43,516 nucleotides of DNA from a virus, in the IMG/VR virus record IMGVR_UViG_3300042869_001251, positions 1-43,516 of that record; one strand, written 5' to 3'. How positions within the stretch are numbered: the first letter of the stretch is position 1; every line of letters begins with the position of its first letter. Shown in pieces: positions 1 through 43,516 of this stretch. The notes below the pieces were generated by a model. It had not been told where the DNA came from and did no database searches. It was given only the letters and a program-made list of their open reading frames with translations. Position numbers and translations under genes: made by a program.

Positions 1-3000
1 GTTGATGTTTTGGTCAATAGTTCTGGAAATGGGTACAATTCTCCACCAAATCTTCAAATTGATGGAACTGGTACTGGTGCAGTACTAACTCCCATATTAT
101 CAAATGGATCTTTAGTTGAAGTTAAAGTTATATACGGTGGAATTGGGTATAATCACACAGACACTTCAATTACAGTAACGCCAGCAGGATTAGATGCAAA
201 ATTTGAAGCACAAATTAAATCTTGGAAAATTAATTTAATAGAAAGATTAGTAATAAATTCTCAAATATCTGTTGACGAAGGAATTTTAACTCCAGGACTA
301 AACAGCAATTATGGACTTCAATATTCACATGCGTATGCTCCAAAATACCTAAAAAATATAGTTCAGATAGCAAATTCACACTCACCAATTATTGGGTGGG
401 CATATGATGGAAATCCAATTTATGGACCATATGGATATGCGTCAAAAACTGGCGGAAAGGTAATACCATTAATTTCTGGGTATGACCTAATAGATTCGCC
501 ATCAAGTAGACCTAGAGAATCAATTTATCCAAAAGGATTTTTTATAGAAGATTATAATTTTGTTGGAAACAAAGATTCTGATGAATTTAATAAATTAGAT
601 GAACATAATGGAAGATTTGGAATTACTCCAGAGTATCCAAATGGAGTTTATGCATATTTTTCAACTATTAATAGTGTTTCAAAAAAACCAATCTTTCCGT
701 ATATAATTGGGCCTTCATATAAAGCAAAACCAATTGATTTTAATTTTAACAGTTATTCAAATCAAGATTATATTGATATAAATCAAACTAATTGGAAAAG
801 AAATATTACTCCATATAACATTTCTTCGTATGATTATTTACTCAACCCAAATAAAATTAAAGAACAAAACTCTATTGTTAAAAGTGTTTTAGAAGGATCT
901 ATTGATTCTATAGAAATTTTTGATGGTGGGCAAAATTATAAAATAAATGATAGATTAATTTTTAATCACCAATCTGGATTTGGAGCAAAAGCAAAAATTT
1001 CTTCAATTAAAGGGAAACAAGTAACTCAAATTAGTGTTGCTACATCATCTTTTAATGAAATTGAGTTTTATCCATATAATCAGTCTTTTATTGGATTTAC
1101 TTCAATTCCACACAATTATTCAAATAATGATCTAGTTACTTTTACTGGTAGTAATGATTATAAAAAGTCAGGTAATATAGTAGTTAATACAAATAATCTC
1201 ACGTTAACATCTGGAATTGGTTCCGCACAATATACTGGAATTATTACTTATTTTAATGTCTCTGGAGATTTAAGTTATCCAAATATCAAAGAAAATGATA
1301 TCTACCAAATTCAAAATGAAAAGATTAAAATTTTAAATATTGATTCCAGATCATCTAGAATTAAAGTTCTTCGTAATCAAAATGGAACTACTGGATTGAC
1401 TTCATATGTTGCCGGTATTGGATTTACTGAGAAAACTAGAAAACTAAAACTTAATTTTGGAATTTCAACCACATATAATTTTAATGTTAATAAAGAATTT
1501 TATTTTAATCCAAGAGAGTCTGTTGGATTAGGAACAACTTCTGGAGTTGGTATTGTTAGCACAATTTATTTTTCAAATCCGGGTGTTGGAGTTACTCAAA
1601 TTACAATACCAACACAATCAATTTATATTGAAAATCACAATTTAAATACTGGAGATTCTTTAATATATTCTTCAAATGGTGGAAATGCTATATCAATTTC
1701 TACTAATGGATCTTCTTCTTTTCAACTAGAAGAAAATTCAATTGTTTATGCTGCAAAAATTTCTAATGATTTAATTGGAATTTCAACTATTAAAGTTGGA
1801 CTTGGATCAATTGGAAATTTTGTTTCTGTTGGATCAACATTAAAATCTGGTATTTTATACTTTACTTCGGTGGGAACCGGAAATAATCATAGTTTTACAA
1901 CAAATTATACAAATACTTTAACTGGAAATATTAGTAAAAATGTAGTTACTGTTTCTACTGCAGAAACTCATGGATTATCTCTACTTGATAATGTAAACAT
2001 TAATGTAAGACCGGGAATTTCTACTACACTCGTAGTAAAATATGATGACTATAATAGAAGATTGGTAATTAATCCTAGAACTTTTTCATCTATTGATACT
2101 ATTAATAATATTATTACAATTAATAATCACCAATACTATACTGGACAAAAAGTTATATACACAGCGACAACTCCAGCAACTGGTTTAATCAATTTTGGAA
2201 TTTATTATATTGTTACTATTGATTCGAATAAAATTAAATTATCAGATACTTATTATGGATCAGTTAAATTACCTCCAGAGATAATTGATATTACAACTTC
2301 ATATCCAGGAACAATTTCACCAATCAATCCGCCACTCAATTTAACAAAAAATAAAAGAGTAGTTTTTGATCTTTCAGATTCCTCTCTGTCATTTAACGCC
2401 AATTCGACAAATTATTCTGCCTTTGAATTTAGATTTTATCGGGATGAACAATTTATTGATGAATTCAATACAACGCAGTCTTCACAAATATTTGATATAT
2501 CAGGAATTGGTACAATTGGAATTACTTCCACCGCAAATATTACGTTAACTATTAATGATAGTACTCCGACTAATTTATTTTATAAATTGGTTCCTACTAA
2601 TTTGGACAGAAATTCGCAAATTAAAAAAGATATTTTAATTGATACAGAAGTACGAGGATTTAATAAAATTACTTTATCTGAGAGCAAATATAATGGTGAA
2701 TACTCAGTCGTAGGAATTACTTCCACAACATTTAGTTTTAATATTTTAGAATTTCCTGAAGAACCAATTTACACTCAAGGCATAGAATACTATACTAATA
2801 ATTCACTTTCAGCACAAGGATCAATTTATGAGGTTAAAGTTCTAAGTAAAGGAAAAGGATATTCAAGATTACCTTCAGTTACTTCCATAGAATCTAATTT
2901 AGGTTTAAATGCAATTGTTAAACCCAAAACCAGTTCTATTGGAAAGATTACATCAATAGAAATACAAGATATTGGATTTGATTATTCTGCTGATTACAGT

Positions 3001-6000
3001 GTTAGACCTACCACGAAGTTCCCTAGTATATTAGTTTTGGAACCTCTTTCATTTTTTGATTATATTGAAATTAATTCAATTGGAAAAGATTATACTGCTT
3101 CTCCAGATCTTGTAGTTATTGATGGAATAACTAATAAAATAGTTAGTGATGTTGACTTATTTTATAATCTTGGTGATTCTTTAGTAACTATACGTAAAAA
3201 CAGTAGTTCTCTTAATAATGCGATTCCTAAAATTATTCCAACAAATAATTCAAATGGAATTAAAATTGATAATATTACATTTAACAACTCAACTAAAAAT
3301 GTAACCGTAACTATAGGTGCAAGTTTTAGTAATCCCGAAGATTATCCATTTGAAGTGGGGAGTAAAGTATTAATTGAAGGTATAAGTGTAGGTGTTAATA
3401 GTACCGGTAAAGGATATAACAGTTCAAATTATGATTATGCATTATTTACTCTTACTGCTGTAGATCCAAATCTTGGTGGATCAGTTGGAGTTGTTACATA
3501 CAACCTCTCATCTTATTTGAATAATGAAGAAATTCCGGGAACATTTAAAATTAACTCATCTGCAGGAAGAATAATTCCAGAATCATATTTTCCAACTTTT
3601 AATCCAATTCTAAAGAAAAACTCTTTTTATGAAGGAGAAATAATTTATTTTGAATCATCAGTTGGAAATGTTCAATTTTGGGATCCAGATAATCAATATC
3701 TCAAAATATCCACAGTTGATGATTTTCCTATTGGTAGTAATATACGAGGAAAAACTTCAAACTCCGTTGGTATTATTAATGATATATTAAGTTATGAATC
3801 TAATTATGCTGTTGATTCATCCTCAAAAACAAGAAAAGGGTGGAATACCGAAACTGGATTTTTAAATAACGATTTTCAACGAATTCATGATAGTGATTAT
3901 TATCAATATTTTTCATATGAATTGAAATCTCAAAAAGATTTGACTACTTGGGATAATCCAGTAAGTTCGTTAAACCATACCGCAGGATTTAAAAAATTTG
4001 GTAATTTAATTATAGAATCAAAACCATTAAATATCGGAATTTCAACAGATCAAAATCAAGGAGATTTTTCTGGTACTGCAGATTTGTCTAGATTCATTGA
4101 CCTTAATTGTGTTTATGATTTTGATCTTGCTCGGGAAAATAATCTTATCATTGACGATACTATTACTTCTAATGAAATTTTATTTGATTCTAGAGTTATT
4201 CAAGATTATATTGAATCTATTGGAAATAGAGTTTTAGTAATTGATAATATTTCAAATGAATTTAATAGTAATCCTAGAGCAACAGAGTTTAGTATTGTAG
4301 ACTCATTTACGTTAACAAATGTCAGATCTAAAAAATATTTTATTCTAATACAAGATCAAAAATTTATAAATGAGAAACAATTTAGTGCCATAGTACTTCT
4401 TCACGACAATAATGTTGGATTTATGAACCAATATGGATTAAATGTAGTAGAATCTCCGAATTTGGGATTTTTTGATTTTAGTGTTTCTGGAACATCTGGA
4501 AATTTACTTTTTTATCCAGTAAAAACAAAATTTAATAATTATAATTTACAAATTTTTTCTTTCTCCCTCAACGATAGTCTAAGTGGAATTGGTACAGTAG
4601 ATTTAGGAAATTCTGTTCATATTAATACTAGTAATACTATAATTCCACAAGGAACTGGAATTTCTACTTCTATTGTAGGAATTGCATCTACTTATAGAGC
4701 ATCAAAAGTTTTAGTTCAAATTGGAGCAACTGATTCTTCATATTATGAAGTTGATGAGATTACTATTATTAACGATGGAAATCAAATTCATTTATTAGAT
4801 TATGGACAAATAACAACCGATAGTTTTACTTCACGTTCATCTTTGGGCATTGGAACATATAATGCTTATTTGTCTGGTTCGGAGATTAAAATTGATTTAA
4901 TACCAGATACAGTAACTTCTATTGATTATATTGTTAATACTTTTAATGTGTCTTTGGCAAATACTAGTGCTTCCGGAATTGGAACTGAAATTATTGGAGG
5001 AAGTTCTCTAAATTCATCTTCAGTCGCAATTTCCTCCAGTGTTTCTCCAGTAGCAAACATAATATCAAGTTATTCAAATACAAATTACAATAGTTCATAT
5101 TATATTATTAGTATTGAAGATAAGACCAATTCAAAATATCAAGTTTCTGAAATTTTAGTTGTAACAAATTACGAAGAAAATCAATGCTATATTACAGAAT
5201 TCGGAATTTTACAAACAGAATCTTCTTTAGGAATTACAACGGCAGGAATTTCTGGTGCAAATACTGAAATTTATTTCACTCCCATTCAAGATATTGATGT
5301 TGATATCAAAGTATTTGCAATTAACATTGGATTGAGTAATAATATTGACGACATATCATTAATAAATGGATCTCTAGAATATGATTATGGAATATACACA
5401 GGAACAAATTCAGATATTAAAAAAGAATTTGAGTTAAAACATAAAAATATACCAATTTTTGAAAGATATATCGATGGCACTAATCCAGATATTATTAAAG
5501 TTGATAAAAATATAATTACAATTCCCTACAATTACTATGTTACTGGAGAAGAAATAATATATTCATACCCTACTAAGTCGGCGCAAGCAATTGGTATCGC
5601 TACAACTTCTGTACCTGGTATTGGTGTTACTGATAAACTTCCTCCTAAGTTATATGTTGTTAAACTAAATGATTCTCAAATAAGAGTTTCTACTTCTGCA
5701 TCCGATGCTTTAAAAACTACTCCAAAAGTTTTAGAATTAACTTCTGTTGGCATAGGGAGTTCTCATTTATTTACTTCAAAAAATCAAAACAAAAAAGCAA
5801 TTATTGGAATTGATAATGTTATTCAATCTCCTATTGTTTCAACAGCAATTACATCATCATTAATTCGTAATTTAACTGCTTTTAGTTCTTTGGTATATGT
5901 TTCTGGTATAACATCAGTTTATGGTGGAGACTTGATTAAAATTGATGAAGAAATTATGAAAGTTACTGCAGTTGGAGTTGGAAGTACAAATTCAATAAGT

Positions 6001-8622
6001 GTAGTTAGACCTTGGATGGGAACTGGATTATCTACTCATTCATCTTCAAGTTTAGTATCTAAAGTTTACGGAAACTATAACATTGTTGGGAATAAAATTT
6101 ATTTTTCAGAGGCACCTTATGGAAAAGTGCCTTTTGTCAATCAATCAAATAGGGCAGATGAGCAAGATTATGTCGGTATTGCTACTGGGTCATCATTTAG
6201 TGGAAGAATATTCTTAAGATCTGGGATTGCAGATAGTAATAATGAATCATATTCAAATAACTATATTTTTGATGATATTTCAAATGATTTTGATGGAATA
6301 CAAAAAACATTTACATTAAAGTCTAATGGAACAAATGTATCTGGAATATCAACAGATAATACTATAGTATTAGTAAATGAAATATTTCAAGGACCCAATT
6401 TTGTTGATTATGACTTAAGTGAGTCTTCAGGAATAACTTCCATATCATTTACTGGATCAGCAACATCAACAAGTTATGATGTAAACACTTCAAGTATTCC
6501 TAGAGGAGGTATTATTCTTTCTGTTGGATCTACACAAGGATTTGCATATCAACCATTAGTATCTGCAGGAGGGACTGCAGTAGTATCAGTTGCAGGTACA
6601 ATTCAATCTATTAGTATTGGAAATAGTGGATCTGGTTATAGATCTGGAATACAGACAGTTGTAAATGTCGGGGTTGTAACATCAAACGTTGGTATTCCAA
6701 ATATACAATTAATTGGAACCGCTTCTATAAGCGGAGGAAGTGTTGTAAGTGTTGCTATTACAAATCCAGGAGTTGGATATACTTCATCCAATCCACCAAT
6801 CGTAATTTTTGATGATCCATTATCATATTCAAATATTCCATTAATATACAACTCTCAATCATCTTCAGGTGTAGGTACTGGTGCGGTTGTTGATATCATA
6901 GTTGGTCAAGGATCAAGTGTAATATCATTTGAATTAAAGAATTTTGGATATGGATATAATATAAATGAAGTATTAACGGTTTCAATTGGAGGAACCATAG
7001 GAATTCCAACTAATACCTCATTAAGTTTTTCAGAATTCCAATTATCAATTGATGGGGTATACTCTGATGCATTTACTGCATGGACGGTTGGATCACTTCA
7101 AGTTATTGACCCAATTGATTCCCTTTTTGATGGAAATAGAAAATCATTTCCAATTCGTATTGGGGGGAATCAAACTTCAATCCGAACAAAAAAAGGTTCA
7201 ATTATTGATGTTCAAGCAACTTTATTAATTTTTATTAATGATATTCTACAAGTTCCGGGAGAAGGATACCGTTTTTCTGGGGGAAGTATTATACGATTTA
7301 CCGAAGCACCAAAAGAAGGCGATACCTCTAAAATAATATTTTATCGAGGAACTGCAGATATTGATACTTTGGATGTAGATATTTTAGAAACCATCAAACA
7401 GGGAGATAAAGTTACTTTAACTAGTAATGATATTAAATTAAAAGAGAACTCTAGATTGGTTACTGAAATTATTTCTTCTGATATACTTTCAACAAACTTA
7501 TATTCAGGTCCAGGAATTACTGAAAATGAAGATCTATCAAGACCTTTAACTTGGTGTAGACAAACTGAAGACTTGGTTATAAATGGGAAACAAGTTGGTA
7601 AAGATAGGGTACTTTATGAACCTTATATTCAACCAACTACCAATATTATTCAAAATATCGGAATAGGGTCTAGCATAATTTTTGTTGAAAGTGTTAAGGC
7701 ATTCTTTGATAGTGAGAAAGAGTATACTCATGACGGAATTACAGAAAAACCACAAAATAAAATTATTATTATTTCTCAAGATTCCATAGTTTCTTCATCT
7801 GCTACTGCAGTAGTATCTACTTCGGGGACAATTTCATCTATTATTATCTCAGATAATGGGAATGGATATACTACTATCCCAACAGTATCAATTGCCGGAC
7901 CAATTGGATTTGGAACAACTACAATACAGAACACTGCTAGAGCACTTGCAACAATTTCGGGAGGAGTTGTAACAGGAATTGCAATAACATCTGCTGGACT
8001 TGGATACACGTTTACATATCCACCAGTGGTTTTAATTGAAACTCCACCTACAAAATATGAAATTATCGATAAAATTTCTTATGAAGGTGATTTTGGAATA
8101 ATTACTGGAGTTCAAACTACTTCTGTTGGAGTAGCATCAACTGGAATTGTATTTGATTTGTTTATTCCTACAAATTCTATTATAAGAGATTCAAGTATTG
8201 TAAAAGTGGGAATTGCTACAACTGGGATTAGTGGAATTCAAACTGGATATTACTTTATTGTTCATAGTTCAAATGTGGGTAATGGGTTAACATCACTAAA
8301 TCTTTCTGGTGGGGTTGTTGGTGTCGGAACTACTTTTATTAATAACATCTATCAAGTTGCATCAGTATCAATTGCCCAAACTGCTGTTCCTGGCGTAGGA
8401 CTTACCAACGTCACCAAAGTAACTGTAAGTGTTTCAAATTATAATAATTTAACTGGACTTGGATTTAGTGATTTTTATGGAGAATATAGTTGGGGGCGAA
8501 TTTTGACACCTATACGCCCAAATCCAGATGAATTTATCACTTATGCGAATATTGGTGGCATTTCATCCTCTCCAGTTATTCAAAGGTATAATCGTTTAAA
8601 ATACTCAAATTATAATACCTAA
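1..8622 (+). CDS. Giant baseplate/tail structural protein with YHYH domain (gp7 position), 5' partial
   Basis: The reading frame is open from the first base, so the true start lies upstream; the visible part is about 2,873 codons. An N-terminal region (about nt 320-665) matches the YHYH family: an IIGWAYDGNPIYGPYGY block is followed by a LDEHNGRFG...YPNGVYAYF block. The rest is Gly/Ser/Thr/Asn-rich, beta-type sequence. It has Gly-Tyr repeats (nt 1-180, 2800-3130, 6540-6810, 7790-8050), an 'EIMKV...RPW.GT...H' module (nt 5860-6110) and a 'GE-I...TSN-VG' module (nt 3610-3790). The end (FYGEYSWGRI...) is of a type I associate with cyanophage structural proteins. It lies directly upstream of a gp8-like wedge gene, the position of T4 gene 7, but is nearly three times longer than T4 gp7 (1,032 aa). 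A role in the baseplate wedge is inferred from position. The YHYH domain has no established function in phages. Confidence 0.75.
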   Translation, partial: VDVLVNSSGNGYNSPPNLQIDGTGTGAVLTPILSNGSLVEVKVIYGGIGYNHTDTSITVTPAGLDAKFEAQIKSWKINLIERLVINSQISVDEGILTPGLNSNYGLQYSHAYAPKYLKNIVQIANSHSPIIGWAYDGNPIYGPYGYASKTGGKVIPLISGYDLIDSPSSRPRESIYPKGFFIEDYNFVGNKDSDEFNKLDEHNGRFGITPEYPNGVYAYFSTINSVSKKPIFPYIIGPSYKAKPIDFNFNSYSNQDYIDINQTNWKRNITPYNISSYDYLLNPNKIKEQNSIVKSVLEGSIDSIEIFDGGQNYKINDRLIFNHQSGFGAKAKISSIKGKQVTQISVATSSFNEIEFYPYNQSFIGFTSIPHNYSNNDLVTFTGSNDYKKSGNIVVNTNNLTLTSGIGSAQYTGIITYFNVSGDLSYPNIKENDIYQIQNEKIKILNIDSRSSRIKVLRNQNGTTGLTSYVAGIGFTEKTRKLKLNFGISTTYNFNVNKEFYFNPRESVGLGTTSGVGIVSTIYFSNPGVGVTQITIPTQSIYIENHNLNTGDSLIYSSNGGNAISISTNGSSSFQLEENSIVYAAKISNDLIGISTIKVGLGSIGNFVSVGSTLKSGILYFTSVGTGNNHSFTTNYTNTLTGNISKNVVTVSTAETHGLSLLDNVNINVRPGISTTLVVKYDDYNRRLVINPRTFSSIDTINNIITINNHQYYTGQKVIYTATTPATGLINFGIYYIVTIDSNKIKLSDTYYGSVKLPPEIIDITTSYPGTISPINPPLNLTKNKRVVFDLSDSSLSFNANSTNYSAFEFRFYRDEQFIDEFNTTQSSQIFDISGIGTIGITSTANITLTINDSTPTNLFYKLVPTNLDRNSQIKKDILIDTEVRGFNKITLSESKYNGEYSVVGITSTTFSFNILEFPEEPIYTQGIEYYTNNSLSAQGSIYEVKVLSKGKGYSRLPSVTSIESNLGLNAIVKPKTSSIGKITSIEIQDIGFDYSADYSVRPTTKFPSILVLEPLSFFDYIEINSIGKDYTASPDLVVIDGITNKIVSDVDLFYNLGDSLVTIRKNSSSLNNAIPKIIPTNNSNGIKIDNITFNNSTKNVTVTIGASFSNPEDYPFEVGSKVLIEGISVGVNSTGKGYNSSNYDYALFTLTAVDPNLGGSVGVVTYNLSSYLNNEEIPGTFKINSSAGRIIPESYFPTFNPILKKNSFYEGEIIYFESSVGNVQFWDPDNQYLKISTVDDFPIGSNIRGKTSNSVGIINDILSYESNYAVDSSSKTRKGWNTETGFLNNDFQRIHDSDYYQYFSYELKSQKDLTTWDNPVSSLNHTAGFKKFGNLIIESKPLNIGISTDQNQGDFSGTADLSRFIDLNCVYDFDLARENNLIIDDTITSNEILFDSRVIQDYIESIGNRVLVIDNISNEFNSNPRATEFSIVDSFTLTNVRSKKYFILIQDQKFINEKQFSAIVLLHDNNVGFMNQYGLNVVESPNLGFFDFSVSGTSGNLLFYPVKTKFNNYNLQIFSFSLNDSLSGIGTVDLGNSVHINTSNTIIPQGTGISTSIVGIASTYRASKVLVQIGATDSSYYEVDEITIINDGNQIHLLDYGQITTDSFTSRSSLGIGTYNAYLSGSEIKIDLIPDTVTSIDYIVNTFNVSLANTSASGIGTEIIGGSSLNSSSVAISSSVSPVANIISSYSNTNYNSSYYIISIEDKTNSKYQVSEILVVTNYEENQCYITEFGILQTESSLGITTAGISGANTEIYFTPIQDIDVDIKVFAINIGLSNNIDDISLINGSLEYDYGIYTGTNSDIKKEFELKHKNIPIFERYIDGTNPDIIKVDKNIITIPYNYYVTGEEIIYSYPTKSAQAIGIATTSVPGIGVTDKLPPKLYVVKLNDSQIRVSTSASDALKTTPKVLELTSVGIGSSHLFTSKNQNKKAIIGIDNVIQSPIVSTAITSSLIRNLTAFSSLVYVSGITSVYGGDLIKIDEEIMKVTAVGVGSTNSISVVRPWMGTGLSTHSSSSLVSKVYGNYNIVGNKIYFSEAPYGKVPFVNQSNRADEQDYVGIATGSSFSGRIFLRSGIADSNNESYSNNYIFDDISNDFDGIQKTFTLKSNGTNVSGISTDNTIVLVNEIFQGPNFVDYDLSESSGITSISFTGSATSTSYDVNTSSIPRGGIILSVGSTQGFAYQPLVSAGGTAVVSVAGTIQSISIGNSGSGYRSGIQTVVNVGVVTSNVGIPNIQLIGTASISGGSVVSVAITNPGVGYTSSNPPIVIFDDPLSYSNIPLIYNSQSSSGVGTGAVVDIIVGQGSSVISFELKNFGYGYNINEVLTVSIGGTIGIPTNTSLSFSEFQLSIDGVYSDAFTAWTVGSLQVIDPIDSLFDGNRKSFPIRIGGNQTSIRTKKGSIIDVQATLLIFINDILQVPGEGYRFSGGSIIRFTEAPKEGDTSKIIFYRGTADIDTLDVDILETIKQGDKVTLTSNDIKLKENSRLVTEIISSDILSTNLYSGPGITENEDLSRPLTWCRQTEDLVINGKQVGKDRVLYEPYIQPTTNIIQNIGIGSSIIFVESVKAFFDSEKEYTHDGITEKPQNKIIIISQDSIVSSSATAVVSTSGTISSIIISDNGNGYTTIPTVSIAGPIGFGTTTIQNTARALATISGGVVTGIAITSAGLGYTFTYPPVVLIETPPTKYEIIDKISYEGDFGIITGVQTTSVGVASTGIVFDLFIPTNSIIRDSSIVKVGIATTGISGIQTGYYFIVHSSNVGNGLTSLNLSGGVVGVGTTFINNIYQVASVSIAQTAVPGVGLTNVTKVTVSVSNYNNLTGLGFSDFYGEYSWGRILTPIRPNPDEFITYANIGGISSSPVIQRYNRLKYSNYNT
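320..665 (+). other. YHYH-domain segment within the giant baseplate protein
   Basis: Two hallmark blocks of the YHYH family are readable here. The first is SPIIGWAYDGNPIYGPYGY, and the second is LDEHNGRFGITPEYPNGVYAYF. The fold is otherwise found in secreted or extracellular bacterial proteins. Its presence at the virion periphery is seen here; a ligand- or surface-binding role is only a guess. Confidence 0.75.
6541..8050 (+). repeat. Degenerate Gly-Tyr protein repeats in the C-terminal part of the giant protein
   Basis: Two divergent copies of the same protein pattern lie at about nt 6541-6810 and 7790-8050. Each reads roughly: A-V-V-S..GTI.SI.I...G.GY...P.V.I.G...(A..A.ISGG.V.SVAIT..G.GYT...PP.V.I. 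They also share a near-identical lead-in (T/S-AVVS-x-x-GTI). The same pattern occurs in the gp8-like, DUF4815-type and gp14 proteins of this window. Confidence 0.7.
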
Positions 8623-8629
8623 ATAAATA
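8622..8629 (+). promoter_or_regulatory. T4-type late promoter octamer before gp8
   Basis: The sequence AATAAATA matches the T4 late consensus TATAAATA at 7 of 8 positions. It overlaps the last base of the upstream stop codon (TAA, 8620-8622). Start of transcription would be expected near 8635, leaving a leader of only about 8 nt before the gp8 ATG at 8643. No Shine-Dalgarno sequence is present. Confidence 0.6.
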
Positions 8630-8642
8630 AAAAAACTATAAA

Positions 8643-10202
8643 ATGTCTGCAATTATAACTGACCAACTAAGAATATTAAATGCAAAGAATTTTGTTAGTG
8701 GTGTTACATCTTCTTCCAATTCATATTATTCTTTTGTTGGTTTAACTAATGCAACTGATTACTTAACAACTTGGGAAAATAATCCACCATCACCAAGAGA
8801 TAGTTTTGATCAAGAAAATGATTATTGGGATACTATGGTTGCTTTAAAAAAAATTAAAGCAAGTGACGTAAATCAAGTTATTCGTAAAATAACTTGGTCT
8901 TCTGGAACAACTTATGATATGTATCGTCATGATATTAGTATAAGTAATACATCAAAACCATCTGGATCAACTAGTTTATATTCGGCCAATTATTATGTAA
9001 TTAATAGTGATTATAGAGTTTATATTTGCCTTCAAAATGGTACTGATCCAGACAATGTAACTGGAAGACCATCATTAGATGAACCAACTTTTACAGATTT
9101 AGAACCAAAAGCAGCGGGAAATACTGGTGATGGATATATTTGGAAATATCTCTATACAATCAAACCTAGTGAAGTTATAAAATTCGATACGGTTAATTTT
9201 ATACCTGTACCAAAAAACTGGGAGACTAGTTCCGAATCTTTAGCACTAAGAACAAACGCAGCATCTCCTAATAACCAACTTAAAATTATTACCATTATAA
9301 ATCGTGGGGTTGGTATTGGGACTGCAAATAGAACTTATACAAATGTCCCAATTAAAGGTGATGGTGAAGGAGCAAAAGCAACTATTGTAATTAACAACGA
9401 TTCTAGAGTAGAATCAATTACAGTTTCTACTGGAGGCTCGGGATATACTTATGGAACTGTTGATTTAGTTGGAGGAAATGTTCCGATTGGGGTGAATGAT
9501 AATGATATACCATCTTTTAATGTAATTATTCCACCAAAAGGAGGTCACGGAGCAGACATCTATAGGGAACTTGGTGCTTATAGTGTTTTGATTTTTTCTA
9601 GGATTGAAAATGATTTAGAAAATCCAGATTTTATAACCGGAAATAAAATTGCTAGAGTTGGAATTGTAGAAAATCCTCAAGCATATGATTCTACTTCATT
9701 ATTAGATATAGAAAAAGCAAGTGCTGTTTATGCGCTAAAACTTACAGGAACAGGATATGACACTGCTATATTTACTCCAAATTCAAAATTTACCCAAATT
9801 ATAAGTACTGGAACAACTGCTGTTGGAAGAGTGGTTTCTTATGACCAAAATACTGGAGTATTAAAATATTGGCAAGATAAAAGTCTCGTTGGGTTTAATA
9901 CTGATGGATCTCAAAATCAATTTCCAACTTATGGAATTCAATTAAATAGATTTACAAATTCTACTGGTGTTGGTGGAACAACTATTATACAAGGAACAAA
10001 TCTTAACATTGACACTACTTTCACAGGTATCGCTACGGCACTAAATAATAGAACATACAATCTTGGACAATCTTTCATTGCTGGTTTAGCAAATCCCGAG
10101 GTTAAAAAATACTCAGGAAGTATTATTTACGTTGATAATAGACCTTCAATTACAAGGTCATCAAATCAAAAAGAAGATATCAAAGTCATTTTGCAATTTT
10201 AA
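8643..10202 (+). CDS. gp8: Baseplate wedge protein, gp8-like
   Basis: A 519-aa structural protein of the baseplate wedge. The N-terminus (residues 1-190) has the gp8 layout: a SAIITDQLR start, a wedge core with a YVICLQN-type strand, and a GDGYIWKYLYTI motif equivalent to GDGYVWEYLFEI in T4 gp8. The C-terminus (IIYVDNRPSITRS..QKEDIKVILQF) aligns with the T4 ending MIYMENRPPI...Q.EEINILFTF. It is longer than T4 gp8 (334 aa) because of an internal region (residues about 215-420) that carries a Gly-Tyr repeat (VSTGGSGYTYG) and a 'TGTTAVGRVVSYD' module. Start ATG is 21 nt after the upstream stop and just downstream of a late promoter octamer. The next gene begins 6 nt after its stop. Confidence 0.88.
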   Translation: MSAIITDQLRILNAKNFVSGVTSSSNSYYSFVGLTNATDYLTTWENNPPSPRDSFDQENDYWDTMVALKKIKASDVNQVIRKITWSSGTTYDMYRHDISISNTSKPSGSTSLYSANYYVINSDYRVYICLQNGTDPDNVTGRPSLDEPTFTDLEPKAAGNTGDGYIWKYLYTIKPSEVIKFDTVNFIPVPKNWETSSESLALRTNAASPNNQLKIITIINRGVGIGTANRTYTNVPIKGDGEGAKATIVINNDSRVESITVSTGGSGYTYGTVDLVGGNVPIGVNDNDIPSFNVIIPPKGGHGADIYRELGAYSVLIFSRIENDLENPDFITGNKIARVGIVENPQAYDSTSLLDIEKASAVYALKLTGTGYDTAIFTPNSKFTQIISTGTTAVGRVVSYDQNTGVLKYWQDKSLVGFNTDGSQNQFPTYGIQLNRFTNSTGVGGTTIIQGTNLNIDTTFTGIATALNNRTYNLGQSFIAGLANPEVKKYSGSIIYVDNRPSITRSSNQKEDIKVILQF

Positions 10203-10208
10203 AGAATT

Positions 10209-13200
10209 ATGTCACAGGAAACTAATCTCAACGTCTCTCCATATTTTGATGATTTTGATGAAAATAACGACTACTATAAAGTTTTGTTTAAACCGGGATA
10301 TCCTATTCAAGCAAGAGAACTAACAACTCTACAATCAATTCTTCAAAATCAAGTAGAACAATACGGAAAGCATATTTTTAAGGAGGGTTCTGTTGTAATT
10401 CCCGGACAACTGAGATATGAAACTCCACTTTATGCTGTAGAAATTGCGGACTCATTCAATGGCGCTCCAATTTCTTTATATTTTGATCAACTTTTAGGTA
10501 AAAAACTAAGAGGTTCTGTAAGTGGTGTTACTGCAGAGGTAGTTTATCTTCTTAAAAATATAGATTCTGAAAGAAGAAATTATACGTTATACTTAAAATA
10601 TCTTCAAAGTGGTGGTGAAGATTTTACAAATAGAATTTTTCAAAGTGGCGAAACTCTAACATTAGAGACCTCACTTACATATGGTAACTTCGTAATCCAG
10701 GTCGGTCAGGGAGTCTGCAATACTATTACAACTAATGCAACATCAGAAGGTTCTGGCGTATCGGTAGCAGAAGGTGTTTATTTTGTTAGAGGAGTATTTG
10801 CAAGAGTATCTTCACAAACTATTCTTTTAGATCAATACTCAATTACTCCATCATATAAAGTTGGTTTTGATATTGTAGAAGAAATTATAACTTCCGATGA
10901 AGATGAAACTTTATTTGATAACGCTCAGGGATTTTCTAATTATGCTGCTCCAGGAGCAGATCGCTTTAAAATTTCGTTAGAACTTTCTAAACGAACACTT
11001 GATGACTTAGAAACTGATAATTTTGTAGAAATTTTAAGAGTTGATCAAGGAGTACCACAATTTTTTAATAAAAATTCACAGTATAATTTAATTCGTGATG
11101 AGTTAGCAAGAAGAACTTTTGATGAATCTGGTAATTATTTTATAAAACCATTTACTCTATTTGTGAGAGATAGTTTAAATGATGGAGTTTTAAATGATGG
11201 AATTTATTTTAAAGATCAACAAACAGTTCAAGGAAATAATCCATCGGAAGATTTGATGGTTTATCAGATTGGACCAGGTAAAGCATATGTGGGTGGATAT
11301 GATGTAGAAACAATTTCTCCAAGACTAATTGATGTTCCAAAACCAAGAACTACAAAAACTGTATCAAATCAAGTTATTCCATACAATGCCGGAACTTTAT
11401 TTGTTTTAAATAATGGTTATGGATCACCGACTTTAGGTATTGGCACAGATGCAACAGTAAGTTTGATGAATTCTCGTATTGGAGAGTCCGCAAGTGTTGC
11501 TACAGGAACAACCATTGGTCTCGCAAGAATTTATGATTTTATACCAGAAAGTGATTACGTTGATGATACGAGTCGGTTAAATTTAAGATTATTTGATATT
11601 CAAACTTATGCAATAATTGGTCTTACTACATCTTTTGGTGGCAGTGGATTATCTGTTCCTTGCTTTATTGAGGGTAAAAAAAGTAGGGCATCAGGTCACC
11701 TAAAAGAATCAGTTTCTGCTGGTTCTACAACACTAACATTATACGAAACTACTGGTGATTTTTTAGAAAATGAACAAATTATTATCAATGGTATAGATAA
11801 TGGAAGACTAATTAAATCAGTAACTGATTACAATCTTTCCGACGTAAAATCAGTTTATTATAAAGTAGGAATTAATACATTTAATGCAGATTTAGTACTT
11901 TCCAACGGATCTTATATTGCAAAACCAGGAACTACATTTAGAGTAAACAATGGTGTAGTGTCTGCAGGTTTGGGTGATATATTTACAAAAATTGTAACGG
12001 TTGGTAATATAGTTTCTTATGCAAATACTACTTTTACCGGCGATCCAATTTATAATAGAGTAACTGCAGTTGGATCTGGTGGAACATCGTTTACAATTAC
12101 AGGTATTACTACAGTTACTGGAATTTGCAATGGCATTCTTCCATCGGGATCTTTTGAAGTTACAAATATAATTAAAGTTACACCGTCAGTTGATTCTACA
12201 AATTCATCACTCTTAACTCTTCTTAATTCGGATAACGTATCCTCAGTCAATTTTCAGGATAATGAGGTTATTCAAAGGCGCACATACAATGTTGCATCTT
12301 TCTCCGAAAGTTCAATTTCAGTTGCAATTGATCCTTCAGATATTGATATTTTCTTTCATTCTTTTGATGAAGATAGATTTGTAATTGCTTATTCAGATGG
12401 AAGCATTGAACCATTAAGATTTGATCAATATAATATTAGTCTTGATGGTAAAACATTAACTTTTTATGGATTAACCAAATCAAGCGGAACAAATGCAATT
12501 GTTACTGCAACGGTAAGAAATATTCAACCAAGCTCAAAATCCAAAAAGTTCAATAAAGTTTCATCTTTAGTTGTATCAAATTCCAGTCTTGTAAATTCTG
12601 GAGTTGGAACCACAACTTTAAAAGATGGATTAAATTACAGCAACGTTTATGGAACAAGAGTTCAAGATAAAATTATTAGTTTAAATATTCCAGATGCAGT
12701 AAGAGTTCTTGCTGTATATGAATCCAATAATACATTAGAACCTGCATTACCAACTTTACTTATATCAGGAAATCCAAATAACAATCAAAATTTTGTAGTT
12801 GGAGAATATATTGAGGGACAAAATTCTGGTGCGGTAGCAATCATAGTTAGAAAAGTAGATATCAATAAGTTGGAGTATGTATATTTAAATACAATTCAAT
12901 TCTCTGTTGGTGAACTTATTGTTGGAAATGAGTCTACAGAGGAAGCGATTGTTTCTTCGAAGACCTTAGGTGATAAAAACATTACACAAAACTTTATTTT
13001 TGATGATGGTCAGAGAGATACTTTCTATGATTATTCGAGAATTATAAGAAAAAGTAATATTCAGGAACCATCAAAAAAACTTAAAATTATATTCCAAAAT
13101 TATACAATTGATTCATCAGACACTGGTGAGTTTATTACAGCAAATAGTTATAATATAAGTAATTTTAAATATGATGTTTCTTCATATGAAAATTCGAGAT

Positions 13201-16200
13201 TAACGGATTATATTGATATAAGACCTCGTGTTGCACCTTATACTTTATCCACAAAATCTCCATTTGAGTTTTCTGCAAGAAACTTTGCTTCTGATGGACA
13301 ATATTCAGAATATACATTATGTCCTGGAGAAAATTTAATTTTATCATATTCATATTATGTTGGAAGAATTGATAGGATTTTCTTGAATAGTGACGGAACA
13401 TTTAGTATTGTACAAGGAAATGCCGATGAAAATCCGAGTCCTCCAATATTAAAATCAAATTGTTTAGACATTTCAACTCTTTATCTTCCACCATATGTTT
13501 ATAATGTAGAAGATGTTAAAGTTGATATGTCTAGACATAAAAGATATAGAATGTCGGATATTGCACTACTTGAAGAAAGAATTCAAAGAGTTGAAGAATT
13601 TACAACACTTTCTGCACTTGAAACTAAAACCGAAAATTTTATAATTAAAGATTCTAATACTGGTCTAGATAGATTTAAATGTGGATTTTTTGTAGATAAT
13701 TTTTCTTCTCATGATTACCATGATCTTCAAAACCCAAGTTTTAGATCATGTATTGATTCAACTACAAATACCTTAAGACCAGAACATTATACAACTTCAA
13801 TCGACTTGCAATTGGGTTCTGAAGCAATTAGTGGTGTTGGGCAAACTTATAATCCAAATATAGACCAAAGTTATGTTACTGATTTAGGATCTCCAAATAT
13901 TAGAAAAACTGGAGATTTGATCACACTTAACTACAACGAAATTCAATATGAAGAACAACCATATGCAACTAAAACTGAAAGTGTAACTCCATTTTTGGTA
14001 AGATATTGGGAGGGTTCAATTACTCTTAATCCACCTATTGATAGTTGGATTGAAGAAAGAAATATAACAACAACGTCATATAATGAAATAAAAGAAATAA
14101 CCAAAAGAGATGATCAAAATATTATAACTGTTAATAATGTTGCAATAAATCGACCAATAAATGTAATCCCACCAATAGTACAATCAGGAATTCCTGCATC
14201 AAATTTTATCAACAATCCAGGAACATTAAACTTGAGATTTGCTTTAGGTATTTCTGGAACACCTACGAGTCTTGTAACCCGTAGGAGTGTTCCAGGAAAT
14301 GCTATAGGGCCACTAACACAACTTTTAAGTCCAGGAAGAACTGGTCTTGTTATTAACCGACAAACTGGAACAATAGGAATTCGCGGCCGAAGAGTTTCTA
14401 TTTTACTGCCATCACCATCTGCTCCCAGACAATTCATTGTTGCGGTCGGTAATGTGAGACCTACTACATCAACTGGTGGTGGTGGACCTAGTACACCAGG
14501 ATCTACTGGAGGAGGTACTTCAACACCGTCAGGTTCGAACATAACTACCACTATAGTTCCAGAAGAAATTATAACCGCAGATACTAGATCTGAATCAGTT
14601 TCTAATTACACTGAAGAAATACGATATTTAAGAAGTAGAAATATTGAATTTGATGCAAAAAGTTTAAGACCCCTAACAAAATTTTATAGTTTTTTTGAGG
14701 GAATTGATGTTAAAAATTATATTATTCCAAAATTACTTGAAATTGAAATGATTTCTGGTAAATTTGAGATTGGTGAGGATGTAGAAACTGATCCACATTT
14801 TACACAACAAAAAATTATATTTAAACTTTGTAAACCTAATCATAGAACAGGACCTTCCGATGGTTCAAATCCACCATCAATTACAAATCCATCACCAGTA
14901 GTCGATTTTACCACTGGACAATTGATACCACAAAATACAAATTTACTACCAAAACCAGATATTTTTAAATTTAATCCATATACTCAACAAACAATACCAG
15001 AACAATACAGTGAATCTTCAACTTTCCTTAATATTGATACAAGATCACTTGAACTTATTACTGAGACCAAATATTATGGGATGATAGCACAAAATATGGT
15101 TCTGAGGGGAAAAACTTCTGGCGCAGTAGCAAAAATTTCAAATATTCGTTTAATTTCAGACAATTCTGGACGACTAATAGGATCTTTATATATTCCAGAT
15201 TCCAGTATTCCAAATAATCCTAAATGGATTAATGGGGAAAATACATTTACTTTGATTGATACACCAAAATTAGACAATTTAAATAATTTTTATCAGGAAT
15301 TTATATCAAATACTAGAGTCAACGAAAGTTCTGGAGAAGCAGAGTTTGCATCTCTTGGAAAATCTAACATTACAGAAACTAACATATTAACTACTAGAAA
15401 TATAAAAATATTAACTAGTTATAAAATTAATGTGACTAATAGAGTTCCATCTCCACCGCCACAACCCCCGGTTTCACGACCAAGACCAATCACAAATCAG
15501 CAGCGGCCACAGCGGCGTGATCCTTTAGGTCAGTCATTTGCAGTCTCTGATGATACTGGAATATTTTTAACTTCAGTTGAAGTTTTCTTTGAGACCAAAG
15601 ATGAAGAGATTCCAGTAACTATACAAATCAGACCAATGATTGCAGGTGTTCCAAGTAATATAATAATTCCATTTTCCGAAGTAACATTATCTCCCGATGA
15701 AGTTAACCTATCAATAAATGGATCAGTCCCTACGAAATTTACTTTTCCTTCTCCTATTTATTTGTCTGGACCTCAACAACTAGAAGTACGACAAGCTTTT
15801 ATAAGTAATGATCAATCTTCAGAATATGCAATTGTTCTTCTATCAAATAGTCCACAATATAGAGTATTTGTTGCTGAACTTGGAAAAAATGACATTCAGA
15901 CTAATGTAAGATTATCTGCACAACCAACATTGGGAAGTCTGTTTAAGTCTCAAAATGGTTCAACTTGGTCTCCTGCACAATTAGAGGACCTCAAATATAA
16001 ACTTTACAGGGCAAATTTTGTTAATGATGGTCTTGTAAGATTCTTCAATTCAAAACTTGATGTAGGAAATCAAAAAGTAACCGTAACTGGTTCAAATCAA
16101 ATTTTACCACTCTCAAAACGTATTATTGTTGGATTAGGATCTACTGGTTATGACCAAAATAATGTTGTTCCTGGAGTAACCTTAATTCAGGGATCTGCAA

Positions 16201-18023
16201 CTGGTAAATTAATAGGAATTGCTGGAAGTATCAAATCTGATATTGGTTTAGGTGTTACAGTTTCCAACGCTGGATTTGGATATACTGCAGGTACTTTCTC
16301 TAATATTTCCTTGGAAACCGAAACTGGAAGTGGTATTGGTGCTGTTGCAATAATTGGTGTTACTGCTGCTGGAATTTCTACTGTTACTATCACTGATGGT
16401 GGATTTGGTTATCAAGTTGGCGATTCATTACTTATCCCAGAAACTGGAATGGGTCAAAATGTTGGTTTTGGTGGAAAACTAACTGTAGTAAGTATTGCAT
16501 CAAATAATACTTTTATTATTGATAACGTTCAAGGTCAATTCTCTGCAGGTATTACAACTCTTAGTTATATTGCAGGAACTGGTACAACAACAGTAACTGG
16601 TGTAGGGGTCACTATTAACACAATCTCTCCAGATTCTTATTATGATGGTCTTCATATGAAAATTCTTCATACGAATCACGGAATGCACTCTTCAGAAAAC
16701 TATGTGCGAATTAGTTCTTTCAGACCAATACAATCTGAAATAAATTCAACATTATCTCAATCAATTACTGCAGTACAAACAGTTATTCCTGTTACTTCAT
16801 CAATTGGTTTTGAAACTTTTGAAGGTGTTACAGTTAGTACCAGTAATCCAGGATATGTAATTATTGGAAATGAAGTCATTTCTTATACTACACCTACAGG
16901 AACAACACTTCCAGTTATTGCAAGAGGAATTGATGGAACTCAAGCACAATCATATGATGCAAGTGTTCCAGTATATAAGTATGAATTTAATGGAATCTCA
17001 CTAAGGAGAATTAATAAAGTCCATAATTTTTCTGAGGTTTCACCAAATCATTTAACGGAACTGAATTCATACTTTATAAAAATTGACACTTCAGATGCAG
17101 ATTTTAATAATGCTGGAATAGGATCAGATCGCACAAATGACCTTTATTTTAAAGAAACTACACAAACCGGATCACCAGGTATAATTTTTACAAATAACAT
17201 TCAATTTGAAGCAATTACGCCAAACGTTTCTTATATTCTTCCTGGAAAAACAAATCTTGAATGTAGGATTAGAACATTTACTGGAACAAGTATAGGTGGA
17301 CGTGAAAAATCATTTGTTGATGACGGATTTACATCCATCTCTTTAGATGAAACTACTTATTTTGATACTCCAAAACTTATTTGCTCAGATATTAATGAGC
17401 AAAAGTTTATTACAGAATCTCCAGGAAGTAAATCATTTACAATGGAATTCTTGATGTCTACTGAAGATTCAAGAGTATCTCCAGTAATTGATACAATTCG
17501 GGTTAATGCTGTTACAACATCAAATCTTATCAATAATCCTTATGGAGTCAATGAAAACTCCGATTATGCAAATGATGATACAATAAGAAGTTTATTCAAT
17601 GACAAACATGCAGTAATTTATATCTCAAAACCAGTAAGACTTAAGATTCCCGCAAACTCAATTAAAGTACTACTCACGGCAAGTCATAATGACACTAATG
17701 ATGTTCGCGTTCTTTATCAACTCTTTAGAGATGATACACCACAAGCATCACAAAATTATGAATTGTTCCCAGGTTCATCAAACTATCAAGTTGATGGCCA
17801 AGGAATCAAGAGAGTTATAGATTCTTCATTAAACGATGGATCTGCGGATACCTTTGTAAGACAAACTTCAGATTCTTCATTCCGAGACTATGAATATAGT
17901 GTAGATGATCTTCCTGATTTTAATTCTTTTGCAATTAAGATTGTAATGGCAGGATCTAATCAAGCAACTCCTCCACTTATTCGACAATTGCGAGCAATTG
18001 CTACCATTAAACCTAGAATTTAA
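10209..18023 (+). CDS. Giant baseplate-associated protein with DUF4815-type N-terminus (gp9/gp10 position)
   Basis: A 2,604-aa virion protein. The N-terminus (LNVSPYFDDFDENNDYYKV, then FKPGYPIQARELTTLQSIL) is characteristic of the DUF4815 family found in T4-like marine phages. 'SGAVA' modules occur at about nt 10490-10660, 12780-12960 and 15095-15200. A Gly/Pro/Ser/Thr-rich linker (about nt 14465-14540) separates the N-terminal half from a proline-rich stretch at about nt 15445-15520. The block after it (DPLGQSFAV...GIFLTSVEVFFETKD) is a pattern I recall from cyanophage structural proteins. A Gly-Tyr repeat (nt 16240-16450) and a 'NEVISY...RGIDGT' module (nt 16735-16980) follow. It lies between gp8 and gp13, where T4 has genes 9-12 and wac, so it may replace several of them. 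A baseplate periphery or fibre-anchoring role is inference. Confidence 0.78.
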   Translation: MSQETNLNVSPYFDDFDENNDYYKVLFKPGYPIQARELTTLQSILQNQVEQYGKHIFKEGSVVIPGQLRYETPLYAVEIADSFNGAPISLYFDQLLGKKLRGSVSGVTAEVVYLLKNIDSERRNYTLYLKYLQSGGEDFTNRIFQSGETLTLETSLTYGNFVIQVGQGVCNTITTNATSEGSGVSVAEGVYFVRGVFARVSSQTILLDQYSITPSYKVGFDIVEEIITSDEDETLFDNAQGFSNYAAPGADRFKISLELSKRTLDDLETDNFVEILRVDQGVPQFFNKNSQYNLIRDELARRTFDESGNYFIKPFTLFVRDSLNDGVLNDGIYFKDQQTVQGNNPSEDLMVYQIGPGKAYVGGYDVETISPRLIDVPKPRTTKTVSNQVIPYNAGTLFVLNNGYGSPTLGIGTDATVSLMNSRIGESASVATGTTIGLARIYDFIPESDYVDDTSRLNLRLFDIQTYAIIGLTTSFGGSGLSVPCFIEGKKSRASGHLKESVSAGSTTLTLYETTGDFLENEQIIINGIDNGRLIKSVTDYNLSDVKSVYYKVGINTFNADLVLSNGSYIAKPGTTFRVNNGVVSAGLGDIFTKIVTVGNIVSYANTTFTGDPIYNRVTAVGSGGTSFTITGITTVTGICNGILPSGSFEVTNIIKVTPSVDSTNSSLLTLLNSDNVSSVNFQDNEVIQRRTYNVASFSESSISVAIDPSDIDIFFHSFDEDRFVIAYSDGSIEPLRFDQYNISLDGKTLTFYGLTKSSGTNAIVTATVRNIQPSSKSKKFNKVSSLVVSNSSLVNSGVGTTTLKDGLNYSNVYGTRVQDKIISLNIPDAVRVLAVYESNNTLEPALPTLLISGNPNNNQNFVVGEYIEGQNSGAVAIIVRKVDINKLEYVYLNTIQFSVGELIVGNESTEEAIVSSKTLGDKNITQNFIFDDGQRDTFYDYSRIIRKSNIQEPSKKLKIIFQNYTIDSSDTGEFITANSYNISNFKYDVSSYENSRLTDYIDIRPRVAPYTLSTKSPFEFSARNFASDGQYSEYTLCPGENLILSYSYYVGRIDRIFLNSDGTFSIVQGNADENPSPPILKSNCLDISTLYLPPYVYNVEDVKVDMSRHKRYRMSDIALLEERIQRVEEFTTLSALETKTENFIIKDSNTGLDRFKCGFFVDNFSSHDYHDLQNPSFRSCIDSTTNTLRPEHYTTSIDLQLGSEAISGVGQTYNPNIDQSYVTDLGSPNIRKTGDLITLNYNEIQYEEQPYATKTESVTPFLVRYWEGSITLNPPIDSWIEERNITTTSYNEIKEITKRDDQNIITVNNVAINRPINVIPPIVQSGIPASNFINNPGTLNLRFALGISGTPTSLVTRRSVPGNAIGPLTQLLSPGRTGLVINRQTGTIGIRGRRVSILLPSPSAPRQFIVAVGNVRPTTSTGGGGPSTPGSTGGGTSTPSGSNITTTIVPEEIITADTRSESVSNYTEEIRYLRSRNIEFDAKSLRPLTKFYSFFEGIDVKNYIIPKLLEIEMISGKFEIGEDVETDPHFTQQKIIFKLCKPNHRTGPSDGSNPPSITNPSPVVDFTTGQLIPQNTNLLPKPDIFKFNPYTQQTIPEQYSESSTFLNIDTRSLELITETKYYGMIAQNMVLRGKTSGAVAKISNIRLISDNSGRLIGSLYIPDSSIPNNPKWINGENTFTLIDTPKLDNLNNFYQEFISNTRVNESSGEAEFASLGKSNITETNILTTRNIKILTSYKINVTNRVPSPPPQPPVSRPRPITNQQRPQRRDPLGQSFAVSDDTGIFLTSVEVFFETKDEEIPVTIQIRPMIAGVPSNIIIPFSEVTLSPDEVNLSINGSVPTKFTFPSPIYLSGPQQLEVRQAFISNDQSSEYAIVLLSNSPQYRVFVAELGKNDIQTNVRLSAQPTLGSLFKSQNGSTWSPAQLEDLKYKLYRANFVNDGLVRFFNSKLDVGNQKVTVTGSNQILPLSKRIIVGLGSTGYDQNNVVPGVTLIQGSATGKLIGIAGSIKSDIGLGVTVSNAGFGYTAGTFSNISLETETGSGIGAVAIIGVTAAGISTVTITDGGFGYQVGDSLLIPETGMGQNVGFGGKLTVVSIASNNTFIIDNVQGQFSAGITTLSYIAGTGTTTVTGVGVTINTISPDSYYDGLHMKILHTNHGMHSSENYVRISSFRPIQSEINSTLSQSITAVQTVIPVTSSIGFETFEGVTVSTSNPGYVIIGNEVISYTTPTGTTLPVIARGIDGTQAQSYDASVPVYKYEFNGISLRRINKVHNFSEVSPNHLTELNSYFIKIDTSDADFNNAGIGSDRTNDLYFKETTQTGSPGIIFTNNIQFEAITPNVSYILPGKTNLECRIRTFTGTSIGGREKSFVDDGFTSISLDETTYFDTPKLICSDINEQKFITESPGSKSFTMEFLMSTEDSRVSPVIDTIRVNAVTTSNLINNPYGVNENSDYANDDTIRSLFNDKHAVIYISKPVRLKIPANSIKVLLTASHNDTNDVRVLYQLFRDDTPQASQNYELFPGSSNYQVDGQGIKRVIDSSLNDGSADTFVRQTSDSSFRDYEYSVDDLPDFNSFAIKIVMAGSNQATPPLIRQLRAIATIKPRI

Positions 18024-18025
18024 TT

Positions 18026-18253
18026 ATGGACTATATTAAAGTAAAAGATAAGGATCATCTAGCAAGAGATATAAATTCAAATGGGATAGTTAATTTTGAT
18101 GTGGATGGATACAACCAATATGCAGAAAACTATAAGAGAGTATATAATGAATCAAAAAGAATTAATACACTTGAAAATGATATGAACAATATTAAAAGTG
18201 ATTTGAATGAAATTAAAGATCTATTGAGGAATTTTGTAAATGAATCCAAATAG
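18026..18253 (+). CDS. Small coiled-coil protein of unknown function
   Basis: A 75-aa protein whose ATG begins 3 nt after the preceding stop, so it is almost certainly translationally coupled to the giant baseplate gene. The N-terminal half is polar (KVKDKDHLARD). The C-terminal half has hydrophobic residues at heptad-like spacing (residues about 45-72: INTLEND.NNIKSDLNEIKDLL), which suggests a coiled coil. I recall comparable small genes at this position in cyanophages but know no function. The next small gene overlaps its 3' end in another frame. Confidence 0.72.
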   Translation: MDYIKVKDKDHLARDINSNGIVNFDVDGYNQYAENYKRVYNESKRINTLENDMNNIKSDLNEIKDLLRNFVNESK

Positions 18254-18404
18254 TATAACACTTGAAAGTATTAGCAAATTGTTTGAATATGAAAAAATAT
18301 CAAGAGATATAGATAGTATAGATGATATTGAAATTATTAAGAATTTTGCAAAATTATACGCTAAATTATATTTAAAACAGCAAGAAGTTGTATCTAAACT
18401 CTAA
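18240..18404 (+). CDS. Small hypothetical protein, 54 aa, upstream of gp13
   Basis: ATG at 18240 lies inside the 3' end of the upstream 75-aa gene, and the frame runs 54 codons to a TAA whose last base is the first base of the gp13 ATG (TAATG). Both junctions are overlaps typical of translational coupling, which supports a real gene. The protein starts MNPNSITLESISKLFEYEKI and ends LYLKQQEVVSKL; it is probably all-helical. It vaguely recalls small T4 uvsY-region proteins of about 53 aa, but I cannot confirm that. Function unknown. Confidence 0.65.
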   Translation: MNPNSITLESISKLFEYEKISRDIDSIDDIEIIKNFAKLYAKLYLKQQEVVSKL

Positions 18405-19246
18405 TGGCACAACCATCAACAAGACAAGAATTAATTGACTATTGTTTGAGAAAACTTGGTGCTCCAGTACTTGAAATTAATGTAGCGGAAGAGCAAGTAG
18501 AAGATCTTGTTGATGACGCTATCCAATTATTTAATGAGAGACATTTTGATGGAGTTTATCATACATATTTAAAATATGAAATTACTCAACAAGATATTGA
18601 TAGAGGAAGAGCAAAAGGAATATCTGGAGTAGGAGTCGCTTCAACATCAGTAACTACAAATATAGTTGGCACAGCAACAACATTCAATTATTATGAAAAT
18701 AGTAATTATTTGCAGGTTCCCTCTCACGTTGTGGGAGTAAACAAAGTATTTCAATTTGAGGGATCTAATTCTATTGCAAGTGGTATGTTTAGTATTAAAT
18801 ATCAATTATTCTTAAATGATATTTACTACTGGGGGTCTACTGAATTATTAACTTATAGTATGGTTAAAACTTATTTGGAAGACATTAATTTTCTTTTAAC
18901 CACACAAAAGCAAATTAGATTCAATAAGAGACAAGATAGATTGTATATGGATATTGATTGGAGTTCTTTAACTGTTGGTCAGTATTTAGTTATAGATTGT
19001 TACCGAATGATGGATCCAAATGATTATTCTAAAGTTTGGAATGATTCATTTTTGAAACCATATTTAACATCATTGATTAAACGTCAATGGGGACAAAATT
19101 TAATTAAATTCCAAGGAGTTAAACTTCCAGGTGGAATTGAATTAAATGGGAGACAACTTTATGATGATGCTCAGAGAGAGATAGAGGCAATAATTGAAAA
19201 AATGTCTTCAACATATGAACTTCCACCATATGATATGATTGGTTAA
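18404..19246 (+). CDS. gp13: Neck protein gp13-like
   Basis: A 280-aa head-completion/neck protein (T4 gp13 is 309 aa). It joins the filled head to the tail together with gp14. The N-terminus (STRQELIDYCLRKLGAPVLEINV, then DLVDDAIQLFNERHFDGV) is the conserved gp13 signature. The middle holds YDYWGSTELLTYS-like and 'DYSKVWNDSFLKPYLTSLIKRQWGQN' segments that are also typical. Residues about 70-90 form a small Gly/Thr-rich insertion (GISGVGVASTS). The start overlaps the stop of the upstream 54-aa gene (TAATG). gp14 begins 6 nt downstream. Confidence 0.93.
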   Translation: MAQPSTRQELIDYCLRKLGAPVLEINVAEEQVEDLVDDAIQLFNERHFDGVYHTYLKYEITQQDIDRGRAKGISGVGVASTSVTTNIVGTATTFNYYENSNYLQVPSHVVGVNKVFQFEGSNSIASGMFSIKYQLFLNDIYYWGSTELLTYSMVKTYLEDINFLLTTQKQIRFNKRQDRLYMDIDWSSLTVGQYLVIDCYRMMDPNDYSKVWNDSFLKPYLTSLIKRQWGQNLIKFQGVKLPGGIELNGRQLYDDAQREIEAIIEKMSSTYELPPYDMIG

Positions 19247-19251
19247 AATAT

Positions 19252-20703
19252 ATGCTAAATCCATTTTTTCTTCAAGGGTCAAAAACGGAACAAGGACTTG
19301 TTCAAGATCTTATCAATGAGCAATTAAAAATTTATGGAATTGATGTCTATTATTTACCTCGTCAATATATAACAGAAAAAACTGTTATAAAAGAAGTGAT
19401 TCAATCAGAATTTAATTATGCTTATCCAATAGAAGCATATATTGATTCTTATGAGGGATATGGTGGGCAAGGAACTATACTATCAAAATTCGGAATTCAA
19501 GAATTAGATGATTTAAACTTAATTATATCAAGAGAAAGATATGATACTTATATTCGTGAATTGATTAAAGATTTGCCTGATGTGAAATTATCGTCTAGAC
19601 CCAAAGAAGGTGACTTAATTTATTTTCCATTGGGTAATCGTATATTTGAAATTAAATACGTTGAGCACGAAAAACCTTTTTATCAATTGAAAAAAAATTA
19701 TGTTTATGAATTGAGATGCGAACTCTTCAGATATGAAGATGAAGTAATTAATACTGGTATAGAATTTATAGATAATCCAGATAGTGGTGGATCTGATGGT
19801 GATGGTACTGGAGATGATGTAACTGATCGTGAGCAATTTGCATCCACTCAAAAATTACAGTTGATTGGAATTGGGTCTACGGCATCAGCAATTGCATCTA
19901 TTGTGAATGGTGGTGTTAGATTTATAACTATTACTGATAGAGGATCTGGGTATAGTAGTCCTCCAGTAGTTGCTTTTTCTTCTGCCCCATTCGGCGGAGG
20001 AACTGCTGTAGGAATTGCAACAATGATTAGTGGAATTGTTGATCTATGTGAACCGAATAAAACTTTATTAAGAATTCAAGGAGTTCAATTAACAAATCCT
20101 GGATATGGGTATACTGTAGCACCAAGAGTTAATTTTATTGGTGGTGGCGGAAACGGCGCAATAGCAACAGCAACAATTGGAAACGGTATTGTTGGTGTAA
20201 TTACAGTAACTAGTGGTGGTTCAGGGTACTCATATTCTCCCTCCGTTACATTTGTGGGTATTGCTTCAACTTCAGCACAAGCATCTACAATAATAAGTGA
20301 GTCTGGATCAGTAACTCAAATTAGGATAATAAATGCTGGACTTGGTTATACACAAGCACCTCAAATACAGATATCACCACCAAATATAATAGTTGGATTT
20401 GGAACATATCAATATAATGAAATTGTTTCTGGTAACATTAGTGGAGTTACTGCAAGAGTTAAGTCTTGGAATGTACCAACAAAAATTTTAGAAGTTTCTA
20501 ATCTTTCAGGAACATTTTCATCTGGAGAAATTTTAGTTGGACAAACTTCTGGTGCTTCTTATAGTTTGCAAAGAAAAAGTACGAGTGGTGTAGATAATCC
20601 AGCAACTAATCCAAATAATAGATTTGGCCAGAACGACACAATTCAAGATGAAGCAGATGATGTTTTAGATTTTAGTGAAATTAATCCATTTGGAACTCCT
20701 TGA
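19252..20703 (+). CDS. gp14: Neck protein gp14-like with a large repeat insertion
   Basis: A 483-aa neck protein; T4 gp14 has only 256 aa. Residues 1 to about 180 are gp14-like (NPFFLQGSKTEQGLVQDLINEQLKIYG, then the EGDLIYFPL strand). The last about 45 residues (FGQNDTIQDEADDVLDFSEINPFG) form the conserved acidic end. Between them lie a Gly/Asp linker (residues about 180-195), four to five Gly-Tyr repeats (residues about 200-380) and a 'SGEILVGQTSGASY' module (about residues 425-440). The extra mass is therefore an insertion built from modules that also occur in the baseplate proteins. Start ATG lies 5 nt after the gp13 stop, without an obvious Shine-Dalgarno sequence. Confidence 0.9.
   Translation: MLNPFFLQGSKTEQGLVQDLINEQLKIYGIDVYYLPRQYITEKTVIKEVIQSEFNYAYPIEAYIDSYEGYGGQGTILSKFGIQELDDLNLIISRERYDTYIRELIKDLPDVKLSSRPKEGDLIYFPLGNRIFEIKYVEHEKPFYQLKKNYVYELRCELFRYEDEVINTGIEFIDNPDSGGSDGDGTGDDVTDREQFASTQKLQLIGIGSTASAIASIVNGGVRFITITDRGSGYSSPPVVAFSSAPFGGGTAVGIATMISGIVDLCEPNKTLLRIQGVQLTNPGYGYTVAPRVNFIGGGGNGAIATATIGNGIVGVITVTSGGSGYSYSPSVTFVGIASTSAQASTIISESGSVTQIRIINAGLGYTQAPQIQISPPNIIVGFGTYQYNEIVSGNISGVTARVKSWNVPTKILEVSNLSGTFSSGEILVGQTSGASYSLQRKSTSGVDNPATNPNNRFGQNDTIQDEADDVLDFSEINPFGTP
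19850..20390 (+). repeat. Gly-Tyr protein repeats inserted in gp14
   Basis: Four clear units are readable: ITDRGSGYSSPPVVAF, LTNPGYGYTVAPRVNFIGGG, VTSGGSGYSYSPSVTFVG and IINAGLGYTQAPQIQISPP. They are separated by Ala/Gly-rich strands (GGTAVGIATM, NGAIATATIGNG). Period is roughly 45-50 residues. Confidence 0.8.
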
Positions 20704-20707
20704 CTTG

Positions 20708-20715
20708 TTAAATAG
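20708..20715 (+). promoter_or_regulatory. Weak late-promoter-like octamer before gp15
   Basis: TTAAATAG shares only 6 of 8 positions with TATAAATA. It lies 20 nt upstream of the gp15 ATG in the short gap after gp14, in the same relative position as better-matching octamers elsewhere in the window. A closely similar string, CTAAATAG, precedes the gp3-like gene. Confidence 0.3.
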
Positions 20716-20735
20716 TTTATAATTAGGTTAAAAAA

Positions 20736-21737
20736 ATGTTTGATTATTTTTATCACGAGATATTTCGAAAAACTGTTATAGGTTTCGGATCGTTGTTTAA
20801 CAGTATTTCTATTAAACATACCAATTCTGCGGGGCAAGTTGTATCAGTCATTAATGTTCCCCTTGCATATGGACCAATTCAAAAATTCTTAGCAAGAGTT
20901 GAACAGCAACCAAATTTAAATTCGCCAGTTCAAATTACATTGCCAAGAATGTCTTTTGAATTTACTGGTTTATCATACGACTCAACAAGAAAATTAACTA
21001 CGACTCAAACATTTTTAGCAAAAACAAAAACAGATCCTACTGACATAAGAAAAACATATATGCCAGTTCCATATAATATGGATTTTGATCTGAGTATTAT
21101 GACTAAATTAAATGATGATATGTTGCAAATAGTTGAGCAAATATTACCGTATTTTCAACCAGCATACACTTTAACTGTAAACTTAATAGATTCTATTGGA
21201 GAAAAAAGAGACATTCCTATCATCTTAAATAATGTTTCTATGCAAGATGATTATGAAGGTGAGTATACTACTAGAAGAGCATTAATTTATACCTTAAAGT
21301 TTACTGCAAAGGTTTATCTTTTTGGACCAGTATCTACTGGAGCAGACAAAGATATTATCAAAAAGGTTTCTCTTGGATTTATTTCTGGAGATACACGTTC
21401 TACATCTAGAGATCTTACTTATACTTCTACTCCCGTAGCAACAAAAAATTACACTGGAGATATTACAACTTATATTACTAATGATTTAGAATTAGATTCA
21501 AATATTATTGAAGTAAATGATGCATCGGATATATTATTAGATTCACACTTTACAATAAATAATGAAACTCTTCAAGTTCAAAGTAAAAATGGAAACACTC
21601 TTACTGTAATTAGAGGGTCATATGGAACTCCAATATCAATTCACGTATCTGGTGCTGAGGTTAAATTAATTAGAGCATCAGATAATGATCTAATCGAATT
21701 TGGTGATAACTTTGGATTTACTGGAGAATTTAGTTGA
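20736..21737 (+). CDS. gp15: Tail sheath stabiliser/completion protein gp15-like
   Basis: A 333-aa protein (T4 gp15 is 272 aa) that caps the tail and forms the head-tail joining surface. The N-terminus (MFDYFYHEIFRKTVIGFGSLFN, then VPLAYGPIQKFLARV) and the central 'PRMSFEFTGLSYDSTRKL' and 'PVPYNMDFDLSIMTK' segments are characteristic. The extra length is C-terminal: residues about 245-320 carry the module 'IIEVNDASDILLDSHFTINNETLQV...TVIRGSYGT...H', also present in both giant baseplate proteins. Short 32-nt gap upstream. gp16 follows 7 nt downstream. Confidence 0.9.
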   Translation: MFDYFYHEIFRKTVIGFGSLFNSISIKHTNSAGQVVSVINVPLAYGPIQKFLARVEQQPNLNSPVQITLPRMSFEFTGLSYDSTRKLTTTQTFLAKTKTDPTDIRKTYMPVPYNMDFDLSIMTKLNDDMLQIVEQILPYFQPAYTLTVNLIDSIGEKRDIPIILNNVSMQDDYEGEYTTRRALIYTLKFTAKVYLFGPVSTGADKDIIKKVSLGFISGDTRSTSRDLTYTSTPVATKNYTGDITTYITNDLELDSNIIEVNDASDILLDSHFTINNETLQVQSKNGNTLTVIRGSYGTPISIHVSGAEVKLIRASDNDLIEFGDNFGFTGEFS

Positions 21738-21744
21738 GTGAATT

Positions 21745-22194
21745 ATGCCTAAAAAATTTGATAAATTAGATGAAGTCTTCAATGTTACTGGGGAGATTGT
21801 TCCCCAAGAACTTGAACCTAAACTATTAAAAAATGTTCCTTTAGAAGATACGATTGACACTAAAAGTATTTTAAGTGACATAAAAAAGGACTACGAATAC
21901 GCTCGTGGCAATATGTACTCTATTATTGAAAAAGGACAAGAAGCATTAAATGGTATTTTAGAATTAGCACAGGAAACTGAGTCTCCGAGAGCGTATGAAG
22001 TTGTTGGACAACTAATTAAAAATGTTTCGGATTCTACCGAGAAATTGATTGAATTACAAAAAAAACTAAGAGATTTGGAAGAAGTAAAAACTTCAAGTGG
22101 ACCTACAAATGTAACTAATGCCCTCTTTTTTGGATCAACTACGGAGTTATCAAAAATATTAAAGGGTAGATTAAATAACCAAGATAATAAATAG
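21745..22194 (+). CDS. gp16: Terminase small subunit gp16-like
   Basis: A 149-aa protein close in size to T4 gp16 (164 aa). It regulates the packaging ATPase and is thought to form rings that act on DNA during initiation. Residues about 45-115 are strongly helical with a central coiled-coil (SDSTEKLIELQKKLRDLEEV). The C-terminus (TNALFFGSTTELSKILKG) resembles the T4 gp16 ending with its 'VFVGST.EL.K.L' pattern. Its stop codon overlaps a late promoter octamer for the next gene. Unusually, the large terminase does not follow directly; a 650-aa gene separates them. Confidence 0.85.
   Translation: MPKKFDKLDEVFNVTGEIVPQELEPKLLKNVPLEDTIDTKSILSDIKKDYEYARGNMYSIIEKGQEALNGILELAQETESPRAYEVVGQLIKNVSDSTEKLIELQKKLRDLEEVKTSSGPTNVTNALFFGSTTELSKILKGRLNNQDNK
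22186..22193 (+). promoter_or_regulatory. T4-type late promoter octamer overlapping the gp16 stop
   Basis: AATAAATA (7 of 8 to the T4 late consensus) ends inside the gp16 TAG stop (22192-22194). Transcription would begin near 22199, only about 3 nt before the next ATG at 22202, so the mRNA would be practically leaderless. Confidence 0.55.
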
Positions 22195-22201
22195 AAATAA
22201 A

Positions 22202-24154
22202 ATGCTATCACAAGCAGTAATTGAATTAGAAAATAAGTTATTAGAGTTATCTAATGTTTCATATGATTCGATAGATTCTCTTATGAGAAAAATTATGAAA
22301 TCTTATGATATTACTGCTGAAGAACTTCATAATGCTTTTAAATCTAAAAACAAAAAAACACCAGACAATTGGGTTAAAGAAAAAATGAAAAAACTTCAAG
22401 AAGACCATAAAGAAATTGCATCTGGTAAAAAGCAAGATGATGAAGGATATATGGCAAGAAATGAATTAGATTCAATTGAAAGAGCAATTAAAAATCTACG
22501 TCAAAGTATAAAGTCCGGAAATCAGCAACTTCCTGCCTGGGTTCAATCCAAAATTACTAAGGCTGCTGATTATATTGATACTGCCGCTGAGTATCTTGAA
22601 AGTGATGAATCTGTTGATGAAGGTATTAATTTAGATAGTTTAAACATAGATCCAAAAGTAATTAGAGCGAGTGCAAAATCTCAAAAAATAAGAAATCTTT
22701 CACAAAAAGGATCTACTACTGGTGAACGGGAAGCAGCGCAAGGTAAAAGAAGTGGTCCAAGTATTCCTTTAGTTAAACCTGGAGATACTAGTATAAGAAA
22801 TATTAATGCTGAATACAAACCATCCTTAGTAGAAAAAATTCTTGGTGAAGAGAAGTGTGGAAAGGGAATGTACTGGTGCAATACTGATGAAGTGTGTAAA
22901 CCACTTCCAAAAGGAATGAAAGTTTCGGGACAAAAAATAAAACCAACTGAAGTAGGTATTGGTAAACCGGTTGCTGAGGGTTCTTGCACCCACACTAAAA
23001 AAGGAAAGTCTTGTCCTATTCATGGAACAGATCAATGCCCAATGAGTGAAGAGAAAGACCCTAAAGGACCAGTGAAATCTTACAAATCTCCAGAAGAACT
23101 TGCTAAAAAGCATGGAATATCAGTAGAAGAAATTAAAAAGCAATTAGAAATTGGAACTAAGGTTGAATTTGAACATACCACCAGTAAGAGTTCAGCAAGA
23201 ATTACTGCACTTCAACATTTGGATGAAAAACCAGATTATTATACAAAATTGAAAAAAATGGAGACTCAAAAAGAAAGCAATACAGTAAGAGATGCAAATG
23301 GAAACGTATATGCGGAATTTATTGACATAATTAAATCTGGAAGTATTAAAGAAGAAAATCCTTGCTGGAAAGGATACAAGCAAGTTGGAACAAAAAAGAA
23401 AGGTGGAAAAGAAGTACCTAATTGTGTTTCGGTCAAAGAAGAGAATATAGATGAGGCAGTAAGACTTCAAGCACAAACTGGAAACAATATTTTTGTTACA
23501 TTATCTTGGAGAGGAAAATACTATACTATGCAATTATTCTTCCCCCAATCTAAAATTCCAAGCAGAATAGAAGTTTCTGATGAAATGCAAAAAATTTATC
23601 CAGGTTCTAAAGTAGTTACTTATCGAGTTGCCGATTTTAAACCCGGAGAACCTATAATTTATGCATATAGAGGTGGTGATGGGGGAAAGTTAGGACCTAA
23701 TAGAAATTATGTAAAACCCATGGGTGAACAAAAAGAAATAGAACCTCCGAGAGAAAGGGTTGGTGCTTTAACTGACATTAATATTCCTCAATCTGAACGT
23801 GAATCCGCAAGGCAAAGAACACTTGCTAAAGCAGCAGCAAAGAGAAAAGAACGTGAAATGAAAGAAGAGGTTGAAATATTAGAGGGAAAAAAGTCTGAGA
23901 TGCCATGCAACAAACCAAAAGCACAAGCAGTTGGAGATTCTGAGACTGGAAAATCTCACGTAGTCAAAGCGTGTTCTAACGGTCAAGAAAAACTTATTCG
24001 TTTTGGTCAACGAGGAGTAAAAGGTTCCCCAAAGAAAAAAGGGGAATCTAAGGAATATGCAAGCAGAAGGAATAGATTTCAAACTAGACACGCAAAAAAT
24101 ATAGCAAAAGGAAAAATGTCTGCTGCCTGGTGGTCTAACAAAATAAAATGGTAG
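22202..24154 (+). CDS. Modular Cys/His-containing protein of unknown function between gp16 and gp17
   Basis: A 650-aa, Lys/Glu-rich protein whose function I do not recognise. Visible modules: residues 1-140, helical (MLSQAVIELENKLLELSNVS...); 219-232, CGKGMYWCNTDEVC; 262-279, a Cys/His cluster C262-H264-C271-H274-C279 that could bind zinc; 388-408, CWKGYKQVG...VPNC; about 420-510, a beta-rich domain (VTLSWRGKYYTMQLFFP...); and about 564-650, a basic end (SEMPCNKPKAQ...RRNRFQTRHAKN...AAWWSNKIKW). I recall the last four as recurrent modules in marine phage proteins, but no activity is established for them. The gene starts 8 nt after gp16 under its own late promoter, so a role in the virion or in packaging is plausible. 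T4 has no counterpart between genes 16 and 17. Confidence 0.85.
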   Translation: MLSQAVIELENKLLELSNVSYDSIDSLMRKIMKSYDITAEELHNAFKSKNKKTPDNWVKEKMKKLQEDHKEIASGKKQDDEGYMARNELDSIERAIKNLRQSIKSGNQQLPAWVQSKITKAADYIDTAAEYLESDESVDEGINLDSLNIDPKVIRASAKSQKIRNLSQKGSTTGEREAAQGKRSGPSIPLVKPGDTSIRNINAEYKPSLVEKILGEEKCGKGMYWCNTDEVCKPLPKGMKVSGQKIKPTEVGIGKPVAEGSCTHTKKGKSCPIHGTDQCPMSEEKDPKGPVKSYKSPEELAKKHGISVEEIKKQLEIGTKVEFEHTTSKSSARITALQHLDEKPDYYTKLKKMETQKESNTVRDANGNVYAEFIDIIKSGSIKEENPCWKGYKQVGTKKKGGKEVPNCVSVKEENIDEAVRLQAQTGNNIFVTLSWRGKYYTMQLFFPQSKIPSRIEVSDEMQKIYPGSKVVTYRVADFKPGEPIIYAYRGGDGGKLGPNRNYVKPMGEQKEIEPPRERVGALTDINIPQSERESARQRTLAKAAAKRKEREMKEEVEILEGKKSEMPCNKPKAQAVGDSETGKSHVVKACSNGQEKLIRFGQRGVKGSPKKKGESKEYASRRNRFQTRHAKNIAKGKMSAAWWSNKIKW

Positions 24155-24166
24155 TGTAATTAAATT

Positions 24167-25828
24167 ATGTCTGAAGAACACTATCTTGGTAATCCACTTC
24201 TTAAGAAAGCAAATACCAAAATTGAATTTACAGAAGATCAAGTACTTGAGTGGATTAAGTGTGCTGAAGATCCAGTATACTTCGCTAAAAAATATATAAA
24301 AATAACTACACTTGATTATGGATTATCTGATTTTGATATGTATCCATTTCAAGAAGAAATGGTGGATACCTTTCATAAAAATAGATTTACTATATGTAAG
24401 TTACCTAGGCAGTCAGGAAAAAGCACAGTTGTAGTTTCATATCTTCTTCATTATGCAATCTTTAATGATAATACTAATATTGCAATTCTTGCAAACAAAG
24501 CAAACACCGCCAGAGACCTTCTGACGCGCCTTCAAACTGGTTATGAGAATTTGCCCAAGTGGTTACAACAAGGCGTCTTGTCGTGGAACAAGGGGTCCTT
24601 AGAACTTGAGAATAAGTCCAGGATAACGGCCGCATCTACTTCAGCATCTTCTATTCGTGGTGGAACTTATAATATTATTTTTCTGGACGAATTTGCGTTT
24701 GTTCCAAATACAGTCGCAGATAATTTCTTTAGTTCAGTTTATCCTGTAATTACGTCAGGCAAATCTTCTAAGGTTATTGTCGTAAGCACTCCATACGGTA
24801 TGAATCATTTCTACCGTCTCTGGGATGACGCACAAAAGAGTAGAAATGATTATATTCCAATTGAAGTTCATTGGACTGATGTACCGGGAAGAGATGAAGA
24901 GTTTAAAAGATTAACTATTTCAAATACATCAGAATCCCAATGGAGACAAGAATTTGAATGTTTATTCTTAGGTTCATCAGATACCCTTATATCTGGACCA
25001 ATATTAAATAGATTGGTATTTGATACTCCAAAGACTTCAAGTGCTGGTTTAGATGTTTATGAAGACCCTCAGGAAGATCATACATACGTTGTTACGGTGG
25101 ATGTTGCTCGTGGAGTAGAAAAAGATTATTCGGCTTTCGTAGTAATTGATGTATCACAATTTCCACACAAAGTTGTAGGAAAGTATAGAAATAATAAAAT
25201 AAGACCAATATTATTTCCTCAAATTATAAAAGAAGTTGCACTTTCTTACAATAAAGCATATGTTCTATGTGAAGTAAATGATGTTGGAGATCAGGTAGCC
25301 GCAGGTCTTCATTACGACTTAGAATATTCAAATCTTCTTATGAGTTCTATGAGAGGTAGAGCAGGGCAAATATTGGGTCAAGGTTTTTCTGGGAAAAAAG
25401 TTCAACTTGGCGTAAAAATGTCAAAAACAACTAAAAAAGTTGGTTGTTTGAATTTAAAAACTCTCATAGAAGATAATAAATTGACTTTTACCGATTTTGA
25501 AATTATCAATGAATTAACTACGTTTGTTCAAAAAGCAAATTCATTTGAAGCAGAAGATGGAAGAAATGATGATCTTGTAATGTGTTTGGTAATGTATTCT
25601 TGGTTAATTCTTCAAGATTATTTCAAAGAACTTACCGATCAAGATATTAGAAAACGAATCTATGAAGAACAAAAGAATCAAGTAGAGCAAGATATGTCTC
25701 CTTTCGGATTTATTGTTGATGGAGTGAATAATGAGGACACATTTGTAGATAAAGATGGAGATAGATGGTTCACTGACGAATATGGCGACAAGCAATCGGA
25801 ATTTTCTTATATGTGGAATTCTTGGTAA
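24167..25828 (+). CDS. gp17: Terminase large subunit gp17 (packaging ATPase-nuclease)
   Basis: A 553-aa motor protein (T4 gp17 is 610 aa) that translocates DNA into the prohead and cuts the concatemer. The ATPase domain has an adenine-binding Q region (YPFQEEMV), Walker A PRQSGKS (residues 80-86), Walker B IIFLDEF with the D-E pair at 174-175, and coupling motif VVSTPYG (206-211). The RNase H-like nuclease domain shows its acidic residues in VTVDVARG (D312), LCEVND (E369 region) and GRNDDLVM (D468-D469), equivalent to the T4 D-E-D triad. The gene begins 12 nt after the 650-aa gene and overlaps the next one by TAATG. Confidence 0.97.
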   Translation: MSEEHYLGNPLLKKANTKIEFTEDQVLEWIKCAEDPVYFAKKYIKITTLDYGLSDFDMYPFQEEMVDTFHKNRFTICKLPRQSGKSTVVVSYLLHYAIFNDNTNIAILANKANTARDLLTRLQTGYENLPKWLQQGVLSWNKGSLELENKSRITAASTSASSIRGGTYNIIFLDEFAFVPNTVADNFFSSVYPVITSGKSSKVIVVSTPYGMNHFYRLWDDAQKSRNDYIPIEVHWTDVPGRDEEFKRLTISNTSESQWRQEFECLFLGSSDTLISGPILNRLVFDTPKTSSAGLDVYEDPQEDHTYVVTVDVARGVEKDYSAFVVIDVSQFPHKVVGKYRNNKIRPILFPQIIKEVALSYNKAYVLCEVNDVGDQVAAGLHYDLEYSNLLMSSMRGRAGQILGQGFSGKKVQLGVKMSKTTKKVGCLNLKTLIEDNKLTFTDFEIINELTTFVQKANSFEAEDGRNDDLVMCLVMYSWLILQDYFKELTDQDIRKRIYEEQKNQVEQDMSPFGFIVDGVNNEDTFVDKDGDRWFTDEYGDKQSEFSYMWNSW

Positions 25829-26058
25829 TGAATTTAGATAATCATTTAAGTTTTGAGCACTTATTTTTGTATGAAAGAAAATGTAAAAATTGTAATCAGA
25901 CTAAAAATTTAATTGATGAATTTTATAGAACTAGAAAAGATAGAGGTCATGTTGCATCTTCATATTCATATGAGTGTAAAGAATGCACCAAAAAACGAGT
26001 TATTATCTCAAGAAAGAATGTAATAATAGAAGTAAAATGGGAATATCCTGACTGGTAA
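25828..26058 (+). CDS. Small zinc-ribbon protein
   Basis: A 76-aa protein starting at the ATG that overlaps the gp17 stop (TAATG). An in-frame ATG at 25813 is less likely because it lies inside gp17. Two CxxC pairs are visible (CKNC near residue 21 and CKEC near residue 53), the classic arrangement of a zinc ribbon. A conserved middle reads EFYRTRKDRG, and a basic tail follows (KKRVIISRKN). Such proteins resemble the zinc-binding front part of some HNH nucleases, but no HNH catalytic residues follow, so a nuclease is not claimed. Coupling to gp17 suggests a packaging-related or accessory role. Confidence 0.72.
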   Translation: MNLDNHLSFEHLFLYERKCKNCNQTKNLIDEFYRTRKDRGHVASSYSYECKECTKKRVIISRKNVIIEVKWEYPDW

Positions 26059-26098
26059 AGTGTTCACGCAGTAATTCCCCCATGAAAAATAATATTTT

Positions 26099-26106
26099 AA
26101 TAAATA
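26099..26106 (+). promoter_or_regulatory. T4-type late promoter octamer before gp18
   Basis: AATAAATA, extended TAATAAATATTTTT, lies in the 81-bp gap upstream of the sheath gene. It precedes a Shine-Dalgarno sequence (TTAGGAGA, 26125-26132) and the ATG at 26140. This is the best-organised late promoter and ribosome binding site combination in the window. Confidence 0.65.
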
Positions 26107-26139
26107 TTTTTAGTTAACTGAGACTTAGGAGAAAATTAA

Positions 26140-28587
26140 ATGGCGACTCCTCAATTATCTCCGGGTGTTCTGATCCGCGAGGTTGATCTAACTGTAGGGA
26201 GAGCTGATAATGTTTTAGATAATATTGGAGCAATTGCAGGACCTTTTGCAATTGGACCAGTGAACGAACCAATTGACATTACTACAGAGAATCAACTTAT
26301 TAACGTATTTGGAAAGCCCTCATCAACAGATGCACAGTATGAGTACTGGATGAGTGCTTCATCATTCCTTTCATATGGTGGCGTTCTTAAGGTTATTAGG
26401 GTAGATGGGCAACTAGTAAATGCTAATGCGATTAGAAATACTTCAGGTGTCTCTACTGCAGGAGAACCCACATTAAAGATCAAAAACTTTGATGACTATG
26501 AAGCAAATTATGCGGATGATATTGCTAATTATATCTTTGCCGCAAAGAATCCAGGTTCTTGGGCAAATGATCTTAAAGTTTGCGTAATTGATGATAAGGC
26601 AGATCAAATTATTGGTATCAATACAACTAGTTTATCGGGTATTGGTGCTACAGTTGGTGTTGGTGTTACTATTCCTTTAACAAATGTAACTATATCTGAA
26701 TCGGGAACAACCTCAACATTTAATGGATATTTAAAGGGAATTATTACTGGAATCAATACAACTAGTTCTGGACCTAATCCAAGTACAATTGATGTAAAAA
26801 TAACCTCTAGAGTATCTGCAGCATCAACACGTTACGATACAGTTACCACAAGATCATTGAGCATTACTGGTACTGCATCAACAACAATACTGTATGTGGA
26901 TGGTAGCAATCTAACACAGTCAATTACAACCAGCAATTTGGTTTCAATTGTAGGTGTTGCGACATATGCCGCAATTACAGGTGTTGCTTCTACTTTCATA
27001 ACACTTAGTACGGGTATTGGCGCTACTGTAGTCGCAGGAACTTCAATCCAATTTTCCAATTCAGTTTCTGTAGCATCGACAGAAACCCCGATCACATACG
27101 CACAAAGAAATCAAGGAAGATCAATCCTAACTGGAAACTTATTATCTTTTAATAATATAGTTGGAACATATTCTGTTGCAACGGTAAAAGATTGGTATGA
27201 TGAACAAACATTAGATCTTAATAATTCTTCAATTTATTGGAATTCACTTGCACCAAAACCAGGAACCTCTCAGCATTCTGTTGAAAGAAACGCTAAGAGT
27301 GATGAAATTCATGTAGTAATTGTTGATGATACTGGTTCCGTGACTGGAATTCAAGGAAATCTCCTTGAGAAGCATATTGGACTATCAAAAGCATCCGATG
27401 CAATTTCTTCAGTAAATTCTCCACAAAAAACTTGGTGGAAAAATTATCTGGCAGTTTACTCTAATTATGTTTATGTTGGAGATAATCCTTCTGACAATAC
27501 CAAACCAGGTGAACCAACTGTTCAAACGGGATTTAATGGTCTAGGATCATTTGTCGCATTAACTACCACACAGGGATCTTGGAACGTTGATGCTCAGGAT
27601 AAAACTTTTAGTGCCCTTGGAAATGTAACATATAACTTATCTGGTGGTAAAGATTACAATAGTTCAACCGGCGGAATGCAAGCATCTCTCGGTGATCTTA
27701 TTACTGCATACAATTTATTCTCAAATAGAGATGAAATTGCGGTTGATTATCTAATTATGGGACCTGGTTTAGGAAACATCAACGAATCCCAAGGGAAGGC
27801 AAATAGTATAGTTTCTATTGCAAATCAAAGAAAAGATTGTATTGCAGTAATTTCTCCTCATCGCGGATCTGTTGTAGACATTACAAATTCTGATACCCAA
27901 ACTGATAATATCATTGAATTCTTCAATGGTGTTGCTATATCCTCTTCTTATGCAGTATTTGATAGTGGATATAAGTATACCTACGATAGATTTAATAATA
28001 AGTTCCGTTATATCCCCTGTAACGCCGATGTTGCTGGATTAATGGTTCGAACTAGTATTTTTGCATACCCTTGGTTCTCACCTGCAGGACAGCAAAGAGG
28101 AATCTTAAACAATGCAATTAAACTTGCTTATAACCCAAATAAAGCACAAAGAGATCAACTTTATCCACTAAGAATCAATTCCATTATCAATCAACCTGGT
28201 ATTGGTATTCTTCTTTACGGAGATAAGACTGCTCTTGGATATGCATCTGCTTTTGATAGAATTAATGTTCGTCGTCTCTTCCTTACAGTTGAGCAAGCAC
28301 TTGAAAGAACTGCTCAGGCACAACTCTTTGAGTTAAACGACGAAATTACAAGAGCAAACTTCGTAAACATTGTTGAACCTTATCTTCGTGATGTTCAGGC
28401 AAAGAGAGGTCTTTATGGATTCCTTGTAAAATGCGATGAATCTAATAACACTCCAGATGTGATTGATAACAATGAATTTAGAGCTGATATTTTCTTAAAA
28501 CCAGCAAAATCAATTAACTATGTAACATTGACCTTTGTTGCAACCAGAACTGGCGTTTCTTTTGAAGAAGTCGCTGGAACTGTTTGA
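26140..28587 (+). CDS. gp18: Tail sheath protein gp18
   Basis: An 815-aa contractile sheath subunit (T4 gp18 is 659 aa). The N-terminus (LSPGVLIREVDLT, then GAIAGPFAIGPVNEP) and the C-terminal 'NVRRLFLTVEQALERTAQAQLFE' and 'GLYGFLVKCDESNNTP' segments are standard sheath signatures; the C-terminal part mediates subunit interlocking. The extra length comes from a Gly/Ser/Thr-rich stretch at residues about 165-330 (nt about 26630-27130), likely the surface-exposed insertion domain. A clear Shine-Dalgarno sequence and late promoter lie upstream. gp19 follows 34 nt downstream. Confidence 0.96.
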   Translation: MATPQLSPGVLIREVDLTVGRADNVLDNIGAIAGPFAIGPVNEPIDITTENQLINVFGKPSSTDAQYEYWMSASSFLSYGGVLKVIRVDGQLVNANAIRNTSGVSTAGEPTLKIKNFDDYEANYADDIANYIFAAKNPGSWANDLKVCVIDDKADQIIGINTTSLSGIGATVGVGVTIPLTNVTISESGTTSTFNGYLKGIITGINTTSSGPNPSTIDVKITSRVSAASTRYDTVTTRSLSITGTASTTILYVDGSNLTQSITTSNLVSIVGVATYAAITGVASTFITLSTGIGATVVAGTSIQFSNSVSVASTETPITYAQRNQGRSILTGNLLSFNNIVGTYSVATVKDWYDEQTLDLNNSSIYWNSLAPKPGTSQHSVERNAKSDEIHVVIVDDTGSVTGIQGNLLEKHIGLSKASDAISSVNSPQKTWWKNYLAVYSNYVYVGDNPSDNTKPGEPTVQTGFNGLGSFVALTTTQGSWNVDAQDKTFSALGNVTYNLSGGKDYNSSTGGMQASLGDLITAYNLFSNRDEIAVDYLIMGPGLGNINESQGKANSIVSIANQRKDCIAVISPHRGSVVDITNSDTQTDNIIEFFNGVAISSSYAVFDSGYKYTYDRFNNKFRYIPCNADVAGLMVRTSIFAYPWFSPAGQQRGILNNAIKLAYNPNKAQRDQLYPLRINSIINQPGIGILLYGDKTALGYASAFDRINVRRLFLTVEQALERTAQAQLFELNDEITRANFVNIVEPYLRDVQAKRGLYGFLVKCDESNNTPDVIDNNEFRADIFLKPAKSINYVTLTFVATRTGVSFEEVAGTV

Positions 28588-28590
28588 TCA

Positions 28591-28598
28591 TATAAATT
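28591..28598 (+). promoter_or_regulatory. Possible late promoter octamer before gp19
   Basis: TATAAATT matches the T4 late consensus at 7 of 8 positions and lies 23 nt before the gp19 ATG. It precedes a strong Shine-Dalgarno sequence (AGGAGG, 28608-28613). The changed last base makes it less certain than the ATAAATA sites. gp19 could simply be co-transcribed with gp18. Confidence 0.4.
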
Positions 28599-28621
28599 AA
28601 TTACAACAGGAGGAATTAAAA

Positions 28622-29242
28622 ATGGCTACTATCAAGGGTCTCTCTCAGTTTAAATCCAAGTTAATCGGCGGTGGTGCCCGCCCTAATCTTTTTGAAGTTA
28701 CTATTCCCAGTTTTCCTGGTGGTGTAAATTTAGGTGTTCAGGGTGATGGTGCTGGTACATTTGATGCAGAAAACTTTACCTTTCTATGTAAAGCAGCCGC
28801 ACTTCCAGCATCTATTATTGCTCCAATTGATGTTCCTTTTAGAGGTCGTATTCTAAAAGTTGCTGGCGATAGGACATTTGATTCTTGGACGGTTACTATT
28901 ATTAACGATGAAAACTTCTCACATAGAAGAGCATTTGAGTCTTGGATGCAGAACATTGGTCAGTACTCTGATCATAGTGGTCTAACCGAACCAAATTCTT
29001 ATATGACCGATGCTCAGGTTGTTCAACTTGGTAGAGCATTAGTTAATAGAGAGACTGGAACTGGAACTGGCGGTAATGCTAATGTTCTTGCTCAATATAA
29101 GTTTAAGGATATTTTCCCAACTAATATTTCACAAATTGATCTCTCTTATGAGACTTCAGATACTATTGAAGAATTCACAGTAGAATTCCAAGTACAGTTC
29201 TGGTATCCAGAAACTCCTGGATCTAACTCTGCTCAGGGTTGA
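28622..29242 (+). CDS. gp19: Tail tube protein gp19
   Basis: A 206-aa tube subunit (T4 gp19 is 163 aa) that forms the channel inside the sheath. Conserved features are the GGARPNLFEVTIPSFPG start, a 'FLCKAAALPASIIAPIDVPFRGR' strand-turn segment, 'FDSWTVTIINDENFSHRRAFESWM', and a final 'IEEFTVEFQVQFWYP' strand. It has the best Shine-Dalgarno sequence of the window (AGGAGG), consistent with high expression. The stop overlaps a late promoter octamer for the portal gene. Confidence 0.96.
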   Translation: MATIKGLSQFKSKLIGGGARPNLFEVTIPSFPGGVNLGVQGDGAGTFDAENFTFLCKAAALPASIIAPIDVPFRGRILKVAGDRTFDSWTVTIINDENFSHRRAFESWMQNIGQYSDHSGLTEPNSYMTDAQVVQLGRALVNRETGTGTGGNANVLAQYKFKDIFPTNISQIDLSYETSDTIEEFTVEFQVQFWYPETPGSNSAQG

Positions 29243-29248
29243 TAAATA
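29241..29248 (+). promoter_or_regulatory. T4-type late promoter octamer overlapping the gp19 stop
   Basis: GATAAATA overlaps the TGA stop of gp19 (29240-29242) and lies 24 nt before the portal ATG (29273). Seven of eight positions match TATAAATA. Confidence 0.55.
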
Positions 29249-29272
29249 GTATTATCAAGTTAAACCTTAATT

Positions 29273-30946
29273 ATGACAAAATTATTTGGATTTTCAATTG
29301 AGGACACTCAAACTCAATCACCCACAGTAGTATCCCCCGTCGCTCCTAACAACGAGGACGGGGTTGATCATTATTTGACTAGTGGGTTTTTTGGTTCATA
29401 TGTAGACATAGAAGGTGTCTACAGAAATGAATTTGAAATGATAAAAAGATATCGTGAGATGGCACTTCATCCGGAAGTTGATAGTGCTATTGAAGATATC
29501 GTAAATGAAGCAATCGTATCAGACACTAATGATTCTCCAATAAAAATTGAATTATCCAATTTAAATGCAAGTGATGGAATAAAAGAAAAAATAAGAGAAG
29601 AATTTAAATATCTTCTTGAATTATTGGATTTTGACAAAAAATCTCACGAAATTTATAGGAATTGGTATATTGATGGTAGACTCTATTATCATAAAGTTAT
29701 AGATTTAAAAAAACCTCAAGAAGGAATACAAGAACTTCGGTATATTGACGCAATGAAAATGCGTTATGTACGGCAACAAAAAAAGAAACCAAACGATAAT
29801 TCAAATTACGCGAAAAGTAATGTTGAAAATCCAATGGATTATGATTTTCCTGAGATTGAAGAATATTTCATATACAATCCAAAATCTTCCTATCCCGTTG
29901 GTGCAATGGGAGGACAACCAACTTCTTCACCAACACAAAATGCGGGAGTAAAGATCGCAAGAGACTCAGTTTCATATTGCACTTCTGGGTTGGTAGATAG
30001 AAATAAAGGAACTTGTCTATCTTACCTACATAAAGCAATAAAATCTCTCAATCAACTTCGGATGATTGAAGATTCTTTGGTAATTTATCGTATATCAAGA
30101 GCACCAGAACGTAGAATTTTCTATATTGATGTGGGTAATTTACCTAAAGTAAAAGCAGAACAATATCTCCGTGATGTTATGATGCGATATCGTAATAAAC
30201 TTGTATATGATGCAAATACCGGTGAAATACGTGATGATAAGAAATTTATGAGTATGATGGAAGATTTTTGGTTGCCACGTAGAGAAGGTGGACGTGGAAC
30301 TGAAATCACTACACTTCCGGGCGGACAAAATCTTGGAGAAATTACTGATATTAAGTATTTTCAAGAAAAACTCTACCGTTCACTAAATGTTCCGCCAACA
30401 AGAATAGGTGGAGAAGGTGGGTTTAATCTTGGACGTTCATCTGAAATTTTAAGAGATGAATTAAAATTTACAAAATTTGTTGGGAGATTGAGAAAAAGAT
30501 TTTCTAATATGTTCAGTGATATGCTGAGAACTCAATTAATTCTTAAAAATATAATTACTCCAGATGACTGGAAAATTATGAGAGAGCATATTCAATATGA
30601 TTTCTTATACGATAATCATTTCTCTGAGTTGAAAGAAGCAGAATTAATGACTGAAAGATTGAATATGGCAGCAACAGCAGAACCTTATATTGGTAAATAC
30701 TATTCACAAGATTATGTAAGAAGGAAAATTCTTCGTCAAACTGATGAAGAAATTGTGGAACAAGATATTTTAATTAAAAAAGAAATAGAAAGTGGTATTA
30801 TTCCCGATCCAAATGCCCCAATTGATCCAAATACGGGAATGCCTATGGTGACAGGTGATTCTAGTAATGGATCATCTGGACAAGTTCCTATGGATCCGGG
30901 AATAGATGAAAAGAGTATGGAACCCCCAACAGAAAAAGGAATCTAA
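29273..30946 (+). CDS. gp20: Portal vertex protein gp20
   Basis: A 557-aa portal subunit (T4 gp20 is 524 aa). The dodecameric ring nucleates head assembly and docks gp17. The sequence contains familiar gp20 segments: 'YREMALHPEVDSAIEDIVNEAIV', 'IYRNWYIDGRLYYHKV', 'SYLHKAIKSLNQLRMIEDSLVIYRISRAPERRIFYIDVG' (read in parts), and 'LPGGQNLGEITDIKYF'. The region from about residue 500 is a Pro/Gly/Ser-rich tail (PNAPIDPNTGMP). It is an established marker gene for cyanophage diversity. No Shine-Dalgarno sequence; a late promoter octamer lies upstream. Confidence 0.97.
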   Translation: MTKLFGFSIEDTQTQSPTVVSPVAPNNEDGVDHYLTSGFFGSYVDIEGVYRNEFEMIKRYREMALHPEVDSAIEDIVNEAIVSDTNDSPIKIELSNLNASDGIKEKIREEFKYLLELLDFDKKSHEIYRNWYIDGRLYYHKVIDLKKPQEGIQELRYIDAMKMRYVRQQKKKPNDNSNYAKSNVENPMDYDFPEIEEYFIYNPKSSYPVGAMGGQPTSSPTQNAGVKIARDSVSYCTSGLVDRNKGTCLSYLHKAIKSLNQLRMIEDSLVIYRISRAPERRIFYIDVGNLPKVKAEQYLRDVMMRYRNKLVYDANTGEIRDDKKFMSMMEDFWLPRREGGRGTEITTLPGGQNLGEITDIKYFQEKLYRSLNVPPTRIGGEGGFNLGRSSEILRDELKFTKFVGRLRKRFSNMFSDMLRTQLILKNIITPDDWKIMREHIQYDFLYDNHFSELKEAELMTERLNMAATAEPYIGKYYSQDYVRRKILRQTDEEIVEQDILIKKEIESGIIPDPNAPIDPNTGMPMVTGDSSNGSSGQVPMDPGIDEKSMEPPTEKGI

Positions 30947-30976
30947 ATAAAGTATAGTTAATTATTTTTTAAAACT

Positions 30977-31132
30977 ATGGATGAATTAATGGATATGATT
31001 CTGACAGATGAATCGCCGTCACAAATTAGTGATAAAATTAAAGATATTTTATTTGCTAAGTCTACAGAAAAAATAGATTCTTTTAGACCAGCAGTTGCTG
31101 CGTCATTATTTGATGGTGATGAAGGGGAATGA
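30977..31132 (+). CDS. gp67: Small prohead core protein, gp67-like
   Basis: A 51-aa protein starting 30 nt after the portal gene (MDELMDMILTDESPSQISDK..., ending LFDGDEGE). Its position between gp20 and gp21 and its start pattern (M-x-x-L-I/M-x-x-I) match T4 gp67, an 80-aa prohead core protein that begins MEQLIEAIKS and also has a FAxAxAxRTID-like second segment (here LFAKSTEKID). It lacks the long acidic tail of T4 gp67. Assignment rests on position and short similarity. It probably acts with gp22 in the internal scaffold. Confidence 0.65.
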   Translation: MDELMDMILTDESPSQISDKIKDILFAKSTEKIDSFRPAVAASLFDGDEGE

Positions 31133-31166
31133 ATTTTGTTGGAGTTATAATCTAACTTAACTGAAC

Positions 31167-31174
31167 AATAAATA
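31167..31174 (+). promoter_or_regulatory. T4-type late promoter octamer before the 88-aa gene
   Basis: AATAAATA within the 66-bp gap, 24 nt upstream of the ATG at 31199. It would serve the 88-aa gene and gp21 downstream. Confidence 0.55.
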
Positions 31175-31198
31175 TATAATATAAAACATTGTAAAATA

Positions 31199-31465
31199 AT
31201 GCAAAGAACTAAAATAATTGGAACTGCAGTTCAAACCCAAACAAGTGCTGGATCCGCTACGAGCATTAGTGCTTCAACTTGCGTTCGTTTATTTAATAAT
31301 ACTGCTGGCGTTTCAACTGTAAGTATATCAACTTCAGTTGGGGCGGCAACTACCTTGTCATTTGCTATGCCCACAAATTCTGTTGAATTTATAGAAAAAC
31401 TCCCAACAGATGTAATTTTTACATCTGTTGCTATTCAAGCAAACCAAGTAGGATTTACTAATTAA
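31199..31465 (+). CDS. Small Ser/Thr/Val-rich protein of unknown function in the head gene cluster
   Basis: An 88-aa protein (MQRTKIIGTAVQTQTSAGSA..., ending VAIQANQVGFTN). The alternation of small and hydrophobic residues suggests a compact beta fold, with no Cys pairs, signal or membrane segment (one Cys only). It sits between the gp67-like core protein and protease gp21 with its own late promoter, so a minor capsid, vertex or decoration role is plausible but unproven. I recall similar proteins at this position in cyanophages, without known function. T4 gp68, expected near here, is not recognisable. Confidence 0.75.
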   Translation: MQRTKIIGTAVQTQTSAGSATSISASTCVRLFNNTAGVSTVSISTSVGAATTLSFAMPTNSVEFIEKLPTDVIFTSVAIQANQVGFTN

Positions 31466-31469
31466 GGCA

Positions 31470-32117
31470 ATGAAACTAATCACCGAAGAAATAGAAAAAG
31501 TTGAAGTTATTACCGAAGGAACTGGTAGTAATAAAAGACTTTATATAACAGGACCTTTCTTACAATCAGAATGTGTAAATAGAAATGGTAGAATGTATCC
31601 TTTTTCTATTATGGAAAGGGAAGTAAAGCGTTATAATGAAAACTATATTCAAAAAGGTCGTGCTCTTGGGGAATTGGGACATCCAGAAGGACCTACTGTA
31701 AATTTAGATCGGGTTTCTCATAAAATTGTTTGTCTTGAGCAAAAAGGCAACACTTGGATTGGGAAAGCACAAATTTTATCAACTCCTATGGGTAAAATTG
31801 CCGAATCACTTCTTGGTGATGGCGTTTGTCTTGGAGTTTCCTCTCGTGGTATTGGATCACTAAGAGAGAACAATAAAGGTTACAAAGAAGTTGGTGAGGA
31901 TTTTATGCTTGCCACCGCTGCTGACATTGTTGCAGACCCTTCTGCACCTGATGCTTTCGTCTCAGGAATTATGGAAGGTGTTGAGTGGATTTGGAATAAT
32001 GGTGTTCTTGAGCAAAAAGTTTCAAGAATACATAAAAGAATTAATACTTTAGTAGATTCTAAACAACTAGAAGAGAACAAATTAAATTTATTCAATGACT
32101 TCTTAAATTCATTGTAA
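31470..32117 (+). CDS. gp21: Prohead core protease gp21
   Basis: A 215-aa serine protease (T4 gp21 is 212 aa) of the herpesvirus-assemblin-like family. It sits in the prohead core and trims scaffold and capsid proteins during maturation. The likely catalytic residues are H71 in GELGHPEG, S124 or S125 in LGVSSRG, and an acidic residue in ATAADIVADPSAPDAF (D152 or D156). The N-terminus (YITGPFLQSECVNRNGRMYP) is typical. Start ATG 4 nt after the 88-aa gene, preceded by a weak AAGG. Confidence 0.95.
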   Translation: MKLITEEIEKVEVITEGTGSNKRLYITGPFLQSECVNRNGRMYPFSIMEREVKRYNENYIQKGRALGELGHPEGPTVNLDRVSHKIVCLEQKGNTWIGKAQILSTPMGKIAESLLGDGVCLGVSSRGIGSLRENNKGYKEVGEDFMLATAADIVADPSAPDAFVSGIMEGVEWIWNNGVLEQKVSRIHKRINTLVDSKQLEENKLNLFNDFLNSL

Positions 32118-32127
32118 TTTCTTAAAT

Positions 32128-32135
32128 TATAAATA
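32128..32135 (+). promoter_or_regulatory. Perfect T4-type late promoter before gp22-gp23
   Basis: TATAAATA, an exact match to the T4 late consensus, overlapped by a second AATAAATA copy at 32132-32139. It lies 38 nt before the gp22 ATG. A GGAG Shine-Dalgarno element (32163-32166) follows. This probably drives the scaffold-capsid unit that ends at the terminator after gp23. Confidence 0.75.
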
Positions 32136-32173
32136 AATATAGTTATTAACAAAGGTTAAAACGGAGAGTTCAA

Positions 32174-33376
32174 ATGTCTCGTGGTAAAAACTTACAGGAA
32201 ATGGAATCAGGCACAAAGAAATCCACAACTGCCGTAAATGCTAACGCAAAAGCAGGGGATGCAATGCCTAAACTTGCGTCTGGTGCAGTTGCTGGTCAAA
32301 CTGGTAGTTGGGAAGATTTAGGTGGACCTACTCCAGATAATTATACATCGGATGAGAATGGTCCAGCAAAACTTAAGGATGCTGGTTCCGGCCTTAAGCA
32401 AGTTAAGGATGTAGTAAATAAAGGCGCAAAGTCTGCCGATCCTATGAAGGGTCTTAAGAAATCTGATGCCGTAAAGGAAGAAGAAGAATTGGGAGATGAA
32501 GATCTTATTTCAGAAGAAGATTCTGAAGATGAAGATCTAATCTCCGAGGAAGATGAAGATGAAGATGAAAAAGAAGATAAAGGTAAGAAAAAGTCCAAGA
32601 AAGATGATGAGGACGAAGAGGATGATGATGAAGATGAAATGAAGGAGGAGTTTGATATTGAAGAAGATGTCAATGCTCTACTTCATGGAGAAGATCTCTC
32701 AGAAGAATTCCAAGAAAAAGCAAGGATGATTTTTGAATCTGCTCTTCGTTCAAAAGTTAATGAAATACGTGAGTCACTTGAAGTTCAATATGAAGAGAAA
32801 CTCATAGAAGAAGTTCTAGTAATCAAAGAAGAACTAGAAGAGCGTCTAGACGCTTATCTAGAGTATGTTGCTGAAGAGTGGGTAGATGAAAACACTCTTG
32901 CTATTGAGACCGGTCTCAAGGAAGAACTCACTGAGTCATTCCTTGGTGGTCTCAAGCAACTTTTTGAAGAACATTATGTAGAAATCCCTGAAGAAAAATA
33001 TGATGTACTTGAGAATATGGTAGGAAAACTTGATGATATGGAGACTAAACTCAACGAGCAAATTGAAAGAAATATTCAACTCAACAAGCGTCTCTCAGAG
33101 TCGGTTGCTGATAGAATCTTTGATGAAATTTCTGAAGGTCTTGCGACCACTCAGAAGGAAAAGCTCGCTTCACTTTCCGAAAGTGTAGAGTTTGAGAGTG
33201 AGACAGAATATCGTGGAAGACTAGAGACTTTGAAGGAATCATATTTTCCTTCAAGAGTAGTTTCTTCATCTGCAACAACTGAAACATTATCTGAAGGAGT
33301 AAACGTTGCAACTGAGTATCACTCAGATTCAATGAATACTTACTTGAGGACTCTTTCAGCAGTTGTAAAACGCTGA
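32174..33376 (+). CDS. gp22: Prohead scaffold protein gp22
   Basis: A 400-aa internal scaffold (T4 gp22 is 269 aa). The C-terminal two thirds are highly helical and charged (for example 'EFQEKARMIFESALRSKVNEI', then long Glu/Leu heptads), as expected for the core scaffold. Residues about 100-165 are extremely acidic, with a near-duplicated EDLISEED unit. The N-terminal 90 residues are Gly/Ala/Lys-rich. It should be degraded by gp21 during maturation. It is expressed from the perfect late promoter with a GGAG ribosome binding site, and gp23 follows after 54 nt. Confidence 0.9.
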   Translation: MSRGKNLQEMESGTKKSTTAVNANAKAGDAMPKLASGAVAGQTGSWEDLGGPTPDNYTSDENGPAKLKDAGSGLKQVKDVVNKGAKSADPMKGLKKSDAVKEEEELGDEDLISEEDSEDEDLISEEDEDEDEKEDKGKKKSKKDDEDEEDDDEDEMKEEFDIEEDVNALLHGEDLSEEFQEKARMIFESALRSKVNEIRESLEVQYEEKLIEEVLVIKEELEERLDAYLEYVAEEWVDENTLAIETGLKEELTESFLGGLKQLFEEHYVEIPEEKYDVLENMVGKLDDMETKLNEQIERNIQLNKRLSESVADRIFDEISEGLATTQKEKLASLSESVEFESETEYRGRLETLKESYFPSRVVSSSATTETLSEGVNVATEYHSDSMNTYLRTLSAVVKR

Positions 33377-33430
33377 ATTTACTATTTAATCAAACAAAAC
33401 AATTTCAATTTTTTACAGAGGTAAAAGGCA

Positions 33431-34843
33431 ATGTTTCAATCAGAAAGATTGCAAGAAAAGTGGGCACCACTTCTGAACTATGAGGGTCTTGATCCAATCA
33501 AAGATTCACACAGAAAGGCTGTAACTGCTGTCTTGCTAGAGAACCAAGAAAAATTTTTAAGAGAGCAAAGTTCTTTCTCTCACGGAGAGTTCCTTACTGA
33601 ATCTCCAACTATGTCCGCTGGAACCGGTGGATTTGGTGGAGACGCCTCTTCGGGTGGACCTGTTGCAGGTTTTGATCCAGTTCTAATTTCACTAATTAGA
33701 CGCTCAATGCCTAACTTGGTCGCTTATGACCTCGCTGGCGTTCAACCAATGACCGGACCTACTGGTCTTATCTTTGCTATGCGTTCACGTTACGGCGATC
33801 AGCGCACTGGAGATAATGAGACCTTCTACAACGAAGTAAATACCGCTTTCTCTGCTCAAAACAGCACTGGCACTGCAACTCAAGGTAATTATACCGGTGC
33901 AGCAGATGATGGTGCTTCTGTAGGTTTCGGTACTACTACTAACCAAAGTGGCGATAATCCAGGTCTTCTTAATCCCAATGGTCAGTTGTCTTATACAACT
34001 GGTCAGGGTATGCAAACTGCCGATTCTGAGGCACTAGGTCAGGCTGGTGGTCCTCAGTTCAACGAAATGAATTTCTCTATTGAGAAAGTTCTAGTTGAAG
34101 CAAAGTCACGCGCCCTGAAAGCTGAGTACAGTCTTGAACTTGCTCAAGACCTCAAGGCAATTCACGGTCTAAACGCCGAGGCAGAACTTGCGAATATTCT
34201 TTCTACTGAAATCCTTGCGGAAATCAATAGAGAAGTAATTCGTACCATCTACAAGGTTGCTAAGCCTGGCGCTCAAGCAAACGTAGCAACTGCTGGCGTA
34301 TTTGACCTTGACGTTGACTCAAACGGTCGTTGGAGCGTTGAGAAGTTCAAGGGTCTACTCTTCCAGATTGAGCGTGATGCTAACGCTATCGCCCAACAAA
34401 CTCGTAGAGGAAAGGGTAATGTTATTATGTGTTCTGCTGACGTTGCTTCCGCACTAAGCATGGCTGGTGTACTTGATTACACTCCTGCTCTAAATGCAAA
34501 CCTCAACGTAGATGACACTGGTAACACCTTTGCTGGTATTCTACTTGGCAAGTTCCGCGTCTATATTGATCCTTATGCTGCGAACGTAAGTTCCAACCAA
34601 TATTATGTTGTTGGTTATAAGGGTTCTTCACCTTATGATGCTGGTCTATTCTATTGTCCTTATGTTCCTCTCCAGATGGTTCGCGCCGTTGGTGAGAATA
34701 GTTTCCAACCAAAAATTGGATTTAAGACTCGTTATGGTCTTGTTGCTAATCCATTCGCGGAAGGTTCTGCTCAAGGTCTTGGTAGAATTACTGCAAGTAG
34801 CAATACTTACTACCGTCGTGTACTTGTTAAAAATCTTATGTGA
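33431..34843 (+). CDS. gp23: Major capsid protein gp23
   Basis: A 470-aa HK97-fold capsid protein (T4 gp23 is 521 aa). It starts with the conserved SERLQEKWAPLLN and has the propeptide region before 'SPTMSAGTGG'. A candidate gp21 cleavage site, L-T-E at residues 55-57, fits the (I/L)-x-E rule and would remove 57 residues. Further signatures are 'PNLVAYDLAGVQPMTGPTGLIFAMRSRYG', 'KSRALKAEYSLELAQDLKAIHGL' and 'GKFRVYIDPYA'. Its codons use more C-ending forms than neighbouring genes. A weak Shine-Dalgarno sequence (AGAGGT) lies upstream and an intrinsic terminator 26 nt downstream. Confidence 0.98.
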   Translation: MFQSERLQEKWAPLLNYEGLDPIKDSHRKAVTAVLLENQEKFLREQSSFSHGEFLTESPTMSAGTGGFGGDASSGGPVAGFDPVLISLIRRSMPNLVAYDLAGVQPMTGPTGLIFAMRSRYGDQRTGDNETFYNEVNTAFSAQNSTGTATQGNYTGAADDGASVGFGTTTNQSGDNPGLLNPNGQLSYTTGQGMQTADSEALGQAGGPQFNEMNFSIEKVLVEAKSRALKAEYSLELAQDLKAIHGLNAEAELANILSTEILAEINREVIRTIYKVAKPGAQANVATAGVFDLDVDSNGRWSVEKFKGLLFQIERDANAIAQQTRRGKGNVIMCSADVASALSMAGVLDYTPALNANLNVDDTGNTFAGILLGKFRVYIDPYAANVSSNQYYVVGYKGSSPYDAGLFYCPYVPLQMVRAVGENSFQPKIGFKTRYGLVANPFAEGSAQGLGRITASSNTYYRRVLVKNLM

Positions 34844-34869
34844 GTCTCATTTGAGATTAAACAATACTG

Positions 34870-34893
34870 GGGAGGAGAAATCCTCCCTTTTTT
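34870..34893 (+). terminator. Strong intrinsic terminator after gp23
   Basis: GGGAGGA, loop GAAA, TCCTCCC forms a perfect 7-bp GC-rich stem with a GNRA-type tetraloop. It is followed directly by six T residues. This is the clearest rho-independent terminator in the window, and it closes the capsid transcription unit. Confidence 0.93.
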
Positions 34894-34916
34894 ATTGTAA
34901 ATTTTTAAATTAAGAA

Positions 34917-34924
34917 CTAAATAG
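34917..34924 (+). promoter_or_regulatory. Weak late-promoter-like octamer before the gp3-like gene
   Basis: CTAAATAG lies 10 nt upstream of the ATG at 34935 and after the gp23 terminator, where a new promoter is needed. It matches TATAAATA at only 6 of 8 positions. The similar TTAAATAG before gp15 may indicate a second accepted variant. Confidence 0.3.
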
Positions 34925-34934
34925 TTAAAAAACA

Positions 34935-35495
34935 ATGTTTAAAGGTCAAATAGAAAATAGAAATTTTTTATCCTCAGTAGGATTTAAATTTACTCTCAAT
35001 AGAGCACCTAAAGTTGCTTTTTTTTCAAATACTGCTAATATACCATCAATTACTTTAGGTGTAGCAGAGCAACCGAATTATTTAAATAATATTCCAATTC
35101 CTGGAGATAAAATGGAATTTGAAGATTTCACTCTACGATTTCTTGTAGATGAAAATCTTGAAAATTATATGGAAATTCAAAACTGGATGCGAGGTCTTGG
35201 ATTCCCAGAATCACTCAAAGAAATATATGATTGGCAAAATACAAATGAACAATTTGAGCAACCATACAATTCTCAAATGAATCTATACTCGGATGGCACT
35301 TTACTTGTTCTAAACAGTAATAAAAATTTTAATTTCAATATTAAATTCAGTTCAATGTTTCCATATCAATTAAGCACTTTACAGTTTGACGCTACAAATA
35401 TTGATGAAGAATATTTTACTGCAGACGTATCATTTAAATATATGATGTATAATATAGTAGATAGAATAGGAAATCCATTAAATCCAACAAAATAA
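34935..35495 (+). CDS. gp3: Tail completion protein, gp3-like
   Basis: A 186-aa protein (T4 gp3 is 176 aa) placed directly after gp23, where T4-type cyanophages carry gene 3. The pattern 'KFTLNRAPKVAFF...ANIPSITLG', 'MEFEDFTLRFLVDENLENYMEIQNWMRGLG' resembles tail-tube-type proteins, which fits a tube terminator. The name comes from position and this fold impression; a second tube-like or neck protein is the alternative. The gene for UvsY begins 3 nt after its stop. Confidence 0.7.
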   Translation: MFKGQIENRNFLSSVGFKFTLNRAPKVAFFSNTANIPSITLGVAEQPNYLNNIPIPGDKMEFEDFTLRFLVDENLENYMEIQNWMRGLGFPESLKEIYDWQNTNEQFEQPYNSQMNLYSDGTLLVLNSNKNFNFNIKFSSMFPYQLSTLQFDATNIDEEYFTADVSFKYMMYNIVDRIGNPLNPTK

Positions 35496-35498
35496 ATT

Positions 35499-35933
35499 AT
35501 GATTGATCTCGAAAAAATACAGGGAATGTGGGAAAAAGATTCAATAATAGATCCAGATAACTTGCACACAGAATCTTTAAACACTCCGGTACTTCATGCA
35601 AAGTATCACGATATGTTTAATAATATATTACTTCTTAAGAAGAAAGCAGAACAACAGAAAAGAAATATAAGGCATCAAAAATATGAGTACTACACAGGAA
35701 AAGCAGATCCTGATGTTTATGTGGAAAATCCATTTCCTAAAAAAATAAGAGATAAAGACACCCTTCAAAAATATATGGATGCAGACGAAAGTCTTTCTCA
35801 ATCATCTCTAAAAGTAGAATATTATGATGTAATGTTAAGTTATCTTCAAGATATTCTGAAGATGATTCATAATAGAAACTACCAAATAAAAAATGCAATT
35901 GATTTTCAAAAATTTGCAAGTGGGTTAGGGTGA
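35499..35933 (+). CDS. uvsY: Recombination mediator UvsY
   Basis: A 144-aa protein (T4 UvsY is 137 aa) that helps load the UvsX recombinase onto single-stranded DNA coated by gp32. The N-terminus (IDLEKIQGMWEKDSIIDPDNLHTESL) aligns with T4 'LEDLQEELKKDVFIDSTKLQYEA'. 'RHQKYEYYTGKADPDVY' corresponds to 'ARLDYYSGRGDGDEF'. The C-terminal helix (MIHNRNYQIKNAIDFQKFASG) matches 'AIKSRGFAIKHIQDMRAFEAG'. It is next to UvsW, as in T4, and coupled to the gp3-like gene upstream. Confidence 0.9.
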   Translation: MIDLEKIQGMWEKDSIIDPDNLHTESLNTPVLHAKYHDMFNNILLLKKKAEQQKRNIRHQKYEYYTGKADPDVYVENPFPKKIRDKDTLQKYMDADESLSQSSLKVEYYDVMLSYLQDILKMIHNRNYQIKNAIDFQKFASGLG

Positions 35934-35936
35934 TAC

Positions 35937-35944
35937 AATAAATA
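35937..35944 (+). promoter_or_regulatory. T4-type late promoter octamer before uvsW
   Basis: AATAAATA (7 of 8) lies in the 32-bp gap between uvsY and uvsW. By T4 geometry transcription would begin near 35950, inside the left arm of the hairpin that overlaps the uvsW start. Confidence 0.65.
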
Positions 35945-35971
35945 CTCATAGAAATTGATTATTCTATGAGT
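35944..35971 (+). promoter_or_regulatory. Hairpin sequestering the uvsW start codon
   Basis: ACTCATAGAA (35944-35953) and TTCTATGAGT (35962-35971) form a perfect 10-bp inverted repeat with an 8-nt loop. The uvsW ATG (35966-35968) lies within the right arm. Transcripts coming from upstream would carry the whole hairpin. Transcripts begun at the adjacent late promoter would lack the outer half of the left arm and keep only a 4-bp remnant. Confidence 0.75.
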
Positions 35972-37441
35972 GACGTAGTTATATCTAAAAAGAATGAAGT
36001 TTTCATAAAGTTGGAATGCGATCCTCATATCTTATATGAATTAGCACCATACTTTAGTTTTACTGTGGAATCGGCAAAGTTTATGCCACAGTATAGAGGA
36101 AAGAGGTGGGATGGAGAAATAAGACTACTAAGTACTGCTACTGGCGAAATATATGCGGGTCTTTTAGATAAGGTTATAGCAAAAATTAAAAATCATGGAT
36201 ATACTTATGAATTTAAGTCTAATAAGTATTATGGTGCTCCTTTTGAAATAAATGAAGAAATATCACCAGATGGAGTATCTGGTTATATGAATCATATTTG
36301 CAATTTTACGCCATATGATTATCAAATCAATGCTGTATATGAATGTTTGAGGTATAATAGAAAAACAATTATATCAGCAACATCTTCAGGTAAATCTTAT
36401 ATGATTTACTCAATTGTAAGATACTATGCAACAAAAGGGTTTAAAACATTAGTTGTATTTCCCACAACATCTTTGATTCATCAAATGTTTAAAGATTGGT
36501 CTGAGTATGGGTGGGATCCAGAAAATCATTGTCATATGATTTATTCAGGTCAAGAAAAGGATACAAATTTACCAATTACTCTTTCAACTTGGCAAAGTAT
36601 TCATAAGTTAGATAAATCTTTTTTTGAAAATTATGATTGCGTGATTGTTGATGAATGTCACGGATGTAAAAGTAAAAGTCTTATTGACATTATGAAGAAG
36701 TCTCATAATGCAAAGTATCGCTTCGGATTTACCGGAACACTTTCTAATGGAGGAAAAGACTCACAAACTCACGAGTGGGTTATCTCTGGGTTATTTGGTC
36801 CATCATATAAAGCAGTAGGAACAAAAGAACTAATTGAAAAGGGAAGGGCATCTGAATTGGATATTCATTGCCTAGTACTAAAGCATAATCCACAAAAATT
36901 TGATAAGTATGAGGATGAAATTCAATTTCTTATTACGAATGAGAAGAGAAACAATTTCATCAAAAATCTTGCTCTTGATATCAAAGGAAATACTCTAATT
37001 TTATTTTCAAGAGTAGAAACTCATGGACTACCTTTATACGAACTCATAAATAATGGTAGTGATAATAATCGTAAAATATTTTTTGTTCACGGTGGAGTTG
37101 ATGTTAAAGAACGAGAGCAAGTAAGGGAGATTACTGAAAGAGAAAACAACGCAATAATCGTTGCTTCTTATGGTGTGTTTAGTACAGGTATTTCAATCAA
37201 AAATTTACATAATGTAATTTTTGCTTCTCCAAGTAAGTCAAGAATTCGTAATTTACAGTCAATCGGTAGAGTTTTAAGAAAAGGAAGTAATAAAGATAAA
37301 GCAACTCTTTATGATATTTCTGACGATTGTACTTATAATTCAAGAAAAAACTATACATTAAATCACTTTATAGAAAGGATTAAGATTTATACTGAAGAAG
37401 ATTTTAATTACGAAATAATAACAATCAATCTAAAAGAATAA
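35966..37441 (+). CDS. uvsW: UvsW helicase (RNA-DNA/branched-DNA helicase)
   Basis: A 491-aa superfamily 2 helicase (T4 UvsW is about 500 aa) that unwinds R-loops and branched DNA, switching replication from origin- to recombination-dependent mode. The N-terminal substrate domain (GKRWDGEIRLLS) precedes Walker A ATSSGKS (138-144), motif II DECH (229-232), motif III FTGT (255-258) and motif VI QSIGRVLRKG (431-440). 'IVASYGVFSTGISIKNLHNV' is nearly identical to T4. The ATG at 35966 fits the T4 N-terminus best. It lies in a hairpin, which suggests expression mainly from its own late promoter, consistent with the late expression of T4 uvsW. Confidence 0.96.
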   Translation: MSDVVISKKNEVFIKLECDPHILYELAPYFSFTVESAKFMPQYRGKRWDGEIRLLSTATGEIYAGLLDKVIAKIKNHGYTYEFKSNKYYGAPFEINEEISPDGVSGYMNHICNFTPYDYQINAVYECLRYNRKTIISATSSGKSYMIYSIVRYYATKGFKTLVVFPTTSLIHQMFKDWSEYGWDPENHCHMIYSGQEKDTNLPITLSTWQSIHKLDKSFFENYDCVIVDECHGCKSKSLIDIMKKSHNAKYRFGFTGTLSNGGKDSQTHEWVISGLFGPSYKAVGTKELIEKGRASELDIHCLVLKHNPQKFDKYEDEIQFLITNEKRNNFIKNLALDIKGNTLILFSRVETHGLPLYELINNGSDNNRKIFFVHGGVDVKEREQVREITERENNAIIVASYGVFSTGISIKNLHNVIFASPSKSRIRNLQSIGRVLRKGSNKDKATLYDISDDCTYNSRKNYTLNHFIERIKIYTEEDFNYEIITINLKE

Positions 37442-37442
37442 T

Positions 37443-37832
37443 ATGGAAGATGACTTTTATGCTTCAATTAAGTTAAAGACTGGAGAAGAGATATTTGCTC
37501 GTGTTCTCCCGTGTGATGAAGAAAATAAAATAACATTAATTGTTACAAATCCAATTATAATTACAAGTGTCAAAGGTCGTGGAGATTCCTCTGGTTACAA
37601 AATAGAACCATGGATGAAAACAACAACTGAAGATATGTTTATAATTCATATGAATAATGTAATAACTATGACTGAAACAAACGATTTAGAGATAATTATG
37701 ATACATCAATCATTTGTAAGAAGAATTGAGGATATGAAAAATAACAGACATAGTGTATCACGTAAAATGGGATACATTGCAAATGTAAATGATGCTAAAG
37801 AACTATTAGAAAAGATTTATAACAACTCATAG
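37443..37832 (+). CDS. Sm-like fold phage protein of unknown function
   Basis: A 129-aa protein starting 2 nt after uvsW. The N-terminal part (YASIKLKTGEEIFARVLPCDEENKITLIVTNPIII, read in two pieces) has the strand pattern of an Sm/LSm-like domain: a G-x-x-hydrophobic turn in 'KTGEEIFARV' and alternating strands after it. The middle has 'EPWMKTTTEDMFIIHMNNVITM', which I recall as a conserved block in marine T4-like phages. The C-terminus is helical and basic. RNA or protein binding is possible but not shown. Two hairpins follow its stop. Confidence 0.72.
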   Translation: MEDDFYASIKLKTGEEIFARVLPCDEENKITLIVTNPIIITSVKGRGDSSGYKIEPWMKTTTEDMFIIHMNNVITMTETNDLEIIMIHQSFVRRIEDMKNNRHSVSRKMGYIANVNDAKELLEKIYNNS

Positions 37833-37833
37833 A

Positions 37834-37865
37834 TATCACTTCGTGATAGTTTCCTTCGGAAACTA
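37834..37865 (+). terminator. Two adjacent hairpins after the uvsW operon
   Basis: Hairpin 1 is TATCAC-TTC-GTGATA (37834-37848). Hairpin 2 is TAGTTTCC-TTC-GGAAACTA (37847-37865), an 8-bp perfect stem that shares two bases with the first. There is no proper T-run after it (ATCTTGTTAT), so it is a weak terminator or an RNA-processing/3'-stabilising element. Confidence 0.5.
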
Positions 37866-38036
37866 ATCTTGTTATATAATTATTCTAGTAATATAGAAGC
37901 TTTAACTCACTCTCAAAACCCACAAGCCTATTATACATACATTCGTATAGGTCTGTCAAGTGGTTGTTATTTCAGCAATTACGTGTTATAATATCTACAT
38001 AATAAATTAGAAATACTTATGATTTCAACTGAAGTA
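37866..38036 (+). promoter_or_regulatory. Intergenic region with sigma70-type promoter for the gp55-gp46 unit
   Basis: TTGTTA (37964-37969) and TATAAT (37987-37992) are separated by exactly 17 nt. The -10 is perfect and the -35 matches 4 of 6. This fits recognition by the host vegetative sigma factor and early or middle expression of gp55, gp47 and gp46. The rest of the gap (37866-37960) has a lone TATAAT at 37875 without a -35 and an imperfect palindrome around 37928-37951, nothing else recognisable. Confidence 0.7.
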
Positions 38037-38558
38037 ATGGCAAAGAGAAAAAGGTCTGTTCATTATGTGAACAATAAAGAATTTTTAGAAGCACTCATTG
38101 TTTATAAAAAGAAATTAAGGGACGCAGCAGAAAAAGAAATACCCAATATTACTGATGATGAATTAAAAAAATGGGTTAGTCCAAATAGACCTCCAATTCC
38201 AAATTATATTGGTGAATGTATTCTTAAAATTGCTACGCACCTATCCTTTAAACCTAATTTTGTAAATTATATGTTTAAAGATGACATGATTTCCGATGGC
38301 ATCGAAAATTGCATTCAATATCTTCATAACTTTAATCCAGAGAAATCTCAAAATCCTTTTGCATACTTTACTCAAATTATTCACTTTGCATTTCTTCGTC
38401 GTATTCAAAAAGAAAAACGTCAATTAGAAATCAAAAATAAAATTTTAGAAAGAACTGGGTTTGATGAAGTCTTTACAGATGATAATCATATTGACGGTAC
38501 AAACTATTCGGATTATAATTCTATTAAAGATAATGTACATATCCGAATGAATTCTTGA
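38037..38558 (+). CDS. gp55: Late transcription sigma factor gp55
   Basis: A 173-aa sigma factor that, with host RNA polymerase, recognises late promoters of the TATAAATA type seen throughout this window. The N-terminus (KRSVHYVNNKEFLEALIVYKKKL) aligns with T4 '[21 protein letters not shown]'. The core 'DDMISDGIENCIQYLHNFNPEKSQNPFAYFTQIIHFAFLRRIQKEKRQ' (read in parts) corresponds to the T4 region 2 segment. I prefer the ATG at 38037 (MAKRKRS) because it gives a cyanophage-like start; an in-frame ATG at 38019 would add six residues. gp47 begins 3 nt after its stop. Confidence 0.93.
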   Translation: MAKRKRSVHYVNNKEFLEALIVYKKKLRDAAEKEIPNITDDELKKWVSPNRPPIPNYIGECILKIATHLSFKPNFVNYMFKDDMISDGIENCIQYLHNFNPEKSQNPFAYFTQIIHFAFLRRIQKEKRQLEIKNKILERTGFDEVFTDDNHIDGTNYSDYNSIKDNVHIRMNS

Positions 38559-38560
38559 AT

Positions 38561-39598
38561 ATGCGCGTAGCAATTTTAACAGACACCCACTGGTCTGCCA
38601 GAAAGTCTTCCAGATTATTTCAAGATTATTTTGAGCAATTCTATAAAAATGTGTTTTTCCCGACGCTGGAACAGTACGGGATTGATACAGTTATTCATAT
38701 GGGTGATGCTTTTGATAGTCGTAAATCAATTGATTTTGCTGGACTTGATTGGACTCGTAAAGTTGTACTTGAACCACTTTCAAAATATAAGGTTCATCTA
38801 ATTACTGGAAATCACGATGTTTATTTTAAGAATTCTAATAAAGTAAATTCTCCTGAACTTTTACTTAAAGATTATGGGAATATAACAACTTACTCTGAAC
38901 CAACTGAGGTTAATATTGGGGGTTTAAATATTCTTCTTCTTCCCTGGATTAATTCTGAAAATCAAGATAAATCATTTAAATTGATTAAGAATACTAAAGC
39001 AAAGGTTGTAATGGGGCACCTTGAACTTCAAGGATTTAGAGTAAATAAAAACTTAGTAATGAATGAACATGGATTGGAAGCAAATATTTTTTCAAACTTC
39101 GCAAAGGTATTTTCTGGTCATTACCACACTCGTTCTGATAATGGAACTGTCTTCTATCTGGGTAATCCTTACGAGATATACTGGAATGATGTAAATGATC
39201 CTCGTGGATTTACTATTTTTGATACTGAAACATTAGAACATTTTCATATAGATAACCCCTATCGTATGTTCTATAACATATATTATGAGGACACTCCATA
39301 TCAGACATTTGATGTGAGGGAGTATGAGAATAAAATTGTTCGGGTAATTGTTCGTAAAAAAACAGATATTAAGCAATTTGAAAGATTTGTTGATAAACTT
39401 TATACTGCGAATATTAGTGAAATTAAAATTGTTGAAAATTTTCAAATTATAAACTTGGAAGAGTTTGAGGCATTTGAATCTGAAGATACTTTTTCTATTC
39501 TCCAAAGATATGTGACTGAAAGTGAATGTGAACTGGATAAAACTACTATAATTAATATACTGGAAGAAGTATACAAAGAAGCATTAGAGATGGTATAA
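38561..39598 (+). CDS. gp47: Recombination nuclease subunit gp47 (SbcD/Mre11-like)
   Basis: A 345-aa metallophosphoesterase (T4 gp47 is 339 aa) that forms the gp46/47 complex, processing DNA ends for recombination-dependent replication and host DNA breakdown. All metal-binding motifs are present: D8-x-H10 (LTDTHW), D49 (GDAFDSR), N84-H85 (GNHDVYF), H153 (GHLELQG), and H187/H189 (SGHYHTR). The ATG at 38561 is preferred over a TTG two codons earlier inside gp55. The stop overlaps the next ATG. Confidence 0.96.
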   Translation: MRVAILTDTHWSARKSSRLFQDYFEQFYKNVFFPTLEQYGIDTVIHMGDAFDSRKSIDFAGLDWTRKVVLEPLSKYKVHLITGNHDVYFKNSNKVNSPELLLKDYGNITTYSEPTEVNIGGLNILLLPWINSENQDKSFKLIKNTKAKVVMGHLELQGFRVNKNLVMNEHGLEANIFSNFAKVFSGHYHTRSDNGTVFYLGNPYEIYWNDVNDPRGFTIFDTETLEHFHIDNPYRMFYNIYYEDTPYQTFDVREYENKIVRVIVRKKTDIKQFERFVDKLYTANISEIKIVENFQIINLEEFEAFESEDTFSILQRYVTESECELDKTTIINILEEVYKEALEMV

Positions 39599-39873
39599 TG
39601 TATCTCATAACACTTGAAGGGAACGAAGACGAAGGTGTCTATGCTGCCGTGGATGAGTTAGGTAATAATATTGTTTATATCTTTGAAGAAAGAGATGATG
39701 CTGTTAGATTTGCAATGTTATTAGAAGAAGATGATTATCCTAAAATGAGTGTAGTTGAAGTTGAAGAAAAAGTTGTTGTGAAATCATGTGAAATACGTGA
39801 TTATGAGTATAGAATCTTCACTCCAAACGATATTGTAATTCCACCTCAACCAGAAAATACTGATTTTATTTAA
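39598..39873 (+). CDS. DUF3110-like small acidic protein
   Basis: A 91-aa protein coupled to gp47 (TAATG) and followed 3 nt later by gp46. The pattern 'NEDEGVYAAV..LGNNIVYIFEERDDAVRFAMLLEEDDYP...VVEVE' matches the DUF3110 family as I remember it from cyanobacterial genomes (there: 'NEGIH...NVVLMFE..DDA.RYA.LLEAQDFP'). The ending PPQPENTDF also fits. Function is unknown in hosts and phages. Its position inside the gp46/47 operon suggests a link to DNA-end processing or simply cotranscription. Its presence argues for a cyanobacterial host. Confidence 0.75.
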   Translation: MYLITLEGNEDEGVYAAVDELGNNIVYIFEERDDAVRFAMLLEEDDYPKMSVVEVEEKVVVKSCEIRDYEYRIFTPNDIVIPPQPENTDFI

Positions 39874-39875
39874 AA

Positions 39876-41585
39876 ATGATTGATTTTGAAAAAATAAAGT
39901 TCAAAAACTTTTTAGGTGTTGGAAATCAATTTACTGAAATTGATTTTAAGAAATCTGCAACTACATTGATTATTGGTTCAAATGGTGCTGGAAAAACTAC
40001 ACTTTTGGATGCTCTTACTTTTGTTCTTTTTGGTAAGTCATTTCGTGGCATTAATAAACCACAATTAATTAATGCCACCAACGAACGTGATTGTGTCGTA
40101 GAAGTTGAATTTAAAATTGCAACAACTGCATATAAAGTTCGCAGAGGAATTAAACCAAATATTTTTGAGATATATCGTAATGGATCCTTATTAGACCAAA
40201 GTTCTTCTGCGGTAGACCAACAAAAATGGTTTGAGCAATCAGTTCTTAAAATGAACTATAAGTCATTTACTCAAATTGTAATTATTGGTAGTAGTAACTT
40301 CGTTCCTTTTATGCAACTTTCCTCTACTCATCGTAGAGAAGTAATTGAAGATTTGCTTGATATTAAAATCTTCTCGTCTATGAATACCATTATTAAGGAT
40401 AAAATTCGTCAAATTAAAGATGAGATCCGAACTCTAGATTTGAAGAAACAAACCCTCAAAGATAAAGTTGAAATGCAAAAAAACTTTATTGATGAACTTG
40501 AAAATCGTGGAAAAGAGAATATCAAGCAGAGAAAAAGTAAAATCAATATTTTAATTGATGAAGTTGAAGTTTATATAAATGAAAACTCATTGCTTGATCA
40601 GAATATTTTTTCTCTGAATAAAAACCTCGAGGAAGTAAATGATGCTTCTATTAAATTAAAAAAACTCGGTAATCTTAAAGGTAAAATTTCACAAAAAGTA
40701 TCAACTATTACTACTGAGTATAAATTTTTCAAAGAGAATACGGTATGCCCTACTTGCACTCAAGAAATTGGGGAAAAATTTAGGTTAAATAAGATTAGTG
40801 ATGCTGAAAAAAAAGCAAAAGAACTTCGTGATGGATATAGTGAACTTGAACAAGTAATTCAAGATGAGGAAGAACGAGAAAGACAATTTCTTATGCTTTC
40901 AAAAGAATTATCAAAACTATCAAATGAAATTTCCCAGAATAACACTCGCATCTCTAGTCATCAAAGACAAATTCGGGATTTTGAATCAGAAGTTCAAACA
41001 ATTGCCGAACAACTTGAAAATAGAAATACTGAACATGAAAAACTAAAAGTATATATTGAAACTCTTAAAAATATTTTTGATGAACTATCTTCCAAAAAAG
41101 AGTTAGTTACTTATCACGATTTTACATATTCTCTTCTCAAAGATAGTGGAGTTAAGTCAAAGATTATTACAAAATATCTTCCATTAATTAATCAACAAAT
41201 TAATCGTTATCTTCAGATGATGGATTTTTATATTAATTTTACTCTGGATGAAGAGTTTAATGAGAAGGTACAATCACCAATTTATGAAGACTTTTCTTAT
41301 AATTCATTTAGTGAGGGTGAAAAGTCTAGGATAAATCTTGCGTTATTGTTTGCCTGGAGAGAAGTAGCAAAGTTAAAAAATTCCGTTTCTTGCAATCTTA
41401 TTATTTTTGATGAAGTATTTGATAGTTCATTAGATAGTTCGGGAACTGATGAATTTTTGAAAATTATTCGTTATGTGATTAGTGATGCTAATATATTTGT
41501 AATTTCTCATAAGAGTGGCTTGGAGGACAAATTTGAAAGTGTCATAAGAGTTGAGAAGAGAAAGAATTTTTCACATATACTCTAA
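39876..41585 (+). CDS. gp46: Recombination ATPase subunit gp46 (SbcC/Rad50-like)
   Basis: A 569-aa SMC-type ATPase (T4 gp46 is 560 aa), partner of gp47. Walker A GSNGAGKTT lies at residues 34-42. Two long coiled-coil arms flank a single zinc-hook CPTC at 291-294, which should pair with a second subunit. The ABC signature SFSEGEKSRI is near 477-486 and Walker B LIIFDEVFD near 508-516. The His after the D-loop region appears in IFVISHK, as in SbcC. Start ATG 3 nt after the DUF3110-like gene. No promoter seen, so it is co-transcribed with gp47. Confidence 0.96.
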   Translation: MIDFEKIKFKNFLGVGNQFTEIDFKKSATTLIIGSNGAGKTTLLDALTFVLFGKSFRGINKPQLINATNERDCVVEVEFKIATTAYKVRRGIKPNIFEIYRNGSLLDQSSSAVDQQKWFEQSVLKMNYKSFTQIVIIGSSNFVPFMQLSSTHRREVIEDLLDIKIFSSMNTIIKDKIRQIKDEIRTLDLKKQTLKDKVEMQKNFIDELENRGKENIKQRKSKINILIDEVEVYINENSLLDQNIFSLNKNLEEVNDASIKLKKLGNLKGKISQKVSTITTEYKFFKENTVCPTCTQEIGEKFRLNKISDAEKKAKELRDGYSELEQVIQDEEERERQFLMLSKELSKLSNEISQNNTRISSHQRQIRDFESEVQTIAEQLENRNTEHEKLKVYIETLKNIFDELSSKKELVTYHDFTYSLLKDSGVKSKIITKYLPLINQQINRYLQMMDFYINFTLDEEFNEKVQSPIYEDFSYNSFSEGEKSRINLALLFAWREVAKLKNSVSCNLIIFDEVFDSSLDSSGTDEFLKIIRYVISDANIFVISHKSGLEDKFESVIRVEKRKNFSHIL

Positions 41586-41607
41586 ATACTTCAAACCAGT
41601 AAGACCG

Positions 41608-41754
41608 ATGCAAGTTCCAAACCGATTTCATCATTCCAAAAAGGATCAGAAGCGAAAACTGAAACCTCAAGCACTCCGACAAGCGAGAGAACGACTCGCC
41701 CAGTTCAAAAAGCGTCACAGTACCTCCCCCAAAAAGGGAGGTTCTTTTGTATGA
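41608..41754 (+). CDS. Small basic ORF ending in a terminator
   Basis: A 48-aa frame from the ATG at 41608, very Arg/Lys/Gln-rich (MQVPNRFHHSKKDQKRKLKP...), 23 nt after gp46. The same frame is open further upstream into gp46, but only a TTG could start it there. The last codons (TSPKKGGSFV) are dictated by the terminator hairpin that they encode. Amino acids before the hairpin look like a genuine, nucleic-acid-binding-type composition. No homologue is known to me and expression is uncertain. Confidence 0.5.
   Translation: MQVPNRFHHSKKDQKRKLKPQALRQARERLAQFKKRHSTSPKKGGSFV
41722..41748 (+). terminator. Intrinsic terminator after gp46, inside the small basic ORF
   Basis: ACCTCCC (41722-41728) and GGGAGGT (41736-41742) form a perfect 7-bp stem with a 7-nt loop (CCAAAAA). 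It is followed by TCTTTT. It ends the gp55-gp47-gp46 unit and lies over the last codons of the 48-aa ORF. Confidence 0.82.
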
Positions 41755-41778
41755 TGAATTCAATTCAACAAAATTCAA

Positions 41779-43516
41779 ATGTCAGTCAATTTTGAAATTA
41801 AAGGAATGCTCGCTCGTCTTCTTGCAACAGAAGATCTGATTGTTGAACATAAGAAAGTTGATACCGCATGTTTTAATGTTCACACTCGGGTTCTTACTCT
41901 TCCTATGTGGGAGAAGGCAAGTAATGTAGTTTACGATATGCTTGTTGCTCATGAAGTATCACACGCACTTTATACTCCTGATGAGGATATGTCCCCTATG
42001 GGAGTACCTCACCAGTTCGTAAATATCGTTGAGGATGCCCGTGTAGAGAAACTTGTTAAACGCCGCTATATGGGTCTCTCAAAGACCTTCTACGGTGCAT
42101 ATAAGGAGCTCCAAGAACAAGATTTCTTTTCTCTTGATGATGAAGATGTTCCTACAATGAATCTTGCTGACCGCGTAAATTTATATTTTAAGGTTGGAAA
42201 TTTTATTGACCTTGAGTTTAATGAACCCGAACAAGAAATTGTAAATGAAATTGCAAATATCGAAACTTTTGATGATACAATCGTCGCTGCTAAAAAACTA
42301 TACGAATATTGTAAGCAAGAGCAAGAAAATATAGAGTCAAAACTTCCTGAAATTAACGCTCACGAACAAAGCAATTCTGATGAAGGTACAGAACCCGATC
42401 AACAAACTGAAATGCTTAATGATGGAGATCAGGAAGATGGCGCTGGTGAAAGTCAACCTCAAGAATCTCCTCTGCGAGAAGATTTGACTAATCCATCTTC
42501 ACAAACAGGTGGAACTGCATCCTCTATTGGACAAGAGAAAGAAGATCCTACAGTGAAAACAATGGATTCTCTTCAAAAATCTATTGAGAGTCTTGTAAAT
42601 CAAAGTGGTTATGAAAATAATTATGTTGAGATTCCTTTACTAAATCTGGAAACAGTGATTGTAAGTAACAAAGAGATTCATTCTTATATTGAGGAGTTTT
42701 ACCATGAAGAACAAAGATTTCAAGACGAAAAATTGGCAAAATATTCCCACATTACTCATCCTAATATTTTTGAAGAATGTGACTCTAGTTATCAAAAGTT
42801 CAAAAAGTCTGCTCAAAAAGAAGTCAATTATTTAGTGAAAGAGTTTGAGTGCAAAAAGGCAGCAGATTCTTATGCTAGAGCAACAACATCTCGCACCGGA
42901 GTATTGGATTGCTCTAAACTCCATACCTATAAATTTAATGATGACATTTTTCGTAAGGTAACAACTCTGTCTGATGGAAAAAATCACGGATTGATTTTTA
43001 TTCTTGACTGGAGTGGATCAATGTCGTCGGTAATGTTGGACACTATCAAACAACTGTATAATTTGATTTGGTTTTGTAAGAAAGTATCAATTCCGTTTGA
43101 AGTTTATGCATTCACTGGTGATTGGGCACAGGTTTCTTATGATAAAAATGGTAAACCAAGTTACCCTCAACCACACTACGAAAAAAAATCTGGAATGTTT
43201 AATGTAGATGAACGATTTAATCTACTCAACCTTCTGACGAGCAGTGTAAACGGAAAGACTCTGGAAGAGCATATGGTGAACCTGTGGCGGGTTGTTTCAT
43301 CTCTTAGGGGATATACTGGGTTTTCCAATCCTCCCCGTCTAACGTTCTCTGGGACGCCTCTGAATGAGAGTATGATTTCTCTTCATGCAGTTATTCCTAA
43401 TTTTCAAAAAAATAATAAAGTTCAAAAAGTTCAGTGTGTAGTTTTGACTGATGGTGAAGCACCAGTTCTTAATTATCACTTAGAAATTAAACGTTATGTT
43501 GATTCCGAACCTTATA
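41779..43516 (+). CDS. Metallopeptidase-like/VWA-domain protein, 3' partial
   Basis: Open from ATG 41779 to the window end (579 codons, stop not reached). The N-terminal part has a zinc-protease-type HEVSH motif (residues 58-62) followed by NIVEDARVEK, where E85 could be a third ligand. Residues about 190-265 are an acidic, Gln/Ser-rich linker. From about residue 400 there is a von Willebrand factor A domain with the metal-ion-dependent adhesion site D410-W-S412-G-S414 and a later VVLTDGE. This layout resembles CobT/MoxR-associated VWA proteins, which usually work with an AAA+ ATPase of the MoxR family. I recall such genes in T4-type cyanophages, but the substrate is unknown. It follows the gp46 terminator, and no promoter or Shine-Dalgarno sequence is visible. 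Confidence 0.82.
   Translation, partial: MSVNFEIKGMLARLLATEDLIVEHKKVDTACFNVHTRVLTLPMWEKASNVVYDMLVAHEVSHALYTPDEDMSPMGVPHQFVNIVEDARVEKLVKRRYMGLSKTFYGAYKELQEQDFFSLDDEDVPTMNLADRVNLYFKVGNFIDLEFNEPEQEIVNEIANIETFDDTIVAAKKLYEYCKQEQENIESKLPEINAHEQSNSDEGTEPDQQTEMLNDGDQEDGAGESQPQESPLREDLTNPSSQTGGTASSIGQEKEDPTVKTMDSLQKSIESLVNQSGYENNYVEIPLLNLETVIVSNKEIHSYIEEFYHEEQRFQDEKLAKYSHITHPNIFEECDSSYQKFKKSAQKEVNYLVKEFECKKAADSYARATTSRTGVLDCSKLHTYKFNDDIFRKVTTLSDGKNHGLIFILDWSGSMSSVMLDTIKQLYNLIWFCKKVSIPFEVYAFTGDWAQVSYDKNGKPSYPQPHYEKKSGMFNVDERFNLLNLLTSSVNGKTLEEHMVNLWRVVSSLRGYTGFSNPPRLTFSGTPLNESMISLHAVIPNFQKNNKVQKVQCVVLTDGEAPVLNYHLEIKRYVDSEPY

Follow-up and report, generated by a model that had tools for sequence, protein, structure and literature searches.

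The 650-aa protein encoded at positions 22202-24154 of the viral DNA analyzed here (IMG/VR record IMGVR_UViG_3300042869_001251; the whole stretch of 43,516 nucleotides is referred to below as the window) is a chain of small modules, and we regard it, with a probability of roughly 0.55, as a low-copy, modular protein of the virus head interior. Judged by its sequence, it is a divergent member of the cyanophage family T4-GC119. Many of the proteins that make up cyanophage virions have no function assigned to them, and the gp16-gp17 interval, in which the gene is located, is one variable region. The gene and its neighbours are as follows.

22202..24154, + strand: 650-aa modular protein of divergent cyanophage T4-GC119 type, in the TerS-TerL interval
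21745..22194, + strand: terminase small subunit TerS (gp16), upstream neighbour (PF11053, 2.7e-8; phrog_445, 2.9e-48)
24167..25828, + strand: terminase large subunit TerL (gp17), T4-type, downstream neighbour (PF03237, 4.5e-23)

The frame begins with ATG and is open throughout its 650 codons. Its surroundings form a head-neck-tail gene cluster, and its position falls within the gp15-gp17 span of the T4-like cyanophage head-neck operon. Since the protein is found with 99.5-100% identity in 4 further IMG/VR contigs and is conserved at 63-83% in about 10 additional ones, the frame is not an artefact. The protein contains 13.8% Lys and 9.7% Glu and has a net charge of +29, which is split between the last 87 residues (+16) and the other 563 (+13). 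Thus, the preliminary description of a Lys/Glu-rich protein lying between the two terminase genes was borne out by the open frame, the TerS and TerL matches and the conservation in other contigs. The same description treated the separation of genes 16 and 17 as exceptional, which it is not: the gp16-gp17 interval is a published insertion hot-spot of cyanophages, usually with extra genes (PMC3037559), and such genes were present in every inspected cyanophage region showing both terminase genes. They encode tail-fibre-like proteins, belong to metabolic cassettes or are simply small, and a single modular protein is often among their products. An insertion peculiar to this phage is ruled out by the known hot-spot, and, as the latter has already been published, the position of the gene is nothing new.

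Eight modules joined by variable linkers were delimited in the protein; the linker preceding the last of them is listed as well.

22202..22375, + strand: YDSID, N-terminal helical module, aa 1-58 (profile, alignment)
22391..22609, + strand: HEL, helical module WVQSKITKAADYID (WVQSK), aa 64-136 (profile)
22823..22930, + strand: CGKG, Cys module CGKGMYWC-x5-C, aa 208-243 (C219, C226, C232; conserved Cys)
22982..23056, + strand: CHCH, C-H-C-H-C module, aa 261-285 (C262, H264, C271, H274, C279; putative zinc site)
23090..23266, + strand: DUF5661 (PF18905), helical, aa 297-355 (about 285-360; Pfam 5.7e-15)
23357..23431, + strand: CWKGY, CWKGY-NC module, aa 386-410 (motif CWKGY..C at 388-408; profile)
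23447..23665, + strand: WRGKYY module, aa 416-488 (predicted beta-beta-alpha-beta)
23672..23890, + strand: linker, aa 491-563 (alignment), with a candidate cleavage site ILE/G at aa 559-562
23891..24151, + strand: CTERM, basic C-terminal module (phrog_7595), aa 564-650, net charge +16 (profile)

The aligned relatives consist of near-identical blocks with linkers between them that differ in length and sequence. In the 20-row alignment, residues C219, C226 and C232 of the CGKG module and C262, H264, C271, H274 and C279 of the CHCH module were invariant or at least 90% conserved, and both modules present putative zinc-binding ligand sets. The DUF5661 match at aa 297-355 scored 55.9 bits at a Pfam gathering cut-off of 27, and the phrog_7595 profile covered aa 555-650 with its positions 3-96 of 96 (E 3.9e-25). 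The YDSID module also occurs in S-SCSM2R_117 and, weakly, in ORF137 of phage S-CREM2, and the helical module at aa 64-136, which carries WVQSKITKAADYI, forms a separate 76-aa gene in one environmental contig (L191). All motifs named previously (CGKGMYWC..C at 219-232, C-H-C-H-C at 262-279, CWKGY..C at 388-408 and the basic tail at 564-650) were found in their places, and the WRGKYY domain is present with boundaries set here at aa 416-488. The earlier count of at least four modules stands insofar as every named one was recovered; it had missed three (YDSID at aa 1-58, the WVQSKITKAADYI module at aa 64-136 and DUF5661 at aa 297-355). Pairwise profile comparison (hhalign) among the 11 modules used in this work gave no pair above 15% probability and hence no mutual homology. 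Searches of Pfam, NCBIfam and PDB sequences for an enzyme returned DUF5661 alone above the cut-off and no relative of solved structure, and an enzyme identity was discarded on these grounds; a literature search found no paper naming DUF5661 or DUF6321.

The 11 module profiles, built locally, were searched against slot proteins from both isolates and environmental contigs, and the relatives proved to have common modules in permuted order. The order is CHCH-DUF5661-LRDWF-ACYHKV-HEL-CWKGY-WRGKYY-DUF6321 in the freshwater Synechococcus phage DSL-LC02, HEL-CGKG-LRDWF-ACYHKV-CWKGY-CHCH-WRGKYY-DUF6321 in S-SM2 and DUF5661-LRDWF-ACYHKV-CGKG-CHCH-HEL-CWKGY-WRGKYY-CTERM in the environmental contig L026. 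The published members of the T4-GC119 cluster are SSM2_109 of S-SM2, SSM1_115 of S-SM1 and PSSM2_123 of P-SSM2; the HEL, CGKG, CHCH, CWKGY and WRGKYY profiles of the window protein all match SSM2_109 with E 2.3e-9 or better, and it is on these five modules in common that the family assignment is based. The window protein resembles T4-GC119 and the slot proteins of S-SCSM1, Bellamy, S-B43 and DSL-LC02 in its gene neighbourhood and beads-on-a-string design, but it differs from them in module order and in lacking LRDWF, ACYHKV and DUF6321, instead of which it possesses YDSID, DUF5661 and the phrog_7595 C-terminal module. Indeed, the DUF6321 profile gave no match to the window protein, whose C-terminal place is taken by phrog_7595. 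DUF5872 (PF19197) and DUF6321 (PF19846) are families of the same module toolkit, both missing from the window protein. The claim that proteins of other marine phages contain these modules, with no activity assigned to them, is thus supported by the profiles and by the search for fusions and contexts described below.

Several minor observations concern the same toolkit. ACYHKV and LRDWF jointly match DUF5872 (PF19197) in a gene at L217:5036-5542 (+ strand), just downstream of a portal-CTERM fusion. In many cyanophages, a conserved WRGKYY paralogue of about 105 aa (MKSFxxFLxESVxI..) directly follows the modular gene (L038:4409-4729, L039:5082-5402, L042:4114-4431, L053:6800-7111). The modular protein of Bellamy (gene 123, L036:3131-4987) has an entire DUF192 domain (PF02643, 1.3e-26) inserted at aa 247-349, and SSM2_109 of S-SM2 has a stretch similar to this insert.

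Relatives of the protein have been recorded in purified virions. The virion proteome of S-CREM2 includes ORF136 (8 unique peptides), ORF137 (4) and ORF160 (7) (PMC10665884). According to our analysis, ORF136 and ORF137 are located between TerS and TerL, ORF137 consists of WRGKYY and DUF6321, ORF160 consists of LRDWF, CWKGY and ACYHKV, and the last two, which are the only strong module proteins of the S-CREM2 genome, both appear in the mass spectrometry table. The virion proteins of S-SCSM1 were also determined by mass spectrometry (PMC9602691); in its sequence record the six-module protein SSCSM1_29 (including CGKG, CWKGY and WRGKYY) is labelled 'virion protein' and the 106-aa WRGKYY paralogue SSCSM1_30 is not, the labels being close to, though not identical with, the mass spectrometry list, as we counted 48 of them in the record against 45 in the paper (PMC9602691). 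A third line of evidence comes from the GenBank note 'similar to S-SM1 protein', which we checked in S-SM2, P-SSM2 and S-SSM7. This note accompanies gp13-15, gp18-21, gp23, gp3, GC190 (a virion-detected cytidylyltransferase) and GC119, and is missing from gp16, gp17, uvsY, gp55, gp46 and gp43; we infer that it flags the virion proteins of S-SM1, GC119 among them. Module proteins are modestly enriched in virions (a rough binomial estimate on four module proteins in two proteomes gives about 0.03), and the modules that the virion-detected relatives have in common with the window protein are only a part of it, CTERM and DUF5661 not being among them. Taken together, the published and deposited data on relatives render the virion association of the 650-aa protein fairly well supported by analogy. 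Virion proteomes, though, mix head and tail proteins, and carry-over is possible at 4-8 peptides.

The placement inside the head comes from other viruses. CTERM was searched in environmental viral contigs, and the 80 best loci were inspected; mostly, these are stand-alone genes of 80-100 codons. In three contigs (L156, the same contig as L217; L218; and L219), a portal protein (PF06381, Phage_portal_3; 3e-58 in L156) ends in CTERM, which accounts for its final 78 residues; L218 and L219 have portals about 67-68% identical to that of L156. The phrog_220 profile, 'minor head protein and DNA pilot', spans the portal together with the CTERM-like tail, and the C-termini of the P22 portal form a barrel, putatively reaching inward into the capsid (PMC4992974). 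In Vibrio phage ICP1, CTERM follows the S78_2 prohead protease domain (PF14550, 6.6e-10) of ORF125, where it was recognized both by structure (81 columns matched at 2.2 A) and by a profile search of four proteins (3e-9); the gene lies in the head cluster between the portal and the major head protein. In both the portal fusions and ORF125, CTERM is a C-terminal appendage, as in the window protein, the carriers being a portal or a prohead protease instead. In the archaeal virus HSTV-1, CWKGY follows an S78_2 prohead protease whose gene immediately precedes that of the capsid, and DUF5661 stands behind a DUF2213 domain, two genes before the major capsid gene, in Vibrio phage VPs20. In contigs L123 and L144, small separate genes for CTERM, ACYHKV and LRDWF are grouped in the interval from capsid-like to tail genes, the identities of these surrounding genes being our own reading of the sequences, and at 29 of 217 CTERM loci, taken from two partly overlapping viral sets, another module is found in a separate frame within a few kb. 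Thus, three modules (CTERM, CWKGY and DUF5661) are placed with head-interior proteins in unrelated viruses, and from their fusion to portals and to prohead proteases or protease-like proteins we infer that the 650-aa protein is inside the head rather than on the tail. Such fusions give otherwise anonymous modules (phrog_7595, CWKGY, DUF5661) a link with the capsid interior.

The other contexts are varied. In Cr30, DUF5661 forms a 70-aa gene of its own, outside the head genes and close to a lytic enzyme; in CRP-810 and HTVC106P, the neighbours of CTERM are lysozyme or peptidase genes, and CTERM terminates a LysM-domain protein of more than 680 aa at L153:2-2047 (+ strand); therefore, a head-only role does not fit all contexts. 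The LysM-CTERM protein is possibly virion-associated and peptidoglycan-binding. The 57 CTERM matches in genome contigs came nearly all from metagenome-bin contigs and were read as phage; a bacterial or archaeal origin of CTERM was rejected, none of these matches being tied to a host gene.

It is unlikely, considering these data, that the protein is a tail- or neck-associated structural component such as a fibre accessory or chaperone: a tail-fibre-like gene does occupy the same slot in Bellamy, S-SM2, P-TIM68 and S-SCSM1, and virion detection by itself is equally compatible with head and tail, but the gene content of the slot is mixed, the modules were fused to portals and prohead proteases and never to tail proteins in the cases found, and their basic or Cys-rich character, together with disordered linkers, is not fibrous-looking. 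We likewise give little credence to a late cytoplasmic protein that takes over the host or binds nucleic acids and whose detection in the relatives would be carry-over. The hypervariable module content, including the DUF192 insertion in Bellamy_123, and the stand-alone DUF5661 gene of Cr30 would suit such a role, and the authors of the S-CREM2 and S-SCSM1 proteomes allow for carry-over of highly expressed proteins (PMC10665884, PMC9602691); against it speak the several peptides found for each of the two S-CREM2 module proteins, the portal and protease fusions and the synteny with head genes.

The preliminary description had offered an injected internal protein, a packaging cofactor and a DNA-condensing protein as candidates. 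The first has proved the best of the three, the slot relatives being reported as virion proteins and the modules being fused to portals and prohead proteases. A packaging (terminase) cofactor, with TerS, TerL or the portal as its partner, is rather improbable: the window and its close relatives have the gene in the TerS-TerL interval, and CTERM is found on portals, but in P-SSM2 the GC119 gene (PSSM2_123) comes after gp15 and before gp16, and in S-8S53 several kb separate the module gene from the TerL gene downstream of it, so that linkage to the terminase genes is not fixed, and position was all that had spoken for this candidate. Besides, module order and content vary freely, unlike what is expected of a motor cofactor, and the S-SM1 virion flag is carried by GC119 and not by gp16 or gp17.

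The third candidate was considered along with the predicted structure. In the model of the second half of the protein, the WRGKYY domain is beta-beta-alpha-beta (pLDDT about 63-77) and CTERM is a beta hairpin with helices (pLDDT mostly 84-93), the linker before CTERM being of low confidence. The model of residues 1-420 had a mean pLDDT of 49, and only the helical N-terminus and DUF5661 were usable; a poor model of this half is to be expected from modules on flexible linkers and a shallow alignment. Fold search against PDB gave no match at E<0.1 (the best, a halogenase fragment at E 0.5, is meaningless), and that against BFVD returned phage proteins only, including the S-SCSM1 'Virion protein' and ICP1 ORF125. 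DNA condensation through the basic C-terminal module retains from its original proposal the module itself, with net +16 in 87 residues and a well-folded model (pLDDT about 85-93), and nothing further: outside this module, the charge is a mild +13 over 563 residues, neither a DNA-binding fold nor a PDB match at E<0.1 was found, and the peptide counts of the relatives are low for a bulk condensing protein. As the principal role it is therefore highly improbable, and it may be one function of an internal protein.

The C-terminal module was further characterized by comparison of close relatives. Contig L026 agrees with L031-L033 in the order of all modules before the final one, where L026 has CTERM and L031-L033 have DUF6321; by sequence, this is a natural swap at the same C-terminal place. 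Homology between the two was ruled out (hhalign probability 4%). In seven relatives (L009, L010, L012, L014, L016, L017 and L023), CTERM is a separate downstream frame of 84-89 codons, and in L008 such a separate frame carries DUF6321 in place of CTERM. Most split relatives read EEVEILDEKK-stop, a short gap and MPCNKP at the junction, and in L016 the two frames overlap at TGA/GTG; the window junction reads EEVEILEGKKSEMPCNKP, without a stop codon. The stop codon of the first gene in the split relatives falls at the end of the stretch equivalent to the linker at aa 491-563. As read from these alignments, the window lineage lost the stop codon between the modular gene and CTERM, and the two genes are now one. 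Homologues of CTERM with about 39-64% identity are the small phrog_7595 proteins of marine podo- and siphoviruses (SIO1, P12053L, KBS-S-2A, CRP phages, HTVC106P), which, unlike the fused CTERM, are encoded by stand-alone genes of 80-100 aa in the late region, near head or lysis genes.

The T4 protease gp21 cleaves internal proteins and those of the head core after L/I-x-E (PMC9026906). The first [LIV]xE[GAS] motif of the window protein occurs at aa 138, and three candidate sites were noted in addition to that of the linker listed above.

22613..22621, + strand: candidate gp21-type site VDE/G, aa 138-141 (motif only)
22970..22978, + strand: candidate gp21-type site VAE/G, aa 257-260 (motif only)
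23447..23455, + strand: candidate gp21-type site IDE/A, aa 416-419 ([IV]xEA in most close relatives)

In 23 representative proteins, 11-residue windows at module starts were compared with linker windows. The motif [LIVM]xE[AGSK] occurred in 50 of 116 module-start windows (43%) versus 7% of linker windows, in sequences related to one another and with K at P1' added after inspection, and the reversed motif in 5% versus 9%. Plain [LIV]xE discriminated more weakly (59% versus 16%; reversed, 34% versus 18%). A position-free shuffle was set aside in favour of this position-specific test, because in it the reversed motif was enriched too and the count did not discriminate (56 versus 28 for [LIV]xE[GAS]; 48 versus 28 for the reversed motif). 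Cleavage by gp21 between the modules thus stays hypothetical.

With respect to mechanism, small, independently folding, mostly basic or Cys-rich modules, chained together, would join the prohead core before DNA packaging, and the completed head would hold the chain along with the DNA. At its end, the basic module (CTERM or DUF6321) would serve as an anchor to the scaffold, inner shell, portal crown or DNA, and gp21 could hypothetically cut after [LIVM]xE between the modules, releasing mini-proteins, some of which would enter the host. As a proposed low-copy protein of the capsid interior that differs among relatives and has candidate gp21-type motifs, the 650-aa protein is comparable to the internal head proteins of T4 (IPI-III, Alt); no family match to them was found, no N-terminal targeting peptide of 10-20 residues was identified, and the window protein has concatenated modules where they have one domain. 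Probably, it is a cyanomyovirus counterpart of the T4 internal proteins, alike in role and not in sequence. A further reading, possible but doubtful, makes it a virion polyprotein, in which head-interior mini-proteins, in other phages the products of separate adjacent genes or appendages of the portal and prohead protease, are strung together in cyanomyoviruses, enter the prohead as one unit, are cut by gp21 at [LIVM]xE between the modules before ejection into the host and are exchanged like cassettes. The fusions to portal and prohead protease turn a 'hypothetical protein' into testable claims on virion location, gp21 cutting and CTERM and DUF6321 as interchangeable anchors; if true, sequence by itself could suffice to recognize, through these modules, internal and perhaps injected proteins of many marine phages.

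Upstream of the gene, the following element had been taken as a sign of late expression from an mRNA with practically no leader.

22186..22193, + strand: octamer AATAAATA, made of the last codons of TerS and its stop

Comparison gave this suggestion little support: 5 of 15 relatives have no AATAAATA ahead of the modular gene, and ATAAATA, the core of the octamer, occurs in the window less often than expected (11 observed, about 30 from shuffling). A leaderless late mRNA is thus unestablished, and a late promoter at these positions is not supported. The Rfam search of the window gave no match.

Endonuclease-like sequences were observed around TerL. In the window, a small endonuclease VII-like frame at 25813-26058 (+ strand; phrog_4723) overlaps the end of TerL; it corresponds to the T4-GC282 type, which is mostly devoid of catalytic residues (PMC3037559). 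The TerL of a close relative (L007:6508-9231, + strand, 908 codons) contains an intein with a LAGLIDADG_2 endonuclease (PF14890, PF03161), and the surroundings of TerL in L026 (8136-11819, + strand) include a 137-aa Cys-rich, endonuclease VII-like frame and, at 10371-11582, a 404-aa one resembling an intein or endonuclease remnant.
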